Assembly (NCBI RefSeq): GCF_006717075.1
Contig: NZ_VFQC01000001.1
Coordinates: forward strand, 1,907,501-1,971,500
DNA from: Haloactinospora alba
GTDB taxonomy: Bacteria; Actinomycetota; Actinomycetes; Streptosporangiales; Streptosporangiaceae
Length of the DNA: 64,000 nt
Reading direction: 5' to 3'
The position numbers were made by a program, and so were the translations under genes. Positions 1-64,000 of this stretch are shown here, piece after piece. A model generated the notes under the pieces. That model saw only the letters and a list, made by a program, of their open reading frames with translations. It was not told the DNA's origin and ran no database searches. Numbering within the stretch: position 1 is the first letter of the stretch; every line of letters starts with the position of its first letter.

Positions 1-160
1 CCGCGTGGGTGATGGCTACGGGGTCGTCCCCGACCAAGTGGTGCTGGCGCAGGAACCGCGCGAGATCCGAACGACTGGTGAGTGAGTCGCCGCTGGTGGT
101 GAAATCGTGGATGATGCCAGCGGCGGTGCTGGGGGTTGTGCCAAGAGCCATGTCCACCAT
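1..160 (-). CDS. CGNR/ABATE-type regulator, N-terminal fragment
   Basis: The gene runs off the left edge, so only about 53 N-terminal residues are visible. After an ATG-rich start they read roughly MALGTTPSTAAGIIHDF, then DSLTSRSDLARFLRQH. The pattern of a short hydrophobic stretch, an Asp-Phe, and then a D-L-x-x-(F/W)-L segment resembles the ABATE domain that precedes the CGNR zinc finger in actinobacterial stress-linked regulators. The zinc finger itself would lie outside the window. Starts at 160 or 151 are in the same frame. The call rests on a short fragment and is tentative. Confidence 0.35.
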   Translation of the reverse strand, partial: MVDMALGTTPSTAAGIIHDFTTSGDSLTSRSDLARFLRQHHLVGDDPVAITHA

Positions 161-214
161 TTCACCATGCCCTGTTACCCGTATCACCGAACCAGCGGCG
201 CAGGGGCCGCGGGA

Positions 215-1444
215 TTACAGGCGCACGCCGAGGAGCGCCGCCGCGGTGTCGCGCACCAGCGCGGGCGACTCGGAGTCGTCGCCGGAGCCGTCGGCCAGCG
301 CGGCGTCGGCCCACGTGTCGATCTCGGAGACCGCGGCCGCGGTGTCGAGGTCGTTGGCCAGCGCGGCACGCACCCGCCCGAGCACTGGCATCGCGTCCGG
401 CCCCGCCGCCAGCGCGGTGGCGGCGCGCCAACGCCGCAGACGGTTCGCGGACTCGTCCAGCCCCGTGGCGGTCCAGCTCCACGGAGTGCGGTAGTGGTGG
501 TTCAGCATCGCGAGGCGGATCGCGTCCGGTTCGGCGCCCTCGGCACGAAGCTGCGAGACGAACACCATGTTTCCCTGGGACTTCGACATCTTCTCGCCGT
601 CGAGCCCAACCATCCCGACGTGGGCGTAGTGCTGGGCCTGACCGCTGCCGGTCGCGCTTCGCGTCTCCGCCGCCCCCATCTCGTGGTGGGGGAAGACCAG
701 GTCCGTTCCCCCGCCGTTCAGGTCGAAGCCGACCCCGAGTTCGTGCAGTGAGATGGCGCTGCACTCCACGTGCCATCCGGGGCGCCCCCGACCGAGCACG
801 GTGCTCCACGCGGGTTCGTTCGGACGTTCGGCCCGCCACAACAGCCAGTCCAGCGGATCCTTCTTGCCCGGACGCTGCGGGTCACCGCCGCGTTCGGCGA
901 ACAGGCGCAGCATCTCCTCCCTGCTGTAGCCACTGATCTCCCCGAAGTACGGTGCGGCCTCGGCGGCGAAGTAGATGTCACCGTCGAGTTCGTAGGCAGC
1001 CCCGCTCTCCTGGATCCTGCTGACGAACTCCGCGATGAGGTCGACGGAGTCCACGACCGAAACGTAGGCGCGCGGGGGGCGGACCCCGAGTGCCGTCATG
1101 TCGTCCCGGAAGACCTGGATCTCACGTTCGGCCAGTTCGCGCCAGTCCTCTCCGTTGGCCCGGGCGCGCTCCAGCAGGGGATCGTCGATGTCGGTTACGT
1201 TCTGCACGTAGTCCACATCGTGTCCCGCGTCCCGCCACACCCGCTCGACCATGTCGAACGTGAGGTACGTGAACGCGTGGCCGAGGTGCGCCGCGTCGTA
1301 GGGGGTGATGCCGCACACGTACATCCGTGCCGTCGGGCCGGGGCCCGTCTCGCGCACTGTGTCGGTAACGGTGTCGTACAGGCGGAGCGGCCCGCCGGTT
1401 CCCGGCAGGCGAACGATGTCCTCAGGCACAGACCATGAACGCAT
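215..1444 (-). CDS. mshC: Cysteine--1-D-myo-inosityl 2-amino-2-deoxy-alpha-D-glucopyranoside ligase MshC
   Basis: This cytoplasmic ATP-dependent ligase joins L-cysteine to GlcN-inositol in mycothiol synthesis. It is a class I cysteinyl-tRNA synthetase paralogue. At 409 aa it has the usual MshC length and lacks the anticodon-binding extension of CysS. A HIGH-like motif (HLGH, about residues 53-56) and KMSKS (285-289) form the adenylation site. The zinc ligands expected in the family are seen as C44, C228 and the FPHHE histidines (253-254). Downstream genes on the same strand are the SCO1664/DUF3090/phosphatase set that accompanies mshC in Streptomyces. MshC marks the host as a mycothiol-producing actinobacterium. 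Confidence 0.95.
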   Translation of the reverse strand: MRSWSVPEDIVRLPGTGGPLRLYDTVTDTVRETGPGPTARMYVCGITPYDAAHLGHAFTYLTFDMVERVWRDAGHDVDYVQNVTDIDDPLLERARANGEDWRELAEREIQVFRDDMTALGVRPPRAYVSVVDSVDLIAEFVSRIQESGAAYELDGDIYFAAEAAPYFGEISGYSREEMLRLFAERGGDPQRPGKKDPLDWLLWRAERPNEPAWSTVLGRGRPGWHVECSAISLHELGVGFDLNGGGTDLVFPHHEMGAAETRSATGSGQAQHYAHVGMVGLDGEKMSKSQGNMVFVSQLRAEGAEPDAIRLAMLNHHYRTPWSWTATGLDESANRLRRWRAATALAAGPDAMPVLGRVRAALANDLDTAAAVSEIDTWADAALADGSGDDSESPALVRDTAAALLGVRL

Positions 1445-1618
1445 GCTTCCGAGACTATCCGGCCATCCCGGAACAGAATGCTCACACCGGGGTGCGGCGA
1501 CGAGATCAATCCCCTAGTGCAACCGGGAATGCGACACGTCCGGCCCGAGCTGCCGCACTCCGCGCGGCGCGCCGCAGCGACGCACCGCCCCGCCCTCCTC
1601 CGACCAGCACGGTGCTTG

Positions 1619-1870
1619 TCAGAACCGTCCCGCGCTCCCACGGTAGGTGTGGAGTATGGCGCCGGCTCCGAGCAGGGTCCCCGCGGCGCACAGCAGCGCG
1701 AGGACGCTGTTCCCGGACTCCCAGTGCGCCATCGTCGCGGAGAAGGCCACCACGTACAACAACCAGTAGGCGGGGCGCTCCCCCACGTACCGCCGGTACG
1801 TCAGGGGGAGGGCTTCTTCCGCCGTGCCGGTACCCCCGCGTTTCTCCCGGGAAGAGCGTCGAACCATCAC
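1619..1870 (-). CDS. Small hypothetical membrane protein
   Basis: This 83-aa product has a basic N-terminus (about residues 1-12), an amphipathic linker, and two hydrophobic segments (about 35-50 and 57-74) ending in a short polar tail, so it is probably a two-helix membrane hairpin. It lies between mshC and the NRDE gene on the same strand. No strong ribosome binding site is visible, and the start could be the GTG at 1870 or the ATG next to it. I do not recognise the family. The hydrophobic pattern supports it as real but the case is moderate. Confidence 0.45.
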   Translation of the reverse strand: MMVRRSSREKRGGTGTAEEALPLTYRRYVGERPAYWLLYVVAFSATMAHWESGNSVLALLCAAGTLLGAGAILHTYRGSAGRF

Positions 1871-1924
1871 GTGCCGTGGGACGCCGTGCGCCCTGCCCGG
1901 GTTTACCCGCCTCCCTGGGCCCGG

Positions 1925-2728
1925 TCAGTGCACGATACGCCAGGCCTCCGGATCCCCGGGCGAGTCGGTGAAGGCGTACCGGAGCACGTCTGGTGCGCAG
2001 GCGAGCAGTGTCACTGAGGAGGTCGCCCAGAGCTGTCCGTCGCCGAGGTCCACCCGGGCGCGCAACGAGGTCGGATCGTCCGTCTTTGTTCCGTCGTGCG
2101 TTCGTGCCCCCGCGCTCATGGCACGGTCGACCATCCGGGGCCACTTTCCCCATATCCCGTCGGGTTCTCCCGCATGCAGCTCCGCGGTCGTGGGGCGGGG
2201 CCGGTTCTCGGTGAAGAGTCCCGCGTACCGCCGCACGCGGGGGTCCTCGGGATCGATCCCGGTGTTGACCAGCATGCTGACCCCCGGTTCGAGGCTGCGC
2301 CGGGTGAGAGCGCCACCGTCCCAGGCGTGGTGAACGGCCGAGCGGGAGTCGGCGCCCAGGAGGTGGAAGGGTTCGTAGTCGCCCACCCGTTCCGGTCGTG
2401 GCTCCCACTGGCCGTGTGAGGCCAGACGCAGCGGAAGTTCCCCCCGGCTCGGTCGGGCGGGTCCGGCGGGACGGGCCGGATCCGCCCCGTCCCGTGGCAG
2501 CCCATTCACGACAGCGCCGACGCGGGGGCCGGAGGGAAGCGAGGCACTGGTGTTCACCGCGAGCCAGGTCCCGCCCGCACGGGTGTCCTTCCCCCCGAGC
2601 AGCTCGGGACGCTCGGGCCAGTGCCGGCCGGGCTGCTCCCAGGGACGGGCGAGCAGCTCGTCACGGACCGCGACCACCAGCAGCGGAACCTCTTCCGCCG
2701 GGGCGAAACTGACGATGACCGTACACAT
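1925..2728 (-). CDS. NRDE (TANGO2-like) family protein
   Basis: The product is 267 aa and begins MCTVIVSF, placing a cysteine at position 2 as in NRDE/TANGO2-family proteins, where it can become an Ntn-type N-terminal nucleophile. The start at 2728 is preferred over an upstream in-frame start because it exposes Cys2 and has GGAGGGAAGG just upstream. The family pattern is present: AVRDELLARPW near residue 20, GGTWLAVN near 55, and an LGADS...WDGG block further on. The TANGO2 family is linked to haem and lipid trafficking, but the bacterial role is unsettled. It may be co-transcribed with its same-strand neighbours. Confidence 0.8.
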   Translation of the reverse strand: MCTVIVSFAPAEEVPLLVVAVRDELLARPWEQPGRHWPERPELLGGKDTRAGGTWLAVNTSASLPSGPRVGAVVNGLPRDGADPARPAGPARPSRGELPLRLASHGQWEPRPERVGDYEPFHLLGADSRSAVHHAWDGGALTRRSLEPGVSMLVNTGIDPEDPRVRRYAGLFTENRPRPTTAELHAGEPDGIWGKWPRMVDRAMSAGARTHDGTKTDDPTSLRARVDLGDGQLWATSSVTLLACAPDVLRYAFTDSPGDPEAWRIVH

Positions 2729-2803
2729 AACCTTCCCTCCGGGAGCCCGGGGTTCGGGAGGGCCGTCCACCGCACGGGGCGGCCAGCGGCACCCGAACGC
2801 CGC

Positions 2804-3547
2804 TCAGACGGGAGGCCAGGGTATCGCCGGCCATCCCGGGGCCGGGTACGGGTGCACCCGGTGCTCCAGCAGGAGCTCGACCCTGCGGCGCAGCGCGTAG
2901 CGTTCCGGCTTAGTGAGGTGGCTGCTGAGCTCCGCGGTCAGGGCGCTGTCCGGCTGACGCAGGAGAAGACGCACGTTCTCCAGGGCGTGCAGGGTCTCCG
3001 TTGCCAGTTCCTCGCCCTGCCACTGCCACAGCACGGTGCGGAGCTTGTACTGTTCCGCGAAGGACACCCCGTGGTCGCACCCGTAGAGGTGTCCGGCAGC
3101 GGTCGGCAGGAGGTGGCCGACCTTGCGGTCCGAATTGTTGATCACGGCGTCGAACACCGCCATACGGCGCAGTCCGGGATGGTGGTGCTCCTGGGCCAGG
3201 TCGACCAGGTCCACGGTGGGGTCACCCGTTATCCACAGCTGGCACATGCCCTCGCCGAAGGGGCCACCGCGGTACACCGTGGGGGGAACGATCCCCCACC
3301 CCAGCGCCTCGGAGACGGCGAAGGCAGCCAGTTCCCGGCCGGCCAGCGTCCCGTGGGGGAAGTCCCACAGCGGGCGTTCCCCCGACACTGGCTTGTAGAC
3401 GCAGGGGATCTCCCTACCGGCGGAGGCGACCGTGCAGTAGAGGGTGGTGTTGGACGCCTCGGTGAGCCGGCCGGCGACAGTGATCTCACCGGTGCTCAAC
3501 GCTTCCACGATCTCGCCTGCAGGCAGCTCCTGGAACGCCGCAGTCAT
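2804..3547 (-). CDS. SCO1664-family protein (PI3K/PI4K-like fold)
   Basis: This 247-aa protein matches the actinobacterial family named after Streptomyces SCO1664. Diagnostic stretches are EASNTTLYCTV, CVYKPVSGERPLWDFP, TLAGRELAA, and the kinase-like FDAVINNSDRKVGHLL followed by YGCDHGVSF. The N-x-D-R-K and later D-H-G pattern resembles the catalytic and metal-binding loops of HipA/PI3K-like kinases; that activity is inferred. The ATG at 3547 has a GGGAG ribosome binding site. An alternative ATG at 3568 would overlap the DUF3090 stop by 4 nt (ATGA), so translational coupling is likely either way. Confidence 0.85.
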   Translation of the reverse strand: MTAAFQELPAGEIVEALSTGEITVAGRLTEASNTTLYCTVASAGREIPCVYKPVSGERPLWDFPHGTLAGRELAAFAVSEALGWGIVPPTVYRGGPFGEGMCQLWITGDPTVDLVDLAQEHHHPGLRRMAVFDAVINNSDRKVGHLLPTAAGHLYGCDHGVSFAEQYKLRTVLWQWQGEELATETLHALENVRLLLRQPDSALTAELSSHLTKPERYALRRRVELLLEHRVHPYPAPGWPAIPWPPV

Positions 3548-3564
3548 CACTGCTCCCACCTGGA

Positions 3565-4143
3565 TCATGATCCGCCAGGCTTGTACCCGTTCTGCCGGGG
3601 GCAGATGTGCCCTTCGGGATCGAGCGGTTGTCCGCACAACGGACAGTTGGGTCTGCCGGCGGCGACGACCTTCATCGCCTGGCCGGCGAACGCCCGGGCA
3701 GCCGTCGGGGTCAGGTGGACGCGCAGCACGTCCTTGTCCACCGGCTCCTCGTCGGCGAACACGTCGACCTCGCCCTGGTCGTCGGCGTCCCCGCCCGTCT
3801 CGTCGACCTGCTGGGCCTCGATGATCACACGGGCCGCCTCCGCGTCCCACGCCACGGCGAGCGTGCCCACCCGGAAGTCCTCGTCGATGGGTTGTTCCAA
3901 CGGGCCATCGTCGATGTCGACGGTGTCGGGCTGCGTGTCGCCTGGTTGCTCGCCGAAGCGTCGCCGCACTTCCTCCAGCAACTCCTCGATGCGTTCGGCG
4001 AGCGCGGATACCTGCGCCTTCTCCAGAGCAACGCTGGTGATCCGCCCGCCGCCGCTGGCCTGCAGGAAGAACGTGCGTTCTCCCGGTTGGCCGACCGTGC
4101 CGGCCACGAAACGTTCGGGAGGGTCGAATTGGAACACGGGCAT
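3565..4143 (-). CDS. DUF3090 family protein
   Basis: The 192-aa product starts MPVFQFDPPERFVAGTVGQP and ends with a small zinc-ribbon-like tail, CPLCGQ then HICPR. It matches the DUF3090/YjbJ-like family that sits next to the SCO1664 family in many actinomycetes. The middle carries an acidic insert (about residues 120-150). The conserved pairing with the following gene suggests a shared but unknown function. Its stop overlaps a possible upstream start of the next gene. Confidence 0.85.
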   Translation of the reverse strand: MPVFQFDPPERFVAGTVGQPGERTFFLQASGGGRITSVALEKAQVSALAERIEELLEEVRRRFGEQPGDTQPDTVDIDDGPLEQPIDEDFRVGTLAVAWDAEAARVIIEAQQVDETGGDADDQGEVDVFADEEPVDKDVLRVHLTPTAARAFAGQAMKVVAAGRPNCPLCGQPLDPEGHICPRQNGYKPGGS

Positions 4144-4168
4144 AGGACGAACCTTAGGGGATAGTGGG

Positions 4169-4888
4169 TCACCGTAGCGACTCTTCGTTCTGCGGGCCGC
4201 CACTTCCGCCCCCGACGACGGCGTCACCGGAGCCGGCGCTCTCCGCCGGCTCCAGTCCGGCGGCCGTCGCCCCGACATCGTTGAGCCGTTGCACGAAGGG
4301 ACGTGTGGCGGTGTAGCGGATTGCCGTGAGCGAGCACGGGTCGATGCTGATGCGTTGGAACTGGTCGAGGTGCACCCCCAACGCATCCGCGACAATAGCC
4401 TTGATCACGTCGCCGTGGCTGCACATGACGTACACGGGCGAGTGGCTCCGGCCCAGCAACCACGTGTTCCACTCTCGCACAGCGGCCACCGCTCGGTGGG
4501 ACACTTCGGCCAGGCTCTCCCCGCCGGGGAAGCGTGCGGCACTGGGATGGTTCTGGACCACGCGCCACAGCGGTTCCGCTGTCAGGCTCCGGATCTCGCG
4601 TCCGGTCCAGTCCCCGTAGTCACACTCGCTGATCCCGTCCTCGAGGAGCACCTCGTTGCCGCTCACCTCCGCGACGGCGGCAGCGGTCGCGCGGCAGCGT
4701 TCCAACGGGCTGGACACCACGGCGTCCAGTGCGAGGCCGGAGAGGCGTTGGGCGAGTCCCGCCGCCTGGGCCGTGCCCCACTCGTTGAGGTGCACTCCCG
4801 GGCTCCTCCCGGTCAGGGTCCCACCGGTGGTGTCGGTCAGACCGTGCCGGACGAGCAACAGGCTGACGGCCGGCTCGCTCTCGCCCAT
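4169..4888 (-). CDS. Histidine phosphatase family protein (MSMEG_4193-type)
   Basis: This is a 239-aa phosphoglycerate-mutase-like phosphatase. The catalytic RHG motif is in LLLVRHGLTDTT near residue 17. A second basic motif is SSPLERCRATA, the conserved acid is in ECDYGDW, and the second catalytic His is in VMCSHGDVIKAI. The start at 4888 follows a GGGGAT element and gives the normal family length. The C-terminal 30 residues are Gly/Ser-rich and probably disordered. It lies 25 nt upstream of the DUF3090 gene, in the same block. The substrate is unknown. Confidence 0.88.
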   Translation of the reverse strand: MGESEPAVSLLLVRHGLTDTTGGTLTGRSPGVHLNEWGTAQAAGLAQRLSGLALDAVVSSPLERCRATAAAVAEVSGNEVLLEDGISECDYGDWTGREIRSLTAEPLWRVVQNHPSAARFPGGESLAEVSHRAVAAVREWNTWLLGRSHSPVYVMCSHGDVIKAIVADALGVHLDQFQRISIDPCSLTAIRYTATRPFVQRLNDVGATAAGLEPAESAGSGDAVVGGGSGGPQNEESLR

Positions 4889-4972
4889 GCTGGTATCCCC
4901 TGTCGGTGCTCGGGTGTGCTGCGTCGGCAGGTGGCGCGGGATCCTCCCACCGCGACCGGGCCCCACTGTACA

Positions 4973-4993
4973 GCGGCCCGCGGCGCGGGCCGC
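4973..4993. terminator. Hairpin terminator after uppP
   Basis: A perfect 9-bp stem (GCGGCCCGC / GCGGGCCGC) with a 3-nt loop lies 12 nt past the uppP stop codon. There is no U tract, which is common in actinobacteria. Confidence 0.55.
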
Positions 4994-5005
4994 CGGGAGC
5001 GGCGC

Positions 5006-6187
5006 TCACCCTGCGGGGGTCTGTTCCTGCTGTCCCTGCTCCTGCTGGGCCTGGGGGTCGTAGGGCTGGCCGGTGTAGGGGTCGATGGGAAGCCCGGTCT
5101 GCGGATCGATCTCCACGAGTTCCCCGGTGTTGGGGTCCTTGTGCTGTCCGGTCTCGGGGTTCTCCGCCAGTCCGGTCTCCGGATCGATCGGCCATCCGGT
5201 CTCCGGGTCCGTGCTGGGACCCGTGGACGGGTCCACCGAGGAGTCGGAGGAGCTCCCGTCCTCGTCGCCCGCGGAGTCCTTCTCCTCCTTGTCCTTCTCC
5301 CCGCCCTCCGAGGAGCTCTCCTCGGAGGAGGCCTCCGGTCCGGCGCTGCCGTTGCTCGCCGAGCCTCCCTGCGGGTCGAGGACGTTGAAACTGACGAGGG
5401 TGAGCACCAGAACGCCGAGGCCGATGCGGTAGTAGACGAACGGCATGAAGCTGTGGGTGCTGATGAACTGCATGAACCAGGCGATAACCGCGTAGCCCAC
5501 GAGGAACGCCACTGCCGTGCCCACGAACGTGGCGGTCCATCCCGCGTACTCGTTACCGCCGATGTCCGTCAGTTTGTAGAACCCCGAGGCGAACACGGCG
5601 GGCATCGCGAGCAGGAAGGCGTACTCCGCCGCGTCCCGGCGTTTGAACCTGAGCAGCATCCCGCCCGTGACCGTGGCCCCGGAACGCGACACTCCCGGGA
5701 TCAGCGCGAGTGTCTGGAACAGACCGTAGATGAGTCCGCGCTGCACGTTCAGGTCGCTCAGCTCGCGGTGTTTGCGCATGTACCGGTCGGCCATGCCCAG
5801 GAAAACACCGAAGATGATCAGCGTGAGGGCGATCAGCCGGAGATCGCGGAAGAGACTGTCGATCTCCTCTTCCAGGAGCAGACCGATGACCCCGATGGGT
5901 ATCGTCCCGATGATCACGTACCAGCCCATGCGGGCGTCGAGGGTGCGCCGCAGTTCCCGGTTCACCAGGGACCGGAACCAGGCGGAGAGGATGCCCCACA
6001 CTCGCGCGCGGAAGTAGATGAGGACGGCGAGTTCGGTTCCGATCTGGCTGACAGCGGTGAAGGCCGCTCCCGGGTCGGGCCAGCCGAAGAAGGAGGAGAC
6101 GACACGCAGATGACCGCTGGAGGAGATCGGTAGGAATTCGGTCACTCCCTGGATCACACCAAGGATGATGGACTCGAGGATAGACAT
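5006..6187 (-). CDS. uppP: Undecaprenyl-diphosphatase UppP/BacA with long repetitive C-terminal tail
   Basis: This integral membrane enzyme dephosphorylates undecaprenyl pyrophosphate to recycle the cell-wall lipid carrier; loss or overproduction affects bacitracin sensitivity. The catalytic motifs are intact: GVTEFLPISSSGHL at about residues 14-27 and PGVSRSGAT near 165. The multi-spanning core ends near residue 270, which is the normal full length. About 123 further residues follow: first a Ser/Glu/Lys-rich stretch, then seven (D/N)P-x-TG units with an eight-residue period (for example DPETGWPI, DPETGLAE, NPETGQHK, DPYTGQPY). By topology this tail is soluble and disordered. Confidence 0.93.
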   Translation of the reverse strand: MSILESIILGVIQGVTEFLPISSSGHLRVVSSFFGWPDPGAAFTAVSQIGTELAVLIYFRARVWGILSAWFRSLVNRELRRTLDARMGWYVIIGTIPIGVIGLLLEEEIDSLFRDLRLIALTLIIFGVFLGMADRYMRKHRELSDLNVQRGLIYGLFQTLALIPGVSRSGATVTGGMLLRFKRRDAAEYAFLLAMPAVFASGFYKLTDIGGNEYAGWTATFVGTAVAFLVGYAVIAWFMQFISTHSFMPFVYYRIGLGVLVLTLVSFNVLDPQGGSASNGSAGPEASSEESSSEGGEKDKEEKDSAGDEDGSSSDSSVDPSTGPSTDPETGWPIDPETGLAENPETGQHKDPNTGELVEIDPQTGLPIDPYTGQPYDPQAQQEQGQQEQTPAG

Positions 6188-6473
6188 GACGGGCTCGGCT
6201 CCTGGGAACTAATTCCGTGGCACGTTCGTTTCCGGACCCCAGCCGGGGAAGAAGGATGGCACGTACACCGGGGGAAGGGCTGGGTCGACCGCGACAGGGG
6301 CGACGGCAGTCTACTGTCCGCACACGCGGGACAGCAGCCGACTGTGCGGGCCGGAGATTACCAGTCACCGGAGGGTGTGGGACGCGCTCCTCCCCACGTC
6401 CGCTCCCGTTCCGTCGCGGACCGGTCGCCGCTGCGCGCGCCGCGACAGCCGGAAAGGCGGTACTCTCCGCCGC

Positions 6474-7433
6474 ATGGAGCAACGACAGGTGGGTGGGTCC
6501 GGACTGTGGGTGTCTCGCATCGCACTCGGCACGATGGCCTGGGGAAAGGATACGGCCGAGGAGGAAGCGGCCGAACAGCTCACCACGTTCGTGGATGCCG
6601 GTGGAACGCTGCTCGACACCGCCGACGTGTACACCGGGGGCAACAGCGAGCGCATCACCGGTCGGCTGTTGAACAGCACCGTACGGCGCGATGATGTGAT
6701 ACTCGCCACCAAGGCGGGACACACGCCCGACGGCCATCGCCCCGGGGACACGTCCCGCAGACACATGCTGGCGTCGTTGGAGGCCTCGCTGCGCCGGCTG
6801 CAGACCGACCACATCGACCTCTGGCAGTTGCACGTGCACGATCCGGCCACGCCGGTCGAGGAGACGCTCGCGGCGATGGACGCCGCCGTCACGTCGGGCA
6901 AGGTGCGCTACATCGGTGTGGGGGACCTCGCGGCCTGGCAGTTCAGTGTGTACGCGACGTGGCAGCAGGCCGCTCCCGGGTGGGAGCGGGCTCCCGTCGT
7001 CTCGACCGGGAACGAGTACTCGCTTCTCAACCGCCGGGCCGAACGCGACGTGCTGCCGGCTGCCATGGCACGCGGCGCCAGTCTGATCGCGTGGGCACCA
7101 CTGGGGCGCGGTGTCCTCAGCGCGAAGTACCGCAACGGCCTCCCGCAGAGTTCCCGGGCCGCCCTCCCCCACATGGCCGCCTACATCGAGCCCTACTTCG
7201 ACGAACGCAGCCGACGCATCGTGGAATCGGTGTGCACCGCCGCGGAAGGGCTGGGGGTTTCCCCGCTGTCGGTGGCACTGAGCTGGGCGCGCGACCAGAG
7301 GGGGGTGGCCGCGGCGACTGTCGGTCCCCGGACGAACGCGCAGCTCGTCGACATACTCTCCCAGGAGAGTACGGAGCTTCCAGCCGAGATCCGCCATGCG
7401 CTCGACGACGCTTCCGCGGTTCCCCAACCGTGA
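6474..7433 (+). CDS. Aldo/keto reductase
   Basis: The 319-aa product is a cytosolic NADPH-dependent (beta/alpha)8-barrel oxidoreductase. The catalytic tetrad of the family is visible as the Asp and Tyr in LLDTADVYTGG, the Lys in LATKAGH, and the His in LWQLHVHD. The late TVGPRTNAQL segment is the cofactor-binding part. The ATG at 6474 gives the standard N-terminus with its GLWVSRIALGTMAWG strand. A GGCCGCG/GCGGCC hairpin at 7444-7458 follows the stop. The substrate cannot be deduced. Confidence 0.9.
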   Translation: MEQRQVGGSGLWVSRIALGTMAWGKDTAEEEAAEQLTTFVDAGGTLLDTADVYTGGNSERITGRLLNSTVRRDDVILATKAGHTPDGHRPGDTSRRHMLASLEASLRRLQTDHIDLWQLHVHDPATPVEETLAAMDAAVTSGKVRYIGVGDLAAWQFSVYATWQQAAPGWERAPVVSTGNEYSLLNRRAERDVLPAAMARGASLIAWAPLGRGVLSAKYRNGLPQSSRAALPHMAAYIEPYFDERSRRIVESVCTAAEGLGVSPLSVALSWARDQRGVAAATVGPRTNAQLVDILSQESTELPAEIRHALDDASAVPQP

Positions 7434-7508
7434 CCGTACGGTTGGCCGCGTCGCGGCCCCCGGGAAAACACCGGGCACACGCGTGGCCCGCACACCTGTG
7501 ACACGGAC

Positions 7509-9386
7509 ATGTCCAGAGAGGAGGAGGGCGTCCCTTCCGGTACGAGCGCCGGAGACGTACGCCGCGAAGCGATGAGTGAGCTCCCGCTGTCCACCGAGGG
7601 AAGCACCGTTCCCTCGTCTCCTTCGCCCGAGGAGGGCGGCAGTGCCCCTCCGGCGCAGCAGCTGCGGCAGGTACTGGCCAGCATGGGGGCTCCCGAGACC
7701 CTGGCAGAGCCCGTCACGGAAGCTCTCGGTCCGCAGGCGGCCGCTCTCCTCACCGAGGATCCGTGGCAGCTACTAACCCTCGGCAGTGTCACCGTGGAGC
7801 AGGCCGACTACTGCGCCCACCGGTTGCTCGGCCCCTCCCCCTCCCCGGACGACCCCCGTCGCCTCCGTGCCATCGTGCGCTGCGCGCTGTCCCGGGCCGC
7901 ACGCGAGGGCCACACCGTTCTCGAGGAGCACCACCTCTCCACCACCGTGCGGGACCTGGGGGGTGCGTCTCCCCGGCAGGCACTGGAGGAAGCGCTGCAG
8001 CAGCAGGACGTCGTCCCCATCGAGGTGGTGGAGGACACGGACGAGGAGGGGGAGGAAGAGCCGCCGGATCCGACCCGCTACTACGCGTTGGCTGACCTGG
8101 GGCAGGCGGAGCAGGAGCTCGGCACCGGTGTCGCACGGCTGGCGTACACCAGTGAGCCCATCATGGACTCCGCCACCGCGGCGGAGACCGCGGCGGCCAC
8201 CGCCGAACGGTTCGGCATGGAACTGGCCGGAGAGACCACCGCCGCTGTCGTCACCGCGGCGCTGCGGGGAGTCTGCGTGCTGGCGCACGGAGCCGGCGCT
8301 TCCCGTGGCGTGTCGCACGCTCTGGCATGCTGCGCGGATGTGGCTGCGGAGAGCGGCACCGGCATCGCTGTCGCCGCTCCCACCGCGCAGTCGGCCCAGG
8401 CCCTCAACGCGCAGCTGGACAGCGAGGGCGTCTCCGGGGTCCGCGCCGTACCACTCCCCCAGCTGCTGGAGTGCAGCTCCCCCGGTGTGTTCGAGCGCGG
8501 CCCGGAACATCCGCTGGAAGCGGGCCTCGTCGTCGTCACCAGCGCCATGGCGCTGGACACCCGGCACGCGGCGGCGCTGGTGCGGGCCTGTGGCGACGGC
8601 ACACACCTGGTGCTGCTCGCCGACCCCGACCAGGCGCCCTCGGCCGGCCCCGGCCAGGTGGTGCGTGACCTCCTCGCGTCGGGAACAGTGGCCAGCGCCA
8701 CGGTGCCGTCCGACCCCGCTCCGGATCCCATCACCGCGATGGCGGAACTCGTAGCCGCCGGTGAGTGGGGGGAGGTTCCGGCTCCGCACCGGGAGGTCGC
8801 CGTTGTTCCCGCCAGCTCCGGCGAGGAGGCGGCCCACCGGGTCCTACAGCTCCTGACGGACTCGATTCCCCGTGCGTTGGGGATCCCTGCCGAGGAGACC
8901 CAGATAGTGACGGCCACCCGCGGTGGGGAGGCGGGCGCGGACGCCCTGAACGCGGCCTGCAAGTCCCGGTTCAATCCCGGGGCCGGGCGGGTGGACGGCC
9001 TGGACAGCGGAGACCGGGTCCGGTTCACCACCGACGGTCCGGGCCATGCTGCCGGCGACGTGGGCTACGTGCGCGCGTTGGACGACGACGGTGCCACTGT
9101 CGACCTGGCCAACGGCACCGTCGCGACCGGTGTGGACCGCGGGAAACTGCGCCTCGGATGGGCTGTGACGGTAGCCGCTGCCCACGGCGGCCACTGGCCC
9201 GCGGCCATCGCGGTGTTCGACCCGCGGGCCTCCGGGTCCCGACCGCAGGTGTACACGGCCGCCACCCGAGCGCTACGGCACCTCTCCGTGGTCCACGCTT
9301 CCGGCCCCGAGCTCACGCGAGCTGTGCGGGACAACGTCACGCTGTCCCGGCACACGTGTCTGATGTGGATCCTGCGCGGCGCGTGA
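7509..9386 (+). CDS. RecD2-like protein with degenerate helicase motifs
   Basis: The 625-aa protein follows the RecD2/helix-hairpin-helix helicase layout: an N-terminal helical part, an ATPase-like core from about residue 240, and a C-terminal segment like the RecD2 SH3/helicase-2B region (SGDRVRFT...GDVGYVRAL and YTAATRAL). The usual Walker A GGPGTGKT is replaced by AHGAGASRG near residues 258-266. The Walker B acids are lost (VVVTSAMALD where DEAS is expected). LADPDQAPSAGPGQVVRDL is still clearly RecD-like. It is therefore probably not an active ATPase and may be a structural or DNA-binding paralogue. The start is uncertain; an in-frame ATG at 7572 is an alternative. Confidence 0.75.
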   Translation: MSREEEGVPSGTSAGDVRREAMSELPLSTEGSTVPSSPSPEEGGSAPPAQQLRQVLASMGAPETLAEPVTEALGPQAAALLTEDPWQLLTLGSVTVEQADYCAHRLLGPSPSPDDPRRLRAIVRCALSRAAREGHTVLEEHHLSTTVRDLGGASPRQALEEALQQQDVVPIEVVEDTDEEGEEEPPDPTRYYALADLGQAEQELGTGVARLAYTSEPIMDSATAAETAAATAERFGMELAGETTAAVVTAALRGVCVLAHGAGASRGVSHALACCADVAAESGTGIAVAAPTAQSAQALNAQLDSEGVSGVRAVPLPQLLECSSPGVFERGPEHPLEAGLVVVTSAMALDTRHAAALVRACGDGTHLVLLADPDQAPSAGPGQVVRDLLASGTVASATVPSDPAPDPITAMAELVAAGEWGEVPAPHREVAVVPASSGEEAAHRVLQLLTDSIPRALGIPAEETQIVTATRGGEAGADALNAACKSRFNPGAGRVDGLDSGDRVRFTTDGPGHAAGDVGYVRALDDDGATVDLANGTVATGVDRGKLRLGWAVTVAAAHGGHWPAAIAVFDPRASGSRPQVYTAATRALRHLSVVHASGPELTRAVRDNVTLSRHTCLMWILRGA

Positions 9387-9457
9387 GGGGTGGCGCTCCC
9401 CGGAAAGGGAACACCACCCCGGCACAGCGCCGCTACCGGGCTCTGCCGCGCGCGGCG

Positions 9458-10210
9458 CTACACCTGGTCGAGGAACCCGCCGTCGACGGCCACGTTGACA
9501 CCGGTGGTGAAACTCGCCGCTGGGCTGGCCAAAAAGACCACCGTGCGCGCGATCTCCTCGGGAGCCCCCAACCGGCCCATGGGGATCGAGGAACGGATCC
9601 GTTCGTAGAAATCGGGGGCGTTCTCCCGGCGGCGGGCCCAGCCGCCGCCCTCGAACTCGACGGGTCCGGGCGAGACCGTGTTCACCCGGATCCCCTCGGA
9701 AGGCAGGCTACGGCCCAGAGCGGCGGCGTGCTGGTTCATCGCCGCCTTGACCGCTCCGTAGGCCCCGGCCCCGGAGGGAGGCCCCGTGTGCAACGCGGAC
9801 GTCGTCGAGATCAGCACGATCGCACCGCCCCGTCGGGATGCCGCCAGATGGGGCTGGGCCTGTTCGGCTATCCGTACGAACGGCATCAGGTCCGTCTCGT
9901 AGCTCTGCTGCCATGTCGCTCCGCCACCCGCGGAGACGTTCGACACCAGAACGTCGACACCGCCCAGCTCGCGCGCGGCGTGGTCGACGAAGCCGCGTAT
10001 CCCCGCGTCATCGGTGACGTCGACGGCCTGGTGCACCACGGTTCCACCGGCCGCACGCAGCTCACGCGCGGCCTCCGCCAACGGTTCGGGGGAGCGAGCG
10101 CAGATCGCCACGTCCGCGCCCTCGTCGGCGAACGTGTGCGCGATCGCCCTACCGATGCCCCTGCTCGCCCCGGTGACGACGACCTTCGCCCCGCGGAGTC
10201 CGAGTTCCAT
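9458..10210 (-). CDS. SDR family oxidoreductase
   Basis: This is a 250-aa classical short-chain dehydrogenase. It has TGASRGIG as the nucleotide-binding loop near residue 14, a cofactor Asp in AVDVTD, SNVSAG in place of the usual NAG motif, catalytic Ser in LISTTSA, and YGAVKAA carrying the Tyr-x3-Lys pair. The SPGPVEFEGGG and VAVDGGF segments are family-typical. It lies on the same strand as fabI and fabG with a 120-nt gap. The substrate is unknown; an acyl or steroid-type ketone is possible. Confidence 0.88.
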   Translation of the reverse strand: MELGLRGAKVVVTGASRGIGRAIAHTFADEGADVAICARSPEPLAEAARELRAAGGTVVHQAVDVTDDAGIRGFVDHAARELGGVDVLVSNVSAGGGATWQQSYETDLMPFVRIAEQAQPHLAASRRGGAIVLISTTSALHTGPPSGAGAYGAVKAAMNQHAAALGRSLPSEGIRVNTVSPGPVEFEGGGWARRRENAPDFYERIRSSIPMGRLGAPEEIARTVVFLASPAASFTTGVNVAVDGGFLDQV

Positions 10211-10330
10211 GCCGCTGGTTCCTTTCCCGACTTCTGGATCGCGCGACCGTGCCCGACTCGAACGACGCTCTCCGCACCGACCACGCCACGGCTCTGGCCT
10301 CGTCGGCCGGACTGCCCCGCAGGGCTCAGC

Positions 10331-11095
10331 CTACGCGCCGGTCGAGTGGAAACCTCCGTCGACATGCACCACTTCCCCGGTCGTGGCGGGGAACCAGTCG
10401 GAGAGCAGGGCGGTGACAGCGCGCGCGGCGGGCTCGGGGTCGGACGTGTCCCACCCGAGAGGGGCGCGTTGCGGCCAGGCGTCGGCGAGCTCGTCGAAAC
10501 CCGGGATGCTGCGCGCGGCCATGGTACGGAGCGGCCCGGCGGAGACCATGTTCACCCGGACCTGGTCCTCGCCGACATAGCGCGCGAGGTAGCGGGCCGT
10601 GGAGGTCAGGGCGGACTTGGCGACGCCCATCCAGTCATAGACCGGATACGAGACGCTGTTGTCGAAGTCCATCGCGACGACCGACCCTCCCTGTTTCATG
10701 AGGGGAAGCACGGCCGTCGTGAGGGCCTTCAGCGAGAACGCCGAGGTGTGCACGGCGGTGGCGACGTCGTCCCAGCCGGCGTTGAGGAAGTTGCCGCCGA
10801 GGGCCTCCTGGGGGGTGTAGGCGATGGCGTGCACGATGCCGTCGATCCCGTCGACGTGTTCGGCTATACGGCTGCTGAGGCTGTCCAGGTGCTCGTTATC
10901 GGTGACGTCGAGCTCAAGGACGGGGGGAGCTTCCGGAAGCCGCTGGGCGACGCGTTCGACCAGGCTGAGCCGCCCGTATCCGGTGAGCAGCACCGTGGCG
11001 CCCTGTTCCTGGCACATACGGGCCACGTGGAAGGCGATCGAGCTGTCCGTGATCACCCCGGTGACGAGGATGCGCTTGCCCTCGAGGATTCCCAT
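10331..11095 (-). CDS. fabI: Enoyl-[acyl-carrier-protein] reductase (NADH), InhA/FabI type
   Basis: It catalyses the last reduction in the fatty-acid elongation cycle. The 254-aa sequence has the FabI-specific glycine motif GVITDSSIAFHVA near residue 14, the HAIAYTP segment, and the active-site Tyr-x6-Lys in SYPVYDWMGVAKSAL, closer to mycobacterial InhA than to E. coli FabI. The C-terminal GEVVHVDGGFHSTGA is typical. It follows fabG at 47 nt, the same arrangement as SCO1815-SCO1814 in Streptomyces, so the two are almost certainly one transcript. Confidence 0.95.
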   Translation of the reverse strand: MGILEGKRILVTGVITDSSIAFHVARMCQEQGATVLLTGYGRLSLVERVAQRLPEAPPVLELDVTDNEHLDSLSSRIAEHVDGIDGIVHAIAYTPQEALGGNFLNAGWDDVATAVHTSAFSLKALTTAVLPLMKQGGSVVAMDFDNSVSYPVYDWMGVAKSALTSTARYLARYVGEDQVRVNMVSAGPLRTMAARSIPGFDELADAWPQRAPLGWDTSDPEPAARAVTALLSDWFPATTGEVVHVDGGFHSTGA

Positions 11096-11142
11096 GGGTT
11101 GTTCCGTTCTATGTCGTGGGTTCGGTTGCCGTGGCCGCGGTG

Positions 11143-11913
<771 letters not shown>

Positions 11914-12086
11914 CTAGCTACCGGACGGTAGCGGAACGTCCGTGCTGGTTGACCTCCCCGTCCTCGGACGGCCCCCGCTCCGACGTGCGGTGCGTCACAC
12001 CTCCGGTGACCGGGTATGCAGTCTCTGTGTGCCCCGGTATCGGGGGGACGGACGGGGCACCAGCGCCACTGGCAGGGGAGGCTCCA

Positions 12087-13106
12087 GTGAAAACCGTCAC
12101 TACCGCTACACCCGTCGACTTCGACACGTTCGGGGACTACGGCTCCTACATGACCAAGCCCCGGGGGGAAGCGTTCGAACGGCCCGCCTACCCGTTCCGG
12201 GAACGGATCGGTTCCCAACGCTTCCCCGCCGAGAGCGGCCGCTACCACATCTACGCTTCCTACGCGTGCCCTTGGGCGCACCGCAGTCTGATCGTGCGCA
12301 AGCTCAAGGGGCTGGAGGACGCCGTGTCGGTCGGCATCGTCGATCCGATACGCGACGGCCGCGGCTGGGCCTTCCGGGAGGGCGAGGGGCACGGCCCCGA
12401 CACCGTGGGCCACTTCGCTCTGCTGCGCGAGGCCTACGAGGCCTCCGAGCCCGGTTACGACGGCCACATCTCCGTTCCCGTGCTCTGGGACACGCACACG
12501 CGGCGCATCGTCAGCAACAACTTCCCGGACATCACCATCGACCTGAACGAATGCTTCAACGCGTGGGCCACCAAGGCGATCGACCTGTACCCGGAAAGCA
12601 TGCGTTCGGAGATCGACGACCTCAACCGCCGGATCTACGCCACCGTGAACAACGGGGTCTACCGGTGCGGGTTCGCTCCCAGCCAGGAAGCGTACGACAA
12701 CGCGGTGGCCGCGCTCTTCACCACCCTGGACGACCTCGAGGAGCGTCTGTCCACTCGGCGTTACCTGCTCGGTGACCGGATCACCGAGGCCGACGTGCGG
12801 CTATGGGTGACCCTGGCGCGGTTCGACATCGTCTACGCAACGCACTTCAAGACCAACGTCCGGCGCCTGGTGGACTACCCCAACCTCTGGGGCTACACCC
12901 GCGACCTCTACTCGTTGCCGGCCTTCCGCGAGACCACGGACTTCGACCACATCAAACGGCACTACTACGTCACCCACGGCGCCCTGAACCCGAAACGGAT
13001 CGTTCCGGCCGGCCCGGTCACGGACTTCGACGCGCCGCACGACCGGGCCCGGCTCAGCGAACACGACCCGCACGCACAGGTCATCAGCCCTCGCCAAGGC
13101 GGTTGA
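12087..13106 (+). CDS. Glutathione S-transferase family protein, glutathionyl-hydroquinone reductase-like
   Basis: The 339-aa product belongs to the Xi-class/ECM4-YqjG family. The catalytic cysteine is in the CPWA motif of YASYACPWAHRS near residue 60, followed by the all-helical GST C-domain. The family reduces S-glutathionyl-hydroquinones. Actinobacteria of this kind make mycothiol rather than glutathione, so the thiol partner here is probably mycothiol; that is inference. The GTG at 12087 is chosen because GGGGAGG sits 5 nt upstream. The last 23 nt overlap the convergent phosphotransferase gene. Confidence 0.87.
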   Translation: MKTVTTATPVDFDTFGDYGSYMTKPRGEAFERPAYPFRERIGSQRFPAESGRYHIYASYACPWAHRSLIVRKLKGLEDAVSVGIVDPIRDGRGWAFREGEGHGPDTVGHFALLREAYEASEPGYDGHISVPVLWDTHTRRIVSNNFPDITIDLNECFNAWATKAIDLYPESMRSEIDDLNRRIYATVNNGVYRCGFAPSQEAYDNAVAALFTTLDDLEERLSTRRYLLGDRITEADVRLWVTLARFDIVYATHFKTNVRRLVDYPNLWGYTRDLYSLPAFRETTDFDHIKRHYYVTHGALNPKRIVPAGPVTDFDAPHDRARLSEHDPHAQVISPRQGG

Positions 13107-14106
13107 GTCCCGCCCGGACCAGCTGGGGGACGGCCTCGCCGATGCGGTCGAAGTCCTCCCCCACCGTCTGGCCCTGGCTGTGCCGGTAGTGGATTCCTTC
13201 CAGGATCACCGCGAGCTTGAAGAACGCGAACCCGACGTAGAAGTCGAGCGTGGAGACGTCCCGACCGGAACGTTCCGCGTAGCGCCGCACGATCTCGTCG
13301 GCTCCGGGGAAGCCCGGGGCCTCACCGACGTTGCTGACCCCGGCGATGTGGGGAAGTTCGGGGCTGCTGTAGGCGATGATCAGCGCCAGGTCGGTGAGCG
13401 GGTCGCCGAGGGTGGACATCTCCCAGTCGAGCACGGCCGTGATGCGGTCGCGCTCGTCCACGAGCACGTTGTCCAGCCGGTAGTCCCCGTGCACGACGGT
13501 GGGGGCCGGCGATTCGGGGAGCATCGTCGTCAGCCGCTGTTGCAGCTCGTCGATTCCGGGAAGGTCGCGGCTGCGGGAAGCGTCGAGTTGTTTGCCCCAG
13601 CGGCGCAGCTGCCGTTGGAGGTAGCCGTCCGGCCGGCCGAAGTCCTCCAGCCCCACGCTCCCCGGATCCACGGTGTGCAGCTCCACCAGCGTGTCCACCA
13701 GCGAGAGGACGAGCCCGCGGGTGCGTTCCGGACCGATCTCCTCCAACTGCTCGCGCCGGCGGTACGGGGTCCCGTCGACGAAGTCCATGACATAGAAGTT
13801 CGCGCCGAGGACGTCCGGGTCCTCGCACAACAGCACGGTGGGGGGCACCGGAACGCCCGTCCCCGCCAGCGCGGCGATGACACGGTGCTCGCGCCCCATG
13901 TCGTGCGCCGTCGGCAGGACGTGGCCCAGCGGTGGGCGCCGCACCGCCCACGCGCGGTGTCCGTCGGTGACCCGGTAGGTGAGGTTGGAACGGCCACCGG
14001 CGATCACCTCTCCCGCCAGTTCCCCCTGGACCAGCCCCGGACGCTCCGCCGCCATGTGCGCGCGCAACCGTGCAAGGTCCAGCCCCGGAGGGTCGGTCTC
14101 CCCCAT
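13084..14106 (-). CDS. Phosphotransferase (aminoglycoside phosphotransferase/ACAD10-11-like kinase fold)
   Basis: The 340-aa protein has the APH kinase-like fold. GGRSNLTYRV is the glycine-rich nucleotide loop, VVHGDYRLDNVLV is the catalytic loop with Asp and Asn, and VLDWEMSTLGDP holds the metal-binding Asp. The DWEMSTLGDPLTDLA form is typical of the subgroup found with acyl-CoA dehydrogenases. The role is probably phosphorylation of a small metabolite or hydroxyacyl-CoA rather than drug resistance. The ATG at 14106 has GGCGGGAG upstream. It diverges from the MHS transporter. Confidence 0.87.
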   Translation of the reverse strand: MGETDPPGLDLARLRAHMAAERPGLVQGELAGEVIAGGRSNLTYRVTDGHRAWAVRRPPLGHVLPTAHDMGREHRVIAALAGTGVPVPPTVLLCEDPDVLGANFYVMDFVDGTPYRRREQLEEIGPERTRGLVLSLVDTLVELHTVDPGSVGLEDFGRPDGYLQRQLRRWGKQLDASRSRDLPGIDELQQRLTTMLPESPAPTVVHGDYRLDNVLVDERDRITAVLDWEMSTLGDPLTDLALIIAYSSPELPHIAGVSNVGEAPGFPGADEIVRRYAERSGRDVSTLDFYVGFAFFKLAVILEGIHYRHSQGQTVGEDFDRIGEAVPQLVRAGLNRLGEG

Positions 14107-14219
14107 GAGTTCTCCCGCCTGGTCTCCTGTCACTGCAACGCCCGGGGGCATTCCGGTTCCCCGCCGGGCGTGAGCGCAATATACCCCACGGCTTTTCCAA
14201 GAGAAAATCAATGGGGATA

Positions 14220-14248
14220 TTGACATACCATCCGGTCGGTTTCATGCT
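14220..14248 (+). promoter_or_regulatory. Candidate promoter with embedded operator upstream of the MHS transporter
   Basis: TTGACA (14220-14225) is a perfect -35 box, followed after 17 nt by CATGCT (14243-14248) as a weak -10. Between them lies ACCATCCGGTCGGT (14227-14240), whose core CCGGTCGG also occurs upstream of the TetR gene at 17.3 kb. The site could control both divergent genes. TetR-type control is inferred. Confidence 0.4.
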
Positions 14249-14317
14249 TTGGCGAAAACGTCGGCGTGTTTTTGTTCACATTTCCCGCCCCGGAACAGCG
14301 CCAGGAGGAACGGCCCG

Positions 14318-15658
14318 ATGTCTGGTCAACCAACCGCTGCCACCGCTGCGCAGCAGCCACCCTCTCCCCGCACACGCCGCGTTGTCGCAACCGCCGCGGC
14401 GGCCACCGCAGCCGTCGAGTGGTACGAGTACTTCGTGTTCGGCGTCGCGGCCGCGCTCGTCTTCAGCACGCTGTTCTTCCCCGAGTTCAGCCCGATCGCC
14501 GGGGTGCTCGCCTCGTTCGCCACGTTCGCTGTCGGGTTCCTCGCCCGTCCGCTGGGTGGGGTGCTCGGCGGGCACCTCGGCGACAGGTTCGGGCGCAAGC
14601 CCGTACTCGTGTGGTCGCTGGCGGCGATGGGAGTGGCCACGGCACTGATCGGAGCGCTGCCCACGTTCGCCACCATCGGCGTGGGCGCTCCCCTCCTGCT
14701 GGTCCTCCTGCGGCTCATCCAGGGGGTGGCGGTCGGTATGCAGTGGGGCGGCGCCGCGCTGCTGGCCACCGAGTACTCCCCGGAGGGCAAACGCGGCCTG
14801 TACGGCAGCCTGGTCCAGATGGGGGTACCCATCGGCCTCGTCACCGCCTACACGGTGTACTACGGCACCAACTTCCTCACCGGTTCGGAGGCGTTCGTGG
14901 CCTGGGGATGGCGGGTGCCGTTCCTCCTCGGCGGGCTCGTGCTGCTGCTCGCCTGGCTGATCCACCACTACGTGGCGGAAACCCCCGACTTCCAGCGTGC
15001 AGCGGCGAAGGACTCCGGTGCGCGCTCGCCGCTCGGTGACGTGCTGCGTTCCCACAAGGCGACGGTGCTGCTGGCCGGCGGCTCCTTCATGGTCAACCAC
15101 GCGACGTTCTACGTGCTCATCACCGGAATCCTGGACTACGCCACACGCGACCTGGGTCTGCCGTACGGGAACGTGCTTCTGGTCGCCCTGGCCCTGAGTA
15201 TCTTCCAGCTTCCCCTCATGCCCCTCGCCGCGGGAATCTCCGACCGGATCGGCCGGGTCAGGGTCTACACGGCCGGGATCACGGGGCTGTTCCTGTGGGC
15301 CGTTCCGCTGTTCCTCCTGGTCGACACCGCCAACATCTGGGTCATGGCAGTGGGCATGTTCGGGTGCGGGTTGTTCCTGAGCATCATGTACGCCCCGCAG
15401 GCCGCCCTGTTCGCCGAACTGTTCGACGCCGAGGTCCGGTTCACCGGTGCCTCCCTGGGGTACCAGATCAGCTCCGTCCTCGGAGGCGGATTCGCTCCCC
15501 TGATCATGGTCTCCCTACTCAGCACCACCGGAAGCTCGCTGTCGGTATCGGCCTACCTCATGGTGCTCGCCACGATCGCCCTGGGGTCGGTGTGGGCGCT
15601 GGTCCGGCGGAGGCGGCGCCGCGACGCGGAAAAACCAGCCGCACCCAGCGGCACCTGA
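14318..15658 (+). CDS. MFS transporter, metabolite:H+ symporter (MHS) family
   Basis: The 446-aa protein has about 12 hydrophobic segments and is an inner-membrane symporter. The N-terminal VEWYEYFVFG is the MHS family signature, and GHLGDRFGRKPVL is the loop 2-3 MFS motif. A second D-R-x-GR motif is present at ISDRIGRVRVY. Family members import shikimate, alpha-ketoglutarate, proline/betaine or citrate; the substrate here is unknown. The ATG at 14318 has AGGAGGAA 7 nt upstream. A run of Arg (RRRRRR) near the C-terminus is consistent with a cytoplasmic end. Confidence 0.9.
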   Translation: MSGQPTAATAAQQPPSPRTRRVVATAAAATAAVEWYEYFVFGVAAALVFSTLFFPEFSPIAGVLASFATFAVGFLARPLGGVLGGHLGDRFGRKPVLVWSLAAMGVATALIGALPTFATIGVGAPLLLVLLRLIQGVAVGMQWGGAALLATEYSPEGKRGLYGSLVQMGVPIGLVTAYTVYYGTNFLTGSEAFVAWGWRVPFLLGGLVLLLAWLIHHYVAETPDFQRAAAKDSGARSPLGDVLRSHKATVLLAGGSFMVNHATFYVLITGILDYATRDLGLPYGNVLLVALALSIFQLPLMPLAAGISDRIGRVRVYTAGITGLFLWAVPLFLLVDTANIWVMAVGMFGCGLFLSIMYAPQAALFAELFDAEVRFTGASLGYQISSVLGGGFAPLIMVSLLSTTGSSLSVSAYLMVLATIALGSVWALVRRRRRRDAEKPAAPSGT

Positions 15659-15745
15659 GCCTCCGGGAGCCGTCCGGGTGCGCCCGCGACGCGCATCCGG
15701 CACAATGCCTGCCGTACCCGACTCTCCGCGAAGCGAACCGACAAC

Positions 15746-16561
15746 GTGAGCCCCCCATTGACCGAGACACCTCCCTCCGTCGACACCAGCGTCGCGCATG
15801 TGGCCCGCATCTGGAACTACTGGCTCGGCGGCAAGGACAACTACGCCGCCGACCGCGAGACCGGAGACGAGATCGCCCGTGTCGTCCCCGAGGTCCGTGA
15901 ACTGGCCAACGCCGCACGGGCGTTCCTGGGACGCGCGGTGCGCTACCTGGCCGGTGAGGCCGGGGTGCGCCAGTTCCTGGACATCGGCACCGGCATGCCC
16001 ACCGTGAACAACACCCACGAGGTCGCCCAGGCCGTCGCGCCGGAGTCCCGCGTCGTCTACGTGGACAACGACCCGCTGGTGCTGGCCCACGCCAACGCCC
16101 TGCTGGTCGGCACCGAGGAGGGCAGCACCGACTACATCCACGCCGACCTGCGCGACCCCGCGACCATCATCGAGGCCGCCCGCCGGCGGTTGGACCTCAC
16201 CCGACCGGTCGCGCTGATGCTCATGGGCGTCCTCGAGTTCGTCACCGACGACGACGAAGCCCGCGGCATCGTGCGACAGCTGTTGGAGGCGCTACCGGCC
16301 GGCAGCTATCTCGCCCTGTACGACGGGAGTTACGTCATCTACGAGGAGCGCTCCGCCGAGATGGCTCGGATGTGGAACGAATCCGGAAACACACCGCTCG
16401 TGCTGCGGAGCCCCGAACAGCTCGCCGGTTTCTTCGAGGGCACGGAGCTGGTCGACCCCGGCGTCGTCTCCGTCTCCCAGTGGCGGCCGGATCCCACCCA
16501 TATCGGGTCTCCGCGCGAGGTCGACGCCTTCTGCGGTGTCGCCCGCAAACCACACGCCTGA
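15746..16561 (+). CDS. SAM-dependent methyltransferase, DUF574 (Methyltransf_19) family
   Basis: This 271-aa protein has the actinobacterial DUF574 pattern. The IWNYWLGGKDNYAADRE block is near residue 22 and the SAM-binding FLDIGTGMPT is near residue 76. VVYVDNDPLVLAHA follows, then ALMLMGVLEFV. These genes are expanded in filamentous actinomycetes and often lie near regulatory or secondary-metabolic genes; their substrates are mostly unknown. The start is a GTG. It is followed by a convergent hairpin and the TetR gene. Confidence 0.9.
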   Translation: MSPPLTETPPSVDTSVAHVARIWNYWLGGKDNYAADRETGDEIARVVPEVRELANAARAFLGRAVRYLAGEAGVRQFLDIGTGMPTVNNTHEVAQAVAPESRVVYVDNDPLVLAHANALLVGTEEGSTDYIHADLRDPATIIEAARRRLDLTRPVALMLMGVLEFVTDDDEARGIVRQLLEALPAGSYLALYDGSYVIYEERSAEMARMWNESGNTPLVLRSPEQLAGFFEGTELVDPGVVSVSQWRPDPTHIGSPREVDAFCGVARKPHA

Positions 16562-16583
16562 CCCGGCAAGGACCTCCGCCGGG
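16562..16583. terminator. Hairpin between convergent methyltransferase and TetR genes
   Basis: CCCGGC/GCCGGG stem (6 bp) with a 10-nt loop starts 1 nt past the methyltransferase stop. It is short but well placed. Confidence 0.4.
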
Positions 16584-16612
16584 AGGGGCCGGCGTTCCAC
16601 CGGGGTGTCAGG

Positions 16613-17275
16613 TCATGTCTGTATATTTCCCACTGCTGTGGGGCGTAGCGCGTCCAGGAGCAGCCGGGCGTAGTGGTCACCGATCTCGGCCGCGCTGAGC
16701 GGACCGTCCGACCGGTACCACGTGCTGAGGTGGTGCACGGAACCGAAGTAGAACTCCGCCACGAGGTCCGCCGGAACACCGGCCGCGAACACCCCGGCTT
16801 CCTGCCCCTCACAGATCAGCGAACGGAACAGTTCGTGGTACCGGCGCCGCTCGGCACGCACGTTCTGCTGTTTCGCGGCGCTGAGCTGGTGCAGGGAACG
16901 GAAGAAGATGGTGGCGTCGTCCAGGTGGGCGATGGTGGTGACGACGACGTCGGCGGCCGCCTCGCGTACCCGCTGCGCCACGGGGAGCTCCTGGTAGGCG
17001 ATACGCTCCAGGCGCTCCATCTGCATCCGCAGCACCCGGGAGTAGACCTCCGCGAGGAGGTCGTCCTTGGAGTCGAAGTAGTGGTACATCGCCCCCTTGG
17101 TGACGGCAGCGGTGTCCACGATCTCCTGCACCGACGTGCGGTCGAAGCCCTTCTCCGCGAACAACCGGGTGGCCACAGCCATCAACCGGCGTGGAACGGA
17201 GCCTTCCGATCCCTCGGAGGCGGTCGGGGTCGTCGTCTCGTTTCCCCCCGTGCCGCCATGGGCGCGAACGGCCAC
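16613..17275 (-). CDS. TetR family transcriptional regulator
   Basis: The 220-aa protein carries a TetR helix-turn-helix near residues 28-75 (RRLMAVATRLFAEKGFDRTSVQEIVDTAAVTKGAMYHYFDSK in outline), with a C-terminal TetR_C-like ligand domain. The family generally represses adjacent or divergent genes and releases DNA on ligand binding. The HTH resembles regulators of fatty-acid or steroid catabolism, but the ligand is not predictable. Its upstream region contains ACCCGGTCGGGT, which may be an autoregulatory site. Confidence 0.9.
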   Translation of the reverse strand: MAVRAHGGTGGNETTTPTASEGSEGSVPRRLMAVATRLFAEKGFDRTSVQEIVDTAAVTKGAMYHYFDSKDDLLAEVYSRVLRMQMERLERIAYQELPVAQRVREAAADVVVTTIAHLDDATIFFRSLHQLSAAKQQNVRAERRRYHELFRSLICEGQEAGVFAAGVPADLVAEFYFGSVHHLSTWYRSDGPLSAAEIGDHYARLLLDALRPTAVGNIQT

Positions 17276-17302
17276 GGCATGCGCCTTTCTGCTGAGCGGT
17301 TA

Positions 17303-17314
17303 ACCCGGTCGGGT
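17303..17314. promoter_or_regulatory. Candidate TetR operator
   Basis: ACCCG-GT-CGGGT is an inverted repeat 28 nt upstream of the TetR start codon. Its CCGGTCGG core recurs in the 14.2 kb promoter. The short length makes chance occurrence possible. Confidence 0.35.
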
Positions 17315-17375
17315 CTTCCTACCACCATAGGACCTCACCGCGGGCACGGGACGACAGGAACACCGCGCGAGGTGC

Positions 17376-18023
17376 TCACGCCCACCCGGCGTCGTGGGCC
17401 AGAATCGCCGCCTGCACCCGGTTCGTCATCTCCAGCTTCGCCAGGATCCGGCTGACGTGGGCCTTGACTGTGGCTTCCCGCATATCCAGCTCGCGTCCGG
17501 CTTCCGCGTTCGACAGGCCACGGGTGACGGCGACGAGCACCATGCGTTCCCGCCCGCTGAGGACTTCCAACCGTTGCTGGGCTCGGGCGGCGCTGTCCGG
17601 TGCGGGGGTCGCGAAGCGTTCCAGCAACCGTTTGGTGACGGTGGGGGCGAGCATCGCGTTCCCCTCGCTGATCGTGCGCACCGCCGCGATCAGGTCACGC
17701 GGCGGGGTGTCCTTCAGCAGGAAGCCGACCGCCCCCGCGCGCAGTGCCTGGTGGACGTACTCGTCCAGGTCGAACGTCGTCAACAGCACGACCTTGGGCT
17801 CATCCGCCAGCGCCACGAGTTCTCCCGCGGCGGTCAGCCCGTCGACCCCCGGCATCCGGATGTCCAGGAGCACGAGGTCGGGGGCGAGCTCACGGGCCAG
17901 GCGCACCGCATCCTCTCCGTCGGCCCCCTCCCCCACGACCTCGATGTCCTCGGCCGAGTCGAGAATCATCCGCAACCCCGAACGCACCAGTTGCTCGTCA
18001 TCGATCAGGATGGTGCGGATCAT
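17376..18023 (-). CDS. Two-component response regulator, NarL/LuxR family
   Basis: The 215-aa protein has an N-terminal receiver domain with the phosphoacceptor Asp54 in VLLDIRMPG, the acidic pair in IDDE, and the conserved Lys in LLKDTPP. A LuxR-type helix-turn-helix occupies the C-terminus (LSGRERMVLVAVTRGLSNAEAGRELDM then TVKAHVSRILAKL, in outline). It begins 5 nt after the histidine kinase stop and is clearly co-transcribed. It probably controls the divergent ABC exporter through the repeats in between. Confidence 0.93.
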   Translation of the reverse strand: MIRTILIDDEQLVRSGLRMILDSAEDIEVVGEGADGEDAVRLARELAPDLVLLDIRMPGVDGLTAAGELVALADEPKVVLLTTFDLDEYVHQALRAGAVGFLLKDTPPRDLIAAVRTISEGNAMLAPTVTKRLLERFATPAPDSAARAQQRLEVLSGRERMVLVAVTRGLSNAEAGRELDMREATVKAHVSRILAKLEMTNRVQAAILAHDAGWA

Positions 18024-18028
18024 CCGTA

Positions 18029-19327
18029 CTACTCCCCGCCGTCGTCGTTCGAAGTCGTCGTGTCCTGGTCCGCTGCGGGCGCCGCCGGCAGAACGGCGCG
18101 GATCCGCCACCCACCGTCGGGATCCGCCCCGGCCGCCAGCGTTCCCCCCACCAGGGCCACGCGTTCCCGCAGCCCGGTGAGTCCGAAGCCGCTGCTCGGT
18201 GGTGGGGAACCACGGCCGCTCCCCTCCCCGGCAGAGGGCTCGTTGCTGACGACGATCTCCAGGTCCTCGCTGCCGTAGTCCAACCGTACTGCCACCGGAG
18301 CGCCCGGCGCGTGTTTCCCGGCGTTGGTCAGCGCCTCCTGGACCACGCGGTAGGCGGTGCGCTCCACCTGTGCGGCGAAGGAACACGGCGTTCCCGTCAC
18401 CTGCTTCTCGACGCTCATTCCCGCCGCACGCCATTCGTCCAGGAGACGCTCGATGTCATCCAGCACCGGCTGCGGGGCGGTGGGGGCCTCGGTGCTGTTC
18501 TCGTCGCGGAGTACACCCAGGATGCCGCGCAGTTCCGAGAGCGCCTCACGGCCGGTGCTGCGGATCAGGGATGCCGTGTCCGCGGTGGCGCGGTCCGAGG
18601 CCGAGATCTCCAGCCCACCGGCGTGCAGCACCATCATGCTCACCCGGTGCGCGACCACGTCGTGCATCTCGCGGGCGATGCGGGTACGTTCGGCCACGAT
18701 CGCCCGGTTCGCCATGAGGTGCTGCTCACGTTCCAGCCGCTGGGCGCGTTCCTGAAGGTTCGCGATGAGCTGGCGGCGGGTCCCCACCCACAGTCCGGCG
18801 ACGAGTGGGAGGGCGATGGTGAGCGTACCCATGAAGACGATGAACAGGGCCGCTCCTGCGGCCGTGTTCGATGGCCCTATCCCGTAGAACACGACGAAGA
18901 GCGCCGCCAGGACTCCGGTCCAACCGGAGAGCCGCCGGGCGTCGGAGTACCAGGCCGCGTAGGAGTACAGCGCTATGACGCTCGGTACGAAGTTCGCGGT
19001 CGCCACCATCAGCACGGCGGCGAGTACCAGCAGCGGCCCGGGATTCCGCCGCCGGAGCAGGATCGCCCACGACACCAGCCCGGGCAGGGCGATCCCGAAC
19101 AATACGATCATGACGAGCTGCGTCGGGATTCCGGGAGGGGCTCCCTGAACCAGGTAGCTGAGCACACCGGACGGGGACGGAAAGTTGAACAGCGCTACGA
19201 ACGGGAAGTACGCGCACGCGGCCACCCAGTCGACGATCCGGTGGCGCCGCCCCCACCATCGCCCCCACATGCTCCGTGGCCGCCCCGTGAAAGCCCGCCA
19301 CCACCGGTGTGCTCTCCCCTCGCTCAT
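18029..19327 (-). CDS. Sensor histidine kinase, HisKA_3 family
   Basis: The 432-aa membrane kinase has about five hydrophobic segments between residues 31 and 182 and no large extracellular loop. A dimerisation/phosphoacceptor helix follows, with His222 in AREMHDVVAHRVS. The C-terminal HATPase has LTNAGKHAPG as N box and GFGLTGLRERV as G box. The lack of an extracellular domain suggests intramembrane sensing of cell-envelope stress or a membrane-active compound; that is inference. The ATG at 19327 precedes the first membrane helix by a short basic leader. Confidence 0.92.
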   Translation of the reverse strand: MSEGRAHRWWRAFTGRPRSMWGRWWGRRHRIVDWVAACAYFPFVALFNFPSPSGVLSYLVQGAPPGIPTQLVMIVLFGIALPGLVSWAILLRRRNPGPLLVLAAVLMVATANFVPSVIALYSYAAWYSDARRLSGWTGVLAALFVVFYGIGPSNTAAGAALFIVFMGTLTIALPLVAGLWVGTRRQLIANLQERAQRLEREQHLMANRAIVAERTRIAREMHDVVAHRVSMMVLHAGGLEISASDRATADTASLIRSTGREALSELRGILGVLRDENSTEAPTAPQPVLDDIERLLDEWRAAGMSVEKQVTGTPCSFAAQVERTAYRVVQEALTNAGKHAPGAPVAVRLDYGSEDLEIVVSNEPSAGEGSGRGSPPPSSGFGLTGLRERVALVGGTLAAGADPDGGWRIRAVLPAAPAADQDTTTSNDDGGE

Positions 19328-19391
19328 ACCGGGGAGTCTAGGAGCGCGCTGGCGGTGGCCACTCGGTTCGCCGGCGGGTTCGTGTGTTCCG

Positions 19392-19536
19392 CCGACGAAC
19401 GTCGGTGGTACCGGGTGCGGGGCGTACCCGCGGGTTCGGCCGGCTGGGACCTCTCCGTCGGAGCCGCGGTACCGACGAAAGTCGGTGGGCGCGTCCACCT
19501 AAGAGAGCGGGGCGGCGGTCAGCGCGTACTTTCGTC
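19392..19536. promoter_or_regulatory. Operator cluster between two-component system and ABC exporter
   Basis: Two near-identical inverted repeats, CCGAC-GAAC-GTCGG (19392-19405) and CCGAC-GAAA-GTCGG (19472-19485), each followed by TGG, are spaced exactly 80 bp apart. A third half-like copy, ACTTTCGTC, lies at 19528-19536 in opposite orientation. They occupy the divergent region between the kinase and the ABC ATPase, which suggests binding sites for the NarL-type regulator. The whole 341-nt gap shows no coding potential. Confidence 0.6.
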
Positions 19537-19668
19537 TGGGGGAAATCTCAGTGCTACGTCGGAGGTGTGCCGACCGCACGTGCCCGTAGCGTTGTGTCGC
19601 GAGGCGGCGGGCCCTGCCCCCGTCCGGCGCCGTCCGGAACACCCATGCACATGTCAGGAGACACCAAC

Positions 19669-20436
19669 GTGAGCGACACAGCCGCCACGGCTGACCCCCA
19701 CTCCGTCGACGCCCCGCCTGTCGTCAGCGCGCGAGGGTTGGACAAGACCTACGGAAGCGGCGACTCGGCCGTGCGCGCCCTCGACAATGTCAGTGTCGAC
19801 TTCTCCCGCGGGGCCTTCACCGCGATCATGGGCCCCTCCGGCTCGGGCAAGTCCACGCTGATGCACTGCCTGGCGGGGTTGGACACGGTCACCTCCGGGT
19901 CCGTCCGGCTGGGCCGCACCGACATCACCACGTTGAAGGACAAGGAGCTGACCCTGCTGCGGCGGGACCGCATCGGGTTCATCTTCCAGTCGTTCAACCT
20001 GCTGCCGATGCTGACGGCCGAACAGAACATCCTGCTTCCGGCTCAGATCGCCAAACGCAAGGTCGACCGGGAGCACTTCAACCACCTCGTCCACGTTGTG
20101 GGGCTGGGCGAACGGCTGGACCACACGCCGGCCAAGCTGTCCGGCGGCCAACAGCAGCGTGTCGCGGTCGCCCGGGCGCTGCTCAACGCGCCCGAGGTGG
20201 TCTACGCCGACGAACCCACCGGAAACCTCGACTCCCGCTCCGGATCCGAGGTGTTGGGGTTCCTGCGCGACTCGGCCCGGGAGCTCAACCAGACCATCGT
20301 CATGGTCACGCACGATCCCGTCGCCGCCGCCTACGCCGACCGGGTGATCTTCCTGCGTGACGGACAGCTGGTGGACGAGGTGCGCGAGCCCACGTCCGAA
20401 ATCGTCCTCGACCGACTGGTGAAGCTGGAGTCCTGA
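19669..20436 (+). CDS. ABC transporter ATP-binding protein (LolD/MacB type)
   Basis: The 255-aa ATPase has Walker [10 protein letters not shown] (55-63), Q-loop [10 protein letters not shown], signature [15 protein letters not shown], Walker [14 protein letters not shown] and H-loop VMVTHD. The order and the short length match LolD/MacB/FtsE-type ATPases that drive FtsX-like permeases. The GTG at 19669 is chosen because AGGAG lies 8 nt upstream. The permease gene starts 4 nt after the stop, so the two form one exporter. Confidence 0.95.
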
Positions 20437-20440
20437 ACAG

Positions 20441-23014
20441 ATGCTGCGCACAACTCTGGCCGGCCTGCGTATGCACACGGGCCGGCTGGTCGCTACCGCG
20501 CTCGCCATCGTGCTGGGTGTCATGTTCGTCTCCGGCACGCTGGTGTTCTCCGACACTCTGGAGGAGGGGGTCGATTCCCAGGTCATGGGGTCGGCGAGCG
20601 ATTTCGAATCGATCGTCACCCCCGAGGAGGGAGCCGGTGCTCCGGCGGACGCGGAACCGCCGCTCACACCGGAACTGCTCGACCGCATCGAGGGGCTGGA
20701 CGAGGTCGCCTCCGCCAGCGGAACGATCCAGGGCGACACTCCCGTACTCGACAAGGACGGCCGGGCTCTCGGCCAGACCCCGACGACCGGTATCTCCGTC
20801 GACGGTGACACCCGGCACACCGCCGCCACCGGGGAACTGCCCTCCGCGGACGACGAGATGGCGCTGGCCACCACCACCGCGGAGCAGGCGGGCTACGAGG
20901 TCGGCGACGAGGTCACGGTTCTCGGCGGGGAGGACGCGAAGCACACGTTCACGGTCACCGGCCTGATCGACTTCGGTGTGGAGTCGCCGTTCGCGTTCAG
21001 CGGCGGGGCCGCGTTCACCCCGCAGACCGCTGAGAAGCTCACCGGCAAGGAGGCGTTCTCCGAGATCGACGTCCGGGGAGCCGAGGGGGTACCGCCCGCC
21101 GAGGTCACCGACGCGGTCGCCGAGGTTTCCGGCTCCGGCGCCAAGGCCCAGACCGGCACCGAGATGGGGGAGGAACTCGCCGAGCAGTCAGGGGCGCAGG
21201 TACAGATGCTGAGCATCGGGCTGCTGCTGTTCGCGCTCATCGCGATGTTCACCGCCGCCATCGTCATCTACAACACCTTCGCGGTGCTCATCGCCCAGCG
21301 GCAGCGCGAGATGGCGCTGCTGCGGTGCGTGGGGGCGCGACGCGGCCAGGTGTTCCGGGGCGTGCTGCTGGAGGCGCTGATCGTCGGGGCCGTGTCGTCG
21401 GTTATCGGCGTCGCCGCCGGTATCGGTCTCGGGACGGCGGGTTTCGCGCTGAGCAAGGAGAGCCTGGGTGCGGGCGGGGCGACGACGTCGCTCGTCGTCA
21501 CTCCCACGGCTGTCGGACTGGGGGTTCTGGTCGGCACGGTCGTGACACTGCTCGCGGCGCTGCTTCCGGCCCGCAAGGCGACGAAGGTGTCACCGCTGGC
21601 GGCGCTGCGGACCAGCGCCGCGGCTGCGGGAATGGAGAAGGGGATCGGCTGGCTGCGGACCGGCGCCGCCGTGCTCCTGTTCGCCGTCTCGGCCTGCATG
21701 ACGGTGCTCGGCCAGAACGTTGGACAGGAACCGGGGCTGTTCCTGACGGTCGGCGCGGCCATGCTCGCTTTCCTCGGGGTCGTGGTTGTCGGCCCGTTGA
21801 TCGTGCGCGGGATCGCTTCGGCGGTGCGGCTCCCGATGAGGGCGTTCGGGGTTCCGGGGAAGCTGGCCGCGGACAACTCCCAGCGCGGTTCCCGGCGGGC
21901 CGCGACCGCCATGATCGCCCTGACCATCGGCGCGACGCTCATCACCGGCTACGCGGTCTTCAGCTCCTCGATGCAGAGCACGATGGAGGAGGAGCTCGCC
22001 GAACAGTTCCCCGCCGACTACGTGCTGAACCAGCAGTTCGGCACGGAGGACTTCGAGCAGGGGGGCATACCCGCCGACGTCGTCGACAGGTTGCAGGACT
22101 CCGAGGAGATCGCCGGCGCCTACAGCCAGCGCAGTGAGCCGGTCAGCATGGCCGGAGAGCCTGCCACGGCCTTCGCCTACACCGGCGCGGAGCTCGGCAC
22201 CGACCTGCAGGGATCGGTTGTCGCGGGTGAGCTCTCCGAGGTCGGCCCGGGATCCGTCGCGGTCGCGGAGAACATGGCCGGTGACCGGGAGGTCGGGGAC
22301 ACGGTGAAGATCGGCCCCGCGCCGGAGGCCGCTCCGGCGGACGAGCCGGACACCTCCGCCTCCGAGGAGGAACAGCGCTCCTACACGATCGCCGCGATCA
22401 CCCCGGCCACGGGAGCGATGTACGGGATCACCATGGACCCGGACGACTTCTCGACGGCTTTCCCGGACAGCGACACGGCCCAGAGCGTGTATGTCACCGC
22501 TGCCGAGGATGCGGCGACCGCGGACAGCCGGGAAGCCGTCAACGACGCCATCGCGGAGCACCCCACGATCCAGGTGCAGTCCACGACGGAGATGAAGGAG
22601 CAGTTCGAGCAGGTGCTGGACATCGCCTTCGCCAGCATCGCGGCGATGTTGGGGCTCGCGCTCGTCATCGCGGTGTTCGGTGTCGCCAACACCATGGCGC
22701 TCTCGGTCCTGGAGCGGAGACGCGAGTCCGCGATGCTCCGGGCGTTGGGCCTGTCCGGCGGGCAGCTACGCCGGATGCTGAGCCTGGAAGCGGTGCTGCT
22801 GTGCCTCACCGGCGCCGGGATCGGGGTCGTCCTGGGGGTCACCTTCGGCTGGGCCGGTGGCCTGGTGGCGTTCAGCGACCTGGTCCTGACCATCCCCATC
22901 GCGAAGATCGGACTGTTCCTGGCAGCCGCCGTGGTGGCCGGCCTGCTGGCGGCGGCGCTCCCTGCCCACCGCGCGGCGCGGACGTCGATCACCGGTGCGT
23001 TGGCCAGCGAGTGA
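20441..23014 (+). CDS. FtsX-like ABC transporter permease
   Basis: This 857-aa permease has the duplicated FtsX layout. One N-terminal helix (about 15-37) leads into an extracellular domain, then a block of three helices, two more central helices, a second extracellular domain (about 520-720), and three final helices. Conserved FtsX segments include MALLRCVGARRGQVF and ESAMLRALGLSGGQLRRML. It pairs with the ATPase upstream. Such pairs export antimicrobial peptides, lipids or lipoproteins, or act as resistance detectors with an adjacent kinase. The substrate is unknown. Confidence 0.93.
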   Translation: MLRTTLAGLRMHTGRLVATALAIVLGVMFVSGTLVFSDTLEEGVDSQVMGSASDFESIVTPEEGAGAPADAEPPLTPELLDRIEGLDEVASASGTIQGDTPVLDKDGRALGQTPTTGISVDGDTRHTAATGELPSADDEMALATTTAEQAGYEVGDEVTVLGGEDAKHTFTVTGLIDFGVESPFAFSGGAAFTPQTAEKLTGKEAFSEIDVRGAEGVPPAEVTDAVAEVSGSGAKAQTGTEMGEELAEQSGAQVQMLSIGLLLFALIAMFTAAIVIYNTFAVLIAQRQREMALLRCVGARRGQVFRGVLLEALIVGAVSSVIGVAAGIGLGTAGFALSKESLGAGGATTSLVVTPTAVGLGVLVGTVVTLLAALLPARKATKVSPLAALRTSAAAAGMEKGIGWLRTGAAVLLFAVSACMTVLGQNVGQEPGLFLTVGAAMLAFLGVVVVGPLIVRGIASAVRLPMRAFGVPGKLAADNSQRGSRRAATAMIALTIGATLITGYAVFSSSMQSTMEEELAEQFPADYVLNQQFGTEDFEQGGIPADVVDRLQDSEEIAGAYSQRSEPVSMAGEPATAFAYTGAELGTDLQGSVVAGELSEVGPGSVAVAENMAGDREVGDTVKIGPAPEAAPADEPDTSASEEEQRSYTIAAITPATGAMYGITMDPDDFSTAFPDSDTAQSVYVTAAEDAATADSREAVNDAIAEHPTIQVQSTTEMKEQFEQVLDIAFASIAAMLGLALVIAVFGVANTMALSVLERRRESAMLRALGLSGGQLRRMLSLEAVLLCLTGAGIGVVLGVTFGWAGGLVAFSDLVLTIPIAKIGLFLAAAVVAGLLAAALPAHRAARTSITGALASE

Positions 23015-23037
23015 GCGAGCCGGAGAACACTGCGGGG

Positions 23038-23835
23038 TCAGCGCGAACGGTTCGGGGGTTTCCCGTACCGTTCGCGCGCCCGCCGCTCCTGGGTTCGCAT
23101 CCGGAGCGGGCGGAGTGCGGACTCCAGCTGCACTCCCAGGTCCATCTTGCTGGTTCCCTGGCCACGGTCCCGGAAGTGGATGGGGATCTCCACCATCTTC
23201 TGCCCGCGCCGGTAGGCGCGGAAGTGGGTCTCCACCTGGAAGCTGTAACCGTTGCTGTCCACGCTCGGAAGGTCCAGGGCTTGCAGCGCTTCGCGACGCC
23301 ACATCTTGTACCCGGCGGTGACGTCCCGGATCGGCATCCCGAGGACGCTCTTGACGTAGGTGTTCGCCCATCCGCTGAGGAGCCGCCGGTGGAGGCCCCA
23401 CTGGTGGGAGAGGCTTCCTCCCGGGACGTAGCGGCTGCCGATCGCCACCCCGGCTCCGGTGGAGAGTAGTGTTCCCAACAGCTGTGGAAGGTAGGCGGGC
23501 GGGTGGCTCAGGTCGGCGTCCATCTGCGCGACGAACTCGGCCCCCTCGTCCAGAGCCCGGGTGAGCCCCGCCACGTAGGCACGTCCCAACCCGTCCTTCG
23601 CGGTGCGGTGGAGCACCGTGACCCGTCCGGCGTACTCGGCCGCGAGTTTCTCGGCGACGTCACCGGTGCCGTCCGGGGAACCGTCGTCCACGATGAGCAG
23701 CCGCAGTCGGGTGAGTTCCAGCGAGAGTACCTCTTCCACGAGGGTGGGCAGGTTCGTCGCCTCGTTGTAGGTCGGGACGACGACACTTACCGCGGAGTCC
23801 GCCCAGGGCTCGGGAAGAACGGTCGGGGTTGGCAT
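23038..23835 (-). CDS. Polyprenol monophosphomannose synthase (GT2)
   Basis: The 265-aa glycosyltransferase transfers mannose from GDP-mannose to polyprenyl phosphate, supplying donors for lipoglycan and protein O-mannosylation. GT2 motifs are VVVPTYNEATNLP, LLIVDDGSPDGT, and the metal-binding MDADLSHPP. IGSRYVPGG and DVTAGYKMWRREAL are typical of DPM1/Ppm1. The C-terminus is short and basic with no membrane domain, so it is the catalytic D2 part alone. It ends 23 nt from the convergent ABC permease. Confidence 0.92.
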   Translation of the reverse strand: MPTPTVLPEPWADSAVSVVVPTYNEATNLPTLVEEVLSLELTRLRLLIVDDGSPDGTGDVAEKLAAEYAGRVTVLHRTAKDGLGRAYVAGLTRALDEGAEFVAQMDADLSHPPAYLPQLLGTLLSTGAGVAIGSRYVPGGSLSHQWGLHRRLLSGWANTYVKSVLGMPIRDVTAGYKMWRREALQALDLPSVDSNGYSFQVETHFRAYRRGQKMVEIPIHFRDRGQGTSKMDLGVQLESALRPLRMRTQERRARERYGKPPNRSR

Positions 23836-23890
23836 CGCATGATCTCCGGGACGGGTGAGTGGGTCGCAGTGGCCAGCGTACGTACTCGGC

Positions 23891-24697
23891 TCACTCGCCG
23901 CGATCGGACTCCAGTACCGCCACGTGCACCACGGTTCCCGTCTCCTCCAGGGTCAAAAGCACCTCCGGATCCGCGTGGTTGTCGGTGACCAGGTGCGCTA
24001 TGTGCTCCGGTGGCGCTGTCGACACCATGGTGTCCGTCCCGACCGCGGTGTGGTCGGCGAGAACGATGGCCTCCTCGGCACAGGACACCAGGGCCCGCTC
24101 GGTACTGCCGGTGGCCGTCACGGAGGTGCTGAGCCCGCGGTCGGCGGTGACCCCGTCGCCGGAGAGGAACGAACGGCGTACGCGCAGCCCCCGCAGTGTC
24201 TGTTCCGCCGCGCTTCCGACGAGGGAGCGGAGCGGACCGTGCAGGGTTCCGCCGCTCACCACCACCTCGACTCCGGGGGACGCGGACAACGCTTCCGCCA
24301 CCGGAAGCGAGGTCGTCACCACGGTGAGACCGTTCCGGTGGGCGATCTCGTGGGCCAGCGCCTCGGTCTTCCGTCCCGGTCCGAGCGCGATCGTGTCGTT
24401 GTCCCCCACGAGCCGGGCCGCCGCGTAGGCCAGAGCGCGTTCCCCCGCCACGGGGGCTTCCCCCGCGCCGTCGGCCGGGGGGTCGTGGTCCAACAGTCCC
24501 GGAAGGACGGCGCCGCCGCGTCTGCGGTCGAGCAACCCGTCGGACTCCAGCGCGCGTACGTCGCGGCGCACCGTGGCTTCGGACGCCCGCACCTGACGGG
24601 CGATGTCGCGCAGTGCCATGGCCCGGTTCACACGCAGCAGTTCAAGAATCCGCTCCCTGCGTTGGGCGGTGAACGTCGGTGTCGCCCCTGCCGTCAT
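23891..24697 (-). CDS. DeoR/GlpR family transcriptional regulator
   Basis: The 268-aa protein has a DeoR helix-turn-helix at residues 12-60 (QRRERILELLRVN, ATVRRDVRALESDGLL) followed by a sugar-phosphate sensing DeoRC domain, with SGGTLHGPLRSLVG near the ligand site. The family usually represses sugar-catabolic genes until a phosphorylated sugar binds. No sugar gene is adjacent. The start at 24697 overlaps a small membrane protein gene by 56 nt. Confidence 0.9.
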   Translation of the reverse strand: MTAGATPTFTAQRRERILELLRVNRAMALRDIARQVRASEATVRRDVRALESDGLLDRRRGGAVLPGLLDHDPPADGAGEAPVAGERALAYAAARLVGDNDTIALGPGRKTEALAHEIAHRNGLTVVTTSLPVAEALSASPGVEVVVSGGTLHGPLRSLVGSAAEQTLRGLRVRRSFLSGDGVTADRGLSTSVTATGSTERALVSCAEEAIVLADHTAVGTDTMVSTAPPEHIAHLVTDNHADPEVLLTLEETGTVVHVAVLESDRGE

Positions 24698-24935
24698 CGC
24701 TGGTGTCCCCCCTCGCGTTGTCCCACGTCTGTTGGACCGTGCATGCGAGCATAGGGGGACTGGACTCCTGAGACGGGCGAGCCGCACTTTCCGGGTAGCC
24801 GCCCGGGGGGTCCTCCTCTTCCGTTGCGTCCTCCGGCGCGGTGTCCGCCCCGGAGAAAAGCGTGACGACAAAGAGCACGACAAGCAGCCCGCACATGCCG
24901 AGGGCCGCGGTACCGAACAGCGCCAACGGGGACAT
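24642..24935 (-). CDS. Small single-pass membrane protein, hypothetical
   Basis: This 97-aa product begins MSPLALFGTAALGMCG and has one hydrophobic helix (about residues 4-27). An acidic, Ser/Pro-rich tail follows. The start at 24935 has AGGGAG 7 nt upstream. Its 3' end overlaps the DeoR start in another frame by 56 nt, so the tail may be less constrained. No family is recognised. The clear ribosome binding site and membrane helix argue for a real gene. Confidence 0.45.
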   Translation of the reverse strand: MSPLALFGTAALGMCGLLVVLFVVTLFSGADTAPEDATEEEDPPGGYPESAARPSQESSPPMLACTVQQTWDNARGDTSDDGRGDTDVHRPTQGADS

Positions 24936-25069
24936 GGCGCACTCCCTTTGTTTCCTGGGGTCGGGCACGGTCGTCGCCTCGTTTCAGGAGGGTCGTAGCC
25001 GGGGTTACCCGCTCGGCGCGTCGGCGACACCCGTGCGGTACGGCTCGGTTGGCCCGAGACAGCCTCCGG

Positions 25070-25084
25070 CATAATGGGCCCGTG
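25070..25084 (+). promoter_or_regulatory. Leaderless promoter of the PPTase gene
   Basis: CATAAT (25070-25075) ends 6 nt before the GTG start at 25082, placing the expected transcript start at or next to the start codon. No ribosome binding site is visible. The -35 region is weak (TTGGCC at 25049). Confidence 0.5.
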
Positions 25085-25837
25085 GTGTCGGTAGAGCTGT
25101 GGTGGTCCACTCCGCGGGCCGCGGAGAATCCCGAGTTGTCGGACCTGCTCGACGCGCGGGAGCGGGCGAGGCGGGAGCGTTTCCGGTTCCAGGACGACCG
25201 GGACCGCTACACCGTGGCCCACTCCCTGGCGCGGCTCGTGGTCGCACGCTTCTCCGGCCGCGCTCCCGACACCGTGGAGTTCTCCCGGTACTGCGCCAAC
25301 TGCGCGTCCGGGCAGGAGACGCCGACTGGCAGCCGGGAGCCGCACGGGAAACCGTATCCCCTCGGGGCCGCTTCCGGTGTGGAACTCTCGATCAGCCATT
25401 CGGGCGAGCGGGTCGTGGTCGCCGCGGCCCGGGAGGTCCCGCTCGGGGTGGACGTGGAACGGGTCTCCTCGGAACGCGACCTCGCGGGGCTGGCTGGGTA
25501 CGCGCTCACGGAGGCGGAACGGCACGCGCTTTCGGGGCTTCCCCCCGACTTCCGGACGGAGGGGTTCTTCACGTACTGGGCCCGCAAGGAGGCCTCTCTC
25601 AAGGCGACCGGAGAGGGCTTGGGCGGAGGGCTCGCGTCCGTGGAGGTGAGCGGCGCTGACGCGGCCGCCGCTGTCGTCTCCTGGACGGGCCCCCGCCCGC
25701 CCCGCGACGTCCGGTTACTCGACCTCGACGCCGGTTCCGGTTACCGCTCCGCTCTGGCCGCCCTCACCCCCGAACCGCTTCACAGCGTCTCGTACGACGC
25801 CGGATCCCTCCTCGCCCGGGGGCGGAGGCACGGCTAG
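25082..25837 (+). CDS. 4'-phosphopantetheinyl transferase, Sfp type
   Basis: It transfers phosphopantetheine from CoA to carrier proteins of polyketide, nonribosomal-peptide or fatty-acid synthases. The 251-aa length and the motifs fit the Sfp group: KPYPLGAASGVELSISHSGE, LGVDVERV with the metal-binding Asp, and FFTYWARKEASLKATGEGL. There is no synthase gene in the window, so it probably acts on clusters elsewhere. Leu codon 212 (25715-25717) is TTA, rare in high-GC actinomycetes. Translation probably starts leaderless at the GTG at 25082. Confidence 0.92.
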   Translation: MVSVELWWSTPRAAENPELSDLLDARERARRERFRFQDDRDRYTVAHSLARLVVARFSGRAPDTVEFSRYCANCASGQETPTGSREPHGKPYPLGAASGVELSISHSGERVVVAAAREVPLGVDVERVSSERDLAGLAGYALTEAERHALSGLPPDFRTEGFFTYWARKEASLKATGEGLGGGLASVEVSGADAAAAVVSWTGPRPPRDVRLLDLDAGSGYRSALAALTPEPLHSVSYDAGSLLARGRRHG

Positions 25838-25847
25838 GTGCTCCGCC

Positions 25848-26483
25848 CTAGGCTGCCAGTGCCAGCGCGATCCCGAACGCGGTCAGTGTGATACCGCTCG
25901 TCAGCTCGATCCCCTGCCGTACCCGGCGACGACGCATCAGGTCCGCCAACCGCGCTATCGCCAGCACGTACACCAGCCACCAGGTCGCGGCCATCGCCAC
26001 GACGATCCCGCCCAGGAGGGCGGTCTGGGCGGTCGCCTCGGGGCCGGGCGTGACGAACTGCGGCAACAGGGTGACGAAGAACGCGAGCGCCTTGGGGTTG
26101 AGCGCGTTGTTCATCACCCCCTGCCAGAACGGTGCCCCGCCCCGCTGGTCCGGTTCCGTGCGCTCCGCGGCGGGAGCCGGCGCGCGGTGGGCGCGCCACA
26201 CTCCCACGAGCGCGCTCACCCCCAGGTAGCTCAGGTAGCAGGCTCCGGCCACGCGCAGCACGAGCAGAGCGGTCCCGCTGGAGGCGATGAGCACTGTCAG
26301 TCCGGCCACGGCGAGTGTCGCGTATCCCGCGAGCGCCGTCGTCGTACCGGCGGCCGTCGCCAGGCCGGCGGCCTTCCCCCGGGCGAGCGTGTTGCGAGTG
26401 ACGAGGACGAAGTCGGGTCCCGGGATGACGAGGACCAGAGCCAGGGTGGTGACGAACAGGTACAGGTGCTCCGGCACGGGCAT
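25848..26483 (-). CDS. LysE/RhtB family amino-acid exporter
   Basis: The 211-aa membrane protein has about six hydrophobic segments and the family hallmark PGPDFVLVTRNTLARGKAAGLATAAG (residues about 21-46, in outline). It also has the GVMNNALNPKALAFF motif. Members export amino acids or their derivatives. It diverges from the Lrp/AsnC gene, the usual arrangement in which the regulator controls the exporter. The ATG at 26483 has GAGGGG upstream. Confidence 0.9.
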   Translation of the reverse strand: MPVPEHLYLFVTTLALVLVIPGPDFVLVTRNTLARGKAAGLATAAGTTTALAGYATLAVAGLTVLIASSGTALLVLRVAGACYLSYLGVSALVGVWRAHRAPAPAAERTEPDQRGGAPFWQGVMNNALNPKALAFFVTLLPQFVTPGPEATAQTALLGGIVVAMAATWWLVYVLAIARLADLMRRRRVRQGIELTSGITLTAFGIALALAA

Positions 26484-26539
26484 AGGTCCCCTCACACGAA
26501 TACGTACGGATACTCCACAACGACACGCAGGCTTGGCCC

Positions 26540-26620
26540 GGCCATCAAACGGCTCATGCACTATAATTATGTATTTAAAACGACAAAAAAAGCAAATCAC
26601 CGAATGAAATTTTTCAAACC
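26540..26620. promoter_or_regulatory. AT-rich divergent promoter between lysE-type and lrp-type genes
   Basis: The region and the first codons of the regulator are far more AT-rich than the surroundings. A perfect -10, TATAAT (26562-26567), overlaps the symmetric ATAATTAT, and a run of A residues follows. The element probably serves both divergent genes and the Lrp-type protein, which tends to bind bendable AT-rich DNA. Confidence 0.55.
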
Positions 26621-27091
26621 ATGGAAAATACGCAATTAGATTCGAAAGATTTGGAAATCCTGCGGGTGCTGCAGAACGATGCACGGATGACCAACCGGGA
26701 TCTCGCCGCGGCGGTGGGGATCGCACCCTCCACATGCCTGGACCGGGTCGCACGGCTACGCGACGCGGGAGTGATCACGGGACACGCGCTCCGCGTCTCT
26801 CCCCAGGCACTGGGGCGTCCGATCCAGGCCTTCCTCTCGCTGGAGGTCCAGCACAGCAGTGAATCGATGGTGTCGCTGGTGGAGCACATCCGCGCGCAAC
26901 CGGAGACGCGGGCCCTGTACCACCTGGCCGGACCGGACGACTTCCTCGTCCTGGTCGCCGCGGCGGACGTCGCCGACCTGCAGCGCCTCGTGGTCGAGGA
27001 GTTCACGTCCCTGACCGAGGTCACTCAGGTACGGACGATGCTGGTCTTCCAGGAGTGGGACGCGGGACCGCTCCTCCCTCCCCAGCGCTGA
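26621..27091 (+). CDS. Lrp/AsnC family transcriptional regulator
   Basis: The 156-aa protein has an N-terminal AsnC-type helix-turn-helix (LDSKDLEILRVLQ, MTNRDLAAAVGIAPSTCLDRV in outline) and a C-terminal RAM ligand domain with YHLAGPDDFLVLV. It would sense an amino acid and control the divergent exporter. The first dozen codons are AT-rich, and Leu6 is encoded by TTA (26636-26638). A short CTCACT/AGTGAG stem follows the stop at 27100-27115. Confidence 0.9.
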   Translation: MENTQLDSKDLEILRVLQNDARMTNRDLAAAVGIAPSTCLDRVARLRDAGVITGHALRVSPQALGRPIQAFLSLEVQHSSESMVSLVEHIRAQPETRALYHLAGPDDFLVLVAAADVADLQRLVVEEFTSLTEVTQVRTMLVFQEWDAGPLLPPQR

Positions 27092-27243
27092 GTATCGCCC
27101 TCACTCCGAAGTGAGACGCACCTGTCGTCGGGTAAGGAAGAACTGCCTTGTGCGGTGCCACGAGGCATGTGAAGGATATGGACCGTGCGTAACCACACGA
27201 AGATCCGGTCCCCCCACAACGGCAGCCGACGCGTCGTTCGCAT

Positions 27244-29328
27244 GTGAGTATGGCCTCCGCAGGCTCCGGGACCCAGTGTTCCCATGGCCGTCCGACAGCT
27301 CCCCCCACTGCGGGGACACAGCACGGAACCAGTGCCCCCGACCCGTACCGGTGGCTCGAGGAGCCCGACTCCGTGGCAACCCGGGAGTGGCTGCGTCAGC
27401 GACACAGCGAGTTCGCGGCGGCCGCTTCCGACTGGCCCCTGCGCACGGCTCTGGCCGCCGAGATCCGGGACCTGGTGGACACCGAGCTGTGGTCCGCGCC
27501 GGAACACCGCGCCGGCTGGCTGTTCGCCACCCGGCGCGAGGCCGGGGCGAACCACCCCCGTCTCCTGGCGATCGCGGAGGGACGGGAACGAACGCTCTTC
27601 GATCCGGAGGTCCTCGACCCCAGCGGTCGTACCACCCTGGACGGCTGGAGCCCCGGACCCGGCGGAGAGCTGGTCGCCGTGCAGAGCTCGACGGGAGGCA
27701 CGGAACGGGGCGAGCTCCGTGTCCTGTCCACCCGCTCCGGGCTTCCCGTGGAACCTCCCGTCCGGGGGCTGCGGTACTCCCACATAGCCTGGCTCTCCGA
27801 CACCGAGGCGCCGGCCTTCTACTACGTCCGCCGGGACAGTGGCAGTGGCGAGCGCGGAATATGGTTGCACCGCGTCTGCTCCGACGAACCCGACGTTCTG
27901 GTGCGCTCCTGTGCCGAACCGGGCAGCGTTCCCGGTGTTCGCCTGCTGGGGCAACGGTGGTTGCTGGCCACCGAGAGCCACGGCACCGGCCACAGAACCG
28001 ACCTGTGGCTCGCGGACATCGGCGCTTCCGGCGGCAACGCGGCCGAGCCGCGTTGGACGACCGTGCACGAGGGACGTGACATCGTCTCCGACGCCGAGCT
28101 CGGAACGGACGACCGGCTGTACTTCCGTACGACGTTCGGAGCCGAACGGCGCCGGATATGCGTTGCCTCCCCGCACAGTCCGGACACCGCGCACTGGCGT
28201 GAGGTCGTCCCCGAGTCCCCGGACGCGACCCTGGAAGAGTTCACCGTCCTCGGCGCGGGGAAGGACACCGAGCTGCTGGTCACCCGCACCCGTCTGGGCG
28301 TCAGTGACCTCACCGTGCACGATCCCCGCGACGGGCGGACACGGCGCCGCGTCACGCTTCCGGGGGCGGGTATGGCGAACGGGCTGACCTCGGCCCCCCA
28401 GGGGCGCGCCTACATCCACTATGCCGACGTCACCCGCCAACAGACCGTCCTCGCTCTCGGCGCAGGTGGGTACGAGCCGCACCCGTGGCCGGACAGCTCC
28501 CGTGTTCCGCACGGGGAGCCGTTCGAACACCGGGTGTTCTGGTGCCGTTCGGCAGACGGCACCCGCGTTCCGGTCTCCGTGTTCACCCTGTCCTCCCGCG
28601 GGGACCCCCGGTCCGGACGACCCACCGTCCTGCACGCCTACGGAGGGTTCGGGCGGCCCCGCCAGTTCGGGTTCAGCGCCACCGTCCTCGCGTGGTTGCG
28701 TGCGGGGGGCTCCTACGCCGTCGCTCACGTACGGGGAGGCGGGGAGGGAGGACGCGGGTGGCACGTCGCGGGAGCCCGGCGCAACAAACCCCGCTCGGTA
28801 CAGGACCTGGTGGCCGCTGCGGACGCCCTGGTGGCCGGCGGTTACTGCGCGCGCGAGCAACTGTGCCTCTCCGGGGGGTCGGCCGGCGGCCTCCTCGTCC
28901 TCACCGCCGCCACGTCACGTCCCGACGTGTGCTCGGCCGTCATCGCGCTGGCCCCCCTCGCCGACATGCTCCGCTTCGAACGTCTCGGTCTGGGCAGGAT
29001 GTGGACGCGGGAGTTCGGCACCGTTGCCGATCCCCAGGACCTCACCGCCCTGTTGTCGTACTCCCCCTACCACCGGGCGTTGGCAGCGGGCGAACGTCGC
29101 TATCCCGCCGTCCTCATCAACGGTTTCCACGGGGACACCCGCACCGACGCCGCACACGCGCGCAAGATGTGCGCCGCTCTGCAGCGGGTCGGGTACGGCG
29201 GACCGATCCTGTTGCGCTACGAACACGGTGTGGGCCACGGACAGCGTTCTGTCGCCCGGGCTGTCGAACTCGCGGCGGACGCCCACGCGTTCGCCGCGGC
29301 ACGAACGGGGCTGTCGCCGGACCGGTAG
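27244..29328 (+). CDS. Prolyl oligopeptidase family serine peptidase (S9A)
   Basis: The 694-aa cytosolic peptidase has an N-terminal DPYRWLEEPDS motif, a seven-bladed propeller region (about 80-430), and an alpha/beta-hydrolase domain. The catalytic triad is intact: Ser546 in SGGSAGG, Asp631 in FHGDTRTD and His665 in YEHGVGHG. There is no signal peptide. Family enzymes cut peptides shorter than about 30 residues, mostly after proline, and several act as leader peptidases or maturases in lanthipeptide and other RiPP pathways. A small peptide gene lies 49 nt downstream on the same strand. The start may instead be the ATG at 27250; no clear ribosome binding site is seen. Confidence 0.93.
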   Translation: MSMASAGSGTQCSHGRPTAPPTAGTQHGTSAPDPYRWLEEPDSVATREWLRQRHSEFAAAASDWPLRTALAAEIRDLVDTELWSAPEHRAGWLFATRREAGANHPRLLAIAEGRERTLFDPEVLDPSGRTTLDGWSPGPGGELVAVQSSTGGTERGELRVLSTRSGLPVEPPVRGLRYSHIAWLSDTEAPAFYYVRRDSGSGERGIWLHRVCSDEPDVLVRSCAEPGSVPGVRLLGQRWLLATESHGTGHRTDLWLADIGASGGNAAEPRWTTVHEGRDIVSDAELGTDDRLYFRTTFGAERRRICVASPHSPDTAHWREVVPESPDATLEEFTVLGAGKDTELLVTRTRLGVSDLTVHDPRDGRTRRRVTLPGAGMANGLTSAPQGRAYIHYADVTRQQTVLALGAGGYEPHPWPDSSRVPHGEPFEHRVFWCRSADGTRVPVSVFTLSSRGDPRSGRPTVLHAYGGFGRPRQFGFSATVLAWLRAGGSYAVAHVRGGGEGGRGWHVAGARRNKPRSVQDLVAAADALVAGGYCAREQLCLSGGSAGGLLVLTAATSRPDVCSAVIALAPLADMLRFERLGLGRMWTREFGTVADPQDLTALLSYSPYHRALAAGERRYPAVLINGFHGDTRTDAAHARKMCAALQRVGYGGPILLRYEHGVGHGQRSVARAVELAADAHAFAAARTGLSPDR

Positions 29329-29377
29329 CCGATGCGTGCGGCAGCTCACGCAGATGGGAAGAGAGGTGAGAACAGCA

Positions 29378-29485
29378 ATGGACCAGATCGAGATCGAGGT
29401 CGAGGACCTCAGCGAGGTCACGTCGCGGGACATCACCGCGGGCGGCGACAACGACGGCACGGACTCCAGCTCCGATTTCATCTGA
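29378..29485 (+). CDS. Short acidic peptide, candidate RiPP precursor
   Basis: This 35-aa ORF starts MDQIEIEVEDLSEV, continues with a TSRDIT segment, and ends in a Gly/Asp/Ser-rich tail, GGDNDGTDSSSDFI. A strong ribosome binding site (GAGGTGAG, 7 nt before the ATG) shows it is probably translated. The alternating hydrophobic/acidic N-terminal half resembles leader regions of small RiPP precursors, and the tail offers Asp, Asn, Ser and Thr for modification. It lies between a peptidase and a JmjC/cupin oxygenase (gaps 49 and 82 nt). I know no named family; the precursor role is inferred from context. An in-frame ATG at 29354 would add eight residues. Confidence 0.65.
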   Translation: MDQIEIEVEDLSEVTSRDITAGGDNDGTDSSSDFI

Positions 29486-29567
29486 GGTTCCCGACTCCCG
29501 GCGGCGTGTGGCTGGCGGCATCGCCAGTCACACGCCCGGTACGTGTCCCCCCTCGGAAGGTTTGTGC

Positions 29568-30746
29568 GTGACCGACCACCTGTTCACTGAGACACTGCGC
29601 GCGGCTGTCGGAGACGACCTCCTCACCCGACGACTCTCGGAGGAGGTCGTCTTCGCTGACCTGGGGGCGGAGACCGTGCGCCCGTTGCTGGACTTCACCG
29701 CCCTGAGCGACCTACTCACCACGCATACGTTGGAGCCCCCACGGTTGCGGCTGCACAGCGCCGGCTCCCCCGTCCCCGCGGAGCGCTACACGGAACCGGG
29801 CACGGCCTCGCCCGCCGGCCGGGGAACGATCCGCCCGGAAGCGCTGTACCGGGAGCTGCGGGACGGCGCCAGCCTCGTTCTGGACAGCGTCGACCGGCTG
29901 CATCCACCGGTTCGCGCGGCGGCCGACGACCTCATGCGTATGGTGCGCGAACGGGCCCAGGCGAACCTCTACCTGATCTGGGGAGACTCCTACGGTTTCG
30001 ACACCCACTGGGACGACCACGACACGTTCGTCGTACAGCTCGCCGGAACGAAATCGTGGCAGGTGCACGGCCAGGGAGACCGCCGCAATCCGATGAAGGA
30101 GGACACGGACCATCGCCACGGTCCGCCCGGGGGAACCGTGTGGGAGGGAACCCTGCGTCCCGGCCACGTCCTGCACGTTCCCCGTGGGTGGTGGCACACG
30201 GTGAGCGGGACCGGCGACGTCAGTATGCACCTCACCTTCGGTTTCACCCGCACCACCGGGATCGACTGGGTCGCCTCCGTTCTCGAACGGTTGCACGAGG
30301 ACGAGTTCCTGCGTGCGGACATCCCGCGGTTCTCCTCCGCACAGGAGCGTCACGAGCACCACCGGGAGCTCCTGCGCCGCCTCACGGAGACTGCCGAGCG
30401 GCACGGTATCGACGGGTTGCTCAACGAACGTGCCGCGCGTTTCCCGCGCCGGCAGTCGTTCGCGCTGCCGTGGGCGGTGGACGGATCCGAGCCGGAGGAG
30501 CACACCGTGGCGGAGTTCGTTCCGGTGGTGTGTCCGCCGCTGGAACGGGGCGGGACGAGTGTCGCCCTCTCCGTGTCCGGACGCCGCTACCGCTTCCCCG
30601 CGCGTGTCGAGCCGGTGCTGTCCGAACTCGTCGAACAACGGTCGCTGACGGCGGGGGAACTCGCCGAACGCTCCGGATGCTCGCTGGACACGACCGCGGA
30701 GGTCCTGCGTGTCCTGGTGCGCAACCACCTGGTGCTGCTTCGGTGA
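29568..30746 (+). CDS. JmjC/cupin_4 family Fe(II)/2-oxoglutarate oxygenase
   Basis: The 392-aa protein is a cupin-fold oxygenase of the ribosomal-oxygenase (ROXA/YcfD, JmjC) type. The iron triad is visible as His147 and Asp149 in THWDDHD and His210 in PRGWWHTVSG. The C-terminal part (about 240-392) has a helical region and a winged-helix-like end, as in ROXA enzymes, which hydroxylate protein side chains. The GTG at 29568 has GGAAGG 7 nt upstream. Its partner is probably the short acidic peptide just upstream, with hydroxylation of a residue in it or a later RiPP step; this is inference. Confidence 0.85.
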   Translation: MTDHLFTETLRAAVGDDLLTRRLSEEVVFADLGAETVRPLLDFTALSDLLTTHTLEPPRLRLHSAGSPVPAERYTEPGTASPAGRGTIRPEALYRELRDGASLVLDSVDRLHPPVRAAADDLMRMVRERAQANLYLIWGDSYGFDTHWDDHDTFVVQLAGTKSWQVHGQGDRRNPMKEDTDHRHGPPGGTVWEGTLRPGHVLHVPRGWWHTVSGTGDVSMHLTFGFTRTTGIDWVASVLERLHEDEFLRADIPRFSSAQERHEHHRELLRRLTETAERHGIDGLLNERAARFPRRQSFALPWAVDGSEPEEHTVAEFVPVVCPPLERGGTSVALSVSGRRYRFPARVEPVLSELVEQRSLTAGELAERSGCSLDTTAEVLRVLVRNHLVLLR

Positions 30747-30762
30747 CCTGTCCGGTAACGAA

Positions 30763-30810
30763 GAGCGACTCCGTGTCCCGTCACCCGGGTGACGGGACAC
30801 GGAGTCGCTC
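30763..30810. terminator. 48-bp perfect palindrome, bidirectional terminator
   Basis: Two 24-nt arms are exact reverse complements with no spacer (left arm begins GAGCGACTCCGTG, centre CCCGGG). It sits between the oxygenase stop and the convergent POT transporter stop, so it can end both transcripts. Confidence 0.75.
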
Positions 30811-30822
30811 CGGGAGCGCCGG

Positions 30823-32304
30823 TCACACGGCCAGCTTGACGTCCCGGGGTTTCGGCTCCGCCATCAGACCGCGAAGCTTGCCCAGGAAGAACATCATGGC
30901 GATCCCGCCCAGTACCGCAACACCACCAAGCAGCAGGTAGTAGTCCCCTCCCAGCAGGGGTTGCAGGCGGCTCACCTGGCCACCGACCGCGTCTCCGGCG
31001 GAGATGGACAGGAAGAACAGCCCCATCATCTGGGCGTGGAAGGCCTTCGGGGCGAGTTTGGAGGTCATGGACAGTCCGACCGGGCTCAGGCACAGTTCCG
31101 CGATCGTCTGCAGGAAGTACACCCCCACCAGCCACATCAGACTCACCTGGACCGAACCGCCCTGCGTGGCGAGGGTAGCCGCGTACATCAGCACGAACGA
31201 GAGACCGCACAGCACGAGCGCCACGCTGAATTTCGCGCCGGTCCCCACCCGGTCGCCGAGTTTGCTCCAGACGAAGGCGAACACGCCCGCGAAGACGATC
31301 ACCATGACGGGATTGATCGCCTGGGTCCATCCGGCTGGTATCGCGAACCCGCCGACGGTCAGGTCAGTGCTGTTCTTCGCGAACAGCGTGAGTGGACCGG
31401 CGGCCTGGTCGAATATCATCCAGAAAACGGCCGAGGCGATGAAGAGCCACACGAACGCCTTGAGTTTCACCCGTTCCTCGCCGGTCATGTCGCCGCTTCG
31501 GAACACGAACATATAGACGAAGTAGCAGACGGGAACGACGAGGGCGAGCGCGGTCAGGGCATAGGTCACGTTGTCCACCGTCAGCGTCCCGGTGGCAAAC
31601 GCGACGATCCCGATAACGAGGACCGCTGCGACAACTGCGGTGACACGGGGCTTCAGCGCGGACTTCTCCGCTTCGGAAAGCGGGTTTCCGGGCCGTTCTC
31701 CCGCCTTTCCGAGGTTCCCTCTCCCCAGGACGTACTGGATCAGTCCCAGTGCCATCGCCACAGCGGTAATTCCGAACCCGAAGTGCCAGGAAACGTTCTC
31801 ACCGACCCAGCCGACGAGGAACAGACCGATCGCCGAACCGAGGTTGATCCCCATGTAGAAGAGAGAGTATCCGGCGTCCCGGCGGGACGCGGATTCCGAC
31901 TCCCCCTCCTCGTCGTACAGTTTTCCGACCATGGCGGAAACGTTGGGCTTGAGCATCCCCGTTCCGGCGCACACCAGCGCCAGTCCCGCCCACACGAAGA
32001 ACGACCCGAGCTGTATGGCCAGGGATATGTGCCCCAGCATGATAACGATTCCGCCCACGAGGACGGCGTTCCGCTCACCCAGGACACGGTCGGCGATCCA
32101 ACCTCCGGGAAGGGCCGTGAAGTAGCTCATCGACAGGTAGATACCGACGATGGCGGTAGCAGCCCCCTCTGCTATTCCCATTCCTCCTTGACCCACCGAT
32201 GCGACAAGGAAGAGAACGAGGATCGCACGCATTCCGTAAAACGAAATGCGCTCATTCATCTCAGTTCCAGCAAGGGTGATCAACCCTCTTGGATGTCCGC
32301 GCAC
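30823..32304 (-). CDS. POT (PTR2) family peptide transporter
   Basis: The 493-aa protein has about 14 hydrophobic segments and is a proton-coupled di-/tripeptide importer. It carries the ExxER proton-coupling motif (EMNERISFYGMRA) in the first helix and the PTR2 segment LPGGWIADR near residue 80. The later FYMGINLGSAIG segment is also family-typical. The start is set at the GTG (32304), 10 nt after AAGG, rather than at an upstream TTG. It converges on the oxygenase gene, so its link to the peptide operon is positional only. Confidence 0.9.
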   Translation of the reverse strand: MRGHPRGLITLAGTEMNERISFYGMRAILVLFLVASVGQGGMGIAEGAATAIVGIYLSMSYFTALPGGWIADRVLGERNAVLVGGIVIMLGHISLAIQLGSFFVWAGLALVCAGTGMLKPNVSAMVGKLYDEEGESESASRRDAGYSLFYMGINLGSAIGLFLVGWVGENVSWHFGFGITAVAMALGLIQYVLGRGNLGKAGERPGNPLSEAEKSALKPRVTAVVAAVLVIGIVAFATGTLTVDNVTYALTALALVVPVCYFVYMFVFRSGDMTGEERVKLKAFVWLFIASAVFWMIFDQAAGPLTLFAKNSTDLTVGGFAIPAGWTQAINPVMVIVFAGVFAFVWSKLGDRVGTGAKFSVALVLCGLSFVLMYAATLATQGGSVQVSLMWLVGVYFLQTIAELCLSPVGLSMTSKLAPKAFHAQMMGLFFLSISAGDAVGGQVSRLQPLLGGDYYLLLGGVAVLGGIAMMFFLGKLRGLMAEPKPRDVKLAV

Positions 32305-32646
32305 GAAAGAACCAACCTTTTCGCGACCTGCTCTTGTGGAGCACAAAAAACACGCGTATTCCGCCGGCTGTGGCCGGCTTGGAAAAGCTCACGTTCCTCG
32401 GTTACCGGAATTCCGGATCCGGGAGAGGGCCGGTATTGCCCGACGCCGCGCACAGAAGCCGGACAACCCGAAATAAACCGTACCACAAAAATGTGAGACT
32501 CAGTACGTTATATCTCATGTTCCGCGGAAGCCGGGCACCGGAAACGGGAACGCCCGCGACGCGGGGAAACCGGAACGCGCCGCTTCCGCCGCACCCCGGG
32601 CAGGCCACCCCACTGGCCAGGAAGATCATTGCTTCGCACCACGACA

Positions 32647-32665
32647 TTAGGGTAGCCTCATCTAA
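32647..32665 (+). promoter_or_regulatory. Iron box (IdeR/DmdR-type operator)
   Basis: TTAGGGTAGCCTCATCTAA agrees with the actinobacterial IdeR/DmdR consensus TTAGGTTAGGCTAACCTAA at 15 of 19 positions. It lies 80 nt upstream of the FhuF-like gene. The remaining DNA from 32305 shows no gene. Confidence 0.75.
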
Positions 32666-32744
32666 CAGGCGGGGACGCAGTGCCGTACCGCATCGTGACG
32701 CGTCCCGTCGTCTCACCACTCCGTCCAGGAAGGTTGATGCGTGC

Positions 32745-33611
32745 ATGGCCACGAACCAGCATCCGCTGCAAGCGGTGGTCGATGCCTGCACGCCGTTGAA
32801 GTTCGCTCCCCTCCCGGACATCCGCACTCCCGGATTCCCAGCGAACCATGACCAGCCCACCACTCAACGCTGGTACCGCGCCGACCTGATGGCCGCCGAG
32901 GGTGCCGTGGGAGAACTGTTCGACCGCACGGCCCAGCGGAACGGTCAGCACAAGCTCCCCGCCGCCACCCGCTTCCTCCGCGCACTGCTGCGCGAACCGA
33001 TCTTCCTCGTCTCGGCGGGCCTATACCGCACCGGCCGCGCACCGCTGGTCGACGCCCAGCACCTGTGGTTCCCGTGGACGTCGGACGCGACCTTCGGTAC
33101 CCCTACCGTGACCAGCGCAGCGATAGCGGTACTCGCGGACGACCCCGCTGCCGAGCATCCGGACGCGCTCGTCGTGGGCGGAGAGAGCGCCGCGTTGGAG
33201 CAGGCGGCAGCGCAGCACATGGTCAACGCCTTCTCCCCGATCATCGACGCCGTGCACGCCCACACCCGGGTGGGGATGCGCACCCTGTGGGGGTGGGTAC
33301 TGGACACCACGCACTTCTACATGCTCAACCCCGCCCGCTACCTCTGCCATGACGCGGAGGAAGCATGGGAGCGGGCACACCGCCTGGGCGAGGAACTGAT
33401 CCGCGCCGGCGCCCGGACCCGTTCCCGGCCGCGCCTGTTCCCCTTCTGCGAGAACCACCCACAGGGCACGTGGGCGGTACGCGGAACCTGCTGCTTCGCC
33501 TACAAGGACGACGCGGAACACGGCGTCTGCACCACGTGTCCGCTCAAACCGGACTCCGACCGGCGTGCCGAGCTCCAGGAGTGGATCCGCGATCCAGCCC
33601 TCGCTCCCTGA
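32745..33611 (+). CDS. FhuF-like siderophore-iron reductase, [2Fe-2S]
   Basis: The 288-aa protein ends in the FhuF iron-sulfur motif CC-x11-C-x2-C (Cys249, Cys250, Cys262, Cys265). FhuF proteins reduce ferric siderophore complexes to release iron in the cytoplasm. The iron box just upstream supports repression by iron through a DmdR/IdeR protein. The ATG at 32745 is chosen because no better in-frame start exists; AGGAAGG lies 11 nt upstream. No siderophore synthesis or uptake genes are adjacent. Confidence 0.85.
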   Translation: MATNQHPLQAVVDACTPLKFAPLPDIRTPGFPANHDQPTTQRWYRADLMAAEGAVGELFDRTAQRNGQHKLPAATRFLRALLREPIFLVSAGLYRTGRAPLVDAQHLWFPWTSDATFGTPTVTSAAIAVLADDPAAEHPDALVVGGESAALEQAAAQHMVNAFSPIIDAVHAHTRVGMRTLWGWVLDTTHFYMLNPARYLCHDAEEAWERAHRLGEELIRAGARTRSRPRLFPFCENHPQGTWAVRGTCCFAYKDDAEHGVCTTCPLKPDSDRRAELQEWIRDPALAP

Positions 33612-33834
33612 CGACCCACGCCCTCGCGGGCACACCGCCGCCCGCTGCCAAGCGAGAGAGGGGGACATTCCGGCGGTGGCACCCTCCGCCGTGGAGCGGC
33701 CGCGCCCGCGGTGACCGGACCGTACGGGTGGACGCCCGCAGCGGTCTCCGTCCCGTCGCCCCCGTCCCTATCCGAAGCGAGGGCTCAGGCCCGACGGTGG
33801 GTTCCCTGACCGCAGAGGGCGGAACAGGGTGTCA

Positions 33835-33849
33835 CATAATGTACCAATG
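33835..33849 (+). promoter_or_regulatory. Leaderless promoter of the CLC gene
   Basis: CATAAT (33835-33840) ends 6 nt before the ATG at 33847, so the transcript probably begins at the start codon. No ribosome binding site precedes it. The layout matches the PPTase promoter. Confidence 0.5.
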
Positions 33850-35244
33850 AAGTTCACACACTTACGTCCGGACAACCGGACATCCGCGGCACGCCTGTTG
33901 CGACTTCCGAACCATAGCCTCTCGTGGCGCATCCCGTGGGGGCTTCTCGCCCTCGCGCTCACGATCGGAGTCGGTTCGGGACTCGGAGCGGTGGCGTTCC
34001 GCTGGCTCATCGACACGTTCACCCTGCTGTTCTCCGGACACGAGGATTACGCAGCCGCCGGACACGCGGCCCACCCCTACGTTCCCCAGCTGGGCATGTG
34101 GTTCCTGCTCCTCGTCCCGCCACTGGGCGGACTGCTCTACGGCCCCCTGATCGAGAAGTTCGCCAACGAAGCCCGCGGCCACGGCGTTCCCGAGGTCATG
34201 GCATCGGTAACCCACGACGGGGGGCGGATCGCTCCCCGGGTCGTCCTGGTGAAATCGCTGGCTTCCGCGCTGTGTATCGGTTCCGGGGGTTCGGTGGGCA
34301 AGGAGGGGCCGATCGTGCAGATCGGCTCCGCGCTCGGCTCGGTGTTCGGCCGCCTCGCCCGCATGGACGGATCCCGTCTGCGCCTTCTCGTCGCGTGCGG
34401 AGCCGCCGGTGGTATCGCAGCCACGTTCAACGCGCCACTGGCCGGTGTCTTCTTCGCCATGGAGCTGATCCTGGGAGAGTTCACCGTCCGGACGTTCGGG
34501 CTGCTCGTCCTGTCGAGCGCTACCGCCAGTGTCCTCAGCCGTGTGCTGGTCGGCGGTGAGCTGTTCCTGACACTCCCCCCGTTCGATGTGGACCATCCGG
34601 CCGAGTACCTTCTCTTCGCTGGCGTCGGTGTCGCCGCCGGTGCTGTGGGGGCGGGGTTCGCACGCCTGCTGTATCTGGTCGAGGACACGGTCGCGCGGAT
34701 CTGGCGCGGCCCCGAGTGGTTGCGTCCCGCCGCTGGCGGACTGCTGCTCGGCGCGCTGCTGCTGGCGCTGCCGCAGCTGTACGGGGTCGGTTACCCGGCG
34801 CTGCGGAACGCCATCGAGGGACAGTACGTGCTCTGGTTCCTTCTGGCCCTGCTCGTCGGGAAGATGCTGGCTACCAGCCTGACGCTCGGCATCGGCGGAT
34901 CGGGCGGCGTCTTCGCTCCCAGCCTCTTCCTCGGAGCCGTGTTCGGTACGGCGTGCGGCATGCTCATGCATTCGGTGGCTCCCGCGCTCGCCGGGCCCGC
35001 GGGAGCTTACGGGGTCGTCGGGATGGGTGCGGTGTTCGCCGGTGCCACCCGCGCTCCCATCACGGCGACGATCGTTATCGTGGAGCTGACCGGGGAGTAC
35101 GCGCTCCTGTTGCCGCTCATGCTGGCAGTGGTGCTGGCTACCGGGGTGAGCCGCCTGCTGTCCGCCGAAACGATCTACACCATGAAACTGCGCCGGCGGG
35201 AGGCGGAACCGGACCTCTCCCCGCTTCCCGCGGCCAGAGGGTGA
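33847..35244 (+). CDS. Chloride channel/transporter, CLC family
   Basis: The 465-aa membrane protein has the CLC anion-pathway motifs: GSGGSVGKEGP with the gating Glu (about residues 144-154) and the later GIGGSGGVFAPSLF near 350. MGAVFAGATRAP follows. There are no C-terminal CBS domains, as in many bacterial CLC exchangers. The GKEGP glutamate suggests H+/Cl- exchange rather than a pure channel. Leu6 is encoded by TTA (33862-33864). The ATG at 33847 fits the leaderless promoter better than the upstream GTG at 33829. Confidence 0.92.
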   Translation: MKFTHLRPDNRTSAARLLRLPNHSLSWRIPWGLLALALTIGVGSGLGAVAFRWLIDTFTLLFSGHEDYAAAGHAAHPYVPQLGMWFLLLVPPLGGLLYGPLIEKFANEARGHGVPEVMASVTHDGGRIAPRVVLVKSLASALCIGSGGSVGKEGPIVQIGSALGSVFGRLARMDGSRLRLLVACGAAGGIAATFNAPLAGVFFAMELILGEFTVRTFGLLVLSSATASVLSRVLVGGELFLTLPPFDVDHPAEYLLFAGVGVAAGAVGAGFARLLYLVEDTVARIWRGPEWLRPAAGGLLLGALLLALPQLYGVGYPALRNAIEGQYVLWFLLALLVGKMLATSLTLGIGGSGGVFAPSLFLGAVFGTACGMLMHSVAPALAGPAGAYGVVGMGAVFAGATRAPITATIVIVELTGEYALLLPLMLAVVLATGVSRLLSAETIYTMKLRRREAEPDLSPLPAARG

Positions 35245-35251
35245 CCGTCGG

Positions 35252-35282
35252 CCCGCCCGGTCAGTGGAACGGATCGGGCGGG
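35252..35282. terminator. Hairpin between convergent CLC and panD genes
   Basis: CCCGCCCG and CGGGCGGG form an 8-bp stem with a 15-nt loop in the 54-nt gap between the two stops. Confidence 0.5.
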
Positions 35283-35298
35283 ACCCCGGTTCTCCCGC

Positions 35299-35712
35299 TC
35301 ACACGCGTTCGGCGCCGGAACGCAGTCCCGATCCGGGAACCGGTTCCGCGGGGTCCGCCCCCACGCCGACGATCCGGTTGTCGGCATCGACGTGGACGAC
35401 CCGCTGCCCGTGGCGGGCGCGTTCGGCCTCCTCGAGCACGACGAACGACATGATGATGACCAGGTCCCCCGGTGCCACCAGGTGGGCAGCGGCTCCGTTG
35501 ATCCCGATCACGCCGCTGCCGCGCTCACCCGTGATGGCGTAGGTCACCAACCGGTTCCCGTTGTCGATGTCGACGACGTGCACCTGCTCCCCGTCGACGA
35601 TGTCGGCTTCTTCCATGAGGTCGGCGTCAATGGTGATGGAGCCGACGTAGTGCAGGTCAGCCTGCGTGACTGTTGCACGGTGGATCTTTCCGTTGATCAG
35701 AGTACGCTGCAC
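35299..35712 (-). CDS. panD: Aspartate 1-decarboxylase
   Basis: It makes beta-alanine from L-aspartate for pantothenate and CoA. The 137-aa proenzyme has the [17 protein letters not shown] segment with the self-cleavage site Gly24-Ser25, which yields the pyruvoyl group. The [16 protein letters not shown] stretch is also conserved. The start is the GTG at 35712 with AAGGAC upstream. It is not beside panB or panC. It stands alone, convergent with the CLC gene. Confidence 0.95.
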
Positions 35713-35920
35713 GGTTCTGTCCTTCGTTTCGCCGCCCGGCAAGGTACCGGCCCCACAGCGTCCTGTGGCCCTCCAACATGATGCCGACCGCGTGGCGTCC
35801 GCGTGCGATCGGGTGGGGCCAGTCCATCGAACGCATCACGGCCGCCCACTGTTCCCTGCCCGCCCCACCGGCCGGATCCTCCCGCCCGGAGCACGTACGG
35901 TGCCGAACGGGAAGCCTGTC

Positions 35921-35954
35921 GTGCATAGCCGTCCAGGGTTTGTGCATAACACAA
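35921..35954 (+). promoter_or_regulatory. Candidate operator upstream of the sugar ABC operon
   Basis: TTGTG-CATAA-CACAA (35940-35954) is a 5-bp inverted repeat. A second GTGCATA copy starts at 35921, 21 bp upstream of the first, two helical turns. It lies about 130 nt before the binding-protein gene and may be a site for the operon's IclR regulator. The gap from 35713 to 36081 holds no gene. Confidence 0.4.
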
Positions 35955-36081
35955 CATTGCCGGTGCGCTCTTCAACCGGTGCGCACGGGTTACCTACATT
36001 CGTGGCTCATCAGGATCCGACGCGGTCGGAGCCCGCGCTCCGGCCCCGACCGCACGCTCCCCCATTCCCCAAGGAGATCCG

Positions 36082-37371
36082 ATGCGAGCCACCCGCGCTG
36101 TGGGAATACTCGGATTAGTCGCCCTCCTGGCCTCGTGCGCGCCTGCACAGACGGACAACGACGCCTCCGGGGCCGACAAGATGACCGGCACCCTGCGGGT
36201 CTGGTTGTTCTCCGAGGTCGACCAGGAGCCCAAGGAGGACGTCGTCAACCAGGCGGTAGACGAGTTCGAGGCGCAACACGACGACGTGACCGTCGATGTC
36301 CAGTACATCCCGGTCGACACACGGGCGGAGCGGTTCCACGCCGCGTTCAACGACCCCTCCAGCGCTCCCGACGTAGCCGAGTACGGCAACACCGACCTGG
36401 CGGGCTACGTGGAGTCCGGTGGCTTCGCCGACATCAGCGGGGAACTCGCCGACTGGGACCAGTACGACGGCATCGCCGAGGACGTTGCCGACACCGCACG
36501 CGTCGGTGACGGCACCTACGGCGTTCCCTGGTTCCTGGGGACGCGCGCGTTGTACTACCGGACCGACGTCCTCGAGGAACTGGACCGCGAGCCTCCCGAG
36601 ACCCTGGAGGAGGTCGTCGACACCGGTCGTGCGATACGGGAGGAGAACCCGGACATGCTCGGTATGTCCGCCGGCGGCGACTACACCTACGGCTTCCTGC
36701 CGTTCATCTGGGCGCACGGCGGGGACATCGCGGTCGAGAACGGCGACGGTTACACCTCGGCGATCGACTCCGCCGAGGCCAGGGACGGGATCAGGCAGTA
36801 CTCCGAGGTTCTCTCACCGGATGTCTGCCCCCCGCAGACGTGCGCCCAGATGGACGGCAACGCCAGCGTCCAGAACTTCATCGCCGGCGAAGCCGGTATG
36901 ACGATCGGGGGGAACTTCAACCTCAACGCGGTCGACGACAGCGACATATCCGATGACTACTCTGTCGTCCCGCTCCCCGGGACAGAGCCGGGCTCCATCG
37001 CGCCGCCGTTCGCCGGCGGGAACAACCTGGGGGTGCTCTCCGGAACCGAACGCCGCACCCTGTCCGTGGAGTTCACCAAGCTCCTGGCCGGCAAGAAGTA
37101 CCAACGCGAGATGTACGAGGCGATGGGGAACCTTCCCACACTCACCGGCGTCCAGGAGGAGATCGCCGAATCGGACGGGCGGATGGAGCCGTTCATCGCC
37201 TCACTCGACTCCGGCTCCCGGTTCGTTCCCGCCACCAGTGCCTGGGCCACGATCGACTCCGGCGCGGTACTCCCCTCGATGATGCAGCGGATCGCCTCCG
37301 GCGACGCCTCCGTGGACGAGTCCGCGAGCGAGGCCGCGAACGAGCTCGACGACGCTTTCGCCGAGGGCTAG
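36082..37371 (+). CDS. Extracellular solute-binding lipoprotein of a sugar ABC importer
   Basis: The 429-aa protein has a type II signal peptide ending in the lipobox LASC, with Cys19 as the lipidated residue, so it is anchored outside the membrane. The body matches family 1 (MalE-like) sugar-binding proteins: YGVPWFLGTRALYYRTDVLEEL, the GFLPFIWAHGG block, and MTIGGNFNL. An AAGGAGAT site precedes the ATG. Leu12 is a TTA codon (36115-36117). It heads a four-gene operon with two permeases and an IclR regulator. Confidence 0.92.
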   Translation: MRATRAVGILGLVALLASCAPAQTDNDASGADKMTGTLRVWLFSEVDQEPKEDVVNQAVDEFEAQHDDVTVDVQYIPVDTRAERFHAAFNDPSSAPDVAEYGNTDLAGYVESGGFADISGELADWDQYDGIAEDVADTARVGDGTYGVPWFLGTRALYYRTDVLEELDREPPETLEEVVDTGRAIREENPDMLGMSAGGDYTYGFLPFIWAHGGDIAVENGDGYTSAIDSAEARDGIRQYSEVLSPDVCPPQTCAQMDGNASVQNFIAGEAGMTIGGNFNLNAVDDSDISDDYSVVPLPGTEPGSIAPPFAGGNNLGVLSGTERRTLSVEFTKLLAGKKYQREMYEAMGNLPTLTGVQEEIAESDGRMEPFIASLDSGSRFVPATSAWATIDSGAVLPSMMQRIASGDASVDESASEAANELDDAFAEG

Positions 37372-38307
37372 ATGAGCTCCCGCACCCAGCGCCCGCGGCG
37401 GGCGACGACACCGCGCCGCCGCGGGCTCGAACCATGGTTGTACCTCGCCCCGGCGTTGCTCGTTCTCGCCGCGATGCTCGCCTACCCGCTGTACCAGCTC
37501 GTCCTCGTCTCGTTCTACGACTACCGGCAGCCGCAGGTCAGCGGGGTGGAACCCCTCCGGTTCGTCGGACTGGACAACTACACGGAGCTGTTCGGGGACA
37601 GTGAGTTCTGGGGTGTTCTGGCGAACACGATCGGGTTCGCCGCTGCCTGTGTGCTGGCGACGCTGTTCGTCGGGGGCGCCTTGGCGGTGTTGGCCACACG
37701 GCTGTCGCGGTGGGTACGCACGGCGCTGTTCCTGTCGGCGCTCGCCGCGTGGGCAACGCCGGCCGTGACCGGAAGCGCCGTGTGGCTGTTCCTGTTCGAC
37801 CCCTCGCTGGGTCCGGTCAACCAGGCGCTTTCCGGACTGGGGCTGGAGGGTTTCGAGGGCCACTCGTGGACGTACGGCAAATGGTCGGCGTTCGGTCTCG
37901 TCGGCGCTCAGGTCGTGTGGTGCTCCTTCCCGTTCGTCATGGTCACCTTGTATGCCGGAATTCGCGCCATTCCCGAGGAAGTGATCGAAGCGGCCCGGCT
38001 GGACGGGGCGTCCACCCCGCGGTTGGCTGTGGGGATTCTGCTACCGATGCTGCGTCCGGCCATGACGGTGGTAACGATCCAGTCGATCATCTGGGACGTG
38101 AAGATATTCACCCAGATCTACATCATGACCAGCGGCGGCGGTATCGGGGGACAGAACCTGGTTCTCAACGTGTACGCCTACCAGAAGGCGTTCGCCTCCA
38201 GTCAGTACGCGTTGGGGTCGGCGATCGGTGTGATCACCACTCTCCTGCTGCTCGGCATCACCGTCGTCTACCTGCGTTCGCTGCGCCGTAACGGGGAGGG
38301 ACTGTGA
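37372..38307 (+). CDS. Sugar ABC transporter permease (MalF-like)
   Basis: The 311-aa inner-membrane protein has six hydrophobic segments and the EAA loop EEVIEAARLDGAST that docks the ATPase. The start codon follows the binding protein's stop directly. It has a basic N-terminus and belongs to the CUT1 group for oligosaccharides. It pairs with the next permease, whose GTG start overlaps its TGA stop by 4 nt. Confidence 0.93.
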   Translation: MSSRTQRPRRATTPRRRGLEPWLYLAPALLVLAAMLAYPLYQLVLVSFYDYRQPQVSGVEPLRFVGLDNYTELFGDSEFWGVLANTIGFAAACVLATLFVGGALAVLATRLSRWVRTALFLSALAAWATPAVTGSAVWLFLFDPSLGPVNQALSGLGLEGFEGHSWTYGKWSAFGLVGAQVVWCSFPFVMVTLYAGIRAIPEEVIEAARLDGASTPRLAVGILLPMLRPAMTVVTIQSIIWDVKIFTQIYIMTSGGGIGGQNLVLNVYAYQKAFASSQYALGSAIGVITTLLLLGITVVYLRSLRRNGEGL

Positions 38308-39152
38308 GGACACGACACCTGCGCAGGGCACGCGTCGACCTGGCCGGCGCGCTGATCACGGTCGCGGTCGCGTTTCCCCTCTACTGGATGGTGCTGTCCG
38401 CGCTCAGGCCCCGTTCCGCGCTGGAGGCGGGGGAGGCCAGCCCCATCACTCTGCAGCCGAGCCTGGAGTCCTTCCGGCGCGTACTGTACGTGGACGGGTT
38501 GGGGCAGTATCTGGCCAACAGCCTCGTCGTCGCGGCCGCCGTCGTCGTGGGGTCGACAGCCTGCGCCTTCTTCGCCGCGGTCGCGTTGGCCCGTTACCGG
38601 TTCCGTACCCGCACGACACTGCTGATCATGGTGCTCGTGGCACAGATGGTTCCGGTGGAGGCTCTGACCATCCCGCTGTTCTTCCTCATGCGCAACATCG
38701 GCGACGCCGTCCCCGTGTTGGGCCTCAACCACCTGGGATCGCTGATCCTGGTCCACACCGCGTTCGCGATCCCGCTCGCGATCTGGATGCTTCGCGGGTT
38801 CGTGGCAGCGGTACCACGCGAGCTGGAGGAGTCGGCCTACCTGGACGGGGCCAGCAGTTTCACGTTCGTCACCCGGATCCTCTTCCCGATGGTCGCACCG
38901 GGCATGGTGGCGACGAGCACCTTCGCGTTCATCCTCGCGTGGAACGACTTCCTCTTCGCCAAAACGTTCATCATCTCCGCACAGGAGAACCAGACGCTCC
39001 CCCTGGCGCTGCTCTCGTTCTTCAAACCCGACGAGAACGACTGGGGCGGCATCATGGCGGGGTCCGTCCTGATGACGGTGCCGGTGCTGATCTTCTTCAT
39101 GCTGGTACAACGGCGGTTGGTCTCCGGACTCGGTGGGGCGGTGAAAGGGTGA
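38304..39152 (+). CDS. Sugar ABC transporter permease (MalG-like)
   Basis: The 282-aa protein has six hydrophobic segments and the EAA loop ELEESAYLDGASSF. The start is a GTG in GTGA overlap with the previous gene, indicating translational coupling. No ATPase gene follows, so the pair probably borrows a shared ATPase such as MsiK, as many CUT1 importers in actinomycetes do. The last 4 nt overlap the IclR gene start. Confidence 0.92.
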   Translation: MRTRHLRRARVDLAGALITVAVAFPLYWMVLSALRPRSALEAGEASPITLQPSLESFRRVLYVDGLGQYLANSLVVAAAVVVGSTACAFFAAVALARYRFRTRTTLLIMVLVAQMVPVEALTIPLFFLMRNIGDAVPVLGLNHLGSLILVHTAFAIPLAIWMLRGFVAAVPRELEESAYLDGASSFTFVTRILFPMVAPGMVATSTFAFILAWNDFLFAKTFIISAQENQTLPLALLSFFKPDENDWGGIMAGSVLMTVPVLIFFMLVQRRLVSGLGGAVKG

Positions 39153-39958
39153 CCACCTCCCAGCCCAGCGGTGCGCGGCGCAACGCCTCGGTGTCGTTGC
39201 GCCGCGCCCTGACGATCCTGGAACACGTGCGTTTCCTCCCCGTCGAGAGCGGCGGCGCCACTCTCACCCAGCTCGCCGTTGCCCTGGAGGTGAACAAGAG
39301 CACGGTGCTGCGACTCGCCACACCGTTGTTGGAGTTCGGGCTGTTGATGCGCGACCGCGACACGGGCAGGTTCCGTCTGGGTGCGGCCGCCCTCGCGCTC
39401 GGACAGGCGTATCTGGACCAGCTCGATCTGCGTTCCGTGGCTGCGACGCACCTGCGGGAGCTGATGCGCCGCACGGGGCACACGTGTCACCTCGTCGTTC
39501 TGGAGGGCAGCGACGTCGTCTACGCGGACAAGGTGGAGAACACCGCCACGGTGCGGATGGGCTCACGGATCGGGGCGCGGATGCCGGCCTACCGCACCGC
39601 GGTCGGTAAGGCGATCCTGGCGTACAGTCCCCCCGACCTCGTCACCGATGTCCTGAACGCCGGCCTCGACCCGGCCACCCGCACGACCATCACCGACCCC
39701 GAGGTGTTCCGTGGCGAGCTCTCCCGGGTACGGGAACGGGGGTACGCGATAGACGACCGGGAGAACGAGCCGGAGGTGCGGTGCGTAGCGGCACCGGTGT
39801 TCGACCACAACAGCGACCCGGTCGCGGCGATCAGTGTGTCCTCGCTGGCGAGCCGGCTCCCCGCCGCACGGGTGCGCGAGCTCGGCCCGCACGTCGCCAG
39901 CGTCGCTGCCCGGGTGTCGGCTGTGCTGCGCGCGCCGAACAGCGAGGGCGCTCCCTGA
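39149..39958 (+). CDS. IclR family transcriptional regulator
   Basis: The 269-aa protein has an N-terminal winged helix (VSLRRALTILEHV and EVNKSTVLRLATPLLEFGLL in outline) and a C-terminal IclR effector domain with YRTAVGKAILAY. It is translationally coupled to the last permease by a 4-nt GTGA overlap, so it very likely controls this importer. The stop lies 5 nt from the convergent TIGR03943 stop. Confidence 0.92.
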   Translation: MTTSQPSGARRNASVSLRRALTILEHVRFLPVESGGATLTQLAVALEVNKSTVLRLATPLLEFGLLMRDRDTGRFRLGAAALALGQAYLDQLDLRSVAATHLRELMRRTGHTCHLVVLEGSDVVYADKVENTATVRMGSRIGARMPAYRTAVGKAILAYSPPDLVTDVLNAGLDPATRTTITDPEVFRGELSRVRERGYAIDDRENEPEVRCVAAPVFDHNSDPVAAISVSSLASRLPAARVRELGPHVASVAARVSAVLRAPNSEGAP

Positions 39959-39963
39959 GGAAC

Positions 39964-40716
39964 CTACTCGTAGGGATCGGGGGGATCCGTGACACGCGTC
40001 ATCTCCGCGACCGCGAAGCGGTGGTCACGCACGCTCTGGAGATCCCCGTCCGGTTCCTCCCATGTCCCGCGAACCGTCCACCACGTGTCCTCCTCCGGTG
40101 CGGGCTGGCCAGTGACCAGCACCCGGTTCACGACGGCGTCGGCCGCGCAGCACGCCATCTCCAACCGCGCCAGGTACCACTCCTCGTTCTCCGGACCCGC
40201 CACGGCGAAGCCGGTGAGTTCTATGGTCCGTCCCGCCATCTCCCGGTCCGTGTCGGTCCAGGCCCGGGACACGAACTCGCTCAGCTCCATTTCCACGGGG
40301 CCGTCGGTGTCCCCGCTTCCGAGGTCGTCGAAGTCGTCCGCCTCGTTGGACACGGGGGACGCGGGCTCGCTGCTCTCCGCCGTGTACGCCCCCAGCGCGG
40401 GTGGTGCGACAACGACCACCGACACCACGGGCAGGAGCAGGAGCCACGCCACGCGCGGCGCGTGCCCGTGGTCACCGCACCCCGCCTCTCCGCCGGCAGT
40501 GTGCGGGTCGTCGGCCGTTCCGCCCGGCCGCAGAGCGGTACGTACGTCGGCGGTGATGACCCACGCCGCCAACGCGAGCAGCACCACCCCGGCAGCGACC
40601 AGGAAAGGCTTCAGCAGCCCCTGCACGTAGTTGAGGTAGAGGTCGGAGAACACGGTGGCGCTGAGTACGCTCGTTCCCAACAGGGCCAGCACCAGCCCCT
40701 GCGCGATCCGGTTCAC
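39964..40716 (-). CDS. TIGR03943 family putative permease subunit
   Basis: The 250-aa protein has two N-terminal membrane helices (about 4-20 and 36-55), a histidine-containing loop, a third helix (about 89-108), and a conserved soluble C-domain. Typical family elements are LEMACCAADAVV and the ITADVRTAL end of the helix pair. The GTG start overlaps the upstream permease stop in GTGA, so the two are coupled. The family occurs with DUF318-type permeases and is often metal (zinc)-controlled; the function is unsettled. Confidence 0.88.
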   Translation of the reverse strand: MNRIAQGLVLALLGTSVLSATVFSDLYLNYVQGLLKPFLVAAGVVLLALAAWVITADVRTALRPGGTADDPHTAGGEAGCGDHGHAPRVAWLLLLPVVSVVVVAPPALGAYTAESSEPASPVSNEADDFDDLGSGDTDGPVEMELSEFVSRAWTDTDREMAGRTIELTGFAVAGPENEEWYLARLEMACCAADAVVNRVLVTGQPAPEEDTWWTVRGTWEEPDGDLQSVRDHRFAVAEMTRVTDPPDPYE

Positions 40717-41777
40717 AGCAGCACCTCCCCCAGGACGAAACTGAACAGCAGCGCCGCGCCCAGCGTCAACGGAACGAACCGGCGCACGAAGGACCATCCG
40801 AAGGTCCCGCCCTGCAACGCGATCAGTTTGAGGTCGACCATCGGCCCCACCACGAGGAAAGCCAACTGGGCTGTTCCGGAGAATCCGGTGAGACTGGCGG
40901 CGACGAAGGCGTCCGCCTCGGAGCAGATCGACAGCAGGATCGCGAGCAGCGCCAGAACCAGCACCGACACCACGGGCCTCTCGGCCACGGCGGTAACCCA
41001 TTCCCGTGGGAGGGCGACGTTCAGTGTCGCAGCCGCGGCCCCGCCCACGACGAGGAATCCGCCGGCGTGCAGCAGGTCGTGCAGTATCGACTCCCGGAAG
41101 ACGCGCGCCGGGGGTGCCGCGGGATCATGGGAGTTCCGGGAGGGGCGCAGCCACGCGGCGTTGCCGAACCTCGCCCACAACCAGCCCACCACGACCGCGG
41201 CCCCCAGGGAGGCGACGAAGCGTGCCGCCACCATCTCGGGCTGTCCGGGGAACGCGACCGCCGTCGCCACCAGGACGACGGGGTTGATCGCTGGCGCGGC
41301 GAGCAGGAACGTCAGCGCGGCGGCCTGGGCCACACCGCGCTTCATGAGTCCTCCGGCGATGGGAACCGACGCGCACTCGCACCCTGGCAGTACCGCACCG
41401 GCAGCACCCGCCACCGGGACGGCCGCCGCGGAGTTGGCGGGGATGGCGCGGCGGTAGAACGAGGTGGGGACGAACGCGGTGAGCACCGCCGACAGCACGA
41501 CACCGAAGACGAGGAACGGCAGCGCCTGCAGGCTGATGGCGGTGAAGATGGTCGCCCAGGCGAGGAACGCTTCGCCGCCCGTTTCCTCGGACCACCATTC
41601 CTGGGCCACGAGCAGCCCGACGACGAGCAGGGCGAAGAGCCACACGGTGGCCGTGCGGCGGGGACCGCGTGGCTTTCCCCAGTCGGCCGGCGGTAACTCC
41701 TCGTCCGGACGGTCCCAGCCCGTTGCCAGGGAGTCACCGAGAGAGGGGGGAGCCTCGTGAGCCCGCTGGTTCGGCAC
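40713..41777 (-). CDS. Permease, DUF318/ArsP_1 (YraQ-like) family
   Basis: The 354-aa membrane protein has about eight hydrophobic segments and the family motif VLPGCECASVPIAGGLMKRGV near residue 135, with a cysteine pair. A second motif is SICSEADAFVAASLTGF. Members are proposed to move metals or organoarsenicals. The start is a GTG with GAGG 7 nt upstream. It is the first gene of a two-gene operon. Confidence 0.9.
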   Translation of the reverse strand: MPNQRAHEAPPSLGDSLATGWDRPDEELPPADWGKPRGPRRTATVWLFALLVVGLLVAQEWWSEETGGEAFLAWATIFTAISLQALPFLVFGVVLSAVLTAFVPTSFYRRAIPANSAAAVPVAGAAGAVLPGCECASVPIAGGLMKRGVAQAAALTFLLAAPAINPVVLVATAVAFPGQPEMVAARFVASLGAAVVVGWLWARFGNAAWLRPSRNSHDPAAPPARVFRESILHDLLHAGGFLVVGGAAAATLNVALPREWVTAVAERPVVSVLVLALLAILLSICSEADAFVAASLTGFSGTAQLAFLVVGPMVDLKLIALQGGTFGWSFVRRFVPLTLGAALLFSFVLGEVLL

Positions 41778-41812
41778 AGTATTTCCTCGCGGTCGGAGAC
41801 GGATTCCGCGGT

Positions 41813-41840
41813 ATAGTACCGGGAATCGTTATCGTTATCG
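41813..41840 (-). promoter_or_regulatory. Candidate promoter and metal-type operator of the permease operon
   Basis: On the minus strand a -10 TACTAT (41813-41818) lies about 35 nt before the GTG start. Upstream, a short tandem repeat (on the plus strand ATCGTTATCGTTATCG, 41825-41840) covers the spacer and -35 area. AT-rich repeats at this place fit a Fur/Zur-type repressor, but the match to known boxes is loose. Confidence 0.35.
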
Positions 41841-42414
41841 ACCGCGGAAGCGGATCCTGTGCACGGCACCGACCGCGGAAACACCACGGCTCGCTACTCT
41901 TCGCACACGCCAGTGGACAGCGTACCCGGCGACGGGCCGTTATCCACCGCACTCCGGGCCCGGGGCGCGCCCGCACCCGCGTGTGAGAACACGCCGGAAG
42001 CGCCCCTGCGCGCCGGACAGGCACACTGCCAGCGGCGTCGGAGCCCCCTACACCGACCCACGCGCCGACGACGGCACGGGGCCGCCCCCTCGTTGGGACG
42101 GGACCGCTTCGCGGGGTCCTAACGACCGGGGCCACACAGCGCACTGTGTCCCCGGTGACGGTGGTGACACGCCCTTCCGCCCGTCCGGGGCGCCCGCCTC
42201 CGGCGACCGCGCGGGCATCGTCTCCGGCGGCGCCGCCGTTGTGTCCCCGGCGTGGGACCGCCGGATCCCGAGCGCCCCGGACGGAGGGATCCCATCGGTA
42301 CGGGAAGCGCTGAGCGGGTGGGGACCCGTGCGCGGTCCGCCCTCCGCCTCTCCTGTGTCGCGGACGCGGTGGGGACTCACAGGCCTCCCGTGGAGGCCCA
42401 GGGGCTCGGCGACG
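41841..42414. other. Gene-free stretch
   Basis: About 570 nt between the permease promoter and the helicase terminator. Long open frames exist on both strands, but they are Arg/Pro/Gly-rich in the way expected of chance frames in high-GC DNA, and none has a start with a good ribosome binding site. I see no RNA gene. Confidence 0.5.
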
Positions 42415-42461
42415 ACGTCGCGGGCGGGGCACCCGAACCAGGGGTGCCCCGCCCGCGACGT
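42415..42461. terminator. Strong hairpin after the DEAD-box helicase gene
   Basis: A perfect 20-bp stem (42415-42434 with 42442-42461, left arm beginning ACGTCGCGGGCGGGG) with a 7-nt loop lies 50 nt past the helicase stop. It has no clear U tract. Confidence 0.75.
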
Positions 42462-42511
42462 TAACCAATGCTGTGCCCTAGGGGGCCGGGGAGGACGCGG
42501 TCAGTACCGCC

Positions 42512-43981
42512 TCACCCACGTGCGGGGCCGGACCCGCGTTTCCCGCCGCGGTGCTGCTTGTTCCCGCCCCTGCCGGTTGCGGAGTTGTCCCGCGAGGAGC
42601 GGCGTTCCGTGTCGAACCGCCGGTCGCGACGCTGTGCCTGGTCTCCGCGGCGCTCGCCGCTCTCCCCGCGCCGTTCGCCGCGCTCCCCGTTCGGTCGCCG
42701 GTCGTTGCGGGGCCGGTTCTGGTTGTTGCGCCGGGGCCGCTGACGTCCGCGTCCACGACGGGCGGGCTCGGGTTCGGGCGGCTCCACCCACGGCTCCCAG
42801 GAGGGCTCCTGGGCTCCGGTGACGGTGCTCAGCAGCTCGTCACCCGGATTGACCAGGTGCTGCTTGGCCTCCACTCCCGCGTCCCCGAGCAGCCTCCGTG
42901 CCAGACGGCGCTGGTTGGGAGAGACCAAGGAGACCACGCACCCGGACTCCCCGGCACGTGCGGTACGGCCCCCGCGGTGCAGGTACTCCTTGTGCCCGGT
43001 CGGCAGGTCCACGTTGACCACCATGTCGATCCCGTCGACGTGGATACCGCGCGCTGCCACGTCGGTGGCGACCAGGGTCTGGATGCGGCCCTCGCGGAAC
43101 TTCGTCAGCGTCTTGGTGCGTACGCTCTGGGTCTTTCCACCGTGCAGGGAGGCTGAGGGCACCCCGGCGTTGACGAGTTGCTCGCTGATGCTGTCGGCAC
43201 GGTACTTGCTGCGGACGAACAACAGGGTGCGGCCGTCCCGCGCGGCGATCTGGGTGACGATGTGGTTCTTGTCCCGCGGCAGCACCTTCAGCAGGTGGTG
43301 CTCCATCGTGCTGACCTGGGACGTGGGGGAGTCCACCGAGTGGGTCTCGGGCTCGTGCATGTAGGTACGCACCAGCTTGTCCACGTCACCGTCCAGGGTG
43401 GCGGAGAACAGCAACGTCTGCGCACCCGAGGGGACCTGTTCCAACAGTTCGGTGACCTGGGGCATGAAGCCCATGTCGCACATCTGGTCGGCCTCGTCCA
43501 GGACGCACATGCCAACGTCGTCCAGTTCACAGGCGCCCTGGGAGATCAGGTCACTCAACCGTCCCGGGGTGGCGACGAGGACATCGACGCCCCGCCGCAG
43601 CTCGTTGATCTGGCGGCTGTAGGAGCTCCCGCCGACGACGTCCCCGACACGCGCGCCGACAGCGCGGGCGTACGGCAGGAGAGCGTCGCGCAACTGGTGC
43701 GCGAGCTCACGGGTGGGAACCAGCACCAACCCGCGCGGACGGCGCGCGGCGGCACGGCGCTCGCTGGCCCGTATCAGCAGCGGAAGACCGAAGGCCAGGG
43801 TCTTTCCCGATCCGGTACGGCCGCAGCCGAGGACGTCGCGACCGGCGAGTGCCGCGGGGATGGTCGCTGTCTGGATCGGGAACGGGCTGGTGACGCCGTT
43901 GCGGGTGAGTATGTCGGTGATCGATTCCGGCAGCCCAAGGTCGGAGAAGACCGGGTCTGCGGCATTGTTCGCTTCCGTCAC
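42512..43981 (-). CDS. DEAD-box RNA helicase with basic disordered tail
   Basis: The 489-aa RNA-dependent ATPase has the helicase motifs in order: Q motif FPIQTATIPAAL, Walker A GRTGSGKT, PTRELA, TPGRL, VLDEADQM, SAT in LLFSATLD, ARGIHVDGIDMVVNVDLP, and HRGGRTARAG. The last 110 residues are rich in Arg, Gly, Asn and Asp. This is an RNA-binding tail common in cold-shock-type helicases (CsdA/RhlE-like). The GTG start lies within a 12-bp palindrome, CGTCACGTGACG, with GAGGAAGG 11 nt upstream. It ends at a 20-bp hairpin. Confidence 0.93.
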   Translation of the reverse strand: MTEANNAADPVFSDLGLPESITDILTRNGVTSPFPIQTATIPAALAGRDVLGCGRTGSGKTLAFGLPLLIRASERRAAARRPRGLVLVPTRELAHQLRDALLPYARAVGARVGDVVGGSSYSRQINELRRGVDVLVATPGRLSDLISQGACELDDVGMCVLDEADQMCDMGFMPQVTELLEQVPSGAQTLLFSATLDGDVDKLVRTYMHEPETHSVDSPTSQVSTMEHHLLKVLPRDKNHIVTQIAARDGRTLLFVRSKYRADSISEQLVNAGVPSASLHGGKTQSVRTKTLTKFREGRIQTLVATDVAARGIHVDGIDMVVNVDLPTGHKEYLHRGGRTARAGESGCVVSLVSPNQRRLARRLLGDAGVEAKQHLVNPGDELLSTVTGAQEPSWEPWVEPPEPEPARRGRGRQRPRRNNQNRPRNDRRPNGERGERRGESGERRGDQAQRRDRRFDTERRSSRDNSATGRGGNKQHRGGKRGSGPARG

Positions 43982-44315
43982 GTGACGTAAAACCTTCCTC
44001 GTAGAGCGGCAGCGTTTCGAGGAAGGCCCCGCGGCTGCACGGCCGCAATCACACAAAACGCGCCGGGAAACGCGGCACGGAGGGCTCCTGGAGCTTCCTC
44101 CGGCGCTGGGCGGTCCGGCGCGCCGGGTGCGCGCAGTACGGGTGAGACCGCCTCCAGTAGGGTACTAGAGAGCCCGTGCCGGCAGACACAGCGGGAACCG
44201 TTCTTCCGGGGTGATTCGTACCTCCTCGGTGGGCCGGCCCCGGTCAACCGGCTCCCCGGAAGCCGTCCGTCCCGGACACGACTTGCGACCCGACCGCCCT
44301 CGGCCGGCCCGGGTA
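43982..44315. other. Untranslated region upstream of the helicase gene
   Basis: This 334-nt gap separates the helicase start from the enoyl-CoA hydratase stop. It should contain the helicase promoter; a weak minus-strand -10 (TACCCT) lies near 44161. The long leader would be consistent with a structured 5' UTR like those of cold-shock helicases. No gene is seen. Confidence 0.4.
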
Positions 44316-45122
44316 CTACGCGGACTGCTGCCGGGCGAGGTCGGTGAGGCGACCGATCTGCGCCCGCCGCTCAGCCGCCGCCTGCTCCGCCAGGCTGTTG
44401 TCCGGTGCCTGCAGTAGGAGCTCCTTCGTGGCCCGCGCCGCCTCGGCGGGGGTAGTGAGCACGGCGGCCGCGAGGTCGGATACGGCGCCCTCCAGCTCGT
44501 CGCCGCCGACGACGAGCTCGGCGAGCCCGAGCTCCCGGGCCTCGGTAGCGGGAATCCGGCGGGCGGTCAGGCACAGTTCCAGGGCACGGTTCGGTCCGAC
44601 CAGGTCCACGAGGGGTTTGGTTCCCGTGAGGTCGGGGACGAGCCCCAGCGCTGGTTCCTTCATGCACAGCTGCGCGTTGTCGGCGAGTATGCGCAGGTCA
44701 CAGGAGAGAGCGAGCTGGAACCCCGCCCCTATGGCATGGCCGTGGACTGCGGCTATGGAGACGAGGTCCGGCCTGCGCAGCCAACGGAAACCCTCCTGGT
44801 AGCCAGCTATCGTCGCGTCCAGCTCCGCGGGGTCGGGGACCTTCCCACTGGCGAGAGGGGAACTCTCGCCCTCGGGCCCGCCGGGTTCGAACATGGTGAG
44901 ATCGATACCGGAGGAGAAGGAGGCCCCATCCCCGGCTAGCACCACGATTCGGACGGACTCGGGGAGGTTCTGGCCGATACTGGCCAACGCGCTCCACGTG
45001 CGCCCTGTCATGGCGTTGCGACGCTCCGGGCGGGCCAGGGTGACTCTCGCGATCTCCCCGTCGATCTCCAGTCGCAGACCGGCCTCGTCCAGCTCCTGGT
45101 CCGTGATCACCTGGTCAGCCAT
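44316..45122 (-). CDS. Enoyl-CoA hydratase/isomerase family protein
   Basis: The 268-aa crotonase-fold protein has LARPERRNAMTG, the oxyanion-hole ASFSSGIDLTMF, and HGHAIGAGFQLALSCDLRI. CMKEPALGLVPDLTGT follows. The usual hydratase Glu pair is partly changed (Leu-Val-Pro-Asp region), so isomerase or another acyl-CoA activity is possible. The ATG at 45122 has GGAGGTG just upstream. It stands alone. Confidence 0.88.
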   Translation of the reverse strand: MADQVITDQELDEAGLRLEIDGEIARVTLARPERRNAMTGRTWSALASIGQNLPESVRIVVLAGDGASFSSGIDLTMFEPGGPEGESSPLASGKVPDPAELDATIAGYQEGFRWLRRPDLVSIAAVHGHAIGAGFQLALSCDLRILADNAQLCMKEPALGLVPDLTGTKPLVDLVGPNRALELCLTARRIPATEARELGLAELVVGGDELEGAVSDLAAAVLTTPAEAARATKELLLQAPDNSLAEQAAAERRAQIGRLTDLARQQSA

Positions 45123-45225
45123 GCGCACCTCCGCGATTCGGGCTATCCGCCGCAACCGGCGGGTCTGTTCGGCCGGGAACGGGGGCCAACCCTACTCGGC
45201 ACGGGAGGAGGAGCGACCGCACGGG

Positions 45226-45462
45226 TCACGAACGGCCGGTGACCCCGCCCCGTCCACGCAGCGTTGCACCGGCCTCGGTGAGCAGGCGGCGCACGAAACC
45301 GTAGGAGCGGCCGGTGGCCGCGGCCAGCGAGCGTATGCTCTCCCCCTGCTCGTAGCGCTCCCGGAGTTCGGTCGCGAGCTCCGAGCGTTCAGTGCCTGTC
45401 ACCCGCGCGCCTCTCTGCAGCGACTCGGACACGGCGTCCTCCCACTCTCCGTCGGTGATCAT
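45226..45462 (-). CDS. Small helix-turn-helix protein
   Basis: This 78-aa protein matches a short actinobacterial HTH family, with core ELATELRERYEQGESIRSLA, GRSYGFVRRLLTEAG and LRGRGG. It resembles a resolvase/MerR-like DNA-binding unit with no effector domain. The start could instead be the GTG at 45402, which has AGAGG upstream and gives 58 aa. It is conserved near ABC-F genes in related genomes by my recollection, and its function is unknown. Confidence 0.7.
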   Translation of the reverse strand: MITDGEWEDAVSESLQRGARVTGTERSELATELRERYEQGESIRSLAAATGRSYGFVRRLLTEAGATLRGRGGVTGRS

Positions 45463-45604
45463 GGCCACAGTCGCTGCCAATGATCAGCCATGCCCGCGGC
45501 TGTGGCTACCGGTGGGACACGACGGGCGCGGCACTACAACCGCGCCTCGGGGTTTCGGACACGACACTTCGGGGGCCGAAACCGGGTCCCCGGCCGGCCA
45601 CCGT

Positions 45605-47203
45605 TCAGGCGAGCGACACGAGTTCGGCGTACTCGGGGCTCCACATGTCCTCCCCGCCGTCGGGCAGCATGATGACCCGCTCCGGCTGCAGTGCCTCGAC
45701 CGCTCCCTCGTCGTGGGTGACGAGCACGATCGCGCCCTTGTAGTTGCGCAGCGCGTTGAGGATCTCCTCGCGGCTGGCCGGATCAAGGTTGTTGGTGGGT
45801 TCGTCCAGCAACAGCACATTGGCGCTGGAGACCACGAGTCTGGCCAGGGCCAGTCGTGTCTTCTCCCCGCCCGAGAGCACCCCCGCGGGTTTCTCGACGT
45901 CATCACCGCTGAATAGGAACGATCCGAGAGTGCGTCTGGCCTCGACGTCAGGCAGGTCGGGAGCGGTGTCCATCATGTTCTCCAGGACGGAGCGCTCCGT
46001 GTCCAGGGTCTCGTGCTCCTGTGCGTAGTAGCCGAGCTGTAGCCCGTGGCCGGGTATCACCTCTCCGGTGTCGGGTTGTTCCACTCCCGCCATGAGGCGC
46101 AGCAGTGTCGTCTTGCCGGCGCCGTTCAGACCGAGGATGACCACCCTGCTGCCGCGGTCGATGGCCAGGTCCACCCCGGAGAAGATCTCCAGGGAGCCGT
46201 AGGACTTGGACAGGCCCTTGGCGGTCAGCGGTGTTCGCCCGCACGGAGCGGGGTCGGGGAACCGCAGTTTGGCGACCTTGTCCGCGCTGCGCTGGCCCTC
46301 CACGGAGTTGAGAAGCCGTTCGGCGCGGTTGTCCATCTGGTGCGCGGCTCTCGCCTTGGTGGCTTTGGCCCGGAACCGGTCGGCCTGTTTCCGTAGCGCC
46401 GACGCCTGCTTCTCCGCGTTGTCCTGCTCCCGTTTGCGCCTGCGCTCGTCGGCCTCCCGCTGGGCCTGGTAGGCCTTCCAGCCCATGTTGTACATGTCCA
46501 GTACGCACCTGTTGGCGTCCAGGTAGAAGACCTTGTTCACGACGTGTTCGACCAGGTCGACATCGTGGCTGATGACGATCAGCCCACCCTGGTGGGACTT
46601 CAGGAAGTCGCGCAGCCAGATGATGGAGTCACCGTCGAGGTGGTTGGTCGGTTCGTCGAGCAGCAGGGTGTCGGCTCCGCTGAACAGGATGCGCGCCAGC
46701 TCGATGCGGCGGCGCTGTCCACCGGACAGGGTCCCCAACGGTTGGGAGAGGATGCGCTCCTCCAGCCCCAGGCTGGAGGCGATGGACGCCGCCTCGGCCT
46801 CGGCCGCGTAACCACCCATCAGGTGCAACCGTTCCTCGGCGTGGGCGTAGGCACGGGACCCCTGGTCGCGCACTTTGGGATCGTCGCTTCCCATCCGCTC
46901 CTCGGCGGCCCGCATCTGCCGCACAGCCTCGTCGATACCGCGCGCGGAGAGGATCCGTTCCCGAGCGATCTCCGAGAGGTCGCTCGCCCGGGGATCCTGC
47001 GGGAGGTACCCGATACTTCCGTTGTTGGTGACCTGGCCGGAGCTCGGCGTCCCCTCCCCTGCCAGCACTTTGGTCAGGGTCGTCTTACCGGCGCCGTTAC
47101 GGCCTACCAGTCCGATCCGGTCACCGTTGTTGACACGGAAGGAGGCGGACTCCAGCAGCAGGCGGGAGCCCACACGCAGTTCAAGATCAGAAGCGATCAG
47201 CAT
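45605..47203 (-). CDS. ABC-F family ATPase
   Basis: The 532-aa soluble protein contains two ABC modules and no membrane part. The first has GLVGRNGAGKTT and LSGGQRRRIELARILF, the second ILGLNGAGKTT and LSGGEKTRLALARLV. A charged linker (about 230-300, rich in Arg, Lys, Glu) joins them, the P-site tRNA interaction motif of ABC-F translation factors. Such proteins protect or rescue ribosomes; some give antibiotic resistance. The sequence looks closer to housekeeping ABC-F proteins than to Vga/Msr types. The gap 47204-47541 upstream holds no gene. Confidence 0.93.
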   Translation of the reverse strand: MLIASDLELRVGSRLLLESASFRVNNGDRIGLVGRNGAGKTTLTKVLAGEGTPSSGQVTNNGSIGYLPQDPRASDLSEIARERILSARGIDEAVRQMRAAEERMGSDDPKVRDQGSRAYAHAEERLHLMGGYAAEAEAASIASSLGLEERILSQPLGTLSGGQRRRIELARILFSGADTLLLDEPTNHLDGDSIIWLRDFLKSHQGGLIVISHDVDLVEHVVNKVFYLDANRCVLDMYNMGWKAYQAQREADERRRKREQDNAEKQASALRKQADRFRAKATKARAAHQMDNRAERLLNSVEGQRSADKVAKLRFPDPAPCGRTPLTAKGLSKSYGSLEIFSGVDLAIDRGSRVVILGLNGAGKTTLLRLMAGVEQPDTGEVIPGHGLQLGYYAQEHETLDTERSVLENMMDTAPDLPDVEARRTLGSFLFSGDDVEKPAGVLSGGEKTRLALARLVVSSANVLLLDEPTNNLDPASREEILNALRNYKGAIVLVTHDEGAVEALQPERVIMLPDGGEDMWSPEYAELVSLA

Positions 47204-47541
47204 GAAGGCAAACTTTCTCACGGGAGAGTGCGCACGGAGATATCCGGCAGGAGCTCGGCGGATGGAACAGGCGCTGAACGCCCTCAACGAGGCTCAGTCC
47301 GGCATCGCGCACACTCGCTCCAGGATAGGGGCACCAGCCGGAGGTGCGTCCGGCCCCGTTCTCTCGTCGACACGGTGTTGGGGACCCGTTCGGTGGGTGC
47401 CTGTCCCGCTGAGTGCCGCCCCAGCACCGCCCGGCCGCGTTCCCGTCGGTCGACGGAGCCCGCTCCGCCTCCCTGCGCGGCCGCGCAGGGGCGGCACTGG
47501 AGTACGCCGCTCGCGACGAACAGCCTCCACCGAACGGGAAC

Positions 47542-48783
47542 CTAGGCGGCTCCCGGATCCCGGCCGGAGCCGGCCCCTGGACCCGCGGCGGGGACGGCGG
47601 CACCCTCACCAGCGGAAACGGTGGCGAACGGGCGGTTGCGCAACAGGGCGGCGACCACGGCCGCGATCGGTGTGGCCAAAAACATCCCGAGTACACCGGC
47701 GATGATGCTTCCCACCGCGATCACCAGCAGGACCACCGGGGACGGCAGTTCCAGCGCCCGCCCGTAAACGCGTGGCGCGAAGACGTGGCTCTCCAGCTGC
47801 TGCACCACCAGGACCACCGCCACCACGAGCACCGCGACGATCCATCCCTCGGTGACGAACGCGACCAGGGCCGCCAGTAATCCCGTGAGGAACGCGCCCA
47901 CCACCGGCAGGAAGGCACCGACGAATGTCAGTACGATCAGCGGAATCGCCAGTGCGGGGTCGATCAGGAAGATCAGGAAGACGCCGATGCCGACCGCGTC
48001 GATCAGGCCCACGAGCGCCACGCCGCGCACGTAGCGTCCCATGACGTCGTAGGCGAGGTCGCCGGCGGCCTTCAGCGCCGGCCGGGAGGGAGAGGGGAAC
48101 AGGGTCCGGACCCACTCCATGAGCCTGTCGCCGGAGTGGACGAAGTACACGGCCAGCACCAGCACGAGGACCAGTCCGACCAGAACCTCCAGCACCGCCG
48201 TGCCGGCGGTCCACACACCGCTGACGATGTCCGAGCCCCTCTCCTGCAGTACGCTGCGGAGTTCCTCCTCGGCGCTGGTGATGGTCTGGTCGAGCAGGTC
48301 CGGGTCCAGTCCGACAGCGGCGAGGAGCCCCCGTATGGAGTCCAGCCCTTCGCCGACGCTGCGGACCAGTCCCCCGAATCCGGAGATGGCGGGCTGTACG
48401 ACCAGCGTGACGACCGCGCCCAACGCGAGCAGGGCCCCGACGAACGTGAGGGCTGTCGAGAGGCCACGGCCGAGCCCTCTGCGGCGCAGCCAGTTGGTCG
48501 GCGGGGACAGGAGCGCGGTTATGAACACCGCGAGGATGAGGGGAACGACCACCACGCGCAGGTAGGAGATCCCCCACAGCAACAGCCCGATGACCACACC
48601 GAGGATCAGCAGCCGAAGCGCGATGTCGCTCGCCCGACGCAACGCGTCGACGGTGCCGACCTCGTCGTGGTGCGCCGGCTCGGGTTCGACAGAACGCTCC
48701 GGTGGGGGTGGATCAGCGCTCTTCTCGCGCGATGCCCGCCACCGGTTCACCAACGGCCATTCGCTCGGCCGCTTCACCCGCAC
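47542..48783 (-). CDS. AI-2E family (YdiK/PerM-like) transporter
   Basis: The 413-aa protein has about eight hydrophobic segments and the family blocks LRVVVVPLILAVFITALLSPP, the DxxxxVFLIF-type helix, and LTFVGAFLPVVGAFLTG. VVVLVVQQLESHVFAPRVYG closes the core. The family includes Na+/H+ antiporters and proposed autoinducer-2 exporters; the substrate here is unknown. The start is a GTG. The C-terminal 40 residues are Gly/Ala/Pro-rich and disordered. Confidence 0.88.
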   Translation of the reverse strand: MRVKRPSEWPLVNRWRASREKSADPPPPERSVEPEPAHHDEVGTVDALRRASDIALRLLILGVVIGLLLWGISYLRVVVVPLILAVFITALLSPPTNWLRRRGLGRGLSTALTFVGALLALGAVVTLVVQPAISGFGGLVRSVGEGLDSIRGLLAAVGLDPDLLDQTITSAEEELRSVLQERGSDIVSGVWTAGTAVLEVLVGLVLVLVLAVYFVHSGDRLMEWVRTLFPSPSRPALKAAGDLAYDVMGRYVRGVALVGLIDAVGIGVFLIFLIDPALAIPLIVLTFVGAFLPVVGAFLTGLLAALVAFVTEGWIVAVLVVAVVLVVQQLESHVFAPRVYGRALELPSPVVLLVIAVGSIIAGVLGMFLATPIAAVVAALLRNRPFATVSAGEGAAVPAAGPGAGSGRDPGAA

Positions 48784-48904
48784 ATTCGCCCCTTGGGATC
48801 GGATACGTCAGAACTGCCAGTGTGCGTGCTCCCGTGTAATCCCATGATGCACCGTCGTCGACGGATTCACGTTCCTGCCGCGCTGGCTTCCGCAGCACGG
48901 ACGG

Positions 48905-49312
48905 TCAGAATTGCCATGGCTCACGAGCGTCCTCACTGCTCACGATCTCGTTTCCGAACGGTGCCAGCGCCACCGGAATCATCTTCAGTGTGGCCCACGC
49001 CATGGGGATACCGATAACGGTCACGGCGAGGCCGGCCGCGGCGACGATGTGACCGACAACCAGCCACCATCCCGCGACGAGCACCCAGACGACATTCAGC
49101 AGCGTACTGCCGCTTCCGGAGCCACTCTTGCTCGCCATCTCCCTCCCGAACGGCCAGAGCGCGTAATTCGCCATTCTCATGGCGGCGACACCGAACGGAA
49201 TGGTCACCACCAGAACGAAACAGATCATGCCGGCGATCGCGTAGCCGACAGCGAGCCACAATCCAGCCACGAGCAGCCAGATAATGTTACAAACGAGCCT
49301 TATCAGGGCCAC
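48905..49312 (-). CDS. YccF domain-containing membrane protein
   Basis: The 135-aa protein has two copies of the YccF repeat, (CN/LN)xxWxLxxGxWLxxGxxxxG with WPFGRE and APFGNE, each with a pair of membrane helices. The first is at about residues 8-55 and the second about 72-125. The function of the family is unknown. The GTG start has AAGGG 6 nt upstream. Confidence 0.88.
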   Translation of the reverse strand: MALIRLVCNIIWLLVAGLWLAVGYAIAGMICFVLVVTIPFGVAAMRMANYALWPFGREMASKSGSGSGSTLLNVVWVLVAGWWLVVGHIVAAAGLAVTVIGIPMAWATLKMIPVALAPFGNEIVSSEDAREPWQF

Positions 49313-50030
49313 AGTCGCCCTTCCTGTTCAGTGTTCTCGGCCGTGGGCGCGGGTTCTCGGTCCCTACTCCGGTTCGGACGGCGCTGGAGCGCGTTTCGTT
49401 CCCTCCCACCCGGGATCCGTGGATCTGCTCTGTTGCCGGCGGCGTCCTCCGGAGGGCTGGTACGGCCGCGGGGCCGCTCGGCGGTTTTCCTCCCAGTGGG
49501 AATCCTCCCGGTTCGTCCCCCATCGCCGACGGAAAACCGCCATCCGGCCTCGCGCCGTGGGCGGGGTGGCGGCGTTCCCTCCTCCCGCGACCGCGACACA
49601 CCGCGGTTGGCAGGGGCGTTCTCGCGCTTCGGGGACAGCGGTGGCATGGTTGGCAGCACCCCGCGCTGTCACGTGCGCCGCTGGGTACCCGGCTCGGACC
49701 GGCTGGCCGCGTCGGGACGGCGAGAACGCGGTCAGGCGTGCTGGGGCGCCGCGTGCCGGGAGAAGCGTCCACCGCAACAGGGCCTGACGGTCGTTGCCTC
49801 AGGGTCGTGCGGTCCTCGGCGGTCTCATCCCGCGCACGGGAGGAGACCGGTACAGGCCCCGGGTTCCTCGGCTCCCGCAGCGCCGTCGGAGTGGGCGCGC
49901 TCCCCGGACCGGGCGAAGCTCTGGCCCAGGCCGTGCTGACAGGAACGAAGGCAAGCAACGCGGCATCCCGTCGCCGGATCGGCTACCGGGACAGGAGGGT
50001 GCCCGTACCGAGGATGGAACGGAGAACGGC
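49313..50030. other. Gene-free stretch
   Basis: About 718 nt upstream of the MBL-fold gene. Frames on both strands are Arg/Pro/Gly-rich and lack ribosome binding sites. I see no RNA gene, repeat or terminator, apart from the GGAGAACGGC site just before 50031. Confidence 0.5.
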
Positions 50031-50672
50031 ATGCGGATCACGAAACACGGACACTCCTGCGTACGTGCGGAGAAGGGGGACGCGACCCTCGTCATCGATC
50101 CCGGTGGGTTCAGCGAACCAGAGGTCGCGGTGGGCGCGGACGCGATCGCCATCACCCACGAGCATCCGGATCATTTCGACATGGACCAGTTGAACGCTGC
50201 CGTACGGGCGAATCCGGAACTGGAGATCTACACGCACGCGGGTATAGCGGCCCGGCTGGAAGAGCTGGGGGCGCGGGTCCACGAGGTGGAACACGGGGAC
50301 GCGTTGCGGATAGCCGGTTTCGACGTGCACGTGTACGGGGAGCGCCACGCGGTTATCCACCCCGACATTCCGGTAATCACCAACGTCGGGTTCCGTATCG
50401 CCACGGAGGGGGGAGCCGTCTTCCACCCGGGGGACGCGCTGACCGTACCGGAGGACCCCGTGAGCACACTGCTGCTCCCGATCCACGCCCCCTGGTCAAA
50501 GATCTCCGAGGTCATCGACTACGCGCGGGAGGTGCGCCCCAACGGGGCGCTGGCGATACACGACGGTCTGCTCAACGAGAACGGCGCCGGAGTGTACGCG
50601 GCGAACCTGAAACCCCAGCTACCGCACGTCGACTACGAGCGCTTGCTTCCCGGCCAGGAGCGCGATGTCTGA
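50031..50672 (+). CDS. MBL-fold metal-dependent hydrolase (UlaG-like)
   Basis: The 213-aa protein has a metallo-beta-lactamase fold. It has the HGHSCV strand start and the metal motif THEHPDHFDMDQL (H-x-H-x-D-H). Later metal ligands are VFHPGDAL and LPIHAPW. It resembles YcjY/UlaG-type lactonases and small-substrate hydrolases. The start at 50031 has GGAGAACGGC upstream. It is monocistronic and followed by a 24-bp palindrome. Confidence 0.9.
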   Translation: MRITKHGHSCVRAEKGDATLVIDPGGFSEPEVAVGADAIAITHEHPDHFDMDQLNAAVRANPELEIYTHAGIAARLEELGARVHEVEHGDALRIAGFDVHVYGERHAVIHPDIPVITNVGFRIATEGGAVFHPGDALTVPEDPVSTLLLPIHAPWSKISEVIDYAREVRPNGALAIHDGLLNENGAGVYAANLKPQLPHVDYERLLPGQERDV

Positions 50673-50706
50673 CCGGACGGGCGGTTCTACCCGCCCAACG
50701 ACTCGG

Positions 50707-50730
50707 ACATTCCGGTCTAGACCGGAATGT
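50707..50730. terminator. 24-bp perfect palindrome after the MBL-fold gene
   Basis: Two 12-nt arms (ACATTCCGGTCT / AGACCGGAATGT) 34 nt past the stop. It could end the MBL transcript, or act as an operator for the whiB gene. Confidence 0.5.
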
Positions 50731-51160
50731 GATCCGCGCATCAGGGCCACCCCCTAGGCAGAAGCCCAAAATCGCCATACGATGTTTGGTGTCCGGCGAA
50801 CACGTCGGAACTTGCGAATCAGCACGAAATCCGGACAGACGACCAAAGGTCAGTCGCTCCGTGTCAGGTTTCGGTAACGGTTGAGCGAGTAATTTCCCCA
50901 CCCCCCGTGCACGAACGGGCTCAGGGGTGGCATGATTACATACCGGCTTGCGGGGAGCAGCTCTCTCCCCCCGGCCGTCTACGTGAGCGCCCCTCGCCAT
51001 CGGCGGGTCCGGGCCGCCATGGTCTCTGCCACACCGGGAACACCGAAGCGTTACACGGCGTTCGCGTTGTGTCGGGGCGACTCGCGTCGCTTGCCCGTTT
51101 TTGTGCGGAACTTTTAGCTATCCAACAGCTTACTAGCGATTCAGTAGAGGTGGTTCAAGC
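50731..51160 (+). promoter_or_regulatory. Upstream region of the WhiB gene
   Basis: A 430-nt non-coding region, less GC-rich near its end. The clearest promoter is TTGCCC (51091-51096) with TAGCTA (51115-51120) 18 nt further on, and a GAGGTGG ribosome binding site before the ATG at 51161. A 61-codon frame at 50932-51117 lacks a site and is probably not translated. Long upstream regions are usual for whiB genes, which have many promoters. Confidence 0.4.
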
Positions 51161-51460
51161 ATGTCTCAGGTACGTCGGCAGTCCGCGATGCGCCCCCGCC
51201 CGAGCTGGGGGTGGCAGGACCGTGCCGCGTGCCGGGGAGAAGACCTTGTGCTCTTCTTCGGTCCGGATGGCGAGCGCCAGCCGGAACGCGAGATCCGGGA
51301 GCGCAAGGCCAAGGAGATCTGCGCCCAGTGCCCGGTCAAGACCGAGTGTCTCGACTACGCCATCTCCCGTCCAGAGAAGTACGGCACGTGGGGCGGTCTC
51401 AACGAGGACGAGCGCGCGTCCGAGCGTCGGCGTCGCATGCGCCGCGCCAACGCGGCCTGA
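51161..51460 (+). CDS. WhiB family transcriptional regulator
   Basis: The 99-aa iron-sulfur regulator has the four cysteines that bind [4Fe-4S] (Cys24, Cys54, Cys57, Cys63) and the GTWGG beta-turn at residues 75-79. A basic DNA-binding tail follows (ERRRRMRRAN). The FFGPDGERxxxREIRERKAKEIC segment is closest to the WhiB3/WhiD group. WhiB proteins bind the sigma-A subunit and sense NO, O2 or redox stress. The next gene downstream is convergent. Confidence 0.93.
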   Translation: MSQVRRQSAMRPRPSWGWQDRAACRGEDLVLFFGPDGERQPEREIRERKAKEICAQCPVKTECLDYAISRPEKYGTWGGLNEDERASERRRRMRRANAA

Positions 51461-51546
51461 GTCAATCGCCCGTACCGGGCAGAAACGCGACGATCTTCAT
51501 GCTCGTGACACCAGTTCCGGTAGCGGCCCCGGCCACGCGCACCCGT

Positions 51547-51577
51547 GGCGCCCCGACCCTCCACGGTCGAGGGCGCC
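51547..51577. terminator. Hairpin between convergent whiB and phosphoribosyltransferase genes
   Basis: GGCGCCCCGACC and GGTCG-A-GGGCGCC form a 12-bp stem with one bulge and a 6-nt loop, mid-way in the 150-nt gap. Confidence 0.6.
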
Positions 51578-51610
51578 CGGGTTCTCCCACCCCAGGCAAC
51601 CAACCCCGCG

Positions 51611-52909
51611 TCACATCCGCGACGTGAACCATTCGGCAGCTGAGTCGGCAACCGCTCGCCACTCACGCGTCGTAGCCAGCAACTGCTCCGCCCCTGCCAC
51701 CGTGCGCAGCTCGCAGGGAGCACCCAACCGGCTCACCACCCACTCCGCCAGCTCACGCACGAACGAGTCCTCTCCCTCGACAAGCACCAGTACCGGCGCG
51801 CGCACCCGGGCCAGACTGCCTTCCGCGGCATCGATCCGCCCCCCGTGCACCACCACTGCGGCGATCTCGTCCGGATGGGCTGCTGCGGCGACGAGCGCTG
51901 CCGGAGCTCCCGGACCGGAGCCGAACACCCCGATCCGCTGGGGGGACACCTCCGCTGTCTCCCGCAGCCACGCAGCGGCCCGCCCGAGCTTTCTGCCACG
52001 TTCGGCGGGCTCCTCCCCACCGGTCTCACTCTCCGCTCCCTCGCGCGGATGCGACGGGTCCACGATGAGGGTGGCATAGCCGGAGTCCCGCATCGCCGCG
52101 GTGAACGCCTGACGGCGGGGCCCGTCCTCCCCACGTCCCAGCGCCACCACGACCCCGCCCCGAACGTCGGGGGGCATGGTGAGTTCACCTTCCAGCTCCG
52201 CCGTCCCCACCGGGACGTGTACGGTGCGCGCGTCACTGCCGGTGGCCGGGGCCAACCCGCGCAGCTCCGTCAGCGTACGTGTCACGTCATCGTCGGAGAG
52301 CTGACCGAAATCGCGGTACCACTCCCCCACCGCGCGGAAGTTCTCCGGCGCGGTCAGCACGACGACATGGTCGGCCTCCGGGCGCAGTGACTCCACCGCG
52401 GACTGCGCCCCTACCGGAATCGCCGCCACGACGCGCGCCGGTTGCTGCCGACGGACCATGCGCAGTGCCGCCCGCGCCGTTCCTCCGGTGGCTATCCCGT
52501 CGTCCACGACCAGAACGTCGCGTCCGGCGATCCTGGGAGCCGGACTGTGTCCCCGGTACGCCTCGAGGCGGCGTCCGAGTTCGGCGCGTTCGGCCTCGAC
52601 CGTCGCCCTCAGCTGGTCCCGGGAAACATGGAGTCGGGCGAGGGCGTTGTCGTCGAAACACACCTGCCCGTCCTCGGTCACGGCGCCGACCCCCATCTCG
52701 GAGTGTCCGGGCAGGCCGAGCTTCCGCACCATGAGCACGTCCAAGGGGGCGCCGAGGGCACGGGCGAGCTCGGCACCCACCGGGACTCCGCCCCGGGGCA
52801 GAGCGAGCACGATGGGGTCGGTAACCGCATAGTCCCGCACCCGCTCAGCGAGCCGGCTCCCGGCTTCGGAACGGTCGGTGAATGGTAATGACACAGGTAG
52901 CGGACTCAT
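51611..52909 (-). CDS. Phosphoribosyltransferase fused to dienelactone-hydrolase-like domain
   Basis: The 432-aa two-domain protein has an N-terminal type I phosphoribosyltransferase with the PRPP loop VVDDGIATGGT (about 134-144) and an alpha/beta-hydrolase domain from about residue 225. The hydrolase nucleophile elbow, usually GASTGA, reads GVFGSGPGAPAAL at 327-339, so the Ser appears displaced or lost. This fusion is known in actinobacterial dormancy/stress loci, near whiB and dosR-type genes. The substrate is unknown. The start at 52909 is the best of two close ATGs. Confidence 0.85.
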   Translation of the reverse strand: MSPLPVSLPFTDRSEAGSRLAERVRDYAVTDPIVLALPRGGVPVGAELARALGAPLDVLMVRKLGLPGHSEMGVGAVTEDGQVCFDDNALARLHVSRDQLRATVEAERAELGRRLEAYRGHSPAPRIAGRDVLVVDDGIATGGTARAALRMVRRQQPARVVAAIPVGAQSAVESLRPEADHVVVLTAPENFRAVGEWYRDFGQLSDDDVTRTLTELRGLAPATGSDARTVHVPVGTAELEGELTMPPDVRGGVVVALGRGEDGPRRQAFTAAMRDSGYATLIVDPSHPREGAESETGGEEPAERGRKLGRAAAWLRETAEVSPQRIGVFGSGPGAPAALVAAAAHPDEIAAVVVHGGRIDAAEGSLARVRAPVLVLVEGEDSFVRELAEWVVSRLGAPCELRTVAGAEQLLATTREWRAVADSAAEWFTSRM

Positions 52910-53054
52910 CGCACACATCCGGCACCGCTTCCCCAACAGCCAGGAACCGCGGCACCGCTCCTCCATCGGCTGATCGGGCTCAGAGTGGTAGCGGGATACC
53001 CACTGGAGCGACCGAATCAACCTCACGAGGAGAGTGTCGTCCGACCTTTTCCAC

Positions 53055-53082
53055 AGGACAGGGGGAAGTCCCTGTCCTTTTT
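53055..53082. terminator. Hairpin with T tract
   Basis: AGGACAGGG and CCCTGTCCT form a 9-bp stem with a 6-nt loop, followed on the plus strand by TTTTT. It lies past the GNAT stop on the minus strand. The T tract is oriented for plus-strand transcripts, so it may serve an unrecognised plus-strand RNA or act in both directions. Confidence 0.6.
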
Positions 53083-53119
53083 CCGCTAGTGCCTCCGCGC
53101 CGACAGCGCGTGCACCCGT

Positions 53120-53704
53120 TCAGCTCCCGTCCTCCGCCGGGAAGACACGGGTACGGAACTCGCTCTCCAAAGCCGACATGATCAGGGCGTCATGCCGCCG
53201 TCCCTCCCACAGCAGAGCGTCACGTAACCGTCCTTCGACGCTGAAACCGCACGCGCGGTACACGGCGATGGCCCGCATGTTGAACGCGTAGACGTGCAGC
53301 CATACACGGTGCAACCCGAGTTTGCCGAACGCGTACTGGAGCGTGAGCCATGTTGCCTCCTTCCCTAACCCCTGTCCGGCGAACTCGATGGCGGAGAGCG
53401 CGATTCGGTAAGCGGCGCTCTCGTTCTCCGCGTCCACGTCGTTCAGGGCGAGCTCACCCACGAAACGTCCCGTCTGCTGTTCGATGATCGCCAGATCCAG
53501 GCGGTCGGACTGGTTCGGCCGGCTCCGACACCACTCCAGGACGTGTTCGTAGTCGAACGTGGTGTGTGTACCGGTGAGTCTGCGTATCTCGATGTCCTGG
53601 GTCGCGGCGTACAGGGCGTCAGCGTGCTCCAGTGAGAGCGGAACCAGACGCACGCGGTCGCCGGTCAGGGTCGGTTTGGAACGCAGGGCGCTCAACTCGA
53701 TCAT
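53120..53704 (-). CDS. GNAT family N-acetyltransferase (RimJ/RimL-like)
   Basis: The 194-aa acetyltransferase has the family strands: VRLVPLSLEHADALY, YRIALSAIEFAGQGLGKEAT (the acetyl-CoA-binding R/Q-x-x-G-x-G/A loop) and NMRAIAVYRACGFSVEGRLRDAL. It is of the type that acetylates ribosomal-protein N-termini or small metabolites. The ATG at 53704 lies beside an ordinary upstream region. It stands alone. Confidence 0.88.
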   Translation of the reverse strand: MIELSALRSKPTLTGDRVRLVPLSLEHADALYAATQDIEIRRLTGTHTTFDYEHVLEWCRSRPNQSDRLDLAIIEQQTGRFVGELALNDVDAENESAAYRIALSAIEFAGQGLGKEATWLTLQYAFGKLGLHRVWLHVYAFNMRAIAVYRACGFSVEGRLRDALLWEGRRHDALIMSALESEFRTRVFPAEDGS

Positions 53705-54068
53705 CGGTTACGGCTCCGGATCGGCAGGGCCGGACGAGCGGGATCCGGCGGCGGGCGGGGTCGGCAATGTGACCGGGAGCCCTATGTAAAAGGCATCGTG
53801 GGAAACGGCGCAACCCCTCACCGGTACCGGCGGGCAGCTGTTCCGGAGCCCGCCCGGATCATCGGGAAGGGAGCGGCTTCGGCTGTGACCGGTCCTGGTC
53901 CTCGGCCTCAGCAACGTGCCGGACAGACCTGCGGCCTGTGGTTCGCGCGAGGCGGTTGCCCGCCTCCAGCATCCGGAAGCCGGGGGGGAGGAAAAGGGCG
54001 GCTGTGCGGAGGGCGGTTACCGGCTGCCCCCGGTTCCACAGCAGCGGGAAAACGCGGGGGATTCCGGG
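53705..54068. other. Gene-free stretch
   Basis: About 364 nt between GNAT and the LPxTG hairpin. It should hold the GNAT promoter. Open frames here lack start sites with ribosome binding sites. No RNA gene or repeat is evident. Confidence 0.45.
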
Positions 54069-54109
54069 ACCGGTTCTGGGACGGCTGGAAAAGCCGTCCC
54101 AGAACCGGT
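54069..54109. terminator. Terminator of the LPxTG gene
   Basis: An 18-bp perfect stem (ACCGGTTCTGGGACGGCT with its complement) and 5-nt loop begin 7 nt past the gene's stop on the minus strand. Confidence 0.75.
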
Positions 54110-54116
54110 GAGCGGG

Positions 54117-55040
54117 TTAGCGCACCTGCGGCCTACGGCCTGCCGCGTAGATGGTTACCGCGCCAACGCCGGCGGCCAGAACACCTCCGAGCACGAAGCC
54201 CGAGAGCTCCACACCGGTAACCGGCAGCTGCTCGCCCGCGTCGTTCACGGACTCAGTCTGGTTGTCCGTTTCCGGCGCGGACTGGTTGTTCTCCTGCTGG
54301 GCTGCGTCGTCCGACGTCTGCTTCTCGTTGTTGTCCGGGCCGCCCCCGGAGCTGTCCGAGTCGTCATCGGACGGCGGCGACGGCGGGTTCGTCCCGTCGT
54401 CCTTGGGCGGGTCCTGGGTGTCACCGTCATCCCCGCCGGGACCCTCGTCCCCGCCGGAACCGTCATCATCGTCGCCCCCGCCGGGACCCTCGTCCCCGCC
54501 GGAACCGTCATCATCGTCGCCCCCGCCGGGACCCTCGTCCCCGCCGGAGCCATCATCATCGTCGCCCCCGCCGGGACCCTCGTCCCCGCCGGAGCCATCA
54601 TCATCGTCGCCCCCGCCGGGACCCTCGTCCCCGCCGGAGCCATCATCATCGTCGCCCCCGCCGGGACCCTCGTCCCCGCCGGAACCGTCATCATCGTCGC
54701 CCCCGCCGGGATCAGGGACATCGTCCCCTGGCGGGTCCTCTTCTCCCGGGTCGTCCGGGGGAAGGTCGGGGGATACATCGTCAACGATGTCAGAAACCTG
54801 AAAACCGTCATCGGACTCGACGGGGGTCTCCGTCTCCACGGCAGGCTCCGCCGCGGACCGCTGCCGGTCGTCAACAGCCGCTTCCGGATCCTGTCCGGTT
54901 TCCTGCTGTTCGCCGGTGGAAGACGAGACCGCCTCGGGCGCTGTCTCGTCCACGGTGTCCGCAACCGCCGGAGCTCCGGAGAACCCGGCGGCCAACAGAC
55001 CTGCGGTGGCTATGCCGACCGCACGTGCTGTGTGGGACAT
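54117..55040 (-). CDS. LPxTG-anchored surface protein with acidic Gly/Asp repeats
   Basis: The 307-aa protein has a Sec signal peptide (residues 1-27, cut near PAVAD) and an acidic Ser/Glu-rich region. Six exact copies of the 15-residue unit GGGDDDDGSGGDEGP follow, then a Ser/Asp/Gln linker. The sortase signal LPVTG is at 272-276 with a helix and basic end (RRPQVR). It is thus a cell-wall-anchored, probably extended and calcium-binding-like spacer protein. It has no recognisable enzymatic domain. Confidence 0.85.
   Translation of the reverse strand: MSHTARAVGIATAGLLAAGFSGAPAVADTVDETAPEAVSSSTGEQQETGQDPEAAVDDRQRSAAEPAVETETPVESDDGFQVSDIVDDVSPDLPPDDPGEEDPPGDDVPDPGGGDDDDGSGGDEGPGGGDDDDGSGGDEGPGGGDDDDGSGGDEGPGGGDDDDGSGGDEGPGGGDDDDGSGGDEGPGGGDDDDGSGGDEGPGGDDGDTQDPPKDDGTNPPSPPSDDDSDSSGGGPDNNEKQTSDDAAQQENNQSAPETDNQTESVNDAGEQLPVTGVELSGFVLGGVLAAGVGAVTIYAAGRRPQVR
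54431..54700. repeat. 45-bp tandem repeat, six copies
   Basis: Six 45-bp units (starting at 54431, 54476, 54521, 54566, 54611 and 54656) and a partial seventh lie inside the LPxTG gene. Units 1, 2 and 6 differ from 3, 4 and 5 only by synonymous changes (GGAACCGTC versus GGAGCCATC). The perfect protein-level identity suggests recent expansion or selection on the peptide. Confidence 0.85.
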
Positions 55041-55067
55041 CCTGCTCCCTTCGTATTATCGGGGGGA

Positions 55068-56468
55068 TCATTCCGGGGAGAGGGCATACAGGTCGCCGTC
55101 AGCGACGACGACCGCACGACCGTCGACCAGTCCCCACGGCCGGGCGGCACCGTCTTCCATCTCGCGCGGTTCGCCCTCGGCGTCCACCGCCACGGGAACA
55201 CCGCCCGTACTGCCGTAGACCACGTCGCCGGTCGCGTTCGCGGGTTCGAACCCGCTGACAGTGGTGGCGTCGCCCTCCGCAAGATCCACCACCACTGGTC
55301 CGTAGGCCGCCACACTGGCGCCCTCCACCCATCGGGCGTCGGCGATTTCGCCCGTTGTGGTGCCTGTCGCTGCTACGACGGAGCCGTCGCCGGAATCGTG
55401 GACCGCGAGAACGACACCGTCGCCCTCCGCAGCGCTCCACCGGACGATGACGTACTCCTCGCGAGCCGTCAGTACCTCGTCGAGTTCTCCGGCGCCCTCC
55501 GGCGGGGTCGGCTCCACCTCGGTCGAGGTCCCGTCGGGGGTGACCCAGTTCCACGGGCCGTGCGCCACCGCTGTGAGCACACGTTGCCCGTCCGCGACCA
55601 TGGCACCCGAGTCGCCGGGCAGCTCGACCTGTTCCAATTCCCCCTGTGCCGGGACGAAGGCCTCGTCACCGCTGAGAACCAACGGGGCGGTGCCGGCGAA
55701 CACGACGTTGGCGTCCTCCGGAAGCTCCACGGGATCGGATCTGTCGCCCTGCGGGGACCACTGCCACAGGTTTCCCGCGTCGACGAGGGCGATACCGTAT
55801 CCGTCCTCCTGGCGCACGAACCTCGGTCTTCCCTCGACGCCCTCGGGGTCCAGCGGCAGGTCAGCCGACCACTTCTCCTCCCCGTCCTCCCCGACGACGA
55901 CGAGTTGCCCCTCCGGGTCGATGAACGCGGCGGCGCTCTCGTCTGGAGCGACGTCGGGCTGTGTGTCGGGACGCATCGTCAGCCGCCACCGGGCCTCCTC
56001 GCCGAAACCGGGTGGAGCGGGGCGGGCGTCGAGGGTATGGGAGGGGCCGTCCCCGTCCTCCGTTGGTTGCGGGGGCCCCTCTCCCGGGAGGAAGTGCACG
56101 ACGGTCGCCCCGAGCCCGGCGACCACGGCGACCGACAGTACTCCCCCACCGACCAGGAGGCCGACCCTGCGCCTGCGTCGTTTCGGCGCGGCGCCCCCGG
56201 TGTCCTCCGCTCCCGCGGCGCGCACGACACCAGCGGGATTGATGACGAGCTGCCACGAACCGTTGGCGTCGCGTGCGTTCACCAGGACGGACCTGCCGGT
56301 CGCGGCGGCGTGCGCGGTGGCGGTGTCCAGGGCGGCACGACGTGTCTCTTTGGGAAGACTCCCGGTCACCAACCGCATGGTGCCCTCAATCGTCACGTGA
56401 GCGCTCAGTTCGTCGGGAGCGATCGCGATCGTAACGGGAGCAGGCGTCTCTGAGCCGGCTGTGTTCAT
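55068..56468 (-). CDS. Membrane-anchored beta-propeller (PQQ-like) protein
   Basis: The 466-aa protein has an N-terminal globular part (about 1-120), a basic stop (RRRRR) and one membrane helix (about 127-149), then an extracellular part. That part looks like a repeat propeller: many short strands ending W-S or D-x-x-x (EEKWSADLPLDP, LWQWSPQGD, NWVTPDG). The N-terminal domain contains VTIEGTMRLVTGSLPKETRRAALDTA, which resembles a helical/sheet regulatory domain. It is co-directional with the LPxTG gene, separated by 27 nt, so the two may act together at the wall. No catalytic site is seen. Confidence 0.6.
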   Translation of the reverse strand: MNTAGSETPAPVTIAIAPDELSAHVTIEGTMRLVTGSLPKETRRAALDTATAHAAATGRSVLVNARDANGSWQLVINPAGVVRAAGAEDTGGAAPKRRRRRVGLLVGGGVLSVAVVAGLGATVVHFLPGEGPPQPTEDGDGPSHTLDARPAPPGFGEEARWRLTMRPDTQPDVAPDESAAAFIDPEGQLVVVGEDGEEKWSADLPLDPEGVEGRPRFVRQEDGYGIALVDAGNLWQWSPQGDRSDPVELPEDANVVFAGTAPLVLSGDEAFVPAQGELEQVELPGDSGAMVADGQRVLTAVAHGPWNWVTPDGTSTEVEPTPPEGAGELDEVLTAREEYVIVRWSAAEGDGVVLAVHDSGDGSVVAATGTTTGEIADARWVEGASVAAYGPVVVDLAEGDATTVSGFEPANATGDVVYGSTGGVPVAVDAEGEPREMEDGAARPWGLVDGRAVVVADGDLYALSPE

Positions 56469-56903
56469 GTCCGGCCCTGTTCGGGAGGGGTAACGGCACC
56501 GGCCGCGGGGAGCCGTCGTTGGATGCGTGGCGGAATCATGGCCTTCAACCTGGTCACGAACCTGTTGTTTCTCGGGGTGTGACGATCGTCGGACACGCTC
56601 CGTGGGTACCGGTCCCACTGCGGGAGACGGGAACAGCCATGAGCGGTCAACCAGCAGACACGGACTCGGGGGATGGTACTGGTCCGGTACACACGGACAG
56701 GCTACGTTTTCAGGTCACACTTCCGGGCACCAGCTTACGGGCAAGAGAACGCTGCGGATGCCCGCACTCGGGGATTACGGCGGGCTGGTCAGGGGTGAGG
56801 GACCGAATCGCCGCAGGCAGTATGCGTTTCGGTCCGTATCCAAATCAGTTTTGGCCACATCCGGCCACCGGTGATGTTCGGTGACGGAACCAACCGGTCA
56901 CTA
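56469..56903. other. Gene-free stretch
   Basis: About 435 nt with lower GC toward 56,850-56,900. Frames on both strands look like chance. It probably contains the promoter of the propeller protein and the end of the YihY transcript. I see no RNA gene. Confidence 0.45.
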
Positions 56904-58049
56904 TTAGTCCCTCGTCCGCCGAGGGCCAGGAGCTGAGAGATCGTGCGCGTCCTCCGACCGCTCCGGAGGCACACGGCCCCTTTCGGGAAGCCCCTCCCTG
57001 GCTTGGTCCTTCTCCTCCTCATCGGTGGGCTCGTTCGTAACGTCACGTAGCGCGCGTTCGTGCCGTTCGGCGGAACGAGCCGCACGGTCCCTCCTGCGGT
57101 CGGCGAGCTCGGCCCGCGCCGCCGCGGTACGGCCGGTGGGCCAAATAGCATCCATCTCCGCGTTCAGCGTGGTTCCTATGAGCACTGCCAGCGCCATCAC
57201 CCACAGCCACGCGAGTATCGCGATCGGCGCGGTGAGCGAACCGTAGATGGTGACCCTCCCGAACGAGGCGTCGAGGTACAGACGCAGTGCTCCGGATCCC
57301 GCGACCAGGATCACCATCGCCAACAACGCGCCGGGGAGGTGGCGCAGCACCGGAGTCCGCACTGGAACGCTCAGTGTGTACAGCAGCACGAGGGCCAGCA
57401 CCGACAGCCCACCCACCACCGGCCAGTAGGCGAAACGCAGGTAGCCCGCGGCCTCGGGAAGGAGGTCACGGATGACGTCCGGACCGGCCACCAGGACCGG
57501 CAGCATGACCAGTGCGAACAGCAGCCCACCGAGGTAGGTGAGGAACGCCAGGGCCCGTTGGCGGATGTAGCCGCGCAACCCGTCCAGACCGTAGGCGATG
57601 GTGATCGCGTCGATGAAGACGTTCATGGCACGCGACCCGGACCACAGGGACACGACGAAGGTCACCGACAGCAGTCCCCCCTGGGCTCCGCGGAGGAAGT
57701 CGTCCACCAACGGCGCCACCATGCGGTCCACGGTCCGCGCTGTCAGCACCGTCTCAGCCAGGTCGAGCATCCAGACGCGTATCTCCTGGACGGTGTCCTC
57801 CCCGAGCAGGGGGGACAGATGGCCCAGCGTTCCGAGCAGCCCCAGCAGTAGGGCGGGTAGGGACAGAAGCGAGAAGAACGCGGACTCCGCGGCGAGTCCG
57901 ACAACGCGGGCACGCACCACGGAACGCACGGTCCGCCCCAGGAGTAGGACGAGCTTTCCCGTACGGGGGAAACGTTCCCCGCACCTTGCTGCGGCGCCTC
58001 GCAGCCGCGCCCGTATGGTCCACACGCCACCAACATAACCGCAGGGCAT
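56904..58049 (-). CDS. YihY/virulence factor BrkB family membrane protein
   Basis: The 381-aa protein has about six hydrophobic segments and the YihY pattern: VGLAAESAFFSLLSLPALLLG, SLWSGSRAMNVFIDAITIAYG, and the later SFGRVTIYGSLTAPIAILAWLW. The C-terminal 75 residues are highly charged and disordered (RRRDRAARSAERHER). The family is not RNase BN as once annotated; function unknown. The ATG at 58049 has GGAGG upstream. It diverges from the cysteine operon. Confidence 0.9.
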   Translation of the reverse strand: MPCGYVGGVWTIRARLRGAAARCGERFPRTGKLVLLLGRTVRSVVRARVVGLAAESAFFSLLSLPALLLGLLGTLGHLSPLLGEDTVQEIRVWMLDLAETVLTARTVDRMVAPLVDDFLRGAQGGLLSVTFVVSLWSGSRAMNVFIDAITIAYGLDGLRGYIRQRALAFLTYLGGLLFALVMLPVLVAGPDVIRDLLPEAAGYLRFAYWPVVGGLSVLALVLLYTLSVPVRTPVLRHLPGALLAMVILVAGSGALRLYLDASFGRVTIYGSLTAPIAILAWLWVMALAVLIGTTLNAEMDAIWPTGRTAAARAELADRRRDRAARSAERHERALRDVTNEPTDEEEKDQAREGLPERGRVPPERSEDAHDLSAPGPRRTRD

Positions 58050-58226
58050 GCGCGCCTCCGCGGGAGTGCGCCGCTTCGGGAACAAACGCTGCCGTTTCGA
58101 GAGCCGACCGTGACCGAGCGCGGCTCCCTACCGAACGCACCCGTGCCGGTACGACGCACGTGATGTGTTTCACGAACACCCGCGTAATTATGGACAATGC
58201 CCCGTCCCCGTGGCATTGTCAGGAAC

Positions 58227-58316
58227 ATGACTGCTGTGCTTGACCCGATGCTCTGCGTGCGCCGGCACGTGGACTTTTTGCGGGTCCGCAGCGCCATCTG
58301 TCGTAACGTCGGTTAA
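58227..58316 (+). CDS. Cysteine-responsive leader peptide (uORF)
   Basis: This 29-codon ORF reads MTAVLDPMLC, then VRRHVDFLRVRSAICRNVG, and contains two cysteine codons. The RRHVD-x-LRV-x-SA-x-C pattern matches the short "putative leader peptide" found before sulfur-assimilation and cysteine genes in actinobacteria, where translation of Cys codons controls attenuation. It precedes the sulfite reductase gene by 176 nt, which leaves room for an attenuator. The AGGA site is close to the ATG (2 nt), so it may be leaderless or poorly translated. The size is below the usual gene-calling limit. Confidence 0.8.
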   Translation: MTAVLDPMLCVRRHVDFLRVRSAICRNVG

Positions 58317-58413
58317 CTTCGCCGCGCCCGTATATCCGAGTCCGCCCGAGCAACCGGGGCGTACGCGGCGCCGACGTTCCCCGCCCCCATCCGCGATCCG
58401 CGTGGTCCTGCTC

Positions 58414-58479
58414 GACTCGCGGAGAGTCCCGCGACTGGGGTGTGGCACGCGCCGGGCCGCGCGCCTCACCAACCCCAGT
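58414..58479 (+). promoter_or_regulatory. Paired hairpins in the cysteine-operon leader
   Basis: TCGCGG/CCGCGA (58417-58422 with 58429-58434) and ACTGGGGT/ACCCCAGT (58434-58441 with 58472-58479) are adjacent stems that share their border base. The second ends just before the GAAGGA ribosome binding site. They are candidates for mutually exclusive attenuator or anti-sequester folds. Confidence 0.4.
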
Positions 58480-58492
58480 GAAGGACCCCGCG

Positions 58493-60181
58493 ATGTCTTC
58501 CACCCCATCCACGACGTCCCGTGCGGAGAAACCCCGGCCACGCCGTGGCGAGGGCCAATGGGCCTTCGGCTATCGGGAGCCGCTGAACAAGAACGAGGAG
58601 AACAAGAAGAACGACGACGGGCTCAATGTCCGGCAGCGTATCCTCGACATCTACTCCAAGTCCGGGTTCGACTCGATCGATCCCGCGGACCTGCGCGGCC
58701 GGTTCCGCTGGTTCGGGCTGTACACCCAGCGCGCCCCCGGGATCGACGGCGGGAAGACCGCCGTGCTGGAGCCGGAGGAGCTCGAAGACCGCTACTTCAT
58801 GATGCGTATCCGCATCGACGGCGGGCAGCTCAACGCCGCGCAGCTGCGCGCCATCGGTGACATCTCCACCACCTACGGACGCGACACCGCCGACGTCACG
58901 GACCGGCAGAACGTGCAGCTCCACTGGGTGCGCATCGAGGACGTTCCGGATATCTGGGAAAAGCTGGAATCCGTGGGGCTGTCCTCGACCCAGGCGTGCG
59001 GTGACGCGCCGCGTGTCATCCAGGGATGCCCGCTCTCCGGCATCGCCGCCGACGAGGTCATCGACGCCACACCGCAGATCGAGCAGGTGTACGCGGAGCA
59101 CCTGGGAAGCCCGCTCTTCTCCAACCTGCCGCGCAAGTACAAGACGTCCATCTCCGGCTGCGCCTCGCACTGCACCAACCACGAGATCAACGACGTGGCC
59201 TTCGTCGGCGTCGCCGGACCGGACGGCACGACAGGCTATGACCTGCATGTCGGCGGTGGCCTGTCGACCAACCCGATGTTCGCGCACCGGTTGGGGGCCT
59301 TTGTCGCCCCCGAACAGGTCAGCGAGGTGTGGGCCGGCGTGACCGCGCTCTTCCGGGACTACGGGTACCGCCGGATGCGGCACCGGGCCCGGATCAAGTT
59401 CCTCATCAAGGACTGGGGCGCGGAGAAGTTCCGCGAGGTGCTGGAGAAGGAGTACCTCGGCTACGCGCTTCCCGACGGCCCCGCGCCACAGCTCGACCCC
59501 GGGCTGCAGCGCGACCACATCGGGGTGCACCGCCAGCGCGACGGGCGCAACTACGTCGGGTTCACCCCGCGGGTGGGGCGCGTCTCGGGGACCATGCTCT
59601 CCCGTATCGCCGACATCGCCGAGGAGCACGGTTCCGAACGCATCCGTACCACCGCCGACCAGAAGCTCGTCATCCTGGATATCGCTGACGACCAGGTGTC
59701 CTCCATCGTCGCGGCGCTGGAGGGCGAGGACCTGCAGGTGCGCCCCAGCGTCTTCCGCCGCCAGACGATGGCCTGCACCGGGATCGAGTTCTGCAAGCTG
59801 GCGATCGTGGAGACGAAGGATCGCGGCTCCCAGCTCATCGACGAACTGGAGCACCGGCTCCCCGACTTTCCGGAACCGGTCACCATCAACCTCAACGGCT
59901 GCCCCAACTCGTGCGCGCGCATCCAGGTGGCTGACATCGGTCTCAAGGGGCAGCTCGTCACTGACGCCCAGGGGCAACAGGTCGAGGGCTACCAGGTGCA
60001 CCTGGGCGGCGGCATGGGGTTGAACGCGGCGTTCGGCCGCAAGGTGCGCGGGTTGAAGACGACCTCGGCCGAACTCCCGGACTACATCGAACGGGTCCTC
60101 CGCCGCTTCCTGGAGCAACGCGCCGAGGGCGAGCCCTTCGCGTCGTGGGCGGCACGCGCCGAGGACCACGACCTCACCTGA
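58493..60181 (+). CDS. Ferredoxin-dependent sulfite reductase (nitrite/sulfite reductase family)
   Basis: The 562-aa enzyme reduces sulfite to sulfide with siroheme and a [4Fe-4S] cluster. The cluster ligands are Cys428, Cys434, Cys470 and Cys474 in ACTGIEFCKL and NGCPNSCAR. The two-domain repeats TQRAPG, TDRQNVQLHW and HVGGG are typical of SirA/NirA. The absence of a flavoprotein gene implies ferredoxin as donor. The start at 58493 has GAAGGA upstream. It is the first gene of the sulfite-to-sulfide operon; the cysH context favours sulfite over nitrite. Confidence 0.94.
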   Translation: MSSTPSTTSRAEKPRPRRGEGQWAFGYREPLNKNEENKKNDDGLNVRQRILDIYSKSGFDSIDPADLRGRFRWFGLYTQRAPGIDGGKTAVLEPEELEDRYFMMRIRIDGGQLNAAQLRAIGDISTTYGRDTADVTDRQNVQLHWVRIEDVPDIWEKLESVGLSSTQACGDAPRVIQGCPLSGIAADEVIDATPQIEQVYAEHLGSPLFSNLPRKYKTSISGCASHCTNHEINDVAFVGVAGPDGTTGYDLHVGGGLSTNPMFAHRLGAFVAPEQVSEVWAGVTALFRDYGYRRMRHRARIKFLIKDWGAEKFREVLEKEYLGYALPDGPAPQLDPGLQRDHIGVHRQRDGRNYVGFTPRVGRVSGTMLSRIADIAEEHGSERIRTTADQKLVILDIADDQVSSIVAALEGEDLQVRPSVFRRQTMACTGIEFCKLAIVETKDRGSQLIDELEHRLPDFPEPVTINLNGCPNSCARIQVADIGLKGQLVTDAQGQQVEGYQVHLGGGMGLNAAFGRKVRGLKTTSAELPDYIERVLRRFLEQRAEGEPFASWAARAEDHDLT

Positions 60182-60209
60182 CGCCACATAGGAACGGGCC
60201 ACGACGACG

Positions 60210-60410
60210 ATGTCGGAACGAGCAGCACCCCACTACTGCCCATACTGCGCGGACGAGGATCTGGTGCCGCACGAGGACGAGCAGCGTCCGGACGTCACGG
60301 GAGCCTGGGCGTGTCTCTCCTGCGCCCGTGTCTTCCAGGTGACGTTCGTCGGTCTCCGTTCCGCCGCGTTCGGTGGGACGGAGCCGGCACCGAGGGATGG
60401 GAACGCATGA
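60210..60410 (+). CDS. Small zinc-ribbon protein
   Basis: This 66-aa protein has two CxxC pairs (CPYCADED and CLSCARVF) that form a zinc ribbon. It is a known small companion between sulfite reductase and cysH in Streptomyces-type operons. Its stop overlaps the cysH ATG (ATGA), so it is coupled. The role is probably regulatory or in cluster or sulfur transfer, not shown. Confidence 0.8.
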   Translation: MSERAAPHYCPYCADEDLVPHEDEQRPDVTGAWACLSCARVFQVTFVGLRSAAFGGTEPAPRDGNA

Positions 60411-61099
60411 ACACCACACTGTCTGGCAAGGATTTAGCGAAGCACGCGGCAGCGGAACTGGAGGACGCGAGCGCGGCCGAGATCATCCGGTGGGCGTCGG
60501 AGACGTTCGGCGACGGGCTGTGCATGACCTCGTCGATGGCCGACGCTCTCATGGTCGACCTGGTCTCCGCGTCCGTCCCCGGGATCGACGTGATCTTTCT
60601 GGACACCGGGTACCACTTCGCGGAAACCATCGGTACGCGCGACGCGGTCGAGGCGGTGTACGACATCAACCTGATCAATGTCGAACCGCTGCGGTCCGTC
60701 CCCGAGCAGGACCGTGAGCTCGGCCCCCGGCTGTACGGCCGTAACCCCAACATCTGCTGCCACCTGCGCAAGGTGGAACCGCTGCAGCGGGCATTGGAGC
60801 CCTACGACGCCTGGATCAGCGGGCTGCGCCGCGACGAGGCCACCACCCGCACGAACATCAGCGTCGTGCAGTGGGACGCGCGCAAGCAGATGGTCAAGGT
60901 CAACCCGATCGCACGGTGGACCCAGGAGGACGTGGACACCTACATGGCCGAACACGGTGTTCTGGTCAACCCGCTGCGCTACGAGGGGTACCTCTCCATC
61001 GGCTGCGCTCCCTGCACCCGGCCGGTCGCCGAGGGGGAGGACCCGCGCAGCGGGCGCTGGGCCGGCATGGGCAAGACCGAGTGCGGGATCCACGTGTGA
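60407..61099 (+). CDS. cysH: Adenylyl-sulfate (APS) reductase
   Basis: The 230-aa enzyme reduces APS to sulfite with thioredoxin. The [4Fe-4S] cysteines (Cys117, Cys118 in NICCHLRK; Cys200, Cys203 in GCAPC) show it is the APS-type, not the PAPS-type. The catalytic Cys226 is in KTECGIHV. Leu10 is a TTA codon (60434-60436). It lies in the operon between the zinc-ribbon gene and the chelatase; APS is made by CysD/CysN or Sat elsewhere. Confidence 0.95.
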   Translation: MNTTLSGKDLAKHAAAELEDASAAEIIRWASETFGDGLCMTSSMADALMVDLVSASVPGIDVIFLDTGYHFAETIGTRDAVEAVYDINLINVEPLRSVPEQDRELGPRLYGRNPNICCHLRKVEPLQRALEPYDAWISGLRRDEATTRTNISVVQWDARKQMVKVNPIARWTQEDVDTYMAEHGVLVNPLRYEGYLSIGCAPCTRPVAEGEDPRSGRWAGMGKTECGIHV

Positions 61100-61267
61100 G
61101 GGTTCCTCCGCCGGAGGGACTGTCGGCCGGGCCGACCGGCCCGCCGCGACCGGTACCGGCCACCGTCACGTTCGCCCACCGCGGTGCGTGGACGGCAGCG
61201 CCCACACCAGGAAGGAGGACGGCGTGTCCTTCCCCGCCCGACGGCGGGGATCCGCGCCAATCATTCG

Positions 61268-62029
61268 ATGAACGACAGTGACAACGTTCCGTTGGTGGCG
61301 GTGGCCCACGGGAGCCAGGACGAGCGTTCCGCGCACGCGGTGGAGATGATCTTCCAACGGGTCCGGCGGCTGCGTCCGGAGCTGGACGTGCGGGTGGCCT
61401 ACCTGGACCACGTGGAGCCCGGCGCCGAGGAAGCCATCACCGGGCTGGCCGCCGAGGGCGCCGGCGAGGTCGTGGTGCTGCCGACGTTGCTGACGGCGGC
61501 CTACCACAGCACGGTGGACCTTCCCACGGTGCTGGCGCGGGTGCGGGAGTCCTGCCCGTGGCTCCGCGTCCACTACGGCGAGACCCTGGGCCCGCACCCG
61601 CTGCTGCTGGACGCGGTGGAGCGCAGGCTGGCCGAGGCCGGTGTGACGCCGGACCCGGCTACCGCGCTGGTGCTGGCCTCCGCCGGTTCCAGCGATGCCA
61701 CGGCGAACGCCACCATCAGCGCGCTGACCGACCAGCTCGCCGCCCGGGGAGCCTGGGGCCGGGTGATACCGGCGTTCGCGTCCATGGCCTCCCCCACCCC
61801 GGGTGAGGCGGTAGCGCGGCTGCGGGAGTCCGGGGCCGCGCGGGTAGCGGTGGCGAGCTACCTGCTGGCTCCGGGATTCTTCGCCGACCGGGTGGCCGAC
61901 CAGGCGTCCGCCGCGGGCGCGGCCGCGGTCTCTCCCGCCCTGGCCGACACCCCGGAACTCGCCTGGCTGGTGCTGGAGCGCTACGAGGAGGCGCGCTCGC
62001 GGAAGCCGTCGGTGGTGTCGGGCTCGTAG
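61268..62029 (+). CDS. Sirohydrochlorin chelatase, CbiX family
   Basis: The 253-aa protein has two CbiX half-domains, with VAVAHGSQDERSA near residue 10 and VASYLLAPGFFADRV near 200. LLTAAYHSTVDLP holds a metal-binding His. It inserts Fe2+ into sirohydrochlorin to make siroheme for the sulfite reductase; cobalt chelation is the alternative. It ends the sulfur operon. The ATG at 61268 has no clear ribosome binding site. Confidence 0.85.
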   Translation: MNDSDNVPLVAVAHGSQDERSAHAVEMIFQRVRRLRPELDVRVAYLDHVEPGAEEAITGLAAEGAGEVVVLPTLLTAAYHSTVDLPTVLARVRESCPWLRVHYGETLGPHPLLLDAVERRLAEAGVTPDPATALVLASAGSSDATANATISALTDQLAARGAWGRVIPAFASMASPTPGEAVARLRESGAARVAVASYLLAPGFFADRVADQASAAGAAAVSPALADTPELAWLVLERYEEARSRKPSVVSGS

Positions 62030-62183
62030 CGTGTCCCGCTCCGGAGTCACTCGCGTGGCGCGTGGGAGCACGCGGGTGACGGGAGAGGCCAGCGTGGGCG
62101 GGGCGGCTTCGCAAGGGTCGCCGGCACTGCGGCCACTGCGGATGGTGGGACCGGCTCGCAGGCGCGGGCCTCGGCCCGGTCGT

Positions 62184-62220
62184 CGGTGTTCCCACCGCAC
62201 CGGTAGTGCGTGGGGAACAC
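62184..62220. terminator. Imperfect hairpin after the sulfur operon
   Basis: GGTGTTCCCACCGCAC and GTGCGTGGGGAACACC form a 16-nt stem with two mismatches and a 5-nt loop, 155 nt past the chelatase stop. The rest of the 62030-62391 gap shows no gene. Confidence 0.45.
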
Positions 62221-62391
62221 CGTGCAGGTGCGAGGTATGGCCTCCCGCTCGTGCCCCTTGGGGCGGGGATAAGGCCTCCGCCATCAGGCGCGCGTCCGGC
62301 TTGGGGAGCTGGCCTCCGGCGATGGGCGCCGCGAGCGAGGCGGCCCGGACCCGCGTACCGCCGGGCGCATGACGCACCATCGCCCGGGCCG

Positions 62392-63429
62392 TCAACAGCA
62401 GGCGAACTCGCAGTAGACCTGGCTGAAGTCACCCGCCCGCAGCGCCTCGGCCGGGATGTCCAGCGAGATCATGCCGCCGTCGCCCCATTCCCACATGTCG
62501 TCGGTATCGAGCTGAAGCAGGTGGTCGCTGTCGAGCTGAAGCAGGTGGAGGCGGCTGTCGTCGGCTATGGGCTCGCCCTGCATCTGCCACGGCCACCCGA
62601 ACGCCCGGTGCCCGTTGATACGCCGTTCGGCGTCGAGGTCCGGAGCATGCTCATGCATATGCCGGAATCCTCCGTCGTTCCCGTCGTCCGGGAGCAGCTC
62701 CAAAAGCGGTTCCTGGATCCCTGCCAACGCCTCGCGCACCTCGGGATCGAGCCGCTCCTTGCCAAGCGCGAAATCGGTGTCGTTCAGGTCGGGAACCGTC
62801 ACGATGGGCTCGGCACGGACGGGGCGCAGGGGCAGCGTGCCCACTCCAGAGGGGGCCGGGGCCTCCACCGCTTTGGCCGGGTCGGCGGGCACCACCCGCC
62901 AGTCGCGCGGCGCTCCGAAGACCGCATGACGCGAGTGGTTGGTGCCGTCCTCGATCATGTCGTTGTATCCCCCGTAAAAGACGTTGAGCAGGTTCGCGCC
63001 AGGCGGCAGTGCGACGTCGAGCCAGGGCGCCAGTGCGTCGGTGTCAAGCACCGCGAGCAGGGTCAACGTTCCGTGTTCCGATGCCGGCCACGGCGTCCCC
63101 GGCTCCAGCAGCGCCGGCCCGCCGAACCGGCACCGCCCCGAGGGTTTCTCGCCCTCCCCCGTGGGGTATAGCTCGAATCCGTTCCGAAACAGCGCCGCGA
63201 CCCGCGGCCCCATATCGGTACCCAGGTGGCTGGTGCACAACCGTTCGATCCGTGTCTTGAGTTCCTGTGGTTCCACGGTGGAATCCAACCACTCCCTGAA
63301 GACATTTCTGAGCGCAACCCCAGCGCAACCCTTACATCGTAGATCCACGTACACGTTGGCTTCTGCCGCACGGTCGGCCAGTCCACGACGAGGCCCCGGG
63401 ACGCTGGGACGCAGACCGCCTGCGAACAC
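62392..63429 (-). CDS. DUF1963 (YwqG-like) family protein
   Basis: The 345-aa protein matches the YwqG fold family, with CRFGGPALLEPGTPWP and LTLLAVLDTDAL early, and the end DMWEWGDGGMISLDIPAEALRAGDFSQVYCEF. The mid part LLELLPDDGND...GGWPWQ is typical in outline. A duplicated 18-nt unit near 62507-62548 encodes the doubled HLLQLD in LHLLQLDSDHLLQLDTDD. Function unknown. The start (GTG at 63429) is uncertain since no site is visible. Confidence 0.8.
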   Translation of the reverse strand: MFAGGLRPSVPGPRRGLADRAAEANVYVDLRCKGCAGVALRNVFREWLDSTVEPQELKTRIERLCTSHLGTDMGPRVAALFRNGFELYPTGEGEKPSGRCRFGGPALLEPGTPWPASEHGTLTLLAVLDTDALAPWLDVALPPGANLLNVFYGGYNDMIEDGTNHSRHAVFGAPRDWRVVPADPAKAVEAPAPSGVGTLPLRPVRAEPIVTVPDLNDTDFALGKERLDPEVREALAGIQEPLLELLPDDGNDGGFRHMHEHAPDLDAERRINGHRAFGWPWQMQGEPIADDSRLHLLQLDSDHLLQLDTDDMWEWGDGGMISLDIPAEALRAGDFSQVYCEFACC

Positions 63430-63642
63430 CGCGTAGCCACCGCACTCGGTGAATCTCGCACCCGCTCCGCCGGAGGACGCAGCGGTGAGAGCCCACCGCC
63501 TGGACCACGTGGTTGGTCATTGCGCACTCGGCGCATCGCCGGCTGGCCCCTCTCCTCTGCGCCCAACACGATCGGGCCGTTAGCCTGGGATCGACCACCG
63601 ACCGAATCCGGTTCGAGACACGCGCCGAGGAGAGCCAACCGC

Positions 63643-64000
63643 ATGCCCCCCACGCACGAGGTGTTCAACCAGCCCGCCCCGCTGGAGGACTACGACGTCG
63701 CCACCGAGGACGCTCTGCTCGACGGCCTCCACCGCGAGGGCGCCGGCTGGGCCGCTGACGAGCTGCACGAGCTGGGGCGGCTCGCCGGGACGGCCCGCGC
63801 CGGCCTGTGGGCCGAGCAGGCCAACGTGAACCATCCCGCGTTGCGCACGCACGACCGGTACGGGCACCGTGTCGACGAGGTCGACTTCCATCCCGCCTGG
63901 CACGTGCTCACGGACACCGCCGTGCGTTACGGGTTGCACGCCGCACCGTGGGCGGAGGACACACCGGGTTCCCACGTAGCACGAGCCGCGAAGTTCTACG
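63643..64000 (+). CDS. AidB-like acyl-CoA dehydrogenase, N-terminal part
   Basis: The first 119 residues match AidB: HEVFNQPAPLEDYDVATEDALL, then HPALRTHDRYGHRVDEVDFHPAWHVL and GSHVARAAKFY. In E. coli AidB is induced in the adaptive response to alkylation and binds DNA. The rest lies outside the window. The ATG at 63643 has GAGGAGA 9 nt upstream. Confidence 0.88.
   Translation, partial: MPPTHEVFNQPAPLEDYDVATEDALLDGLHREGAGWAADELHELGRLAGTARAGLWAEQANVNHPALRTHDRYGHRVDEVDFHPAWHVLTDTAVRYGLHAAPWAEDTPGSHVARAAKFY

Follow-up and report, generated by a model that had tools for sequence, protein, structure and literature searches.

In the Haloactinospora alba window (the whole stretch of DNA that was analysed, 64 000 nucleotides long), the genes for a prolyl-oligopeptidase-like protease (POP), a 35-codon peptide and a JmjC oxygenase are located consecutively on the plus strand. 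This trio was found in 67 of 68 close loci (the window counted); the single remaining locus is cut by a contig end. The locus is probably a minimal RiPP cassette, in which an RRE-like domain would bind the leader, the JmjC enzyme hydroxylate the core and the POP cleave the peptide. The features are as follows.

27244–29328, plus strand: gene for an S9A prolyl-oligopeptidase-like protease, 694 aa from the predicted start (ORF, Pfam)
29363–29370, plus strand: ribosome binding site GAGGTGAG of the peptide gene, 7 nt ahead of the ATG (sequence)
29378–29485, plus strand: putative precursor peptide gene, 35 aa, MDQIEIEVEDLSEVTSRDITAGGDNDGTDSSSDFI (sequence, conservation)
29441–29482, plus strand: predicted core, about residues 22–35, following a leader of about residues 1–21 (boundary predicted from sequence)
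29503–29536, plus strand: 15-bp perfect hairpin in the peptide–JmjC gap (fold)
29568–30746, plus strand: gene for a JmjC_2 (PF08007) 2-oxoglutarate oxygenase, 392 aa (Pfam, AF2, Foldseek)
30501–30743, plus strand: part of the JmjC gene that encodes residues 312–392, an RRE-like domain (AF2, Foldseek, fold matches)
30763–30810, no strand: 48-bp perfect palindrome between the convergent JmjC and POT genes, terminator-like
32647–32665, plus strand: IdeR/DmdR-type iron box TTAGGGTAGCCTCATCTAA (consensus match)
32745–33611, plus strand: gene for a FhuF-like [2Fe-2S] protein with CC-x10-C-x2-C, associated partner (FhuF_C, co-occurrence)

Conservation of the operon and its peptide

The positions of the three genes, the gaps of 49 and 82 nt, the ribosome binding site and the closing palindrome (no mismatch) had been given in a preliminary description and were reproduced without change, as were both catalytic sites named there. 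The window POP has Ser546, Asp631 and His665, which 65, 66 and 66 of the 66 aligned relatives share (one row is gapped at Ser546). The iron triad H147/D149/H210 of the JmjC protein is invariant in the 45 rows chosen for alignment. The POP–peptide–JmjC arrangement itself is confirmed by the close loci (clade A), for which 68 of 69 close matches were read and one contig-edge fragment (G134) was omitted.

Two findings had been named in advance as arguments against a shared pathway. Loss of the peptide beside retained enzymes was not seen, as the peptide is kept wherever the orthologous locus extends far enough. Separate occurrence of the two enzymes does not apply to the orthologues: POP with at least 57% identity occurs in only eight of 60 genomes (the own genome and 59 relatives), all of them operon carriers (the own genome and seven relatives). 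Outside them, JmjC genes occur without this POP nearby (three of three Pseudonocardia loci).

The peptide is under purifying selection: 36 DNA versions of the core yield just eight protein versions, and pN/pS is about 0.18, in core and leader alike. A conserved leader and a variable tail had been expected. In clade A, the near-invariant part is the tail, DxDGTDxSSDFI, and its lack of a diversification signal counts against the RiPP reading; a common leader with varied tails is visible only across different JmjC clades. Near-invariance of the product across 67 genomes, each from a different species, points to a physiological function that has been conserved and less to chemical warfare.

The N-terminal half carries the leader motif [FIV]xVEVEDLxEVTSR. 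Small ORFs that combine a ribosome binding site with the leader motif were sought in a blind scan. Candidates lie upstream of 61 of the 68 clade A JmjC genes and 42 of the 49 type B–D JmjC genes, while 6 of 591 ORFs taken from these loci as controls passed; the peptides of six clade A and five type B–D loci failed the strict motif. By eye, precursors were recognised in 47 of 49 type B–D loci (none at L045 and L047). Two properties of RiPP systems are thereby found: a short conserved precursor gene adjoins a modifying enzyme (67/68 loci; control 6/591), and the precursor is bipartite, with a shared leader and a core differing by enzyme clade as judged by eye for types A, B, C, D and Pseudonocardia. 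The N-terminus of the Asp-Gly precursor type differs from the shared leader.

No precursor family in NCBIfam or Pfam was matched by the window peptide, and none in NCBIfam by five other precursors, one of which, an Asp-Gly peptide, gave chance-level matches to repeat adhesins. A profile of the peptide retrieved just the own genome and one weak match among 296 genomes of the phylum, and thus fails to reach the other precursor types. The earlier interpretation is partly supported: a conserved precursor-like peptide is tied to the JmjC enzyme, whereas the near-invariant tail and the lineage-specific POP depart from what had been expected.

Several neighbours were rejected as parts of the system. 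The Lrp-type regulator gene (26621–27091) occurs in 7/68 loci (4/17 genera) and the POT transporter gene (30823–32346) in 6/68 loci (3/17 genera); the PPTase-like gene (25049–25837), nearby in 12 of 17 genera, was taken as synteny. Neither a cyclase nor a dedicated exporter was recognised among the scanned neighbours. Rfam gave nothing at gathering score over 25500–34000, and no sigma-70-type promoter match was found in 26500–33000. The hairpin in the peptide–JmjC gap is a possible attenuator; its z in the window is only −1.3 versus mononucleotide shuffles, and z is below −2 in 34 of 67 such gaps.

The FhuF-like partner and other JmjC clades

The trio had been described as the only parts, which overlooked an iron-box FhuF-like gene downstream. 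Of the 68 loci, 60 have this gene, each time preceded by an iron box, and it starts 1.3–6.4 kb from the JmjC start in window-type loci. Its product matches FhuF_C (23.7 bits, cut-off 20.5) and contains CC-x10-C-x2-C. The FhuF domain PF06276 scored 18 bits, below its curated cut-off of 25.2, and we therefore use the name ‘FhuF-like’ only. Strong matches (E below 1e-20) are confined to the eight operon genomes and one further genome of the 60 (G011), which has its own peptide–JmjC–FhuF locus; weak matches (E 1e-8 to 1e-3) occur in eight of 60 genomes without operon. A gene for a ferric-type binding protein was seen near the locus in P. acaciae only. We infer that the FhuF-like protein may be under iron control and work with the product or the enzyme.

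The other clades combine similar genes with different partners. In the JmjC tree (constructed without the class-wide loci L281, L282 and L293, where no start was found), every precursor type forms one clade, and partner genes sort by precursor type. Precursors were found in 3/3 Pseudonocardia and 4/4 Acidobacteria loci, and JmjC is accompanied by the core motif DxDG[TSGN]D also in Pseudonocardia, G011 and Acidobacteria, in the last as DxDGTD repeats. Asp-rich ORFs were seen at 20 of 20 class-wide JmjC loci, a descriptive count only, since these loci were hand-picked for taxonomic spread after peptides had been noticed in three, and the scan passed only Asp/Asn-rich, basic-poor ORFs and had no control. 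An unrelated Suc_Fer-like gene takes the place of the FhuF-like gene in Pseudonocardia, Acidobacteria and 14 of the 20 class-wide loci, in these 14 directly downstream of JmjC. Type B–D loci contain an aldo/keto reductase gene in 45 of 49 cases, as found with queries that miss some such genes (e.g. a Pfam-named one adjoining the JmjC gene of L226), and 48 of 49 have no FhuF or Suc_Fer match.

That two unrelated [2Fe-2S] families occupy the same place, one of them directly behind JmjC, would also fit a role in supplying electrons so that the iron of JmjC stays reduced, the peptide being an antibiotic, signal or structural molecule unrelated to iron uptake. The distribution of iron boxes points the same way. 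None was found upstream of POP, peptide or JmjC genes in the 68 loci, and in the 20 class-wide loci the sole box scoring at least 14/19 belongs to L293, a locus without a Suc_Fer match, where it precedes the JmjC gene by 4.2 kb. However, the window-type partner lies at a distance and has an iron box of its own, which argues for a role under iron limitation, and the 48 type B–D loci without either family indicate that JmjC enzymes like these need no [2Fe-2S] partner. We regard the electron donor as a serious candidate, if somewhat short of an even chance.

Unlikely, in our view, is a specific product, a ribosomal siderophore: its aspartates would be beta-hydroxylated, the peptide freed by the POP, Fe(III) bound, and the iron released by reduction via the FhuF-like protein. 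Fur boxes were not found convincingly in the four Acidobacteria loci (best scores 11–14/19 versus 11–12 in shuffles), and the score of 14/19 (L245) lies over 5 kb from the precursor. If the siderophore reading were true, the Acidobacteria precursors would be multi-site versions, and the Suc_Fer-like protein would be the reductase there and in Pseudonocardia. To our knowledge, iron chelation by beta-hydroxyaspartate is known only from non-ribosomal siderophores; an iron link, if it holds, would reveal a ribosomal route to such a chelator. With its four Asp, the tail motif could, once hydroxylated, provide the three bidentate hydroxycarboxylate sites.

The protease and the oxygenase

The POP combines propeller and hydrolase domains (Peptidase_S9_N, 8.9e-42; Peptidase_S9, 1.5e-36) with the Ser-Asp-His triad, as in family S9A. 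In the cassette proposed here, this diverged enzyme would separate leader and core; a candidate site is TA/GG, with the cut behind the conserved Ala21. A conserved proline was rejected as the POP site, being improbable: there is no conserved Pro among the 67 peptides, four being Pro-free (in L087 merely through the choice of an internal start) and most others having Pro only at position 3. The missing proline is also consistent with a POP that has a different substrate or serves to break down the peptide once modified. So is the lack of POP matches in 3/3 Pseudonocardia loci (about 6 kb either side), though core and JmjC are kept there; the POP is missing beside the other JmjC clades too (0/49 matches in type B–D loci) and is a lineage-specific add-on. 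Against this stands the confinement of close POP copies to operon genomes among the 60. Further, residues 547, 587, 591 and 634, presumably of the S1 pocket, are Ala (60/66), Trp (66/66), Phe (66/66) and Thr (65/66), while the second copy in the own genome has Asn, Tyr and Val in place of Ala547, Phe591 and Thr634. The residues ahead of the core (xTAG) also differ where POP is absent. A POP that does not process the peptide is a fair possibility, though less likely than not.

The JmjC protein matches JmjC_2 (PF08007; 4.6e-23, 81.6 bits, cut-off 22). Its AF2 model (pLDDT 90.7) retrieved NO66, MINA53, YcfD and YxbC by Foldseek, and of 28 additional JmjC proteins from the other clades, 23 show a simple HxDxH pattern. 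According to the model, residues 312–392 (pLDDT 93.6) form a C-terminal RRE-like fold, which matches McbB, TruD, ThcOx, PbtF, TbiB1 and PqqD (Foldseek and VIA). The values are Z 8.5 for TbiB1 with leader (rmsd 2.7, 75 aligned), Z 8.2 for PbtF, and TMq 0.71 with E 0.06 for TruD, Foldseek E-values being weak throughout (0.05 or more). The same C-terminal winged fold occurs in NO66, MINA53 and YcfD, with Z 10.6 for MINA53. Scores like those of the RREs are also reached by unrelated proteins, a methyltransferase (Z 8.9) and KICSTOR-GATOR1 (Z 8.2), so that the fold alone is no proof of peptide binding. The best reading of this fold is a leader-guided oxygenase acting on the adjoining 35-residue peptide. 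The N-terminal half of the peptide would be bound by the fused domain, and the Fe(II)/2-oxoglutarate-dependent JmjC domain would hydroxylate the core D-x-D-G-T-D-x-S-S-D-F-I, most likely at one or more aspartates.

2OG enzymes are versatile, and desaturation, ring formation, or backbone or C-terminal oxidation could take the place of hydroxylation. RiPP macrocyclisation by a 2OG-dioxygenase has been reported, according to a title cited in PMC12710340, and most type B–D loci contain the extra aldo/keto reductase. Such chemistry is nevertheless quite unlikely, as the fold neighbours are hydroxylases and the characterised RiPP enzymes BipG (JmjC) and PbsQ (JmjC or cupin-like) hydroxylate: the accounts in PMC12707348 and PMC12257519 give +16 Da for both, for BipG on ornithine of a RiPP precursor in vitro (PMC12707348). 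A ribosomal oxygenase beside a regulatory leader or chance ORF, as the nearest solved structures (NO66, MINA53, YcfD) might suggest, is highly improbable given the amino acid-level conservation of the peptide in 67 loci, the different precursor-like ORFs that stand in its place in the remaining JmjC clades and the control rate of 6/591.

Relation to known systems

The clades point to a broad RiPP family that combines a single JmjC–RRE oxygenase with Asp-rich precursors and spans Nocardiopsaceae, Streptomyces and Acidobacteria. Judged from its loci, this bacterial JmjC–peptide family is probably large and largely undescribed, with some members adjoining iron-controlled genes; no description was recognised in the literature covered, subscription literature being mostly outside its scope. 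As it needs just one enzyme and a substrate of 35 codons, the system is testable in E. coli.

Bregman et al. (2025; PMC12710340) drew attention to JmjC (PF08007)–RRE fusions and place the closest bacterial homologues, with about 30% identity, in RiPP-like contexts. The passages covered here mention neither a precursor or core motif nor a partner of the POP, FhuF or Suc_Fer kind (PMC12710340). BipG, PbsQ and BpmG of biphenomycin-type RiPPs resemble our enzyme in that a JmjC or cupin-like enzyme acts on a ribosomal precursor. As described in PMC12707348 and PMC12257519, however, ornithine is the substrate, formed via arginase, and the clusters contain MNIO, B12-rSAM and TldD. In the window operon, JmjC is the sole oxygenase identified and the peptide has no Arg after position 17, which sets the two apart on these descriptions.

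NO66, MINA53 and YcfD share with the window enzyme the fold, the HxD...H triad, the C-terminal winged domain and a Lys aligned with K162 of NO66, a residue with a role in 2OG use; the window gene differs in having a partner gene of its own for an Asp-rich peptide. Class III lanthipeptides have POP leader peptidases, and an S9A peptidase adjoining a precursor is the likeness here. In contrast, none of the 67 peptides contains Cys, no conserved Pro is present and no lanthionine synthetase was found in the scanned neighbours. Methanobactins and bufferins are RiPP metallophores with copper, MNIO chemistry and Cys-based ligands. They resemble the window system as ribosomal peptides with a metal link, whereas the window has an Asp-rich core, a JmjC enzyme and an iron-box neighbour.

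The operon and its conservation

The preliminary description of a compact plus-strand operon was accurate for the coordinates and orientation of three genes and for the perfect palindrome that closes them. Pfam clearly names the peptidase and the oxygenase, and assigns no family to the window peptide. The features discussed here are:

25049–25837, 4'-phosphopantetheinyl transferase gene
27244–29328, + strand, S9A peptidase of the prolyl oligopeptidase type (POP)
29378–29485, + strand, peptide gene (ORF between POP and JmjC)
29568–30746, + strand, JmjC_2 oxygenase
30763–30810, 48-bp perfect palindrome 3' of the JmjC gene
32745–33611, + strand (as the trio), FhuF-like gene (FhuF_C above and FhuF domain below the cut-off)

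A search with the JmjC protein covered 60 genomes (the window's own and 59 relatives) and gave a match in 23, seven relatives showing 66–72% identity. A wider search of 341 genomes of the family gave a match in 153, spanning 36 of 68 genera. Genera with close matches include Nocardiopsis, Streptomonospora, Thermobifida and Marinactinospora (best 80 of 467 relatives; 79 loci). We read 68 of 69 close loci ('window-type'). The trio recurs in 67, with POP immediately 5' and the peptide within the gap; the lone exception, L123, lies on a contig beginning 63 bp ahead of the JmjC gene. An upstream neighbour homologous to the 4'-phosphopantetheinyl transferase gene is retained in 12 of 17 genera.

The peptide consensus is roughly M(D)P..xEVEVEDLxEVTSRD[ITVL]TAGGD[SNT]DG[TSK]D[SG]SSDFI. 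A variable tail had been expected, but no part of the peptide is more conserved. Among 67 sequences the 12 core codons have pS 0.26 and pN 0.048 (ratio 0.18), with eight amino-acid versions encoded by 36 nucleotide versions. The leader ratio is likewise 0.18. From these figures, translation of the ORF and constraint on its product are very likely.

As judged from sequence, the POP is dedicated to the operon. Among the 60 genomes, POPs of at least 57% identity occur only in the eight operon genomes; the best match elsewhere is a 226-residue fragment at 50% (G040), longer ones reach at most 47%, and the second copy in our own genome has 44%. Catalytic Ser, Asp and His are retained in operon POPs. 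At three positions equated with Asn555, Tyr599 and Val644 of porcine POP, which lie around its S1 pocket, the 66 operon copies carry Ala (60), Phe (66) and Thr (65); the second copy has Asn, Tyr and Val there. Proline is absent from four of 67 peptides. From the changed positions and the proline-free peptides we infer that specificity is altered. The xTAG segment prompts a guess that the cut falls after Ala21; Pseudonocardia peptides lack this segment, and no POP match was found near the Pseudonocardia loci.

Predicted iron–sulphur partners and iron boxes

Three parts proved an incomplete account of the system. A FhuF-like gene follows on the same strand, as a fourth part, in 60 of 68 loci and 15 of 17 genera, the remaining two being cut short. 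Among the 60 genomes, only the eight operon genomes and G011 have strong FhuF-like matches, at E below 1e-20; five operon genomes have extra copies at 32–37%, and eight other genomes weak matches. G011 carries a separate peptide–JmjC–FhuF locus (L041) in which one TGA breaks the JmjC frame (L041:5205-6047) while the peptide and FhuF-like frames are open, a pseudogene or a sequencing error. At L037:323-436 the [2Fe-2S] C-terminus of the FhuF-like protein is matched a second time, over a short stretch some 0.7 kb away from the complete gene.

With the queries used, FhuF matches were obtained in 60/68 window-type loci and 1/49 loci of types B–D (other JmjC clades), namely L041; aldo/keto reductase (AKR) matches in 0/68 and 45/49; and Suc_Fer matches in none of either. 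A Suc_Fer-like gene follows JmjC in 4/4 Acidobacteria and 14/20 class-wide loci (Pfam check confined to L215, L219, L229 and L247). By these counts, a predicted [2Fe-2S] partner is common outside types B–D, its place filled by two unrelated families.

An IdeR/DmdR-type iron box lies 72–171 bp upstream of the aligned FhuF-like start in 60/60 loci, against two matches in 734 kb of mononucleotide-shuffled sequence. The window's own genome has three sites with two mismatches, this box among them; none is expected by chance within the window. G011 has a 17/19 box ahead of its FhuF gene. In all three Pseudonocardia loci a Suc_Fer-like gene and the peptide diverge from a region that holds a box scoring 14/19 or better, 154–158 bp from the peptide start. 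No boxes were found near the Suc_Fer-like genes of Acidobacteria and class-wide loci, nor upstream of the JmjC gene in any of the 68 window-type loci. This distribution points to iron control that is clear only in some lineages. In P. acaciae (L216:7212-8256), a Peripla_BP_2 gene, for a ferric-siderophore/B12-type binding protein, directly follows JmjC and is preceded by a 14/19 box.

Candidate precursors in other JmjC clades

JmjC relatives at about 30–50% identity also have a small gene immediately upstream. In types B–D it was read by eye in 47/49 loci (L145 weakly; L041 counted in). The leader resembles LxVAVEEIxxVRSR, and QPSDGGSTGKSDLNDG and EHSDPTGTSVGDDGENRD are examples of the core; neighbours include the AKR in 45/49 and an APH-like match in 42/49. 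Our own genome has a second, type B locus with AKR and APH-like genes (G000:C3:312592-315645; L043:5093-8146). The JmjC frame of L166:4921-6990 runs open for 689 aa across the AKR match (fusion or lost stop), and that of L129 is open for 706 aa.

Pseudonocardia (3/3) keeps the window's core behind a different leader, e.g. ETNGDNDGSDLHSDFI. Acidobacterial precursors (4/4) have 104–142 aa with DSDGTD/DADGTD repeats; in L229:5004-5842 two tandem DxDGTD-type or Asp-rich precursors precede a single JmjC gene. All 20 class-wide loci, hand-picked for spread and scanned without a control, have an Asp-rich ORF, mostly of Asp-Gly repeats, ending at most 60 bp from the JmjC start. In L285, L289, L298 and others, from many actinobacterial families, JmjC and a Suc_Fer-like gene come directly after a long ORF that resembles a precursor and consists for the most part of ADGG repeats.

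A blind scan for leader-motif peptides recovered 61/68 window-type and 42/49 type B–D loci versus 6/591 controls, which supports the precursor–JmjC pairing of these types. In a maximum-likelihood JmjC tree (55 rows; three loci dropped, one long branch flagged), every precursor type falls on its own single branch.

The JmjC enzyme and proposed processing

The H147/D149/H210 iron triad is invariant in the 45 rows chosen for alignment, and the AF2 model (pLDDT 90.7) matches NO66, MINA53, YcfD and YxbC. The C-terminal domain, modelled alone (pLDDT 93.6), gave Foldseek matches to McbB, TruD, ThcOx, MibB, PbtF, TbiB1 and MccB, which bear a RiPP recognition element (RRE); because E values were 0.05 or worse, the modelled resemblance to an RRE is suggestive. 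YcfD-type ribosomal oxygenases and MarR regulators matched too. VIA comparison gave Z 8.5 for TbiB1 with leader, 8.2 for PbtF and 7.5 for PqqD, against 10.6 for MINA53, 8.9 for a methyltransferase and 8.2 for KICSTOR-GATOR1.

The best reading is that an RRE-guided JmjC enzyme would hydroxylate the Asp-rich core and that POP would then trim the peptide; hydroxylation, modified sites, leader binding and cleavage are all putative. The [2Fe-2S] partner might reduce either the enzyme's iron or that of the product. More boldly, the product could be read as a siderophore.

Bregman et al. (2025; PMC12710340) describe PF08007-RRE fusions in fish and algae, with bacterial homologues in RiPP-like contexts. 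BipG of biphenomycin biosynthesis is a JmjC hydroxylase with a precursor substrate (PMC12707348), and PbsQ is a characterised JmjC or cupin-like hydroxylase of the biphenomycin-type RiPPs (PMC12257519). Streptomyces sp. SBT349 (L226:5949-8155) has an arginase-family gene after a JmjC gene whose peptide is 53 aa long, with ...FAKTHARPAVPNLAQMFG... in its core; this order recalls biphenomycin clusters, where an arginase is likewise paired with JmjC.
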